Shown: one piece after another, positions 1 through 35,577 of the stretch
Layout: each line of letters begins with the position of its first letter
How positions within the stretch are numbered: the stretch's first letter is position 1
The notes under the pieces: model-generated
What the model was told of the DNA's origin: nothing
Database searches by the model: none
Seen by the model: the letters and a program-made list of their open reading frames with translations, nothing else
Position numbers and translations under genes: made by a program
DNA from: an uncultured bacterium
GTDB taxonomy: Bacteria > Cyanobacteriota > Vampirovibrionia > Gastranaerophilales > Gastranaerophilaceae
Assembly (NCBI GenBank): GCA_949300485.1
Contig: CASGEL010000015.1
Location: 1-35,577 of the forward strand
Length of the DNA stretch: 35,577 nucleotides
Reading direction: 5' to 3'

Positions 1-464
1 ATCTTCGATAGCATCTTGAAACTTACCTAGTTCAGCTTTTGCTACCCCTCTATCATTATAAATAACCTCATAATTAGGATTTAACTCAATAGCCTTATTG
101 TAATCTTCAATAGCATCTTGAAACTTACCTAGTTCATCTTTTGCAGCGCCTCTATTATTATACGCAACTTTGAAATCGGGCTTTAATTCACTTTGTTATA
201 GTATTCAATTGCATTATCGTAGTTTTCTAATCCAATTCCTTTTGCATAGCCAATTGCAAAATAAATATAGGCAAGAAATTCTTTATCGTCAGGTGTTGTT
301 TTATTCAATTCCTCCAGTTTGGTTTCACAGCTAGTTAGCAGTTCCCTATACTTTTCATCCTTTACTAATTTTGAACATTTACTTTTAAACTGCTCCAACT
401 CTTCTGACATATTTGCCCTCTTACTTATATCCAATAATGTTGATTGTACTTCATTTATCCGCAT
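1..464 (-). pseudogene. TPR-repeat protein, frameshifted and cut by the window edge
   Basis: The readable 5' part (183-464) starts MRINEVQ, runs through helical sequence into a tetratricopeptide motif (YIYFAIGYAKGIGLENYDNA) and stops at TAA 183-185. Immediately beyond, another frame, open from about 189 to base 1, carries two more canonical 34-residue TPR units (AYNNRGAAKDELGKFQDAI, then IYNDRGVAKAELGKFQDAI). Comparing units, the phrase coding K-A-I-E is shortened by four bases near 188-192, which causes the shift. The two repeats are almost identical in DNA over 30-odd bases with a 102-bp period (bases 1 and 103), so slippage or recombination between units is a likely cause. No Shine-Dalgarno sequence precedes the ATG at 464. 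TPR domains mediate protein-protein contacts; no specific role can be given. A sequencing error is the alternative to real decay. Confidence 0.6.
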
Positions 465-483
465 AGTGCAAGCATTGTAAGTT

Positions 484-798
484 TCAATTTACAAATCTAT
501 TTTGAATATTCTTTTCCATGATTGCTTCTTCTCGCTGCATCGGATTATTCGGGTTGTCTCCGGAGTTTTTAGGGGGACAATTCAAGTATGCCCAGCCGAC
601 CCTACCTATCAGGCTAAATATCTAGTAAATGCAAGTTGCACGTTTTCTGTAAAACGCCTCAAATCCTAGATCTAAATCATCTTTTTGAGCAAGCTCAAAT
701 GCTTGTTTAATTTTATCTCTATGTGGCGTTTTGGGATTGAGAAACATATCTGAGTATCTTTCAATAAGTCCTTTCCGCTCATTCGGGTTTGCTTTGGT
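484..798 (-). pseudogene. Remnant of a small unidentified gene, interrupted by an in-frame TAG
   Basis: One minus-strand frame reads as protein-like sequence from about 798 (TKANPNERKGLIERYSDMFL...) to TAG 622-624, continues in the same frame (SLIGRVGWAYLNCPPKNSGD...) and ends at TGA 484-486. The composition is hydrophilic and helix-rich and unlike random A+T-rich sequence. A possible original start, ATG AAC CAA AGC just upstream, is one frame off and stops after seven codons. I therefore read this as a gene of about 105 codons with one frameshift and one nonsense codon. Its family is not recognised. It fills the space between the deiminase-like gene and the broken TPR gene, so the left 800 bases look like a decaying segment. 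Confidence 0.4.
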
Positions 799-813
799 TC
801 ATAATTTTTTATT

Positions 814-2232
814 CTATTGTTCTTGAGTCAGGCAGTCTATTCCGCCTCTGGAATCCAGAGCTGCTTGTGTTGATACAAAATACACTTTGTCAATTCCGGC
901 ATCTTTTAGATATTTTTCGATAACCTCTTGCAATTCCGGAAATTCTGACTTATTTGTAATATAAAACGTTTCTCCTGTTTTGTTTGAGGTTCCGCCGATA
1001 CCATTCATAAAGTTTGTTTGATCGTTTGATGATGTAGTAAAACAAGGAATTTTTACTGTTTCATAGCCTGCTTCTTTTAGGTAATCTTCAGCTTCAGTGT
1101 ATATTGATTTACTTTCTTTGACCAGTTTTTCTAATTCGTTTATTTTTTTATTCAGTTTATAAGCTTTTCTATGGGTAATAATTTCTTCTTGTGAAGCATT
1201 TTCACTAATTGTTGTATCTTGTATATTTATATCCTTTTGAAATTGTTTTAGAATTTCAAGACCTTTTTCATAATCAGGTATTGCAAATTGTCCGTTGTGT
1301 AACGCTCTATAAGACATATCAATATGAAAATCGTGCTGCGGAATAAATGTAACTTGATCTTTTGTCAGACCCAAATCTTCTGAAATTATGCTTTTGGCTT
1401 TTTTTATATTTTCAGGTGTCTGTTCCAGTCCCATAAGCTCAAGTGTATATGCAATCGAACTTTCTCCGACTACTGCTGCGGGGGTTCCGTCTTTGAGTTT
1501 TGTGTTTAATACGTTGCCTCCCTCCAGATAACTTGTACCGTAATGTTTTTCTGTTGCAGTTGCTTGAACATCAAAAGCTGAACCTTCATCAAGAACTCGA
1601 CCTTGGCCTGTATTATTTTCATTGTTTCTTTGACTTTTCATACTGACTTCCGGAGATTCCTTGTAGTCTTCAGGGAAAGAGTGGTATGGTATATAGATTT
1701 TACCGTCTGCACGTCTTATGCTTGTATCTTCTATCCATATATTTTCTCCATCTGTTTCCGTTAATGTAAAGCCTTGCTCGTCCCCAATTTGTTGAAGTTC
1801 TTGTTTTAACTGAGGTTCTCTTTCAAGAAAACTTTTTGCGAGTTGAATTGAGGTAATATTTCTGTCCAAACCTTCTGACCAACTCTGTTGAGGTGCTTTT
1901 TCTTCTTGATTTTTTATCTTATCAAGAGTAATTGTACCGTTTTTTAGTTGTTTATTGAATTCATTTATTTCCTTCTCATCTAAAATTTCGTCTTTTTTAT
2001 GAAGGTTATCTATGTAGTTGAATATTTTTGTCAGAATATTTAGTTCTTGCGGCTGTACTATTCCATCACCGTTATCAACATTTGCAAAAATTGAATTTAT
2101 GGTTTTATTATCTGTTTTCATATTTTCCCATTTTTGTCCGTAAAAAGTGTTTAACTCAGTTACTTCCTTACTTTTGTTTTCAAATGAGAATAGTTTTATT
2201 AATCTTTGGTTTATATAGTCAATAGCACCCAT
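814..2232 (-). CDS. Guanidino-modifying enzyme, agmatine/peptidyl-arginine deiminase-like, with EF-hand-like N-terminus
   Basis: A 472-residue protein. The C-terminal two thirds match the amidinotransferase/deiminase fold: an acidic site in IWIEDTS (D169), EGGN at 237-240, the H-x-D motif in FHIDMSYR (H303, D305), a TNFMNG segment near 407-411, and a terminal GGIDCLTQEQ (C467) matching the GGGNIHC-ITQQ end of agmatine deiminases. All catalytic positions known for the family (Asp, His-x-Asp, Cys) are thus present. Residues 50-95 hold a calcium-loop-like NVDNGDGIVQPQEL followed by a degenerate second copy; loop position 1 is Val rather than Asp, so calcium binding is uncertain. No signal peptide is visible. 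A likely activity is hydrolysis of a guanidinium group to a ureido group, on free agmatine/arginine or protein arginine; the substrate cannot be told. A weak AAGG lies 8 bases before the ATG at 2232. It is monocistronic, with decayed genes downstream. Confidence 0.7.
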   Translation of the reverse strand: MGAIDYINQRLIKLFSFENKSKEVTELNTFYGQKWENMKTDNKTINSIFANVDNGDGIVQPQELNILTKIFNYIDNLHKKDEILDEKEINEFNKQLKNGTITLDKIKNQEEKAPQQSWSEGLDRNITSIQLAKSFLEREPQLKQELQQIGDEQGFTLTETDGENIWIEDTSIRRADGKIYIPYHSFPEDYKESPEVSMKSQRNNENNTGQGRVLDEGSAFDVQATATEKHYGTSYLEGGNVLNTKLKDGTPAAVVGESSIAYTLELMGLEQTPENIKKAKSIISEDLGLTKDQVTFIPQHDFHIDMSYRALHNGQFAIPDYEKGLEILKQFQKDINIQDTTISENASQEEIITHRKAYKLNKKINELEKLVKESKSIYTEAEDYLKEAGYETVKIPCFTTSSNDQTNFMNGIGGTSNKTGETFYITNKSEFPELQEVIEKYLKDAGIDKVYFVSTQAALDSRGGIDCLTQEQ

Positions 2233-2426
2233 ACTTTTAACCTTATTTAGTTGTTTTATCGGTTATTTATATCAAAATCTTTAATAATATTGCATATTGT
2301 TTACAAACATCATTAGTGTCTGTAGGTTGGGCATATTTGTCCAACAAATCAAATTTGGTGTCAAAATCAAATTCAAAGTATTTGTTCCGAACGGATATGT
2401 CAACATCTAATGAATTGCAGGTTACT

Positions 2427-2459
2427 ATTATGCCTATGAGGCATAATATCTGATACAAT
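2427..2459 (+). promoter_or_regulatory. Putative operator palindrome and extended -10 promoter
   Basis: A perfect inverted repeat with 8-bp arms (ATTATGCC and GGCATAAT, 2427-2434 and 2440-2447) around TATGA is followed by an extended -10, TG-A-TACAAT, at 2451-2459. The palindrome covers the -35 position, as expected of a repressor or activator site. It lies about 70 bases upstream of the 2519 gene, whose strong AAAAGGAAGG site is at 2502-2511. The rest of the 2233-2518 gap holds nothing else I can support. Confidence 0.4.
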
Positions 2460-2518
2460 ATAAGTATTTGCTATTTTTAGGAAATATGTAAATAATAATA
2501 AAAAAGGAAGGATTTTGT

Positions 2519-2764
2519 ATGGATTTGAAAAATGATAAAGACATACTGCAAATTCTGAAAGATGCTGACTGTTCTGATGAGCTTATAGCCAAATTTTTTA
2601 AGATTAGAGAATTTGGTCTAAATATACAGCTTATTCAGCTTTTATATAAACATAAATCGCAGCTTCTTGATTCTTTGCACGCTTCTCAAAAGAAGATTGA
2701 TTGTCTGGATTATCTGATTTTTCAAATTAACCAAGCTGTCAATACAAATAAAGGAGCGGATTAA
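2519..2764 (+). CDS. Small helical protein, first gene of the DUF3737/reductase operon
   Basis: An 81-residue, mostly helical protein with no membrane segment. The pattern is an N-terminal short helix (DKDILQILKDADCSDELIAKFF) and a long charged helix with a HKSQLLDSLHASQKKIDCLDYLIFQI segment. That long segment resembles the C-terminal dimerisation helix of MerR-type regulators (L-x-x-Q-x-x-L-x-x-L...I-D-x-L), but no DNA-binding domain is present. From memory, similar short proteins often precede DUF3737 genes in Firmicutes; this was not checked. It is preceded by AAAAGGAAGG and its stop is followed within 2 bases by the ATG of the next gene. Function unknown; a small regulator or adaptor of the operon is a guess. 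Confidence 0.75.
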   Translation: MDLKNDKDILQILKDADCSDELIAKFFKIREFGLNIQLIQLLYKHKSQLLDSLHASQKKIDCLDYLIFQINQAVNTNKGAD

Positions 2765-2766
2765 TT

Positions 2767-3627
2767 ATGATAAAAATTATTTCAAACCAAACATTTGATG
2801 AAGAACGTTCTTTGTACAATATAAAAGATGCGGAAGTCTTAAACTGCAAATTTGAAGGACCTGCGGACGGAGAATCTGTCTTAAAAGAGTGCAGAAATTT
2901 TTCCGTAAACAAATGTTCTTTTTCGCTCCGATATCCTATGTGGCACGCAAAAAAATTCCTATTGAAGAATTCATCAATGGATGAAAAGACAAGAGCTCCG
3001 CTATGGTATTGCAAGGATGGTGAAATCGCTGACTGCGATATTCAGGGGATTAAGTGTCTTAGAGAGTGCAAAAATATTTCTATTGATAATTGTAGCATTG
3101 ATTCACCCGAATTCGGCTGGAGATGTAAAGGTGTAAAAATTACAAATTCAACAATTGATGCAATGTATTTCTTATTTGAGTCAAAAGATGTTGAAATTGA
3201 CAACCTCAATATGGCAGGAAAATATTCTTTCCAGTATATGAAAAACCTGCATATTAAAAACTCAAATCTTGATACAAAAGATGCTTTTTGGCACAGCAAA
3301 AATATTGTAGTTGAAAATTCCGTTGTAAAAGGCGAGTATCTAGGCTGGTTTAGTGAAAATCTGACATTTATAAACTGTAAAATTATAGGAACACAGCCAT
3401 TGTGTTACTGCAAGAATTTAAAATTAATCAATTGTACAATGGATGCTACTGATTTGTCTTTTGAGTATTCAGAAGTTGAAGCTGATATAAGCGGTCATAT
3501 TTATTCCGTTAAAAATCCAAAGTCAGGCACTATTGTTGCAGATTCAGTCGGAGAAATAATTTTTGAGGATGCAATTATGAAATGCAGAGGACAAGTCTTA
3601 ATAAGAGAGCAAAAACTTTCGGCATAA
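2767..3627 (+). CDS. DUF3737 family right-handed beta-helix protein
   Basis: A 286-residue cytoplasmic protein recognised as DUF3737 from its opening (ISNQTFDEERSLYNIKDAEVLNCKFEGPADGESVLKE, split by family blocks) and the WHAKK, PLWYCKD and FWHSKN turns. It consists of short strand-turn repeats of about 20-22 residues, such as NISIDNCSID and NLHIKNSNLD, typical of a pectate-lyase-like right-handed beta-helix. It has no signal peptide and the biochemical role of the family is not established. The length fits the family (about 280). AAAGGAG lies 9 bases before the ATG. It is the second gene of the 2519-6224 operon, where DUF3737 genes commonly accompany aldo/keto reductases, carboxymuconolactone decarboxylase-like proteins and acetyltransferases. 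Confidence 0.85.
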   Translation: MIKIISNQTFDEERSLYNIKDAEVLNCKFEGPADGESVLKECRNFSVNKCSFSLRYPMWHAKKFLLKNSSMDEKTRAPLWYCKDGEIADCDIQGIKCLRECKNISIDNCSIDSPEFGWRCKGVKITNSTIDAMYFLFESKDVEIDNLNMAGKYSFQYMKNLHIKNSNLDTKDAFWHSKNIVVENSVVKGEYLGWFSENLTFINCKIIGTQPLCYCKNLKLINCTMDATDLSFEYSEVEADISGHIYSVKNPKSGTIVADSVGEIIFEDAIMKCRGQVLIREQKLSA

Positions 3628-3637
3628 GGAAACAAAT

Positions 3638-4216
3638 ATGAATAACAATCAGATTAATATGTATGAATTTTATGAACATATGAAAGAAGGCAAAGTTGTA
3701 GAACCTGAATCTGCAATGGCTTTTGCATTTCATAAATTCAGTCAGGATGCCTTAAAGATTACAACAGAGCTTAATAGTAAATACCACACGCCTGAAGAAA
3801 TCGTAGAAATATTCACTGAGCTTACAGGGAAAGATGTTGACAAATCTTTCAGACTGTTTCCGCCGTTTTATACGGATTGCGGAAAAAATATTAAAATTGG
3901 AAAAAATGTTTTTATAAATTCCTGCTGCAAGTTTCAAGATCAGGGCGGTATAACTATAGACGACGGGTGTCTTATTGGACATAATGTTGTAATAACAACA
4001 TTGAATCATCTTGAAGAACCTTCTCAAAGACAATCTATTCTTCCAAAAGCGGTAATAGTAGGCAAGAATGTATGGATAGGTTCTAATGTTACAATTGTTC
4101 CGGGGGTTACAATCGGAGATAATGCGATAATCGGTGCCGGCAGTGTGGTTGTGAAGGATATACCTAAAAATTGTGTTGCTGTTGGTAATCCTTGTAAAGT
4201 TATGAAAGAAATTTAA
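3638..4216 (+). CDS. Hexapeptide-repeat O-acetyltransferase (maltose/galactoside acetyltransferase-like)
   Basis: A 192-residue protein with the left-handed beta-helix of the MAT/GAT family. An N-terminal helical cap (about 1-70) is followed by FPPFYTDCGKNIKIGKNVF, then hexapeptide coils with the conserved TTLNH catalytic histidine (H124) and the C-terminal KNVWIGSNVTIVPGVTIGDNAIIGAG stretch ending in VAVGNPCKVMK. This class transfers acetyl from acetyl-CoA to hydroxyls of sugars or related compounds; the substrate here is unknown. The N-terminal cap differs from the sugar-binding Maltose_acetyltransferase (Mac) domain of E. coli Maa, so the acceptor may not be a sugar. It starts 10 bases after the DUF3737 stop, with AAGGAAA ahead of the ATG, and is co-transcribed with its neighbours. 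Confidence 0.85.
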   Translation: MNNNQINMYEFYEHMKEGKVVEPESAMAFAFHKFSQDALKITTELNSKYHTPEEIVEIFTELTGKDVDKSFRLFPPFYTDCGKNIKIGKNVFINSCCKFQDQGGITIDDGCLIGHNVVITTLNHLEEPSQRQSILPKAVIVGKNVWIGSNVTIVPGVTIGDNAIIGAGSVVVKDIPKNCVAVGNPCKVMKEI

Positions 4217-4229
4217 TAAAGGAGAAGCT

Positions 4230-5075
4230 ATGGTGAAAAAAGTATTAATATTGATTTTAGGAATTCTGTTATCGCAAAATTTTATATTTGCAGCAACAGC
4301 TGGAAATGAGGGTAATAACATGACAAGAACAGCTATTTGTAAAAAGAATTACAAAACTTTATTTAAGGGTGAAGCTCTTAGCACTACAGGTGATGATCCG
4401 GAAATGATGGCGATTTTACAAAAATACATTTTCGGGGAAGTCTTTACGGTCGGCGAACTTGATATTAAAACAAGAGAATTAATAACAGTAACATCTCTTG
4501 CTGTTCAGCAGACCCTGCCGCAGTTGAAAGCGCACATTAACGGTGCTTTAAATGCAGGAGCAACTCCGATTGAATTAAGAGAATCGATTTATCAGCTTGC
4601 GCCGTTTATCGGATTTCCAAAAACTTTGAATGCACTTGGAGTTCTAAACGAAGTATTTAAGGAAAGGGGAATAGTAACACCTCTTAAGTCAACTGCAACA
4701 GTTAAAGAAGATGAACGCTACCAAAAAGGTTTTGAAATTCAAAATCCTTTATACGGTGACGAAATAAAACAGTCAATGGAAGGACTTCCTGATGATATGG
4801 GTGCTGATGTTGCAAGATTTTTAACAGAAGTCTGTTTCGGTGATTTTTATACAAGAGAAGGGCTTGATGTTAAAACAAGAGAATTACTGTTTGTTTCTGC
4901 ACTTGTTACAACCGGCAATACAACGACTTTAAAAAGTCATATTAAAGGAAGTATAAAAGCAGGAAATTCAAAAGAAACTGTAACCGCTGCAATAATACAA
5001 TGCCTGCCTTATATCGGATTTCCTAATACACTTGCAGCCCTTCGGACATTGAAAGATGTATTGAATGAAAGGTAA
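4230..5075 (+). CDS. Exported protein with two carboxymuconolactone decarboxylase-like domains
   Basis: A 281-residue protein. An N-terminal signal peptide (KKVLILILGILLSQNFIFA|ATA) is followed by two tandem CMD/AhpD-fold repeats: about 75-140 (ELDIKTRELITVTSLAVQQ, then LKAHINGALNAGATPIELRE) and about 210-275 (GLDVKTRELLFVSALVTTG, then LKSHIKGSIKAGNSKETV). Both keep the histidine after the helix but lack the C-x-x-C of AhpD peroxidases, so peroxidase activity is not expected; the gamma-carboxymuconolactone decarboxylase subgroup is the nearest. Export makes a classic beta-ketoadipate role unlikely. AAAGGAG precedes the ATG, 13 bases after the acetyltransferase stop. With the following Tat-exported reductase it suggests envelope redox or detoxification chemistry (inference). 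Confidence 0.85.
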   Translation: MVKKVLILILGILLSQNFIFAATAGNEGNNMTRTAICKKNYKTLFKGEALSTTGDDPEMMAILQKYIFGEVFTVGELDIKTRELITVTSLAVQQTLPQLKAHINGALNAGATPIELRESIYQLAPFIGFPKTLNALGVLNEVFKERGIVTPLKSTATVKEDERYQKGFEIQNPLYGDEIKQSMEGLPDDMGADVARFLTEVCFGDFYTREGLDVKTRELLFVSALVTTGNTTTLKSHIKGSIKAGNSKETVTAAIIQCLPYIGFPNTLAALRTLKDVLNER

Positions 5076-5123
5076 ATTATCAAATATATTCGGGAAATAG
5101 ATAATAAATAAGGATGGAGTTAG

Positions 5124-6224
<1,101 letters not shown>

Positions 6225-6230
6225 AGGTAT

Positions 6231-6701
6231 TTATTCTCTTTCCGTTAGAGATTTTGTCAAATAAATCATATCAATTAATTGTTTTCCGTTTTCAAAGATT
6301 GGATGGGAATAATTATCGGTAAAGAAATTTTTTATTTTGCGGGTTTGTATAAACCCGCGTTTTTTATAAAAATTAATGGTATTTTCGTTTTCTCCTGTTC
6401 CTAGAATTACAGTTTTAAAATTTTCTTTGTATCTGTTGCATACAAATTCAAGTAGTGACGAAGCATATCCTTTATTTTGATATTCAGGGTAAGTTGCAAG
6501 ATTTTTTATCTCAACTGTATCAGAATCAATCTTCATAACCGCACAGATTGAGGTCAAGATATCATTATCGTACAGAACAAAAATAGTTGACTGTTCTAAA
6601 TATCTGTTAATCATTGATTTATCCTCATCTCCGATTAGCAATATATCCATAAAATCAGTTTTGTTTGAACAAATTTTTCTAATTTCCATCTTTAAATCCA
6701 T
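6231..6701 (-). CDS. GNAT family N-acetyltransferase
   Basis: A 156-residue single-domain GNAT protein. The acetyl-CoA binding motif A is visible as LATYPEYQNKGYASSLLEFV (Q/R-x-x-G-x-A type, about residues 88-107), followed by ILGTGENENTINFYKKRGF, the usual beta5-alpha4 'N...FY...GF' element, and a short C-terminal strand. It transfers acetyl from acetyl-CoA to an amine; the acceptor is unknown. Two in-frame starts exist (ATG 6701 and ATG 6689), neither with a good Shine-Dalgarno sequence; a TATACT box lies about 30 bases upstream. It is transcribed alone and converges on the reductase operon. Confidence 0.8.
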   Translation of the reverse strand: MDLKMEIRKICSNKTDFMDILLIGDEDKSMINRYLEQSTIFVLYDNDILTSICAVMKIDSDTVEIKNLATYPEYQNKGYASSLLEFVCNRYKENFKTVILGTGENENTINFYKKRGFIQTRKIKNFFTDNYSHPIFENGKQLIDMIYLTKSLTERE

Positions 6702-6782
6702 TTTTTTACTTATTTATCCATGATAGTATAAAATAAATTCGGGTAATTACAAATTCAATGAACAATTTATAAAATATAATTT

Positions 6783-7892
6783 TTAAAATAGTTTAGGTAT
6801 AAATCTGTATTTGACCTTTTCAACGTATTGTTGATATTCAGGGTCTTTTATTAAATGCCGTTCTTCTGTTATCGCTCTCAAGTAGTAAATATATATCCAT
6901 ATCATGGTAGCCACTGTCATAATAACTTTTGTTATAATTGAATATTCTCTCATTATAAATAATGGAATTGTAGTTAGTATTATATAGCATATTTGCATTG
7001 TGTAATCGGGATGCCTTATTATATTGTAAGGAAATCCTGTTACGATACCTCTATTTGTAAGGTTTCCAACTTTTGTGCCTAGTCGTATAACTGCTATTAA
7101 ACTTATAAAATTAACTAAAATAATTAATAAATTTAATATAACCAAAAGCATTTGATTATCAACCGGTAACAAAGAATCAGGTGTTACTTCTATAAATTTG
7201 TAAGTTAGTATAGTTATAGGATAATAGCATGCAATACATGTTAAAATTCCTAGAGGAGTTGTATCTGCAGATTTTATTTTATTTTTGAAAATATCTAGTT
7301 CGGTAAGATAACTTACTGCATAAACAATCATAGAGATGCCAAGTATGAATTTTAACCACATATCTCCGGTATCTATTATAAATTGTCCTAAACTAGGTAA
7401 TAACGGTAGACCACTCGAGGTATCTTGTATAATTTGTCCGATAAATGTTTTTATAAAATCTATATCATATTCAGGACTTGCAAAATATTTGTTAAATAGG
7501 GCATTTAAACAGTTGTAACTAAAAAAAGCCTTTATAAAAAGTATGACAAATGCTTGTTTTTCTTTTTCGGTTGGTTCAATGTTTTTTAAAAATTCTTCAG
7601 TTGTTTCATTTTTTTTGAATTGTCGCTTTATATATTCAATTATTGCTAGATTTCTTGATTTTAAAATGGATTTTGGCTTAAAAATGAAAAATATAACTGG
7701 TGCAATAATTATATAAGCAATATAGTATAATATTAAAAATGATATATAGTCCATCCAAGAGTTTTGAATAGACTCATAAAATAACGGACTTAATGATAAT
7801 ATTAATAAGACCGTTCCATATATTAATACGGATGAACTGTAGTGTTTTAAAATATCTTTTGTTGTTACTTCTTGATTAATTGTATCTTCCAT
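6783..7892 (-). CDS. Polytopic membrane protein with ICMT/phospholipid methyltransferase-like C-terminus
   Basis: A 369-residue protein with about eight hydrophobic helices. The N-terminal two thirds (TM helices near 20-40, 48-72, 112-130, 180-200, 215-230, 245-268) are not recognised. The last 95 residues match isoprenylcysteine carboxyl methyltransferase/PEMT-like enzymes: FPYNIIRHPDY (RHP at about 293-295), two TM helices, then AITEERHLIKDPEYQQYVEKV and YRFIPKLF (EE at about 343-344). In this family the RHPxY and EE motifs bind S-adenosylmethionine. A lipid or isoprenoid-type substrate is likely but unknown. A good GAGGAG site lies 4-5 bases before the ATG. Its promoter interlocks with that of the divergent 8005 gene. 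Confidence 0.75.
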   Translation of the reverse strand: MEDTINQEVTTKDILKHYSSSVLIYGTVLLILSLSPLFYESIQNSWMDYISFLILYYIAYIIIAPVIFFIFKPKSILKSRNLAIIEYIKRQFKKNETTEEFLKNIEPTEKEKQAFVILFIKAFFSYNCLNALFNKYFASPEYDIDFIKTFIGQIIQDTSSGLPLLPSLGQFIIDTGDMWLKFILGISMIVYAVSYLTELDIFKNKIKSADTTPLGILTCIACYYPITILTYKFIEVTPDSLLPVDNQMLLVILNLLIILVNFISLIAVIRLGTKVGNLTNRGIVTGFPYNIIRHPDYTMQICYIILTTIPLFIMREYSIITKVIMTVATMIWIYIYYLRAITEERHLIKDPEYQQYVEKVKYRFIPKLF

Positions 7893-7930
7893 TTTCTCCT
7901 CACATATAATAAGTTATAAAATTCCTGTTT

Positions 7931-7959
7931 ATTATAACATAGATTGTTAAAATGGACAA
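7931..7959 (-). promoter_or_regulatory. Promoter of the ICMT-like gene
   Basis: On the minus strand TTGTCC (7959-7954), a 17-base spacer and a perfect TATAAT (7936-7931) precede the ATG at 7892. The -35 lies inside the spacer of the divergent plus-strand promoter, so the two promoters overlap. Confidence 0.6.
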
Positions 7960-7972
7960 ATTATGGTATAAT
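7944..7972 (+). promoter_or_regulatory. Promoter of the pilin-derived gene pair
   Basis: TTGTTA (7944-7949), a 17-base spacer and a perfect TATAAT (7967-7972) lie 33 bases before the ATG at 8005. It overlaps the opposite promoter; polymerase can probably occupy only one direction at a time. Confidence 0.6.
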
Positions 7973-8004
7973 ATATTTGATTTTAATATATTCGGAGTTC
8001 AAAA

Positions 8005-8628
8005 ATGGAATGCGAAGGCTCTGCTAAACAAGATGAAATTAATAAAACAGAGGATGCTATAAATTCAAAAATAGATCAGGATAAATTTCCAGTTTGGGTT
8101 ATAGTATTGTTAGTGTTATTTTTTTCAGGCTTTTTTGTTGTTCCTGTGGTCGGGATTATTCTAGCATTGACAATCCCACCTTTGTTTAATTCTACAGAAT
8201 CATTAAAATCACAGGCCGTTTTGAAAAAAGTTTATACTCAGTTCAATCAATCTATAGAAATTGAACATGCACTAGAAAATGAATATTATAGTGCTTTTAA
8301 AGATGTTTCAGAAAAAGCGGTATTTGAGCATATGAACCTTGAAAAGTTAAAGGTTAACAAATGGAAATTGGCAGATGGAGCAGAATTTGAAATCGTAAAA
8401 GTTTCAGAGAAATGTATGAAGTCTCCAAAATCCCAAAAATATAATGAGCAAACTTCGTGTGCAAAGATAATTATTGATGTAAATGGATTTGAAAAAGGTA
8501 CAAATAAATTTTCAGATTCTTTGTCAAAAATTAATGATAGATTTTTATTATTATTATACTCTGATAAAGTTGTTCCTGTATCAGGTTCAATTGAAGACAA
8601 AATATTAAAGAATATGACTGAGAAATAA
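8005..8628 (+). CDS. Membrane-anchored pilin-derived protein without a prepilin leader
   Basis: A 207-residue protein: a charged cytoplasmic N-terminus (about 1-28), a long hydrophobic helix (about 29-57) ending in GIILALTIPPLFNS, an amphipathic helix (LKKVYTQFNQSIEIE), and a globular C-terminus with two cysteines (EKCMKSPK and TSCAK), then IIIDVNGFEKGTNKF and FLLLLYSDKVVPVSG. The helix end (ALTIP...LKK.Y...NQ) is what type IV pilin-like proteins show after the cleavage site, but the G-F-T-L-x-E prepilin peptidase signal is missing, so it should stay membrane-anchored. The C-terminal D-V-NG...NK core is shared with the next gene and with the fragment at 25436-25756. CGGAG precedes the ATG. 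Function is unknown; a pilus-related or surface role is inference. Confidence 0.7.
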   Translation: MECEGSAKQDEINKTEDAINSKIDQDKFPVWVIVLLVLFFSGFFVVPVVGIILALTIPPLFNSTESLKSQAVLKKVYTQFNQSIEIEHALENEYYSAFKDVSEKAVFEHMNLEKLKVNKWKLADGAEFEIVKVSEKCMKSPKSQKYNEQTSCAKIIIDVNGFEKGTNKFSDSLSKINDRFLLLLYSDKVVPVSGSIEDKILKNMTEK

Positions 8629-8640
8629 AGGTGGAATGTT

Positions 8641-9165
8641 ATGAAAAAATTTATATCTCTTTTGGTTATAACTTTACTAGTCTTTGCAACAGCAAGCTTT
8701 GCTGTAGATGAATATAATGCTAGCACTTATGAGCAAGATCTTAAATACTATATTGCTAGATATGAAACATTATATTACAGATTAAATCGTATTATCGCTA
8801 TTAATGAAAAGAGTAGTTATACATATGACTCTATTGTAAATATGTATCAAAATGCAGAATTTTATAAAGCGCCTATACTAAATGGTTTTGTCGATATATA
8901 TGGCAATGAAGTAAGATTTGTTAAGTTAAAACAATCATGCCATAAGTTGCCAAGCAATTTAAAAGATGTGGCAAGGTTAGCTTGTGGAAAAGTTATTGTT
9001 GATACTAATGGTTTTAATACACTTCCAAATAAATTATTTAGAGATGTTTCAACGGTTATGGTTAAAGATCAGTTTATTCTATATTTATATGCAAATGGAG
9101 TAAAACCCGAATTAAATTCTCCTGAAGATGTTATTTTATATCAACGGATGTATAAAGATAATTAA
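8641..9165 (+). CDS. Secreted paralogue of the preceding pilin-derived protein
   Basis: A 174-residue protein with a clear signal peptide ([23 protein letters not shown]). The mature part has no membrane helix. Its C-terminal half aligns with the preceding protein: two cysteines (QSCHKLP and LACGK), [20 protein letters not shown] and [13 protein letters not shown] correspond to IIIDVNGFEKGTNKF and LLLLYSDKVVP. This is the pilin-like C-terminal core on a signal-peptide rather than a pilin N-terminus. The two genes are 12 bases apart with AAAGGTGG ahead of the ATG, so they are co-transcribed; an anchored and a soluble partner is a reasonable guess. The stop overlaps that of prfB on the other strand. 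Confidence 0.7.
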
Positions 9166-10251
9166 AAGTTTTTAGTACGCAGGTAACTTTCAATAAAGTC
9201 ATCAATCTCTCCATCCATAACAGCATCAACATTAGATGTTTCATAACCTGTACGATGATCTTTTACCATTTTATATGGGTGAAATACGTAAGAACGTATT
9301 TGTGATCCAAAATTAATATCCACATTTTCGCCTTTTAATTGAGCAAGTTTTTTTTCATATTCAGCTTCTTTTATTGCCAGTAATTTTGAAACAAGGATTT
9401 GCATTGCATACTCTTTGTTTTGAAGTTGAGAACGCTCCTGTTGGCATTTAACAACAATTCCGGTTGGTTTGTGCAGAATTCTTACAGCTGTTTCTACTTT
9501 GTTAACATTTTGACCACCGGCACCGCCTGAGCGCATTGTAGTTATTTCCAGATCTTCTTGAGGAATTGTTATTGTTTTTGCAAAATCTTCAATTATTGGA
9601 GAAACTTCTACAGAGGCAAAACTTGTTTGTCTTTTACCATTTGCATTAAAAGGTGATATTCTTACTAGTCTGTGGACGCCTTTTTCTGCTTTTGAATAGC
9701 CAAAAGCGTATTTCCCCGTAATTTTTATGGTTGCAGATTTTATGCCTGCTTCTTCTCCATCAAGTTTATCCAACAATTCGGCCTTCCAGCCTCTCTTTTC
9801 AACCCAACGTATATACATTCTTAGCAGCATTTCTGCCCAGTCTTGAGCATCAGTACCACCTGCTCCTGAGTTAATTGTAAGGATTGCATCTGCACTGTCA
9901 TATTCTCCTGAGAGCATTTGTTCCAGTTCGAACTTTTCAAGTTCCTTATCAAGTTTCTTTAGCTGATTATGACAATCTTCAATAAGTTCTGAATCAGAAA
10001 GTTCAATTGCAGTTTTACTATCTTCAATTATGGAATCCCAAGTTTGGAGTTTATTCAAAATATCTTTTTTTTCTTTTATTTCTTGACCTATTTTTGTAAC
10101 TTTAGTTTGATCAGACCATATTTCAGGGTTTTGTATATTCCGTTCTAACTGAACAAGTTCTGAATTTAATTTTTGGGGGTCAAAGACACTCCTTAATTTT
10201 ATTCAATCGTAAAATTATAAGATTTAAATTCTGTTTAATTTCTGTTTCCAT
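9162..10251 (-). CDS. prfB: Peptide chain release factor 2, with programmed +1 frameshift
   Basis: RF2 recognises UGA and UAA and triggers peptide release. The frame shown by conserved sequence (stop at 9162) has [11 protein letters not shown], containing the SPF codon-recognition motif, and the [16 protein letters not shown] catalytic loop. Its N-terminus is found by adding an upstream 23-codon reading frame: ATG at 10251 (METEIKQN) to TGA at 10182-10180. The junction AAGGAG-TGT-CTT-TGA-C is the classic autoregulatory +1 site: internal Shine-Dalgarno, three bases, CUU slipping to UUU at a UGA. After the shift the protein continues [11 protein letters not shown] and totals about 362 residues, as expected for RF2. 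When RF2 is scarce the UGA is read slowly and shifting increases. The TTG at 10058 is not the start. Coordinates cover both frames. Confidence 0.92.
10174..10192 (-). promoter_or_regulatory. prfB +1 programmed frameshift signal
   Basis: The minus strand reads AAGGAG TGT CTT TGA C. The UGA is at 10182-10180; the next codon in the new frame is GAC at 10181-10179. The spacing of three bases between the internal Shine-Dalgarno sequence and CTT equals that in E. coli prfB (AGGGGG TAT CTT TGA C). Confidence 0.9.
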
Positions 10252-10257
10252 ATTATT

Positions 10258-10285
10258 ATTGTATTATAAAAAAACTTGCTTGCAA
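10258..10285 (-). promoter_or_regulatory. prfB promoter, predicted leaderless
   Basis: On the minus strand TTGCAA (10285-10280), 16 bases, then TACAAT (10263-10258), which ends six bases before the ATG at 10251. An overlapping TATAAT lies five bases further upstream (10268-10263). No Shine-Dalgarno sequence is present. The -35 is shared with the divergent promoter. Confidence 0.5.
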
Positions 10286-10307
10286 TTAGTTCTAATATTG
10301 CTATAAT
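10280..10307 (+). promoter_or_regulatory. Promoter of the 10327 membrane protein, sharing its -35 with prfB
   Basis: TTGCAA at 10280-10285 is its own reverse complement and serves both strands. On the plus strand a 16-base spacer leads to TATAAT (10302-10307). GAAGAGAG at 10312-10319 is the ribosome site for ATG 10327. Confidence 0.5.
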
Positions 10308-10326
10308 TATAGAAGAGAGTCTGTAT

Positions 10327-11097
10327 ATGGAAGTTTTTAAATTTTTAAAAAGTATATATAAGGGAGAGAATGCGGCTGAAAATCATATTATTTTATTTTC
10401 TTTAGCTGGTATTATGGTTATATTATTTTGTTGTTATGGTGCGTCTTTGGGAAATCTTATTTTCCCAAGTGTGTTTATAGCTTCTTCAGAAAGTAAATTT
10501 GTCTTAGCTGCAGAGCTTTTTGTGGCATTATTGATTTTTATATATTTGACAGGTTACAGCTTTTATTTATGTAATTCAAATTTTCAAAATAATCAGGTTG
10601 AAATGCCTAAATTTAATCTTACACCCTTTCTATGTTTTATAAAACTTTTCCCATTGTTTTTTATCTGGATATTATATTATGTGATTTTCTTAGCTGGAGG
10701 TCTTATTGTATTTTTAAATGCAGACCAGATTATTTTAACTTATATATATGGCGCAGTATTTATATGTTTAATTCCTTTTATATTACTTATGTTTATTAAT
10801 TTTTCAAAGGACTTAAAGTATAGAAAGAAATTTTTTAATCCGTTGATTGTTTTAAAGTATATAAATATTGCATTAGGTGATGTTATATATTTATCGATTA
10901 AAGTAGGAATATTGTTTCTATTAATTTCTTGTGCTATTTTTTATTTATCAAATATTCTAATTTCATCTGAAGTATTGAAACTGGCTGTGTGGCTGTTATG
11001 TGCTTGTATATGGATGTATTTTGTTCTTGTGTTTAAATATATATATTATGCTGGATTGATAAAAATTTTAAATAAGTACCCTGATATTGAAGGCTAA
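10327..11097 (+). CDS. Six-helix membrane protein, family uncertain
   Basis: A 256-residue protein starting MEVFKFLKSIYKGENAAENH. I chose ATG 10327 because GAAGAGAG lies 7 bases upstream and the longer frame from TTG 10276 overlaps the promoter. About six membrane helices are visible: near 22-48, 60-78, 100-125, 130-155, 188-212 and 214-240. The order (short cytoplasmic N-terminus, paired helices, 'KYINIALGD' loop between the fourth and fifth) recalls DUF4013-type integral membrane proteins, but this is a resemblance only. There are no enzymatic motifs. It is monocistronic; its stop overlaps the stop of the convergent phosphoesterase gene. Confidence 0.65.
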   Translation: MEVFKFLKSIYKGENAAENHIILFSLAGIMVILFCCYGASLGNLIFPSVFIASSESKFVLAAELFVALLIFIYLTGYSFYLCNSNFQNNQVEMPKFNLTPFLCFIKLFPLFFIWILYYVIFLAGGLIVFLNADQIILTYIYGAVFICLIPFILLMFINFSKDLKYRKKFFNPLIVLKYINIALGDVIYLSIKVGILFLLISCAIFYLSNILISSEVLKLAVWLLCACIWMYFVLVFKYIYYAGLIKILNKYPDIEG

Positions 11098-12581
11098 TTT
11101 ATAATTTGAATTCTTCCATCATCTTTAATTTCTATAGGTTCGTTAGTTTGTTTTAATATATTTTTAACGCATTGACTAGCATCAAATGAATATTTTTCAA
11201 TTATATTATGAGGCTGGTTTAATAGGGTAAAACCGTCATTACCTTGCGCGCAATAGTCATTTAAAACTACGGAATAGAATTTATCTGTTCTTGGGTTATC
11301 AATATCTATAGGTATTTCGCTTTCGTTTCTATCAAGATAAGCCATTGAGGTAATTTTTCCATTCTGAGTAACTGAATATTTTATACCTGAGGCGTAAAAT
11401 ATTCCTGGTTTATTGGCAATATTTGTAAATGATTTTGCAGCTTGTTTAAAGCTTTCTACAATATCTTTTTCACAATATCGCATTTTATACAGTTTATTTT
11501 GGAACGGTAGAATGTCGACAAGTGTTCTTGTATCAACTTTCCCCGATTCAAAATACCCTCTGACATTTGGAGAAGGTAAAATTGCAATGTCACAGCCAAG
11601 ATCTTTTCTTATGCAGTCTGCTATAAAATAGGCATGCGGGTTAGGTTCTATTAAATCTTTTTTTAGAGGAGGTGGTGCAGATTTTATATATCCATAAGTT
11701 TCTTTAACTCCAAATATTTTATCAAAGATATATTTAACAGGAGCATTACGTTTAAAATTTCTGGTTAATCCTAGGTTGTTTTGGACTTTTTTTATAACAC
11801 CGTTTTTATCGAATTCAAGATTTAGTATCCCAAAATTTTTTCCATCACGACCAGCTTGTGTTATTATAACAGGCTCGCCGGTCTTAGAGTAAAAAAGGTT
11901 TTCTCCTTCTTTAACATCAAAAAGGAGATCATGTGAGTGACCTCCTAATATTACATCTATGCCTTGGGTTTGATTTGCAACTATTTTATCTAATGTATAC
12001 CCTAAGTGAGAAAGTAGAATAATTTTATTTATTCCCTGAGATTGCAGTTTGTTAACCTCATCTTGGATATCTTGAACAGTTTCTTTTGCTTTATCAACCT
12101 TAATTTCTTTATGAATAACTCCTTCTTTCGATCTTTTTTCTAGATCTATTGGTGAAGTCCCTATTATTCCGTATTTATTTCCGTTTTTCTCTTCTATAAC
12201 TGAAGATTTTATTTTTTTAGCCCAAGGATTATTAGGACTTATTTTGACATTGCATGCCAGTAAGTTCATATGTACTTGAGGGAGAATTGTACTAACTTTT
12301 TCTTGCATATCATATTCGTGATTGCCTACTGCAGATGCACTTATTCCTAATACACGTTGAAACATTACAGCAATCTGGTTGGTTGCATATTCTTCTCCAA
12401 TCATGATATCACCAGAGGATAATTTTAAAGTATCAACATCTTTTTTATTTTTGTTTCTTGCATCAAATTCATTTGATGCGGTAACGGTTCTTTCCATATT
12501 GATAGATTTTCCGTGGTAATCATTTATGTAAAAGATGCTGGTTTTTACATTATTGTTTGTCTGGTTGATTGGATTTATCAT
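11094..12581 (-). CDS. 5'-nucleotidase/UshA-like metallophosphoesterase without a signal peptide
   Basis: A 495-residue protein. The N-terminal calcineurin-like domain has the metal-binding blocks YINDYHG (D21, H23), LSSGDIMIG (D58), AVGNHEYDM (N87, H88), LSHLGY and GGHSHDLL (about 213-220). The C-terminal 5'-nucleotidase substrate domain shows VDILPFQNKLYKMRY and NDYCAQGNDGFTLL, with the N-D-Y and G-x-D-G-F residues that sandwich the base. The family hydrolyses nucleoside monophosphates, NAD or UDP-sugars, mostly outside the membrane. Here no signal peptide is visible (MINPINQTNNNVKTSIF), so it is either cytoplasmic or exported by an unrecognised route. A TATAGG box and AGGGA lie just upstream of the ATG. 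Confidence 0.85.
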   Translation of the reverse strand: MINPINQTNNNVKTSIFYINDYHGKSINMERTVTASNEFDARNKNKKDVDTLKLSSGDIMIGEEYATNQIAVMFQRVLGISASAVGNHEYDMQEKVSTILPQVHMNLLACNVKISPNNPWAKKIKSSVIEEKNGNKYGIIGTSPIDLEKRSKEGVIHKEIKVDKAKETVQDIQDEVNKLQSQGINKIILLSHLGYTLDKIVANQTQGIDVILGGHSHDLLFDVKEGENLFYSKTGEPVIITQAGRDGKNFGILNLEFDKNGVIKKVQNNLGLTRNFKRNAPVKYIFDKIFGVKETYGYIKSAPPPLKKDLIEPNPHAYFIADCIRKDLGCDIAILPSPNVRGYFESGKVDTRTLVDILPFQNKLYKMRYCEKDIVESFKQAAKSFTNIANKPGIFYASGIKYSVTQNGKITSMAYLDRNESEIPIDIDNPRTDKFYSVVLNDYCAQGNDGFTLLNQPHNIIEKYSFDASQCVKNILKQTNEPIEIKDDGRIQIIN

Positions 12582-12680
12582 CTTGAGTCCCTATAGCATG
12601 TAATCACATCAAGATTATTTTGGGGTAATTGTATATACTTTTTTTTACAATTTTTAACGAGGAAATAATATTTTTATATA

Positions 12681-12717
12681 AAAATATCCTGTAGATTTTT
12701 AATCTGCAGGATATTTT
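12681..12717 (-). terminator. Rho-independent terminator downstream of the proline-rich gene
   Basis: A 17-bp stem (AAAATATCCTGTAGATT against AATCTGCAGGATATTTT, one G-T pair) with a 3-base loop, followed on the minus strand by a T-rich run. It lies 16 bases past the stop of the 12733-13797 gene. The stem is A/T-flanked, so it could also act on the plus strand. Confidence 0.8.
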
Positions 12718-12732
12718 GGTATTCTATTTAAA

Positions 12733-13797
12733 TTAAACTGCGACGCTTAAATTAAATCCGATTGTTTTTAAATATTCAATTACTTGCTGTTCGTTTTGGC
12801 ATTTATGGATATTTTCCAATTCTTTGTTTGTCAATGGTCGTTTGTTTTGACAAGCATAAATTGCATCTTCTTTAAATGTTTCCAGTGTAAGTACATGACC
12901 CGGTCCAGGCATTCTGTTAATCCATACATCAACTAAATCTTTTTCTTTTGTTTGTTCTTCTGTTTTAGCAGGTGCTTTGCCGACTTTAAGTCCTATTCCG
13001 TAGTTATCCTGACCTTTGTGTTGAATCAGTCTTGGATTTTTGTTGTTTTGACCTTCCAGAGTATACTGGTTTTCGGATATGATTGGAGCATCATTCATTG
13101 AAATACATTTGTAAAGAACTTTGCCGTCATCAGTTACACCGATTTTTTTGTATTTATATACGTGGTCGCTGCCTGATGAGTTATCTGTGATAGTAAATTC
13201 TTCCGGATTTTTTTCATATTCTCCGATAATGGTTAATTTACCTTTTATATCTCTGGTTCGTCCGCTTGCATCTTTACATAGCATTTCTTCTCCGTCAAGC
13301 CATGTGCCTTCCTGTTTTTCTCCAGGTAATGCTGGAGGTACAGTTGGTTTTTCCGGCTGTGCTGGTTGGGCCGGCTGAGTTGGTTGAGTTGGTTTTTCCG
13401 GTTGAGTTGGTTGGACCGGCTGTTGCGGTGGAGTTGGCTGAACTTGAGGTCTTGCCGTAGTATTTTTATCATCACAGCCTTTTAATAATGCTCCTGCTCC
13501 AAGTAATAATGCTCCAATACCTGCGGCAATAAGTCCGATTTTACCGCGTTTTGATTTAATAAGTTTTGAACCTATAGCTTTGAGGCTTCCCCCGAGTTTT
13601 CCTGCTTTTGTTTTTATTGTTGAAATAAAGCCTGTTCCTTCTGTAGCCGCTTTTACTACTTTTGTTGCTTGCGGCTCATATTTCAGTTTGCTAAAATCTA
13701 AATTTTCAATAACTTTTGGTTTTTGTACATATCTTCTTCCCGGTTCTTGTACAACGACATTGTGCAGTACAGTGCTGCGAATTGGTTCAGTTACCAT
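12733..13797 (-). CDS. Membrane-anchored protein with proline-rich linker and extracytoplasmic domain
   Basis: A 354-residue protein of unrecognised family. Residues 1-85 are basic and cytoplasmic (LKAIGSKLIKSKRGK); one membrane helix spans about 86-107 (IGLIAAGIGALLLGAGALLKG) and is followed by a cysteine. A spacer of about 50 residues built from QPTQP, EKPTQP and AQP units crosses the envelope, and a globular domain of about 190 residues (GTWLDGEEMLCKDASGRTRDI onward) ends in helical TNKELENIHKCQNEQQVIEYLKT. The domain has three or more cysteines. The layout is of a bitopic anchor with a proline-rich stalk, as in TonB-like or cell-wall-spanning proteins, but no TonB signature is seen. AGGAGG lies 6 bases before the ATG; a strong terminator follows. 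Confidence 0.75.
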   Translation of the reverse strand: MVTEPIRSTVLHNVVVQEPGRRYVQKPKVIENLDFSKLKYEPQATKVVKAATEGTGFISTIKTKAGKLGGSLKAIGSKLIKSKRGKIGLIAAGIGALLLGAGALLKGCDDKNTTARPQVQPTPPQQPVQPTQPEKPTQPTQPAQPAQPEKPTVPPALPGEKQEGTWLDGEEMLCKDASGRTRDIKGKLTIIGEYEKNPEEFTITDNSSGSDHVYKYKKIGVTDDGKVLYKCISMNDAPIISENQYTLEGQNNKNPRLIQHKGQDNYGIGLKVGKAPAKTEEQTKEKDLVDVWINRMPGPGHVLTLETFKEDAIYACQNKRPLTNKELENIHKCQNEQQVIEYLKTIGFNLSVAV

Positions 13798-14003
13798 AAA
13801 AATCCTCCTGTTTATACTGTTTCTTTATATATCCCCTATATCTTTAATAAAAATTTTTGTTTTATTTTATTGATTTAGTTTATATATAGAATATATAAGA
13901 AATTAATAGATCGTAACATTTATTTAAATATTTGTTATTTCAATGTTATCGCTTAGCATAATAGGAGTAATAATAGTGATGCAATCAAAAAGTAATGTAT
14001 AGC

Positions 14004-14234
14004 TTAAAATTTCATTATCTGGACTTTCCAGTGTTTTGATAATTCATCATAGATTTCGTTAATTTTATCTATAACTTCAATTAAAACTATTCCGTAATTA
14101 AGGCATTTGTATTCGCCCATATCGTGCAGCCCTATTCTTGTTTTTATTAGGCAGCCATATTTTGTTAAAATTTCCTGAAGTTTTAATGAATCGTTTGTTC
14201 TGTTGTCTATAGATATTCCAATAATTGCAGTCAT
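14004..14234 (-). CDS. Small ACT-like protein resembling TM1266-type hydrogenase-system regulators
   Basis: A 76-residue protein with the alternating beta-alpha-beta pattern of the TM1266 family: IIGISIDNRTNDSLKLQEIL, TKYGCLIKTRIGLHDMGEY, NYGIVLIEVIDKINEIYDEL, and VQIMKF. The 'L...YG..I..R.GLH' stretch is the family's best conserved part. Relatives sit beside [FeFe]-hydrogenase maturation genes in anaerobes, where one is named a putative iron-only hydrogenase regulator; no hydrogenase gene is in this window. GAGGTAAATT precedes the ATG. A 200-base gap separates it from the proline-rich gene; that gap shows only A+T-rich sequence. Confidence 0.55.
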   Translation of the reverse strand: MTAIIGISIDNRTNDSLKLQEILTKYGCLIKTRIGLHDMGEYKCLNYGIVLIEVIDKINEIYDELSKHWKVQIMKF

Positions 14235-14280
14235 AATTTACCTCGATTATTTTGATAATTATAATAATATTTATCCCTAA

Positions 14281-14313
14281 AAAAAATAATACCCGACAAG
14301 GGTATTATTTTTT
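14281..14313 (-). terminator. Terminator after the 106-residue hypothetical gene
   Basis: A symmetrical hairpin: AAAAAATAATACCC and GGGTATTATTTTTT around GACAA. It ends in a T-run on either strand and lies 23 bases beyond the stop of the 14336 gene, ahead of the 14234 gene start. Confidence 0.85.
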
Positions 14314-14335
14314 AATAGAAAGGATATCTTGTTTA

Positions 14336-14656
14336 TTATTCAATATCAAGATTATCGTTAGTAGCTTGAAGCTGTTTTTTTCTAATATTATGCATAACTG
14401 CATCAACTAACAACTCGTAAGATTTCATGCTTTCAATGCTCGGAAATTCTTCTTTGAGTTGGGCTCTGACCATTGCTTCCAGCTCTAGGTCGTCAGAAAC
14501 TGATTTCAGATTATCGACACCGCTTATTGCCTCTAAATAATCAGTGGTGCTTTTATCTAATTTATTTTTATTAGAGAATGTGAGCCAGCGTAATCTCGGA
14601 CTTACACTTTCTTTAAATTTTTGTACAAGTTTTAAGTTTTTAAATCGGTCAAACAT
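14336..14656 (-). CDS. Hypothetical helical protein, 106 residues
   Basis: Not recognised. The N-terminal half is basic (FDRFKNLKLVQKFKESVSPR, RWLTFSNKNKLDK); the C-terminal half is acidic and helical (SDDLELEAMVRAQLKEEF, ESMKSYELLVDAVMHNIRKK). There is no membrane segment, signal peptide or cysteine pair. AGAGGT lies 5 bases before the ATG, and a strong terminator follows, so it is a single-gene unit. The composition is that of a real soluble protein rather than a chance frame. Confidence 0.65.
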   Translation of the reverse strand: MFDRFKNLKLVQKFKESVSPRLRWLTFSNKNKLDKSTTDYLEAISGVDNLKSVSDDLELEAMVRAQLKEEFPSIESMKSYELLVDAVMHNIRKKQLQATNDNLDIE

Positions 14657-14773
14657 ACGCTACCTCTAATTCTTTATTTTACCTTCTTGTATCATTTTAA
14701 AGTATCCTGAAAAAAATAATTGACTTTTTAACATTTTAAAGTTACAAAAATTAACAAAAGTCTGAAAATTTGG

Positions 14774-16762
14774 TTATACTTTGCTAAAATCAGCCAGAAA
14801 TTCGTATTTTTTTCTTAATAATGTTAAAAGAGCAAGTCTGTTTTTCTTAACATTTTCATCCTTATCCATGACAAGGACATCATCGAAAAATTTTGTAACC
14901 GTCGGATTAAGTTTTTCAAGTTGTGAAAGATACGTATTGTAATCAGTTTGTTCTGTAATTTCTGAAATTTCATTATATAATGTTTTTTCAATATTCTCTA
15001 TAAAGTATTTTTCCTCAATTTTATCTTGAGAGTATTCTTTCAATATTCTTGAAACCCTATTTGCATTTTCAATCAATAAAGGCGCATTTAGATTTTGGAT
15101 AATATGTACCCTTTTTACATAGTCTGCAATATCTCTTAGCGGATTTTTTATTGCACATGCTTCAAGAGCATTTTTACTGTATTTTTCATTTAAGAAAATT
15201 ATCATTCTCTGGATAAAGAATTCGTTAACTTCGTCTGCGCAATCTCTTTGAACAGGTAAAAGTTTTAAAGCTTCTTTAATATATTTATCTATATCAATTT
15301 TTAAATTAGCATCAAGAATAGTTCTGATAACTCCAAGCGCTGCACGACGAACTCCAAGAGGATCAGAAGAACCAGTTGGTTTTTTCCCTGCTGCAAACAC
15401 TGCACAAACTGTATCTATTTTATCTGCAATTCCGACAATTTGTCCTTCTATTCCTTTTGCTGTTTCGCTTTCTGCGTTTAGCGGAAAGTAATGTTCCTTG
15501 ATACCCTGAACAACCTTGTCATTTTCTTTTGATACTCTTGCGTAATCTGCACCGATGAAACCCTGAAGTTCGGTAAATTCAAATACAAGGTTTGTCGTTA
15601 AATCTGCTTTACATAATAAGGCTGTTCTTTCTATATCAACAGAATTAATATTTAAATCATTTGAAATATCTTTTGATAATTTTATAAGTCTTTGGGTTTT
15701 ATCATACATTGTTCCCATACCTTTTTGGAAGGTAACTCCTTTTAGGGCTTCAACATAGTCTGCCAAAGGCTTTTTGGTATCTTCATTAAAGAAAAACACT
15801 GCATCATCAAGTCTTGCTTTTATTACTCTGACATTACCGGCTTTGATATTTTCAAATTCATTACCTATATAGTTTGTCATTGTAATAAATTTATTTATAA
15901 GTTTTCCGTCTTTATAAAGTGCAAAGTACCTTTGGTGTACAGCCATTACTGTAACGGTAACTTCTTCCGGAATGCTTAAAAATACAGGATCAAATTCGCA
16001 TATTGCAGGAACCGGATATTCTGTAATAAAAGTTACTTCTTCTAATAAATCATCTGTATAATAAGGTGTTGCTCCAAGTTTTGCAGCAGCTTCTTTTGCC
16101 TTTTGAACAATAATTTGTTTTCTTTCATCCTGATCAACAATTACACAGGCATTTCTCATTGTTTCAATATAATCTTTAGGGTCGCCGATTATTACTTTTT
16201 GCTGAGCAAATCTATGACCTCTTGTGTATATAGAAGATTCTTTGTCAATAATTTTTATCTTAACTTCATCCCTATCAAGAACTGAAACAACCCATTTTAT
16301 AGGGCGAGAGAATTTTTCATCATTGTATCCCCATCTCATAAAGTGTGAACCTTGAAGTTTCATAAATACGGATGGAACATTTTCTTGTAATAATTCAGCA
16401 ATTGGCTTACCTTTTACGACGATTTTTGCGTAAACGTAATTATCTTCAATATATAAATCGTCTTTTGTCAGATTATTTTTTCTTGCAAACCCTTCACCTG
16501 CTTTTGTTAGGTTTCCGTTTTCATCAAAAGCTACAGTTTTTATAGGTCCTTTTACAATTTTTTCTTCATCTTCTGTTTTGGTTTCTAATCCGTAAATTAA
16601 AACAGCTAATCTTCTTGGAGTTGCATATACTTTTATATCTGAAAATTTAACTTTATTATCGTTTAAAAAATTTGTAAAATTTGTTTTTAATTGTTCAATT
16701 GCCTGTGGGATAAATTTGTAAGGCAGTTCTTCTGTTCCTACTTCTAATAAATAAATGCTCAT
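14774..16762 (-). CDS. glyS: Glycyl-tRNA synthetase beta subunit
   Basis: A 662-residue protein opening with the family signature MSIYLLEVGTEELPYKFIPQ. Internal blocks include YATPRRLAVL, FMRWGYNDEKFSRPIKW, VTVMAVHQRYFALY, KARLDDAVFFFNEDT and SSDPLGVRRAALGVIRTIL, all typical of GlyS; the C-terminal helical part is the DALR-like anticodon/tRNA-binding region. Bacterial alpha2beta2 glycyl-tRNA synthetase needs the alpha subunit GlyQ, which is usually next to glyS but is not in this window. AAAGGA lies 6 bases upstream of the ATG. The 130-base gap upstream (16763-16892) holds no gene. Confidence 0.96.
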   Translation of the reverse strand: MSIYLLEVGTEELPYKFIPQAIEQLKTNFTNFLNDNKVKFSDIKVYATPRRLAVLIYGLETKTEDEEKIVKGPIKTVAFDENGNLTKAGEGFARKNNLTKDDLYIEDNYVYAKIVVKGKPIAELLQENVPSVFMKLQGSHFMRWGYNDEKFSRPIKWVVSVLDRDEVKIKIIDKESSIYTRGHRFAQQKVIIGDPKDYIETMRNACVIVDQDERKQIIVQKAKEAAAKLGATPYYTDDLLEEVTFITEYPVPAICEFDPVFLSIPEEVTVTVMAVHQRYFALYKDGKLINKFITMTNYIGNEFENIKAGNVRVIKARLDDAVFFFNEDTKKPLADYVEALKGVTFQKGMGTMYDKTQRLIKLSKDISNDLNINSVDIERTALLCKADLTTNLVFEFTELQGFIGADYARVSKENDKVVQGIKEHYFPLNAESETAKGIEGQIVGIADKIDTVCAVFAAGKKPTGSSDPLGVRRAALGVIRTILDANLKIDIDKYIKEALKLLPVQRDCADEVNEFFIQRMIIFLNEKYSKNALEACAIKNPLRDIADYVKRVHIIQNLNAPLLIENANRVSRILKEYSQDKIEEKYFIENIEKTLYNEISEITEQTDYNTYLSQLEKLNPTVTKFFDDVLVMDKDENVKKNRLALLTLLRKKYEFLADFSKV

Positions 16763-16892
16763 TTGTTATCCTTTTATTCTCTAATATCCTTACGAAGATT
16801 ATAGTAAAAGCACGTTTCAATGTAAACTATTGTTTAAATATTATTAAATATACACCTTTAAAAAATATATATTTGTATCAGCTTTAATATTT

Positions 16893-18845
16893 TTACTTTT
16901 TAGTAAGTTTTAATTCCCTGTTTGCTTTTTTTATATCAAAATCAGGTTTCAGTTCAAAAGTTTTTTCATAATCGCCTTTTGATTTTTCTTCGTCTCCGAG
17001 ATTTTTGTATATAAGGCTTCTTAAGTAGTATAAATCAGGAAGATCTTCCTTTAGTGCATTTTTAATGGCTGGGGCTGCATTTTGCAGTGCTTTTTCATAA
17101 TCTTTGAGCATATAATATAAGGAGGTTTTAAGTTTGTAGCCGTCAGGATTGTTTTTATCAAGTTCTGTAGCCTTATCAAGGTGTTTTAAAGCTTTTTTTA
17201 ATTTTCCAATATTCATTTCTATCCAGGCTAAGTTTACAAAAGCTGTTGGGTTTTCAGGTGCAATTTTAACAGTTTTTTGAGCAAGAGTTAATCCATCTTT
17301 AAAATTATTCATTAAAATTAGCAGACGAGATTTATTTAAGTATGCTAGCGGGTTATCAGGGTAAAGTTCAATTACTTTATCATAATATCTTATTGCCAGT
17401 TTATATTTTTTTAATACATCATAGCAATATGCTTTCCTGGCAAGAGTAAGAGCATAAAATTTTATGTCATCATCGTCTTTGCAGTGACAGTGTTTGAGAA
17501 TATAATTTGTATATTTTATTGCCTGTTGAAATTCTTTCATTTGACATTTTACAAATGTAATCATCTGATATATTCTTAAATTTTGGGGATGTTTTATCAG
17601 GTAGCTGTTTAAAAGTTTTTCAAATTTTGGATAATTATCTTCATTAGTGTTCTTTTCAATAATATATTCAAGCCAGAATATATCAATTGTAGGCAGTTCT
17701 TTTATCTCTTTTTCAAAAGTTTCAAAAAATTCATCATAATATTTTATAGCCAGTTTATCTTTTTTTAATAAATCATAGTAGAAGCCTTTTCTAAAAAGAG
17801 CATCAATTTTTATTTCATCGTTGTCTTTGCAGTGTTTTAGAATGTAATTTGTATATTTTATTGCCTGTTGAAATTTTTTCATTTGACCTTTTACATATGC
17901 AAGCATCTGATATATTCTTAAATCTTTCGGGTATTTTATCAGGTAGCCGTTTAAAAGTTTTTCAAATTTTGGATAATTATTTTCATTAGTGTTCTTTTCA
18001 ATAATATATTTAAGCCAGAATATATCAATTGTCGGCAATTCTTTTATAGCTTTTTCAAAAGGTTCAAAAAATTCATCATACATTTTGTTGTTGAAGTAAA
18101 GCATTCCTAGCTCTTCAAATGAATCAACATCACCTAATTTTATTGCTTTCTTATAATCTGCTATTGCACCTTTTATATCTTCTATTTCCTCTTTTACTCT
18201 TGCCCTGTAGCTATATAAATATCCTGTATCCGGATCAATACTTATCATTTTGTTATAGATTTCAATGAGTTTTTCCGGATTAATGTTTGGATAATCCAGA
18301 TAGTAATAATCGCTAAGCTTAAAATAATTACGAATATTATTCGGTTCGTATTCTATTGCTTTATTTATATATTTAAAAATTTCCTGTTTTGTTTTTTTAA
18401 ATAATTCAGGTTTTTTATGATAGTCAGGACACTTTTCTAATAAAATTTCAGCCATTAATATGTAGTATTTATATGGATTTTTAGGCAGATGAAATTCAAA
18501 CATTCTTTCGGAAAAATATAATGCGTTGTCTATATCTTTAATATCAAGTGAGTATTTTGTCATTAAATAGATACTTTCAATACTGTCAGGATTTTTAATA
18601 AGTGTAAGCATACTTAATGACAATGCTAAGAAGTCATATCTCATATTGGCGGCAACAGTTGTTTTGTGCAAAAGCTCTTTTTCAGTGTATTTATCAAGAT
18701 TATTATAAATTTCGGTTACTTCTTCGAGCCAGATTTCGTATTTTTTATGCTTTTCGGGGTGTGTTGTGTATGATTTTAAATAACTTTGATAAGCTTTTTC
18801 ATAATTCTTCTTGTTAAATAATTCTTTGAATTTGCAATTCAGCAT
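16893..18845 (-). CDS. Large TPR protein with a 114-residue internal duplication
   Basis: A 650-residue soluble protein of tandem TPR helices, clearest in the last third (PLAYLNKSRLLILMNNFKDGL, PTAFVNLAWIEMNIGKLKKAL, PDGYKLKTSLYYMLKDYEKAL, PDLYYLRSLIYKNLGDEEKS). Around residues 262-490 a block is present twice: KELPTIDIFWLKYIIEKNTN... and KELPTIDIFWLEYIIEKNTN..., each with RIYQM, FQQAIKYTNYILKHC and a KLAI-YYD end. The DNA repeat offset is 342 bp. TPR arrays are scaffolds; partners cannot be named. There is no signal peptide. The start is uncertain: AGAGGA is too far (16 bases) from ATG 18845. It lies just downstream of the GHL10 gene and may be co-transcribed. Confidence 0.85.
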   Translation of the reverse strand: MLNCKFKELFNKKNYEKAYQSYLKSYTTHPEKHKKYEIWLEEVTEIYNNLDKYTEKELLHKTTVAANMRYDFLALSLSMLTLIKNPDSIESIYLMTKYSLDIKDIDNALYFSERMFEFHLPKNPYKYYILMAEILLEKCPDYHKKPELFKKTKQEIFKYINKAIEYEPNNIRNYFKLSDYYYLDYPNINPEKLIEIYNKMISIDPDTGYLYSYRARVKEEIEDIKGAIADYKKAIKLGDVDSFEELGMLYFNNKMYDEFFEPFEKAIKELPTIDIFWLKYIIEKNTNENNYPKFEKLLNGYLIKYPKDLRIYQMLAYVKGQMKKFQQAIKYTNYILKHCKDNDEIKIDALFRKGFYYDLLKKDKLAIKYYDEFFETFEKEIKELPTIDIFWLEYIIEKNTNEDNYPKFEKLLNSYLIKHPQNLRIYQMITFVKCQMKEFQQAIKYTNYILKHCHCKDDDDIKFYALTLARKAYCYDVLKKYKLAIRYYDKVIELYPDNPLAYLNKSRLLILMNNFKDGLTLAQKTVKIAPENPTAFVNLAWIEMNIGKLKKALKHLDKATELDKNNPDGYKLKTSLYYMLKDYEKALQNAAPAIKNALKEDLPDLYYLRSLIYKNLGDEEKSKGDYEKTFELKPDFDIKKANRELKLTKK

Positions 18846-18912
18846 AATAATTTGTTGTTATTCCTCTGTTATTCTTTTGTAAAGACCCAGAAGCCTTTGT
18901 TGTTAGTGGTTG

Positions 18913-20781
18913 TTATGACTTTTCGCGGTTTTGATTCTTCTTTTTTTGCCAAGGAAATATCTTCCACTTTTTTTTTTCAGCAATAACATTTTTCTTTGGC
19001 TTAGCTTCGTTAAATACACTTGCCATTAGAGTTGTTGTGTAAACAGGTGTTGTATGAGCGTAATCAAATATTATAACTCCGTTTGCATTTAATCTTCTCG
19101 TTTGATATATTTGTCTGATTAAATCTTCAGATGCTCCACCCATAAATGTTATAAATAATCCTGCATATAGGTCTGTAGACTCTGATTTTACACTCATTAC
19201 ATCACTCATCATTGATGCCAGCATTTTAGGATCATATGTTAAAAATAATGGAGTAAACCCATCAATGTAGTTGTTTTTTGACCAGGATCTCCAATCCTGC
19301 TGTTTGCTCGAAAGGGCTGACACTATATCAGGAAATATAACGGCACTAATATAGACTCCTTTTTCTCTACCTAATTTTCCTACTTTTTTAACAAATTGAG
19401 TTACATTATTTCTTCGGTAATCATTCCAGTCAAGCCACTGAGCATCAGTGTTTGTTAATGTCAATGGATCAACTCCGTACAGTAATTTAAAATCATTTCT
19501 TGCATATTCAGTAAAGCCCCAAGCGTAAATATCTCGAGCAAGGCTTGTGTTAGGATATCTTATATAGTCAAGATTTATACCATCCGGTTTATATTCGGTT
19601 ATAATTTCATCTAATAGCTCTAAAAGAAAATCTTGGACTTCCGGGTTTGCAGGATCTATAAAGTATCCGTTGTGCTCTGAACCTGAACGAGTTGCTTTTG
19701 GAGATTCTGCATCTCGTTTTATTTTATTCCCCCAATCCGGTCTTACAGATAATATGCTTGACGGATCTGATTCAGGAGTCTGATTTCCAACATAGAATGA
19801 CTGGAACCAAATATGTACTTTTATATCTCGTTTGTGTGCTTCCTTTATCCATATTTCAAGCGGATCAAAACCTTCAAATTTTGGATTTTGTACGGTAAAT
19901 CCGTATTTATTCATAGTTTTGCTTGGAAATATTGTTTTTCCATGAAAATAGGTTTCAAGAAATATGTTATTAAAACCGTTTTCTTTAATATTATCAAGTG
20001 TAGCTATTATTTGTTCTTTTGATGTTTCGGTAGGTCTTATCCAGGTCCCTCTCATTTCGTCTTTTATATATGGCAAAGATGTTTTGATTGCCATATTTGC
20101 AGCATCAATTGCTTCATGTGTATATTGGCTGAGGATGGAACTGTTCTGTTTTTCATTTTCTGCTATTTTTAAATAGTTTTCAGCAGTTACTATATGACCT
20201 TCAGGAACAGTATAGTTGTAATCGTTAACTGTATTTTTGTAGTAATCAATTATTGACTTTGCTTCATTGATTTTTGCTCTAGCTTCATAGGTATAACTTT
20301 CAGATGTGGTGTATGCAGTGATTGTCTTATTAAATATGTCAACATATATTTTTGAGCCTACTGAAATGTTTTTACTAATCCAATTTTTAGCTTTTCCATG
20401 TCCGCTTATAACTAATCCGTTTTTAGGAATAGTCGAGTCTGCTCCGCTTAATGCTGTAACGGTATTTTCTTCTACTATAGCCTCTGTTCCAAACTCATTG
20501 GTACCTGTATGTATTCCAAAATTTGGGGTGTAAATTATTAAGTCATCAACCCCCCTGCCTCCAGGGAAAATACTTGCATTAAAGCTCGGGTCGATTGCTT
20601 TTATTGTGGCACTGCTTTTTTTAAAAACTACTTCATTAGGATTAATTGTGTATGGGGAAAATGCTGAAATTATCGGCTGAGTAGGGGTATCAAATGCAGA
20701 AAAATCTATATCTTCTGCGTTTACTTTGCCGGAGAATAAGAATAATAATGTAGCTAATATTAATATTTTAAATTTTTTCAC
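18913..20781 (-). CDS. Secreted glycoside-hydrolase-like family 10 (GHL10/YngK-type) protein
   Basis: A 622-residue protein with a signal peptide (KKFKILILATLLFLFSGKVNA|ED, split here by charge) and an N-terminal domain of about 220 residues. The GHL10 barrel starts with EMRGTWIRPTETSKEQI and continues with NGFNNIFLETYFHG, DIKVHIWFQSFYVG, GYFIDPANPEVQDFLLELL, DGINLDYIRYPN, GVYISAVIFPD, and NGVIIFDYAH. The D-x-x-R-Y-P segment (LDYIRYPN) contains the acidic residue expected in the active site. Members are thought to act on cell-wall or extracellular glycans; the substrate is unproven. The start is GTG at 20781, two bases after the stop of the TPR gene, implying translational coupling. The basic C-terminus (EKKKWKIFPWQKKK) is unusual. 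Confidence 0.85.
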   Translation of the reverse strand: MKKFKILILATLLFLFSGKVNAEDIDFSAFDTPTQPIISAFSPYTINPNEVVFKKSSATIKAIDPSFNASIFPGGRGVDDLIIYTPNFGIHTGTNEFGTEAIVEENTVTALSGADSTIPKNGLVISGHGKAKNWISKNISVGSKIYVDIFNKTITAYTTSESYTYEARAKINEAKSIIDYYKNTVNDYNYTVPEGHIVTAENYLKIAENEKQNSSILSQYTHEAIDAANMAIKTSLPYIKDEMRGTWIRPTETSKEQIIATLDNIKENGFNNIFLETYFHGKTIFPSKTMNKYGFTVQNPKFEGFDPLEIWIKEAHKRDIKVHIWFQSFYVGNQTPESDPSSILSVRPDWGNKIKRDAESPKATRSGSEHNGYFIDPANPEVQDFLLELLDEIITEYKPDGINLDYIRYPNTSLARDIYAWGFTEYARNDFKLLYGVDPLTLTNTDAQWLDWNDYRRNNVTQFVKKVGKLGREKGVYISAVIFPDIVSALSSKQQDWRSWSKNNYIDGFTPLFLTYDPKMLASMMSDVMSVKSESTDLYAGLFITFMGGASEDLIRQIYQTRRLNANGVIIFDYAHTTPVYTTTLMASVFNEAKPKKNVIAEKKKWKIFPWQKKKNQNREKS

Positions 20782-20783
20782 TA

Positions 20784-21473
20784 TTATTGCTTTCTTCTTT
20801 TATTATAATATCCTGTATTTTTATATTTTAATGTCTCTATTTCTCTGATTTTTTCGGGTAACAACGTATTATTTGGTTGTATTAAAAATGCTTTTTTATA
20901 GTATTGATTTGCTCTTAATAGGTCTCCCAATTTTTCATACATAATAGCCATTTTTACTAATACGTTAAAGTTTTCTCTAAAGCCGTTTTCAAATGCTGTA
21001 TTATAATAATGTAACGCTCTTATATAATCTTCTCTTGTATAATAGTATTCTCCAAAATAGTAATTTGTTAAGGCATTTGTTTTGTCAATTTTCAGGGCTC
21101 TAAAAAAATAAGCTTTTGAATAACTATTTTGTTTTTCGTAGTCGTATACTCTTGCCATCTGTACAAGCGGATAAATATTATGAGGTTCAATTTTAGTGAG
21201 AATAAAATATTCGCCGCTTGCTCTTTGAAGATAATCTTTTTTTTCTTTTGCTGTCTGAGCTTTTAAAGCCTTTTCAAAATAATAATCCGCTAATTTTAAA
21301 GTGGAATCCGTATCAATTTTCGAATAGTCAATAAGTGCATTGTTGTAATTTACTTCTCCAAATTCAACAGCCATAACTGCATTATTATAAGTGCTTCCAA
21401 TCAACATGAAAGCACTTATAGATAATGCGATAATTTTATAAATCTGTGTAAGATGGAGTTGTATCTGTGTCAT
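20784..21473 (-). CDS. Exported TPR protein
   Basis: About 229 residues from ATG 21473 (MTQIQLHLTQIYK). I prefer this to the in-frame start at 21518 because it gives a normal signal sequence (IIALSISAFMLIGSTYNNAVMA) and a smaller overlap. Three or more TPR units follow: IYPLVQMARVYDYEKQNSYS, TNALTNYYFGEYYYTREDYI, FNVLVKMAIMYEKLGDLLRA, with the C-terminus basic (NTGYYNKRRKQ). It overlaps the end of the upstream small gene by 38 bases in another frame and is followed 2 bases later by the GHL10 start, so the three genes form one tightly coupled unit. A periplasmic scaffold for the GHL10 enzyme is a plausible inference. Confidence 0.75.
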   Translation of the reverse strand: MTQIQLHLTQIYKIIALSISAFMLIGSTYNNAVMAVEFGEVNYNNALIDYSKIDTDSTLKLADYYFEKALKAQTAKEKKDYLQRASGEYFILTKIEPHNIYPLVQMARVYDYEKQNSYSKAYFFRALKIDKTNALTNYYFGEYYYTREDYIRALHYYNTAFENGFRENFNVLVKMAIMYEKLGDLLRANQYYKKAFLIQPNNTLLPEKIREIETLKYKNTGYYNKRRKQ

Positions 21474-21756
21474 GATGATATATTGAATAATCTTCCGCAG
21501 CTGGGTCAGTATACACATACAATTTTCTCCAGAATCTTACAAATTTATTTTGCTTTCTGTAAGCCTCTTCATCAGGTGTATAATATTCCTGACGAGTGGC
21601 TCTGGCTTTACTTACACTCACAATATCTGCAGTTTGAGCAGAATATCCGTTTTTTCTTAAAATTGCAGGATTTGTAGCTTGATCTACAGATATAGCTGCA
21701 TTTGTAGGTATTTGTGCAGATACAGCCAATAGTGCAATTAATAATACTTTTTTCAT
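21436..21756 (-). CDS. Small exported hypothetical protein
   Basis: A 106-residue protein from ATG 21756. AGAGG sits 5-6 bases upstream, which decides against the GTG two codons earlier. A signal peptide (MKKVLLIALLAVSAQIPTNA|AIS) precedes about 85 residues without recognisable domain, including KARATRQEYYTPDEEAYRKQ, RFWRKLYVYTD and a histidine/threonine-rich end (YHHDTDTTPSYTDL). It is the first gene of the 21756-18913 unit and has its own strong promoter. Function unknown; the context is an envelope glycan protein cluster. Confidence 0.7.
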   Translation of the reverse strand: MKKVLLIALLAVSAQIPTNAAISVDQATNPAILRKNGYSAQTADIVSVSKARATRQEYYTPDEEAYRKQNKFVRFWRKLYVYTDPAAEDYSIYHHDTDTTPSYTDL

Positions 21757-21778
21757 AGTCACCTCTTTTTATTATAAT

Positions 21779-21807
21779 ATTATATTTCCATTTTATAATA
21801 CTTGCAA
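21779..21807 (-). promoter_or_regulatory. Promoter of the exported-protein/TPR/GHL10 unit
   Basis: On the minus strand TTGCAA (21807-21802), 17 bases, then a perfect TATAAT (21784-21779), 22 bases before the ATG at 21756, with AGAGG in between. Confidence 0.65.
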
Positions 21808-21843
21808 TAATATTATAATTTGTTTACATAAAATAGTCATGGA

Positions 21844-22899
21844 TTATTTGTATGATTTCAAAATGACTTCTTCCAGCTTATCTAGCAGATCTTCTTCAGG
21901 TACTCTTGCTATAATTTCCCCTTTTTTAAAAATATAGCCTTCGTTTATACCGCCGGCAATTCCAAAATCAGCATGTTTTGCTTCTCCTGGACCGTTCACA
22001 GCACAGCCCATTGTTGCAATTGTAATATTCGCATCAAGATTTTTAAATCTTTCTTCTACTTTTTTTGCTAAATTTATTAAATCAATTTGTGTTCTTCCGC
22101 AGGTAGGACAAGATACAAAATTCACCCCTTTTTGTCGTAGTTTTAGGCTTTTTAAAATATCAAAACCTGCATAAACTTCTTCTATAGGGTCTTCAGTAAG
22201 AGATACTCTTATTGTATCTCCTATTCCTTCTGCAAGTAATGTTCCAAGACCGATTGAGGATTTTATCAATCCATTTTTCAATGTTCCCGCTTCTGTCACT
22301 CCAAGGTGAAGCGGATAAGGTATTTTTTGTGCAATTGATCTGTACGCTTCAATTGTAGTCATAACATCAGATGATTTTAGAGAAACTTTTATTAAATCAA
22401 AGTCTAAATCTTCTAATATTTTAATGTGGCGCATTGCACTTTTAACCATTTTTTCATAGAGTGGAATGCTTTTCTCCTGTAAATCTTTTTCCAAAGAACC
22501 TGCATTTACACCTATTCTTATTGGAATTTTTTGTTGCTTCGCAAGCTTTACTACTTTTTCTATATTTTCTTTTTTTCCAATGTTGCCCGGATTTAACCTA
22601 AGTGCCGCAATTCCGTTGTTAATACACTGAATTGCAAGTCTGTAATCAAAATGAATATCGGCAATTAAGGGAATTGGTGATATTTTGACTAGTTCTTTTA
22701 TTGCTTCTGCGGCATCTTTATTTAAAACTGCTAGTCTTACAAGTTCGCAGCCCGCATTTGCAAGCTCTTGAATTTGCATAGATGTTTCAGTAATATTTCT
22801 CGTGTCAGTGTTGCACATTGATTGAACGCTAATAGGATTATTATTACCGATTTTTACATTTCCGATTGAAATCTCTTTTGATTTTCTTCTTTTTATCAT
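21844..22899 (-). CDS. ispG: 4-hydroxy-3-methylbut-2-enyl diphosphate synthase
   Basis: IspG (GcpE) performs the penultimate step of the MEP isoprenoid pathway, reducing MEcPP to HMBPP with a [4Fe-4S] cluster. The 351-residue protein is of the short bacterial type. Visible blocks: PISVQSMCNTDTR near the start, PLIADIHFDYRLAI (about 77-90), LRLNPGNIG, and the cluster cysteines C264 and C267 (VSCPTCGRTQ) and C299 (TMGCAVNGPGEA) with the downstream glutamate of GPGE. All match the known ligands. No Shine-Dalgarno sequence precedes the ATG; a TG-A-TACAAT extended -10 ends six bases upstream, predicting a leaderless mRNA. It is divergent from the metallophosphoesterase gene with only 42 bases between. 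Confidence 0.96.
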   Translation of the reverse strand: MIKRRKSKEISIGNVKIGNNNPISVQSMCNTDTRNITETSMQIQELANAGCELVRLAVLNKDAAEAIKELVKISPIPLIADIHFDYRLAIQCINNGIAALRLNPGNIGKKENIEKVVKLAKQQKIPIRIGVNAGSLEKDLQEKSIPLYEKMVKSAMRHIKILEDLDFDLIKVSLKSSDVMTTIEAYRSIAQKIPYPLHLGVTEAGTLKNGLIKSSIGLGTLLAEGIGDTIRVSLTEDPIEEVYAGFDILKSLKLRQKGVNFVSCPTCGRTQIDLINLAKKVEERFKNLDANITIATMGCAVNGPGEAKHADFGIAGGINEGYIFKKGEIIARVPEEDLLDKLEEVILKSYK

Positions 22900-22900
22900 A

Positions 22901-22923
22901 AAATAATTGTATCACAATTATTT
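22901..22923. promoter_or_regulatory. Palindrome and ispG -10 in the ispG/phosphoesterase intergenic gap
   Basis: A perfect 9-bp inverted repeat (AAATAATTG and CAATTATTT around TATCA) fills half of the 42-base gap. The minus-strand -10 of ispG (TACAAT, 22911-22906, with upstream TG at 22914-22913) lies inside it. This may be an operator affecting both genes, or just A+T-rich symmetry. Confidence 0.4.
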
Positions 22924-22941
22924 AAAAGAGAGGGTAAATTT

Positions 22942-23676
22942 ATGAGAATTGCAGTATTATCGGATTTGCATGCTAATGCCCAAGCGTTGGAAGCTGTTAT
23001 GAATGATGTCGTTAATCAAAATTGCGAGCATGTCTTTTGTTTGGGTGATATTGCATTAGCCGGTCCTCAGCCAAAAGAAGTCACAGATTATGTTATGGCA
23101 CAAAATACTTGGACTGTAATTCAAGGTAATACTGACAGGATGATTGCTCAATACGGTCCTGATGTTGTTGAATTTTTGCAGGCGCAGTATCCTATTATGG
23201 CTAATGCTATAGCAGACGATGTATTGGCTTTGGATGATGCTCATCGTGCATATTTAGCTGAGCTTCCTCCACAATTGAGTTTTGATGTTGAAGGGTGTAA
23301 TGTTTTGTTGGTTCATGGGTCTCCGAGGGCTAATAATGAAGATATTTTGCCGGGAATGCCTTTAGAGGTCGTAGAAGAAATTATTGAAGGTACATCTGAA
23401 AAATTAATTTTGTGCGGTCATACTCATGTTCCTTGCGGCTATCAGACTAATACAGGTCAAACAGTTGTAAATGTTGGTAGTGTAGGTCGTCCAATGACTC
23501 AAGAACCAAAAGCTTGTTATGCAATTATTGATTTTTCTCAAGGTTCATTTGAAGTTAGACACAGGTTTGTTGATTATGATAATGTATTAGCGGCTCAAAT
23601 TATGTCGCAAAGAGGTTTTGTAGGTGCAGACAGACTTGCGGATATCCTATTAAATCCTGTTGAACGTCATATATAA
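22942..23676 (+). CDS. Calcineurin-like metallophosphoesterase (YfcE/MJ0936-like)
   Basis: A 244-residue single-domain phosphoesterase with all metal-site blocks: LSDLHAN (D8, H10), CLGDIALAGP (D36), QGNTDRM (N63), LLVHGSP (H125) and LCGHTHVP (H160, H162), then VVNVGSVGRP. The family hydrolyses phosphodiesters or phosphomonoesters using two metal ions; the substrate is unknown. No signal peptide. Its codons are richer in G+C than the flanking genes. AGAGAGGG lies 7 bases before the ATG. The last 30 residues (VLAAQIMSQRGFVGADRLAD) form a helical extension. It heads a plus-strand run with the YkgJ and rlmN genes, though each of those has its own promoter-like sequence. Confidence 0.88.
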   Translation: MRIAVLSDLHANAQALEAVMNDVVNQNCEHVFCLGDIALAGPQPKEVTDYVMAQNTWTVIQGNTDRMIAQYGPDVVEFLQAQYPIMANAIADDVLALDDAHRAYLAELPPQLSFDVEGCNVLLVHGSPRANNEDILPGMPLEVVEEIIEGTSEKLILCGHTHVPCGYQTNTGQTVVNVGSVGRPMTQEPKACYAIIDFSQGSFEVRHRFVDYDNVLAAQIMSQRGFVGADRLADILLNPVERHI

Positions 23677-23689
23677 TATATGCTAAACT
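23660..23689 (+). promoter_or_regulatory. Promoter of the YkgJ-family gene, predicted leaderless
   Basis: TTGAAC (23660-23665), 18 bases, then an extended -10, TG-C-TAAACT (TAAACT 23684-23689), ending six bases before ATG 23696. A perfect TATAAT also occurs at 23672-23677. There is no Shine-Dalgarno sequence. Confidence 0.4.
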
Positions 23690-23695
23690 TTTATT

Positions 23696-24376
23696 ATGGA
23701 TGAATTGTCTGAACATATAAACAATTTGCGAGTAAGGTATAGGGAAATATTTTTAGATCTGGCAAAGAAGATTGAATCTGAAGTTTCGAGCTTAAAACCT
23801 GAGAAACTATCCGGAGAAATATTTGATTATTATGAGAAAAATTCTTACGGCAGAAGATGGCAAGACAGCGTCTTATCAATGATAAAAAAGATATATTATT
23901 CAGAAATGATTAAGATGCGCGTTCAAATAAATAATATACGGGATAATTATAGTTGTAATGGCTGCGGAACTTGCTGCAGGCTTGCGTGCAGTGAATTTTC
24001 TTATGGTGAATTAAAAGAAAAGGCGAAAGGTGGAGATAATTTAGCAAAACAATTTCTTCAAACCTTTGTTCCATATAACTCGTTGGATGATGTCGAAAAT
24101 ATTTTTCCGGAATACTTGAAATTATTGAAAAATCAAAATGAGTCGGGCTATTATTTTTACCATTGTCCAAAAGTTACATCAGAAAACAAGTGTCCTGATT
24201 ATGAAAACAGACCGCAGATATGCAGAGATTTTCCTGATAATCCGATTGCTTTTTTACCGTTGTCTTGCGGGTATATGGGGTGGAAGTTAAAATCTGAAGA
24301 ACTTTCCTTGAAACTGAGTGCACTGTCAGAAATTATAAGTTTTTATATTCAAAAACTGAATAAATTGCACAAATAG
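23696..24376 (+). CDS. YkgJ-family cysteine-cluster protein
   Basis: A 226-residue protein. A helical N-terminus (1-80) precedes the cysteine cluster CNGCGTCCRLAC (C87, C90, C93, C94, C98), and a second set lies in HCPKVTSENKCPDYENRPQICRDFP. The C-x-x-C-x-x-C-C and C-x8-C-x-x-Y-x-x-R-P-x-x-C pattern defines the YkgJ/UPF0153 family, thought to bind zinc or an Fe-S cluster; the function is unknown. The final YMGWKLKSEELSLKL part is helical. The gene begins 19 bases after the phosphoesterase stop with no Shine-Dalgarno sequence and ends 23 bases before rlmN. Confidence 0.85.
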   Translation: MDELSEHINNLRVRYREIFLDLAKKIESEVSSLKPEKLSGEIFDYYEKNSYGRRWQDSVLSMIKKIYYSEMIKMRVQINNIRDNYSCNGCGTCCRLACSEFSYGELKEKAKGGDNLAKQFLQTFVPYNSLDDVENIFPEYLKLLKNQNESGYYFYHCPKVTSENKCPDYENRPQICRDFPDNPIAFLPLSCGYMGWKLKSEELSLKLSALSEIISFYIQKLNKLHK

Positions 24377-24393
24377 TTTCAGCATGTGATAAT
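24365..24393 (+). promoter_or_regulatory. rlmN promoter, predicted leaderless
   Basis: TTGCAC (24365-24370), exactly 17 bases, then GATAAT (24388-24393), ending six bases before ATG 24400. No Shine-Dalgarno sequence is present. The promoter overlaps the end of the YkgJ-family gene. Confidence 0.55.
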
Positions 24394-24399
24394 TAGTTT

Positions 24400-25419
24400 A
24401 TGAAAGTATTATCAGGACTTACACTAAAAGAAATAGAACAAATAACAGATGAGCTTGGTGCAAGTAAATTCAGAGCAAGGCAAATTCATAATTGGATTTA
24501 CTTGAAATCAGTTAAAACAATAGATGAAATGACAGATTTGTCTGTTAAATTTCGTAATGAATTAAAAAAAATTGCGATTGTTTCTGATATAAAAATAAAA
24601 GTTAAACAGGTAAGTAAAGACGGAACTATAAAATATTTGCTTGAATTTCCCGATGGTGAGTGTGTTGAAACGGTTTTAATGCGTTTTGATAATCGGGCAA
24701 ACTTGACGGCTTGTGTAAGTTCTCAGGTTGGATGTGCCGTAAATTGTACTTTTTGTGCAACCGGTAAACGCGGTTTTATAAGAAACTTGACTTATAAAGA
24801 AATTATTGAGCAGGTTTTGACTATTCAAAGAGATACTGGGTTAAAAGTTACGAATGTTGTTTTTATGGGACAGGGTGAACCTTTGTTAAATCTTGATAAT
24901 GTTTTGAATGCTATGGAAATTTTTAATGAAAGTTTCCAAATCGGTGCAAGGCGTTTAACGGTTTCAACCTCAGGAATAATTCCGCAAATTAAAAGACTTG
25001 CAGATCTTGATATGCAGTCTACTCTTGCATTATCATTGCATGCATCAAACCATGAAACTCGATTAAAATTGATGCCTATTGAGGCAACGTATAATATGAA
25101 GGATTTGCACAATGCTTTAAAATATTATGTTGAGAAGACCGGGCGAAGAATTACAATTGAGTATTTATTGATTAGGGATTTGAATGATACTATTGATGCA
25201 GTGAAAGAATTAGCTTTATATTTAAAAGATATTAAATGTAATATAAATTTGATCCCTTACAATCCAACTGAGCAAAATGATTACCAAAGACCTTCAAACA
25301 ATTCAATTATGCGGTTTAAGTCACTGATGGAGCATTCAGGTAAAAAAGTTACTGTTCGGCTCGAACGTGGCGCAGATATTGATGCGGCCTGCGGTCAGCT
25401 TAGAGGGAAGGTTGATTAG
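24400..25419 (+). CDS. rlmN: 23S rRNA (adenine-2503-C2)-methyltransferase
   Basis: RlmN is a radical-SAM enzyme that methylates C2 of A2503 in 23S rRNA and A37 of some tRNAs. The 339-residue protein has the N-terminal RNA-binding helices (GASKFRARQIHNWIY), the radical-SAM motif GCAVNCTFCATG (C112, C116, C119), VVFMGQGEPLLN, LALSLHA, and the C-terminal AACGQLRG whose cysteine (C331) carries the methyl group in the mechanism. All catalytic residues are present and the length is normal. It appears to have its own leaderless promoter. A truncated pilin gene follows at once. Confidence 0.96.
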   Translation: MKVLSGLTLKEIEQITDELGASKFRARQIHNWIYLKSVKTIDEMTDLSVKFRNELKKIAIVSDIKIKVKQVSKDGTIKYLLEFPDGECVETVLMRFDNRANLTACVSSQVGCAVNCTFCATGKRGFIRNLTYKEIIEQVLTIQRDTGLKVTNVVFMGQGEPLLNLDNVLNAMEIFNESFQIGARRLTVSTSGIIPQIKRLADLDMQSTLALSLHASNHETRLKLMPIEATYNMKDLHNALKYYVEKTGRRITIEYLLIRDLNDTIDAVKELALYLKDIKCNINLIPYNPTEQNDYQRPSNNSIMRFKSLMEHSGKKVTVRLERGADIDAACGQLRGKVD

Positions 25420-25435
25420 TTTTTCTTTTTTTTAA

Positions 25436-25756
25436 TTCAATATCTATAGAGGCACCTCAGCAGATGCAAATCGCAGTGTTGGGTTTATAGTTGATATAAA
25501 TGGTCCTTATTCCCTTCCAAACAGGTTTGGCAGGGATGCATTTATGTTTAGTTTAAATAAGTATCACGGGCTGGTTCCTTCTGGTATGTATACAACCTCA
25601 GAGTGTACGCCGCCTGTTGAAGGAAACCCGGGGAGGGATTATTTAAAAAATACAGGTTGTTACAGGTATGCTTGCAACAAGCAAAGTAGTGGAATGTTTT
25701 GTGCAGCTTTAATTGTTACTGACGGCTGGCAGATTGCTCCTGATTATCCTTGGTAA
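25436..25756 (+). pseudogene. 3' remnant of a type IV pilin-like gene
   Basis: The frame opens after TAA 25433-25435 without a start codon and reads protein-like sequence to TAA 25754-25756: GTSADANRSVGFIVDINGPY, SLPNRFGRDAFMFSLNKYHG, LVPSGMYTTSECTPPVEGNP, then a cysteine-containing stretch and WQIAPDYPW. This is the C-terminal domain of a pilin-like protein; the entire N-terminal helix with prepilin signal is missing, and the break lies about 16 bases after the rlmN stop. The ATG at 25544 is internal to the domain and has no ribosome site. The D-I-NG...LPN-R...RD core matches the proteins at 8005 and 8641. It converges on the kinase gene with a 13-base overlap. Confidence 0.7.
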
Positions 25757-26430
25757 TTTCCTTTGTGTATCGGAATTCTTATTTCAAACTGGGTTTGAGT
25801 TTTGGTTGATTTTGTTAGCTTTAAAGTTGCATTTTGCTCTTCTAGATATTTTTTACAAATTGCAAGCCCTAAACCGCATCCGTTTTTCTTTGTTGTATAA
25901 CCATATGTAAATATATCATTTTGTTTTTCTTTTGGTATGGGTTTTCCGTTGTTTGATATTTTTATTATTCCGTAAGAGTCTTTTATCTCTGCATATACTT
26001 CAATTTTTCCTTTGATTTCAATGGCTTCTATTCCGTTTTTTATCAAATTTACAAGGCAGGCTATAAATCTGTTTTCATCAATTAGGATATCTGCCGAATT
26101 TTTTATAAAGATATCAAATTCAATTTCTTTATCTATTACATAAGCCTTTGACAGTTCAATGCTTTTAGATATTGTGTTTTTAAAATCGAATATTTGAGCT
26201 TTTAAAGAATTGAGTGATTTTAAATCAAATAGGTTTGTCCCTATTATTTGAATCGACTTTTGTATGCACTCAAGTGCGTTTTCTATTGAAGGATTATCTA
26301 TGTTTGACTTTATAAGATTTTTTTTGATTATTTGGGTATACATATCGCATATTGATAAATGATTTCTAATTTCGTGTGAAACACATCGAATTTGTTTGTT
26401 TAAATCGTCCAAAGTTAATTGTTCTGTCAT
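25744..26430 (-). CDS. Soluble sensor histidine kinase
   Basis: A 228-residue kinase from ATG 26430; GAGGT lies 5 bases upstream, favouring it over the in-frame codon at 26460. It has no sensory or membrane domain. A DHp helix pair has the H-box CVSHEIRNHL (H19), and the HATPase domain has the N-box CLVNLIKNGIEAI, G1 ISNNGKPIPKE, F-box IFTYGYTTK and G2 NGCGLGLAICKKYLE. Such short kinases rely on partner proteins for sensing. The NarL-type regulator lies just upstream on the same strand, a likely partner, but a hairpin separates them. The start overlaps nothing; the 3' end overlaps the pilin remnant. Confidence 0.88.
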   Translation of the reverse strand: MTEQLTLDDLNKQIRCVSHEIRNHLSICDMYTQIIKKNLIKSNIDNPSIENALECIQKSIQIIGTNLFDLKSLNSLKAQIFDFKNTISKSIELSKAYVIDKEIEFDIFIKNSADILIDENRFIACLVNLIKNGIEAIEIKGKIEVYAEIKDSYGIIKISNNGKPIPKEKQNDIFTYGYTTKKNGCGLGLAICKKYLEEQNATLKLTKSTKTQTQFEIRIPIHKGNYQG

Positions 26431-26449
26431 AGAAACCTCGTTTAAAAAT

Positions 26450-26487
26450 AAAGGGTTCATGCTAAGACGTGCGCAGCAGAACCCTTT
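26450..26487 (-). terminator. Hairpin between regulator and kinase genes
   Basis: AAAGGGTTC pairs with GAACCCTTT, extended past one unpaired base by TGCT/AGCA, around an 11-base loop. T-runs follow on both strands. It lies 20 bases beyond the regulator stop and about 20 before the kinase start, so it may reduce kinase expression relative to the regulator. Confidence 0.7.
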
Positions 26488-26506
26488 TTGATATATGTGT
26501 CAGACT

Positions 26507-27208
26507 TTATACTGTTGTCATTGCTGAGGTTTTACTTGATTTAAATCCATGGCTTAAAGCATATAAAACCGCATTAGTTCTGTCGTTAACCTGTAATTTT
26601 TGGAAAATATTATTAACGTGAGTCTTAACTGTAGTTTCTGATATAATTAATTTTCCTGCAATACTCTTGTAGTTAATACCTTCGGTTAAAAGTTCCAAAA
26701 CTTCATTCTCTCTTGAGGTTAGGCTGGATAATAGATTTTCTCCTTCTGCAGCTTTGGCTTCCTCTTTTGCTGTTGTTTGGAAGTATTCGAAAAATCTTGT
26801 AGAAAGAACTGATGGTAAATAGATTTTACCGGAAGCTACTTCTTCAATTGCATCAATAAGTTTTACTGAAGCCATTGTTTTAAGTACATATCCTCGTGCA
26901 CCTAATTTCATTGCTCTATAGATTAGGTCAGAATCATCATATCCGCTGAGTGCAATTATTTTTGTTGAAAGATTTAACTTGCTGACTGTTTGAATAGTTT
27001 GTAATCCATCTTTTTCCGGCATATTGATATCCATCAATACAACATCAGGGTGATATTTTTTTATTAAATTGATTCCAAGGTTAGCACTTGTCGTTGTTCC
27101 TACAACCTCATAACTGCTTTCCAAATTGATAAGTTCTTTAATCCCTCTTAAATGGTTGGCATTATCATCAATTAATAAAACTCTCAGCTTTTTGTTAAAA
27201 TCTCTCAT
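26507..27208 (-). CDS. NarL/FixJ-type response regulator
   Basis: About 233 residues. The receiver domain (1-125) has LLIDDN, the phosphoacceptor aspartate in VVLMDINMPEKDG (about D60), the conserved Ser/Thr of IIALSGYDD, and the lysine of ARGYVLKTM. The LuxR-type HTH (about 165-225) reads LTSRENEVLELLTEGINYKS, IISETTVKTHVNNIFQKLQV, NDRTNAVLYALSHGF. It is a DNA-binding regulator acting after phosphorylation, probably by the adjacent kinase. The start is either GTG 27211 or ATG 27208; GGGAG lies upstream of both. The targets are unknown. Confidence 0.92.
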   Translation of the reverse strand: MRDFNKKLRVLLIDDNANHLRGIKELINLESSYEVVGTTTSANLGINLIKKYHPDVVLMDINMPEKDGLQTIQTVSKLNLSTKIIALSGYDDSDLIYRAMKLGARGYVLKTMASVKLIDAIEEVASGKIYLPSVLSTRFFEYFQTTAKEEAKAAEGENLLSSLTSRENEVLELLTEGINYKSIAGKLIISETTVKTHVNNIFQKLQVNDRTNAVLYALSHGFKSSKTSAMTTV

Positions 27209-27240
27209 CACCTTATTCTCCCGTTTTGTTTGTATATCAT

Positions 27241-27360
27241 CTACACTATATATACTAATCTTTTTATATGGTTTTTAAATCCATGTACTGGTTGATTCTT
27301 TTGTAATGCAAGGTTGATGATTTTATCTACATCTAAAGGTTTAGGAAATTCCTCAACCAT
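27241..27360 (-). pseudogene. Possible receiver-domain remnant or small ORF upstream of the response regulator
   Basis: A 39-codon minus-strand frame, ATG 27360 to TAG 27241, reads MVEEFPKPLDVDKIINLALQ followed by KNQPVHGFKNHIKRLVYIV. The F-x-K-P-x-D-V-D-K-I-I pattern is what ends CheY-like receiver domains (KPF-D-x-x-x-L). The same frame upstream is closed by a TAG just before the ATG and a TGA 15 codons earlier. No ribosome site is seen. It may be a decayed receiver domain, a real micro-protein, or chance. Confidence 0.3.
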
Positions 27361-27402
27361 GCTCTACATCATGATTTCGCCGCATGGTTGATTTTTTATT
27401 TG
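27353..27402 (+). terminator. Plus-strand terminator-like hairpin, possible end of a small RNA
   Basis: TCAACCATGC pairs perfectly with GCATGGTTGA across a 19-base loop, followed on the plus strand by TTTTTTATTTG. No plus-strand gene precedes it. A weak plus promoter (TTGTTT 27226-27231, TATATA or TATACT near 27249-27256) would give a transcript of about 140 bases, partly antisense to the leader of the regulator gene. Confidence 0.4.
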
Positions 27403-27454
27403 TCAAATTTGTAATAATTTAATTGTTGTATCTTTTTCTCTTTTTTATCCATAG

Positions 27455-27486
27455 AAAAAAGTAGGAGTATTTCTCCTACTTTTTTT
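27455..27486 (-). terminator. Terminator of the pantothenate/YvcK operon
   Basis: GTAGGAG and CTCCTAC, extended by A/T runs, form a 13-bp stem with a 5-base loop, ending on the minus strand in TTTTTT. It is 19 bases past the panC stop. Confidence 0.85.
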
Positions 27487-27504
27487 GTATATTTTTTATG
27501 TGCT

Positions 27505-28362
27505 TTACTCTCCCAGGAGTACATTATCTATAAGGCGTACTCCGCCGACTTTACACGCAATAAATACTCTGGTATGCTCATCTGCTTTTGTCATTTCTTC
27601 CAGATTGTCTTCGTTCATAAATTCCAGGTATTCCAAATCGTGATGCTCATTTAAGAATTGATATGCGGTTTCTTTCAGAGCTTCGACATCAGTAATTCCT
27701 TTTTTATAGCATTGTTTAATGTTATTTAAAATTTTGCTTAAAACAAGGGCTTGTTTTTTATCTTCTTCTGATAAGTATTTGTTGCGGGAACTCAATGCAA
27801 GTCCTGACTCTTCTCTAACTATTGGACAAGGGATGATTTCAACCGGAATATTTAAGTCTTTTACCATTTTTTTTATTATAATTAACTGTTGTGCATCTTT
27901 TTGTCCAAAAAATGCATAGTCAGGCTGTACTATATTGAATAATTTGTTTACAACTGTACAAACCCCGTCAAAATGTCCGACTCTTGATTTCCCGCATAAT
28001 TTATTTACGTAGAAGAACGGCGGAATTACGTAAGTCAAAAAGTCATTTGTTCTCATCTGCCCTTCGCCGTACATCTCATTTGGCGTCGGGGCAAATACTA
28101 TACTGACTCCGGCATCTTCGCATAATTTTTTATCTGCATCAAGAGTTCTCGGGTATTTATCTAAATCTTCGCCGGGGCAAAACTGAATAGGATTTACAAA
28201 TACGGAAACTACAACCTTATCACATTTTTCAACTGCTTTTTTTATAAGGCTTAAATGTCCGTTATGTAATGCTCCCATTGTAGGTACAAGTCCTATTGTT
28301 AATCCTTCTTTTTTCCATTGTTTTATTTGATCTCTAACTTCTTTAATTGTGTGTACTAACAT
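27505..28362 (-). CDS. panC: Pantothenate synthetase (pantoate-beta-alanine ligase)
   Basis: PanC joins pantoate and beta-alanine with ATP to make pantothenate, the CoA precursor. The 285-residue protein has the nucleotidyltransferase motif VPTMGALHNGHLSLI (HNGH, 33-36), SVFVNPIQF, GHFDGVCTVVNKLFNIVQPD, FGQKDAQQL, and the KMSKS-like SSRNKYLS. Length and motifs are normal. AAAGGAG precedes the ATG. It overlaps the end of panB by 20 bases, implying translational coupling, and a strong terminator closes the operon. panD (aspartate decarboxylase, source of beta-alanine) is not in the window. Confidence 0.96.
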   Translation of the reverse strand: MLVHTIKEVRDQIKQWKKEGLTIGLVPTMGALHNGHLSLIKKAVEKCDKVVVSVFVNPIQFCPGEDLDKYPRTLDADKKLCEDAGVSIVFAPTPNEMYGEGQMRTNDFLTYVIPPFFYVNKLCGKSRVGHFDGVCTVVNKLFNIVQPDYAFFGQKDAQQLIIIKKMVKDLNIPVEIIPCPIVREESGLALSSRNKYLSEEDKKQALVLSKILNNIKQCYKKGITDVEALKETAYQFLNEHHDLEYLEFMNEDNLEEMTKADEHTRVFIACKVGGVRLIDNVLLGE

Positions 28363-29215
28363 TTTTCTGCTCCTTTATGTATTTTTCAAGTTCTTGAGCA
28401 TCTTCATCGGATAACTTGTATATTTCATTTTCGTTTGGGTATGACCCTTTTTTGACATCTTCATTAAATCTTTTAGCGCAGTCTAATATTAGGGATTTCA
28501 TATCTCCATATTTTCTTGCAAATTTAGGTTTAAATTCATCAAATTTGCCCAGTAAATCATCAGAAACCATAACCTGAGCATCGCAGTATAATCCGGCACC
28601 GCAAGAAATCGTAGGTATGGTAAGATTTTCTGTGATAAACTTTGCACTTTCTTCAGGTACCATTTCAAGCACTATAGAAAAAGCTCCTGCTTTTTCCAGT
28701 TGTTTTGCTTGTTCAAGTATTTGCAGAGTTGTATTTAAACTCTTGCCCTGGATAAGGTGACCTCCTATAACATTTTGAGATTGCGGAGTAAAACCAAGAT
28801 GGCTCATAACAGGAACGCCCATTTGAGTACATCTTTTTACAAGTTCAAGAATATAATCGTTACATCCTTCAATTTTTACACCATTTGCACCTAGTTTTAC
28901 CATATTTCCTATATTTTTTAATGCAGTGGAGATATCAATTGTATAACTCATAAAAGGCATATCTGTTACAACCATTGCTCTTTTGGCACCCTTGGCTACT
29001 GCTTTTGTAAATATTTGCATTTCTTCAATGCCTACAGAATGAGTTGTTTCATACCCTAAGGCTACCATAGCAAGGCTGTCTCCGATTAAAATTACATCAA
29101 TTCCGGCTTCATCCAGGTATTTTGCTGTTGAATAATCGTAAGCTGTTAATACTGAGAACTTTTCTCTGTTCTCTTTGATTTTTTTTAATGTATTGACTGT
29201 AACTTTTTTTACCAT
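28343..29215 (-). CDS. panB: 3-methyl-2-oxobutanoate hydroxymethyltransferase
   Basis: PanB makes ketopantoate from alpha-ketoisovalerate and methylenetetrahydrofolate. The 290-residue protein has LTAYDYSTAKYLDEAGID, VILIGDSLAMVALGYE (magnesium-binding aspartate), MVVTDMPFMSY, LGANGVKIEG, MSHLGFTPQS, and IVLEMVPEE, all PanB blocks. The C-terminal helical tail is charged. AAAGGA precedes the ATG. It follows the YvcK-like gene by 28 bases and overlaps panC. A ketopantoate reductase gene (panE) is not present here. Confidence 0.96.
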   Translation of the reverse strand: MVKKVTVNTLKKIKENREKFSVLTAYDYSTAKYLDEAGIDVILIGDSLAMVALGYETTHSVGIEEMQIFTKAVAKGAKRAMVVTDMPFMSYTIDISTALKNIGNMVKLGANGVKIEGCNDYILELVKRCTQMGVPVMSHLGFTPQSQNVIGGHLIQGKSLNTTLQILEQAKQLEKAGAFSIVLEMVPEESAKFITENLTIPTISCGAGLYCDAQVMVSDDLLGKFDEFKPKFARKYGDMKSLILDCAKRFNEDVKKGSYPNENEIYKLSDEDAQELEKYIKEQKNVSTHN

Positions 29216-29243
29216 AGTGTAAATCCTTTAGTTTGATACTTAT

Positions 29244-30560
29244 TTATTTAAAAAATCCGGATTTTTTTTGTGTTTTTCTGAACCAATAGTAAACTGCTCG
29301 GGCTACTCTGTTTGAACTATGTCTTACGAGTCCTTCTTTGCTGTTTTCTATTAATTTTTTTGCAACTATTTTGATGCCTAGTTTTTTTACTTCCGCAGCA
29401 TCAAGTTTTACAGGATAAGAGCCGGCTTTTTGATATTTATCTGCAAGATTTTCGGGTAAATAATCATTAACAAGTACCGCATCAACAACTTTATTTGAAC
29501 CTGCATGCTGAATTAATGCTTTCAAATGATCCGAAACTGTATAATTGTCAGTTTCTCCAGGTTGGGTCATAATATTGCATACATATATTTTTTTTGCTTT
29601 TGATTTTATTATTTCTTCTGAAATTTGTTTAACCAAAAGATTTGGTATAACACTTGTATATAGACTTCCAGGACCTAATATTATTAATTCTGCGCTTCTT
29701 ATCGCCTGAATAACATCATCTAACGCTTTGCAATTTGTTGGTTCTGTGTATAATCTTTTTATTTTACCATGTGCTTCTGGAATTGTAGATTCTCCATGTA
29801 TAATTCTGCCGTCTTCCATTTCTGCAACAAGTTTCATATCATCCAGTGTCGCTGGCAGAACCCTTCCTCTTATAGATAATACATTTGAAGAAGCTTTAAC
29901 TGCAGATACCATATCTCCAGTGATGGCACATAATGCAGTGATAAACAGGTTTCCAAAACTATGCCCTTCTAAGCCTTCTCCCGTTTTAAATCTGTATTTA
30001 AAAAGTTTATTAACCAAATCTTCATCATCTGCCAGAGCAGTAATACAATGTCTTATATCACCGGGTGGAAGTATACCCATAGATTCTCTTAGTCTTCCGG
30101 AACTTCCTCCGTCATCACCGACAGTAACAACCGCTGTAAGGTTATTGGTTATATTTTTAACTCCGCTTAAGAGCATAGATAATCCTGTACCACCACCTAC
30201 TGCAACAATCTTCGGACCCCTGTTCAGTTTTCGTCTTCTGTATAAATTTTCTAATAATACATCATTACTTCTATCATCATCTTCAATATCAAGGATTGAG
30301 AGATTAGTTTTCTGCCAGCCTTTAAAAAATATTGCAGCGCCTATCATTACAATACCAAAAGCAAGCCATTCCGTAGATATCTTATTTGCTATTTTGCTAA
30401 TAAATTGCATAGTATAATATATAGGTTTAATATCAAATAAGATTAGTATACCTATAGTCATAAATATTGTTCCAAGGAGAATAAGTGCAAACCATCTTTT
30501 GACTTGTAATCCAGGAACTAGCCATCCTGCCTGTTTTGGTATTTTTATTTTCTTTATCAT
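29244..30560 (-). CDS. YvcK/CofD-like protein with N-terminal membrane anchor
   Basis: A 438-residue protein. Two membrane helices (about 24-44 and 64-81) precede a CofD-like domain with VAVGGGTGLSMLLSG (GGGTG 122-126), VVTVGDDGGSSGRLRE (149-158), LPPGDIRHCITALA, LILGPGSLYTSVIPNLLV and CNIMTQPGETDNYT. In Bacillus, YvcK (GlmR) binds UDP-GlcNAc and adjusts carbon flow to cell-wall precursors. The anchored form is, from general knowledge, the one common in cyanobacteria; Firmicute homologues lack it. AAAGGA precedes the ATG. It starts 23 bases after pxpA and is followed by panB, in one minus-strand operon. Confidence 0.9.
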   Translation of the reverse strand: MIKKIKIPKQAGWLVPGLQVKRWFALILLGTIFMTIGILILFDIKPIYYTMQFISKIANKISTEWLAFGIVMIGAAIFFKGWQKTNLSILDIEDDDRSNDVLLENLYRRRKLNRGPKIVAVGGGTGLSMLLSGVKNITNNLTAVVTVGDDGGSSGRLRESMGILPPGDIRHCITALADDEDLVNKLFKYRFKTGEGLEGHSFGNLFITALCAITGDMVSAVKASSNVLSIRGRVLPATLDDMKLVAEMEDGRIIHGESTIPEAHGKIKRLYTEPTNCKALDDVIQAIRSAELIILGPGSLYTSVIPNLLVKQISEEIIKSKAKKIYVCNIMTQPGETDNYTVSDHLKALIQHAGSNKVVDAVLVNDYLPENLADKYQKAGSYPVKLDAAEVKKLGIKIVAKKLIENSKEGLVRHSSNRVARAVYYWFRKTQKKSGFFK

Positions 30561-30583
30561 ACTTATCCTTTTATAAATTCTAT

Positions 30584-31378
30584 TTAGTCAACCCAGCCTG
30601 ATTTTTGAGCATTTTTATAATTGTACGGCAATGGTTCAATAATTTCTTTTGCTTGAATTATCAGATCTTTAGCATTAGCCAGTTTATTTGAAAAATGAAT
30701 AGAATCTGCTCTTACTAGAGTTTTTCCTCCAATGTTATTTGTCACTTGAGAATTTTGCAATAGATCTTTTAATCTTTGTATAGATATAGATGTATTTTCA
30801 AGATCTCTTGCAGAAAAATCAATATTACCCTGTTCATCATAAATTTTTTCTAGATGAACTTCATGTGCAACTTGTATATTTTCTTCTTCGCCGATTTGAG
30901 CAAGATTATCTCCTGTTGCGCCGTAATAAATAAGCCATTTTGAACATTTTTTTATTGCTTTGGCTATTGTTCTTGAAACCTCCAGATTTTCAGCAGCTTG
31001 ACGATACATTGCGCCATGAGGTCTTACGTGTTCTATTTCCATATGGTAGGCCTTGGCAAATGTCATAATCGCACCTACCTGATACATAACTAAAGCTTCA
31101 AGTTCATCTTCATCCATATCCATCTGGCGGTATCCAAATCCTTGAATATCATCAAATCCGATATGAGCACCTACTACAACATTTTTTTCTTTAGCATTTA
31201 ACAACGCTTCTTTTATTGTTAATGGGTCACCAGCATGAAATCCGCAAGCGATATTTACAGAGCTTACATAATCTAATAACCTTGCTTCTGTGCTGTTTTT
31301 ATAAATCCCGAAACTTTGAGCCAGATCACAGTTAAAGTCTATATTTTTAATTGATTTTCTCTCTAAAACATTTTGCAT
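30584..31378 (-). CDS. LamB/YcsF family protein, 5-oxoprolinase subunit A-like
   Basis: A 264-residue protein with the family blocks DFNCDLAQSFGIY, VNIACGFHAGDPL, VVGAHIGFDDIQGFGYRQM and EHVRPHGAMYRQA. In PxpA proteins the third block reads GAHPGYPDLQGFGRR and the first D-L-N-C-D-L-G-E, so two motifs differ (Ala-Gln for Gly-Glu, Ile for Pro), which could alter activity. PxpA works with PxpB and PxpC in ATP-dependent opening of 5-oxoproline; neither partner is in the window. It is the first gene of the pxpA-yvcK-panB-panC operon. Upstream is a TATAGT box and a weak GTGAGAT. Confidence 0.8.
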   Translation of the reverse strand: MQNVLERKSIKNIDFNCDLAQSFGIYKNSTEARLLDYVSSVNIACGFHAGDPLTIKEALLNAKEKNVVVGAHIGFDDIQGFGYRQMDMDEDELEALVMYQVGAIMTFAKAYHMEIEHVRPHGAMYRQAAENLEVSRTIAKAIKKCSKWLIYYGATGDNLAQIGEEENIQVAHEVHLEKIYDEQGNIDFSARDLENTSISIQRLKDLLQNSQVTNNIGGKTLVRADSIHFSNKLANAKDLIIQAKEIIEPLPYNYKNAQKSGWVD

Positions 31379-31530
31379 AAATATATCTCACTAATACTAT
31401 ATCCTAGTTAATTATACAACATAAAGATAATAAATCTATTTCTTTATATATTTTTTACATAGATTTTGGCATATGCATATGAAAGAATTTGCAATATATC
31501 AGAAACTATAAGGAAATATTTATTTGTTAT

Positions 31531-31559
31531 TTGACACCTTTGGTTCTTAATTGTAAAAT
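31531..31559 (+). promoter_or_regulatory. Promoter of the glycosyltransferase pair, predicted leaderless
   Basis: A consensus TTGACA (31531-31536), exactly 17 bases and TAAAAT (31554-31559), ending six bases before ATG 31566. Transcription should begin at or next to the start codon. No Shine-Dalgarno sequence is present. Confidence 0.7.
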
Positions 31560-31565
31560 TGTGAT

Positions 31566-32555
31566 ATGGCAGCTGTATCAATTATTGTTCCGGTTTATAA
31601 TGTAGAGAGTTATTTGTCAATGTGTTTGGATTCTTTGACGAGTCAGTCGTTTGAGGATATTGAAATAATTTGCGTAAATGATGGATCTACAGACAAATCT
31701 TTGGACATATTAAAACATTATAGTAAGTATGATTCAAGAGTAAAAATAGTAAATAAAGAAAATGGAGGATTGTCTTCTGCCAGAAATGCCGGTGTGAATG
31801 TAGCATCTGGTAAATATATTTTGTTTGTAGATTCTGATGATTGGATTTCAACAAATGCGGTTGAACATTTATATAATAATGCTCAAAAAAATAATTCGGA
31901 TTTAGTTGTTTTTGACTTTTGCTGTGATGATTTTAGAACAAATCAAAAAGTTATAATGACAATTGTGGATTATCAGGGGAAATATGAAAATACTCCTTTT
32001 AATATAGAAACAATGAATCCTTTTACTTATAAATATATTCCGGTATCTGCTTGGTCAAAGTTTTATAAGACTGAATTAATAAAAGATAAAGTTAAATTTT
32101 ACGAGGATATGATTTTTGAAGATGTACCATTTTGGGCATATATATATTCTCATGCAAAAAGAATTACATATTTAGCAGAGTCTTTATATTATTACAGGAA
32201 GAATAGAGACGGTTCTATTATGACTAATAATGGCAGAAGATTTTTTGATGTAATAAAAGCATATGACAGGGTCGAAGAGATTTTAAAAAGTTCAGGATGC
32301 TGGGATAAATGCAAACCTGCCGTACAGCTTTTGATGGTAATGGACTTCTTGCAAAAGTATAATTCTATTGCACCTGAATTGAAGGAAGAATTTTTTAATA
32401 CTATTAAATCTTTAAATAAAAGTCTCGACTCTGTATTATATGAACAAAATTCATTTTCTCAAGTGGAAAGAGCTTGTGTAGATCGTTTTAAATTATTAAA
32501 TAGAGTTGATTATAAAACATTTTGTGAAACACCGTTTGAGGTAAGATATGATTAA
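31566..32555 (+). CDS. Family 2 glycosyltransferase
   Basis: A 329-residue GT-A fold enzyme. The N-terminal nucleotide-sugar-binding half reads VSIIVPVYNVESYLSMCLDS, DIEIICVNDGSTDKSLDIL, NGGLSSARNAG and ILFVDSDDWIS (the D-x-D metal motif). The acceptor half contains WSKFYKTELI and FYEDMIFEDVPFW (E-D motif of the catalytic base). There is no membrane helix. Such proteins build capsule, lipopolysaccharide O-chains or glycoprotein glycans; the acceptor is unknown. It overlaps the next glycosyltransferase by 8 bases. Confidence 0.92.
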   Translation: MAAVSIIVPVYNVESYLSMCLDSLTSQSFEDIEIICVNDGSTDKSLDILKHYSKYDSRVKIVNKENGGLSSARNAGVNVASGKYILFVDSDDWISTNAVEHLYNNAQKNNSDLVVFDFCCDDFRTNQKVIMTIVDYQGKYENTPFNIETMNPFTYKYIPVSAWSKFYKTELIKDKVKFYEDMIFEDVPFWAYIYSHAKRITYLAESLYYYRKNRDGSIMTNNGRRFFDVIKAYDRVEEILKSSGCWDKCKPAVQLLMVMDFLQKYNSIAPELKEEFFNTIKSLNKSLDSVLYEQNSFSQVERACVDRFKLLNRVDYKTFCETPFEVRYD

Positions 32556-33564
32556 GACTCCTAAAATATCTATAATTATTCCAGTGTATAATACTGGAAA
32601 GTATTTAAAAAAATGTTTAGATTCTCTTATTTGTCAAACTTATTCAAATATAGAAATAATCTGTGTGGATGACGGTTCATCGGATGATAGTTTGGATATA
32701 ATCTCTGAATATGAAAAATCGGATTCAAGAGTGTATTTGTATAAGCAAGATCATTTTGGTACGAGTGTTGCGAGAAATTTAGGAATAGACAAATCTACCG
32801 GAGAATATGTTTCATTCATAGATTCAGATGATTGGGTTTTTCTTACTTTATATCAAACATTTATTGAATATTTAGAAAGCTTTAATAAAACAGCTTCAGT
32901 AGCAGAGAGTTTGGATATTTATATGTTCAATGTATCTTCCTATATAAAAGGTGAGAATGATGTAGTTCCAAAGACTTTTTTCGATATGTCAGATTGGAAT
33001 AACCATAAAGAAAAATATGCTGTCCACACTTTTAACGATTGTATTCGTCCGTTTTCAAGAAATTTATCGGCTGCAAATAAGATTTACCGAAAAGAGTTTT
33101 TGAATGAGTATAGCATTAAATTTCCTGAGAATTTGAAATATGAAGATCAATATTTTGGAGTAAAAGCTTTTTTAAATGCAAAAACAATAATGATAAACCC
33201 GGATATATTTTACAGGTATCGCAATATGATCGATACATCTTCAACGCTTGAGGTTACACCAAGAGTATTTGACATATTTAAAATAGTTGATTTAGTAGAA
33301 GCGGAGATTTACAGACTTCATCAATATGAGTCGTATAAATATGCATTATTTCAATATAAGTTTAATTCTTTTTCTATGCATTATAATTGTTGTCCGGTGT
33401 CTTTACGCACTAAATATTTTGACGAAATGAAAAAGCGTTTATTGGAAGCCGAACGCAGAAATCTCAATCCTCAAATTTATACAAGGTTAAGAAATTACGG
33501 TATGTTTGAAAAGATAAAGCACTGTAGTTTTGAAGAATTTGAAAAATTTATAACAAATAGGTAA
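32548..33564 (+). CDS. Family 2 glycosyltransferase
   Basis: A 338-residue paralogue of the preceding protein: ISIIIPVYNTGKYLKKCLDS, NIEIICVDDGSSDDSLDII, HFGTSVARNLG, YVSFIDSDDWV, then AANKIYRKEFL and FPENLKYEDQYFG as the acceptor-side E-D motif. The C-terminal 100 residues are helical and basic and differ from the first enzyme, suggesting a different acceptor. The start overlaps the upstream gene by 8 bases, so the two are co-translated. No sugar-nucleotide synthesis or transport genes are nearby. Since a large surface protein follows, glycosylation of that protein is possible but unproven. Confidence 0.92.
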   Translation: MIKTPKISIIIPVYNTGKYLKKCLDSLICQTYSNIEIICVDDGSSDDSLDIISEYEKSDSRVYLYKQDHFGTSVARNLGIDKSTGEYVSFIDSDDWVFLTLYQTFIEYLESFNKTASVAESLDIYMFNVSSYIKGENDVVPKTFFDMSDWNNHKEKYAVHTFNDCIRPFSRNLSAANKIYRKEFLNEYSIKFPENLKYEDQYFGVKAFLNAKTIMINPDIFYRYRNMIDTSSTLEVTPRVFDIFKIVDLVEAEIYRLHQYESYKYALFQYKFNSFSMHYNCCPVSLRTKYFDEMKKRLLEAERRNLNPQIYTRLRNYGMFEKIKHCSFEEFEKFITNR

Positions 33565-33904
33565 TAAACTCAGATTTTTGTACTTACTTAATTCGCTCTG
33601 ATTTTTTAGTTATTCAGAATTTGTTTCAGAATCAAAAACCGTTATATATTGATTGACAAATAACGGTATTAATAATTTTGCTCTTATTAAGAAATGTAAA
33701 TTCTCTAAAACCTTTGAACGACAAAAGATTAATTCAAAAGAATTAATAAAATTTTAATAAACACTTGTATTTTTATAAAAACAGGATAATAATATATATA
33801 AATAGATCAAATGAATGATGCATAAATATTTGTAAATAATTACCCTAAAGTCAGTAGATAATGCATGCAATTTGTCGATAAGTAATATATCGATAAAGGT
33901 AAGT
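33565..33904. other. 340-base intergenic region before the Pmp-like gene
   Basis: No coding frame is convincing here. An 8-bp hairpin, ACCGTTAT (33638-33645) and ATAACGGT (33660-33667), lies 75 bases after the glycosyltransferase stop; its T-run is on the minus strand. A possible plus promoter is TTGTAT (33765-33770), 17 bases, AATAAT (33788-33793). Two direct copies of TCGATAA lie near 33877 and 33892. Confidence 0.4.
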
Positions 33905-33985
33905 ATGAGGATAAAGATTATGAATAATGAAAAACTTTCAAAACTCTCTCGTAGTTTGAACTTCGGGGGGGGGGTAACCCTATGA
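33905..33985 (+). CDS. Leader reading frame of the Pmp-like gene, off-frame by the poly-G tract
   Basis: Starts at ATG 33905 (AAGG upstream) or ATG 33920 (GAGG upstream), both in one frame: MRIKIMNNEKLSKLSRSLNF followed by three glycines, then V-T-L and TGA at 33983-33985. The TGA overlaps the ATG at 33982 (ATGA), a layout that permits re-initiation. With one G more, or two fewer, the leader would read straight through into the signal peptide, giving an extended basic N-region like those of autotransporter signal peptides. It is most likely the true 5' end of the gene rather than a separate peptide. Confidence 0.6.
   Translation: MRIKIMNNEKLSKLSRSLNFGGGVTL
33965..33974 (+). repeat. Homopolymer of ten G, putative phase-variation tract
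   Basis: Ten consecutive G in a genome segment of about one third G+C. It lies inside the 5' coding part of a surface protein gene. Homopolymers of this length slip during replication. 8 or 11 G give one continuous frame; 10 G (here) end the leader at TGA 33983; 9 or 12 G end it at the TAA just after the tract. Confidence 0.8.
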
Positions 33986-35577
33986 GAGGCTTAATAGCGG
34001 CATCTTTGGCTGCAATAAGTATGAGCGGAGCCTATGCGGATGAATTAGCTCCGGTACCATCTGCTGCGGAAGATAATCCACAGGGAACCCTTGACAAGCT
34101 TGCAGGTCAACAGATACCGAACTCCGATCCTGTACAGCAATATCCTGCAGAGGGCAGTGCATACTCATTGACTAAAGTTCAGGAAGGCGGAGAGAAGCCT
34201 GAGGGCGATAATATCATAACAAAATTCACATACGACACTGACTCAAAAACTATGACTCCTGTTTATTACAAACTGGAGTTGAAACAGACGACTTACGGAG
34301 AAGGTGATACTTCTCAAACCTTTACTCTAACAAGTGAACCTGTAAAAGGTGTAGAAATTACTGCTAAATATAATACTCCGACCGAGTCTCATGAGCGTAT
34401 CTCGATTTCAAATGGAGATACAACTTATGCTGAAACAGGAATAAATGCAGATTTTGTTGGGCAAGTTGCAAATGGTAATAGTTCTAATTTCGGCGGTGCT
34501 ATAAGTAACGAGGGTAAAATTGGCAATATAAACGGTAATTTTATAAATAATTATACGTATAGAACTAACGGAAGCTCCTATGGAGGTGCAATATATAGTC
34601 TTTATGGCGATTCCATTGGAGATATAACAGGAGATTTTATTGCTAATTATGCAACATCTTCAACTGGAAATGCCTACGGCGGGGCTATCTATAATAATGG
34701 AGGTTCCATTGGAGATATAACAGGAAATTTCATCGGTAACTACGCATCATCTGCTTCATATGCCAATGGCGGAGCTATTTATAATGATAATGGAACAATA
34801 GAAAATATCACAGGGTCTTTCATCGGCAACTATGCTTCCTCTTCTAGTAGTGCCTCCGGCGGAGCGATTTATAATAGTTCTTCTAATAGTACAATCGGAA
34901 ATATCACTGGTGATTTCATAGGCAACTACGTTTCTGCTTCTGGTTCTTCTGCCTACGGTGGAGCTATTTATAATGATGGTGGAACAATAGAAAATATAAC
35001 AGGTGATTTTATAGGAAACTATGCTTCAGCTTCTGATGTTTCCCGTGGCGGAGCGATTTATAATAGTTCTTCTAATAGTACAATCGGAAATATCACTGGT
35101 GACTTTATAGGTAACTACGCTTCAGCTTCTGATTATGATTCTGATTCTGGTGCGTATGGCGGAGCTATTTATAATTTTGGAGAAATAGGTGCTATCAAAG
35201 GCGATTTTATTGGTAACTATGCTCGTTCTATTACAGTAGATCCTTATTCTTCATATTATTCGGCTGGTGGCGCTGTATACAATGACAGTAAAATTGAGAG
35301 AATATTAGGATCTTTTATAGAAAATTATGCTGTTTCAGAAATAGCACCGGCCAACGGTGGCGCGATCTATAACACAGGTACAATTGGAGAGATCGAGGGA
35401 AGTTTTCTAAATAACTATGCCTCATCAGAAACAGGATCAAGTCGAGGCGGAGCAATCTACTCAACCGGTGATATAAAAATAGTATCCAAAGACGGCTATG
35501 AGAGCATATTCAGCGGAAACTACACAGAATCAAACGGAGTAAAAGATGATAACGCAATCTATATGGACAGTGTAGAT
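33982..35577 (+). CDS. Pmp-like surface/autotransporter protein with GGAI-FxxN repeats (3' end outside window)
   Basis: The frame is open for 532 codons to the window edge. It starts with a signal peptide (MRGLIAASLAAISMSGAYA|DEL) and a domain of about 150 residues (34040-34480), including a strand-rich stretch (YKLELKQTTYGEGDTSQTF). From 34492 follow eleven repeats of about 28-37 residues: GGAI[YS]N...IG.ITG.FI.NYA.... Each has one G-G-A-I/V and one F-I-x-N, the two signature tetrapeptides of chlamydial polymorphic membrane proteins, which fold as a right-handed beta-helix passenger. An autotransporter barrel would be expected beyond 35577. Repeats 5 and 7 (34858 and 35047) share near-identical DNA. 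G+C is visibly higher than in the flanking genes, suggesting transfer or different selection. Confidence 0.75.
   Translation, partial: MRGLIAASLAAISMSGAYADELAPVPSAAEDNPQGTLDKLAGQQIPNSDPVQQYPAEGSAYSLTKVQEGGEKPEGDNIITKFTYDTDSKTMTPVYYKLELKQTTYGEGDTSQTFTLTSEPVKGVEITAKYNTPTESHERISISNGDTTYAETGINADFVGQVANGNSSNFGGAISNEGKIGNINGNFINNYTYRTNGSSYGGAIYSLYGDSIGDITGDFIANYATSSTGNAYGGAIYNNGGSIGDITGNFIGNYASSASYANGGAIYNDNGTIENITGSFIGNYASSSSSASGGAIYNSSSNSTIGNITGDFIGNYVSASGSSAYGGAIYNDGGTIENITGDFIGNYASASDVSRGGAIYNSSSNSTIGNITGDFIGNYASASDYDSDSGAYGGAIYNFGEIGAIKGDFIGNYARSITVDPYSSYYSAGGAVYNDSKIERILGSFIENYAVSEIAPANGGAIYNTGTIGEIEGSFLNNYASSETGSSRGGAIYSTGDIKIVSKDGYESIFSGNYTESNGVKDDNAIYMDSVD
34492..35475 (+). repeat. Eleven GGAI/FxxN coding repeats
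   Basis: Repeat starts (GGA codons): about 34492, 34582, 34678, 34774, 34858, 34960, 35047, 35158, 35266, 35356 and 35449. Spacing is 84-111 bases, always a multiple of three. The variable loop between NYA and the next GGA is rich in Ser, Ala and Tyr. The units starting 34858 and 35047 share a long nearly identical stretch coding IYNSSSNSTIGNITGDFIGN, evidence of recent duplication. Confidence 0.85.

Follow-up and report, generated by a model that had tools for sequence, protein, structure and literature searches.

A poly-G leader tract before a PMP-like gene of Candidatus Gastranaerophilales: a probable phase-variation switch whose layout recurs on prepilin genes of related genomes

The DNA analysed here, which we call the window, is an entire contig of 35,577 bases from a 27-contig, 2.05-Mb genome (32% G+C) that belongs to Candidatus Gastranaerophilales, an order within the Cyanobacteriota/Melainabacteria group. 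The gene at the end of the window consists of a short leader frame, an uninterrupted run of ten G residues that starts 45 nt past the ATG at 33920, and a body frame that stays open for 532 codons up to the contig end. The contig ends inside the repeats of this gene, so the 3′ end of the gene is missing. The elements of the locus are as follows.

33875–33893, + strand: inverted repeat TCGATA-N7-TATCGA in the 5′ untranslated region, upstream of the leader; read from the sequence and kept in most homologues of the PMP-like gene
33907–33910, + strand: Shine–Dalgarno-like (SD) GAGG, 9 nt upstream of the ATG at 33920; read from the sequence, with GAGG kept before the start codon in most homologues
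33920–33964, + strand: leader of 15 codons, MNNEKLSKLSRSLNF, predicted to lengthen the signal peptide at its N-terminus when the gene is ON; its start aligns with the fused leaders of the genome's own paralogue and of homologues
33965–33974, + strand: G10 tract, at which slippage is proposed to switch the gene (ON with 8 or 11 G; OFF with 7, 9, 10, 12 or 13 G), from the sequence and in silico frames
33975–33977, + strand: TAA directly behind the tract, the leader stop at 9 or 12 G by in silico translation; a TAA at this place is frequent in relatives too
33982–33985, + strand: ATGA, in which the body ATG (33982–33984) overlaps the leader TGA (33983–33985) in the 10-G allele; read from the sequence, with the ATG-AGA codons present also in the own paralogue
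33982–35577, + strand: body, comprising a signal-peptide core, a non-repeat region and GGAI..FxxN repeats of about 30 amino acids (PMP-like passenger), ended by the contig edge; assigned by motif counts, PF02415, TIGR01376 and predicted strands

An Rfam search of positions 33500–34100, which span the inverted repeat, returned no match. The ten-G tract between a short leader and a signal-peptide open reading frame, on which an earlier note had built its reading of the locus, proved exact on direct reading. The tract exceeds the expectation from base composition (0.0007 G or C runs of at least ten in the window and 0.04 in the whole genome), as would be looked for in a poly-G contingency gene, and the second-longest G or C run within the window is 6. 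The genome holds three tracts of at least 9 G, and the other two are unrelated to the family of the window gene; these G9 tracts (L001, G000:C3:181530; L002, G000:C14:70476) do not stand before PMP-like or prepilin genes.

In silico translation of alleles with 7–13 G bore out the arithmetic of the earlier note, according to which the 62 nt between the ATG at 33920–33922 and the ATG at 33982–33984 mean that one added or two deleted G fuse the frames. Tracts of 8 or 11 G give an open leader–body fusion, MNNEKLSKLSRSLNFGGG(G)NPMRGLIAASLAAISMSGAYA..., and the fusion-spanning peptide of the 11-G allele contains SLNFGGGGNPMR. With 7, 10 or 13 G the leader terminates as ...VTL*, and with 9 or 12 G at the TAA; in all of these non-fusing alleles the leader stop lies within 4 codons of the tract. 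A further ATG at 33905 shares the frame of the ATG at 33920, so the choice between these two starts leaves the phase unchanged.

The body contains 11 GGA[ILVF] and 11 FxxN motifs spaced by about 30 residues, compared with 0.18 and 1.5 in shuffled sequences, and it matches both PF02415 (Chlam_PMP repeat; 34.4 bits against a cut-off of 20.6) and TIGR01376 (16.8 bits against a cut-off of 15), in agreement with the 'Pmp-like' label given to it earlier. Chlamydial Pmps are described as having GGA(I,L,V) and FxxN motifs in repeated copies as a hallmark (PMC4488443), and by its sequence the N-terminal part of the window protein carries both. The match to chlamydial Pmps is limited to these short repeats; on this sequence evidence we class the protein as PMP-like and not as a Pmp. 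A single-sequence structure model (mean pLDDT 69) predicted repetitive strands over body residues 158–530. A Foldseek search of the predicted body against the PDB gave nothing at E ≤ 0.001, and the model therefore contributes only the repetitive strands; a phmmer search of PDB sequences with a full-length homologue also found no match. Full-length homologues comprise 1,365–1,475 residues and have a long C-terminal region, where the autotransporter beta-barrel of a Pmp would be expected; it gave no Pfam match at E ≤ 1, and the window gene is cut by the contig edge.

Homologues of the window gene indicate which frame is functional. Those in G018, G036, G003 and G010, together with a paralogue in the window's own genome (G000:C14), have the same start codon and the same upstream region, TCGATA...TATCGATA, AGTATGAGGATGA or a near variant of it. 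In all of them leader and signal peptide form one continuous frame and there is no poly-G; one of these homologues, L089, has an interrupted G-run, GGGGATGGGATACCC, that lies in frame. The ATG at 33920 is thus likely to be the start codon of the window gene, judging from this conservation, and the fused frame appears to be the functional one. With the functional frame fixed by the homologues, the allele assembled with 10 G is probably OFF. The earlier note had held that homologues without a homopolymer would refute the switch. Such homologues exist, but they fix the functional frame and do not refute the switch, because other PMP-like genes of the lineage carry uninterrupted tracts of variable length at the same place. 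The own paralogue (L039, about 43,000–46,500 of G000:C14, minus strand) has a fused leader and a passenger divided between two overlapping frames, and may therefore be broken. When named genomes were scanned for the tract plus its right flank, the matches were mainly to Candidatus Gastranaerophilales bacterium Zag_111, Cyanobacteria bacterium SIG26, Gastranaerophilales bacterium BRZ_SG__bin122 and gut metagenome-assembled genomes (MAGs); one match is recorded as Muribaculaceae, a label contradicted by the kinship of that genome.

We found the layout SD–ATG–21 to 36 nt–G8 or longer in 115 of the 286 genomes surveyed for the order, spread over 26 of 50 genera. It usually precedes type IV prepilin genes and in some cases PMP-like genes. 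The earlier note had treated the tract as a device of a single gene, a view that was too narrow. One genome has up to 46 forward-strand matches to the SD–ATG–leader–G8+ pattern (other-strand counts are inflated by overlapping matches), and a reversed-pattern control was near zero across the 286 genomes. At 45 nt and with GAGG as its SD, the window's own leader falls outside this count. The survey took one genome per species and included many MAGs with contigs that stop at these tracts. Among genomes of the same genus the number of tracts of at least 9 G ranges from zero to dozens (31 in G001, 43 in G014), compared with about 0.25 expected from size and composition. Contiguous DNA from three other genera, 400 kb in all, has 20 tracts of at least 8 G, of which 18 lie in prepilin leaders, with the body frame open in each. 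The genes behind these leaders have the prepilin motif (TIGR02532). Prepilin genes number more than 100 each in G001 and G023 and 21 in the window's genome, the majority having ordinary short leaders; for the 1.9 Mb genomes G001 and G023 this is a very large repertoire of prepilin-like genes. Two other prepilin genes of the window's genome have decayed, out-of-frame tracts, and the window gene has the only intact leader tract found there. Since the closest homologues of the window gene also lack the tract, the switch system may be fading in this species.

Some poly-G sequences stand apart from the leaders described above. A second repeated poly-G sequence, GGGGGGGGGTAAATGTTGCTACCAAC, occurs with variants at L014, L034, L037, L058, L079 and L087, outside the leader layout and perhaps between genes. 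At L074 (G001:C2) a G10 tract joins two similar tandem genes, whose frames 11 G would fuse. Four stretches of viral contigs contain the tract motif; the open reading frames that follow it are either short or resemble neither prepilins nor PMP-like proteins. In Aliarcobacter vitoriensis, of an unrelated phylum, G9-TAACC lies inside the signal peptide of large genes (L210, L228, L239 and L248) that look TonB receptor-like by eye, an arrangement similar to the leaders described here.

Tract lengths of 7–13 G were observed across loci. Near-identical leaders bear unequal tracts in G207 (9, 10, 11 and 12 G) and in three paralogues of RGIG6412 (9, 10 and 12 G), a pattern that fits slippage. Against slippage, some genomes have very uniform lengths: in G007, 11 of 11 near-identical leaders stand at G11. 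Recent copying, selection for the OFF state or consensus calling could account for such uniformity. The genus set contains 91 distinct prepilin leaders with a tract. Of these, 7 are in phase; adding one G would bring 45 into phase, and removing one would do so for 39. Compared with one-third at random, 7 of 91 corresponds to a binomial P of about 1e-8, paralogues not being independent. Fewer prepilins are thus ON than free slippage predicts. Most genus-set loci were selected for tracts of at least 9 G, so in-phase alleles with 7 or 8 G are under-sampled. The in-phase counts are 4 of 18 in the contiguous set (P 0.45) and 4 of 11 among the PMP-like genes of the genus. Behind the tract, 81 of the 91 prepilin frames of the genus set extend for at least 200 codons, which indicates that out-of-phase genes are still maintained intact; such intact body frames would fit genes that are switched ON at intervals.

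Prepilin leaders may also form a hairpin. A complement of at least 6 nt to the SD lies behind the tract in 66 of 86 of them, compared with means of 29 in shuffles and 47 in cross-genome swaps, making a SD-masking hairpin possible; repetition within genomes arises through paralogy, so we treat this excess as a lead. Prepilin leaders in G001, G007, G009 and G035 have an SD (GGAGAG or GGAGAT) with its complement (CTCTCC or ATCTCCTT) about 11–37 nt past the tract.

We consider slippage-driven ON/OFF phase variation at the G tract the best explanation of the locus, with a probability of roughly 0.77. Replication slippage at the G-run would gain or lose a G. In alleles with 8 or 11 G, ribosomes starting at the ATG at 33920 would read on past the leader to make the signal peptide and the PMP-like passenger, and the product would presumably reach the surface; at other lengths they would meet the nearby leader stop, and the full protein from the ATG at 33920 would be absent. 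Changes in tract length would in this way connect or disconnect what seems to be the genuine start and the intact body frame, as expected of a contingency gene. The contingency device proposed in the earlier note thus gains weight from the frames, the fused conserved start and the recurrence in 115 of 286 genomes. As the same layout stands before many prepilin and some PMP-like genes in relatives, cells of one population would differ in the surface proteins they make; we infer slippage as the cause of this variation and OFF as a state that occurs in the cell. There is about an even chance that the loci form a lineage-wide system in the Gastranaerophilaceae, in which dozens of prepilin and PMP-like genes have a common poly-G leader layout and are mostly OFF, each cell expressing a small, changing subset.

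Translation could instead start at the ATG at 33982, with the tract in the 5′ untranslated region, where a G-run 7 nt upstream would resemble an SD, or the ATGA would permit restart, and tract length would tune the amount of protein. The signal-peptide core is kept from this ATG, and ATG and TGA overlap in the 10-G allele; yet the upstream start and GAGG are kept in homologues with fused leaders, and an ATG is missing at the corresponding place in most homologues and in most poly-G leaders of relatives, so that we regard this reading as unlikely, if still worth weighing. The same observations bear on the third expression state that had been proposed from the overlap, coupled re-initiation at 10 G. 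The ATG-AGA codons behind the overlap occur also in the own paralogue, where the fused leader makes restart unnecessary, and the poly-G leaders of relatives mostly have no such ATG; restart as an evolved third state is therefore unsupported. Judged from these comparisons, the overlap bears no sign of selection, and coupled restart through the ATGA at 10 G, with the G-run as a weak SD, is possible.

RNA polymerase slippage or ribosomal frameshifting at the G-run would yield a constant in-frame fraction from an OFF allele with the DNA unchanged, and would suit the finding that 84 of the 91 prepilin tracts in the genus are out of phase and their frames nonetheless open. Against it, DNA tract length varies among near-identical paralogous leaders, and the two out-of-phase states are near equal (45 and 39), even within one genome, whereas frameshifting in a fixed direction would make them differ; we rejected a fixed-direction programmed ribosomal frameshift, since 45 of 91 tracts need +1 G and 39 of 91 need −1 G, and we hold slippage or frameshifting during expression to be distinctly improbable, transcriptional slippage being the form that may still occur. 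Slightly less probable again is a decaying relic, that is, a pseudogene stuck OFF with the tract as a leftover: the decayed prepilin tracts of the same genome and the split passenger of the own paralogue speak for it, but the body reads through 532 codons without a stop, its repeats are regular and no other base breaks the G-run. Homopolymers are prone to error, and the contig terminates within the gene's repeats, so the true tract might be 8 or 11 G throughout and the gene simply ON; a wrong length would nevertheless leave the tract itself in place, and with the layout in 115 genomes and lengths of 7–13 observed, we give assembly or sequencing error the lowest probability among these readings.

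If phase variation is the right reading, these gut-dwelling, non-photosynthetic relatives of cyanobacteria possess a large phase-variable surface system, and an uncultured gut lineage on the cyanobacterial branch applies a known device to unusually many genes through one leader layout. This would imply strong pressure on these bacteria to vary their surface, whether from immunity, phages or attachment. The reading also carries a warning for annotation: with most assembled alleles out of frame, many such genes will have been cut short or missed by gene callers. Existing metagenome reads allow an immediate test of this reading.

Poly-G tracts are a well-known means of phase variation in Campylobacter, Neisseria and Bifidobacterium. 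A literature search, with subscription journals mostly outside its coverage and hence weak as evidence, found no report joining phase variation with Gastranaerophilales; 'Melainabacteria' with 'phase variation' gave one match, a survey of flagellin diversity. In the gut commensal Bifidobacterium breve UCC2003, replication slippage is reported for the sortase-dependent pili bbr_0113 and bbr_1889, with pili made once the frames are joined (PMC9187656). As in the window, each locus has a short upstream open reading frame with start signals, a G-tract and a body out of frame in the reference genome; B. breve, however, is Gram-positive and the evidence there is experimental and concerns sortase pili at two loci, whereas the Gastranaerophilales loci, dozens in some genomes, concern prepilins and PMP-like proteins and are known from sequence. 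Homopolymeric tracts in the pmp genes of Chlamydia pneumoniae are described as a hypothesized switch (PMC4514472) and likewise combine GGA(I,L,V)/FxxN repeat proteins with a homopolymer able to switch frame. Chlamydia belongs to another phylum, the likeness is one of repeat match, and in Gastranaerophilales most tracts are on prepilin genes; convergence on the poly-G device is likely. Campylobacter jejuni NCTC11168, with 29 poly-G/C loci of at least 7 repeats (PMC4965091), is also an AT-rich gut bacterium with many G-tracts of similar lengths, but most of the Gastranaerophilales tracts share a single leader layout, placed at the 5′ ends of paralogous genes. The autotransporters NalP and MspA of Neisseria meningitidis, reported as phase-variable (PMC3723659), similarly have homopolymeric tracts within the coding sequence of surface-protein genes, in an unrelated lineage and in other protein families. 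The parallels with B. breve, C. pneumoniae and C. jejuni thus point to a mechanism of a known kind; within the literature covered, the novelty lies in the lineage, in how many loci there are and in a single leader layout shared by two unrelated types of surface protein.
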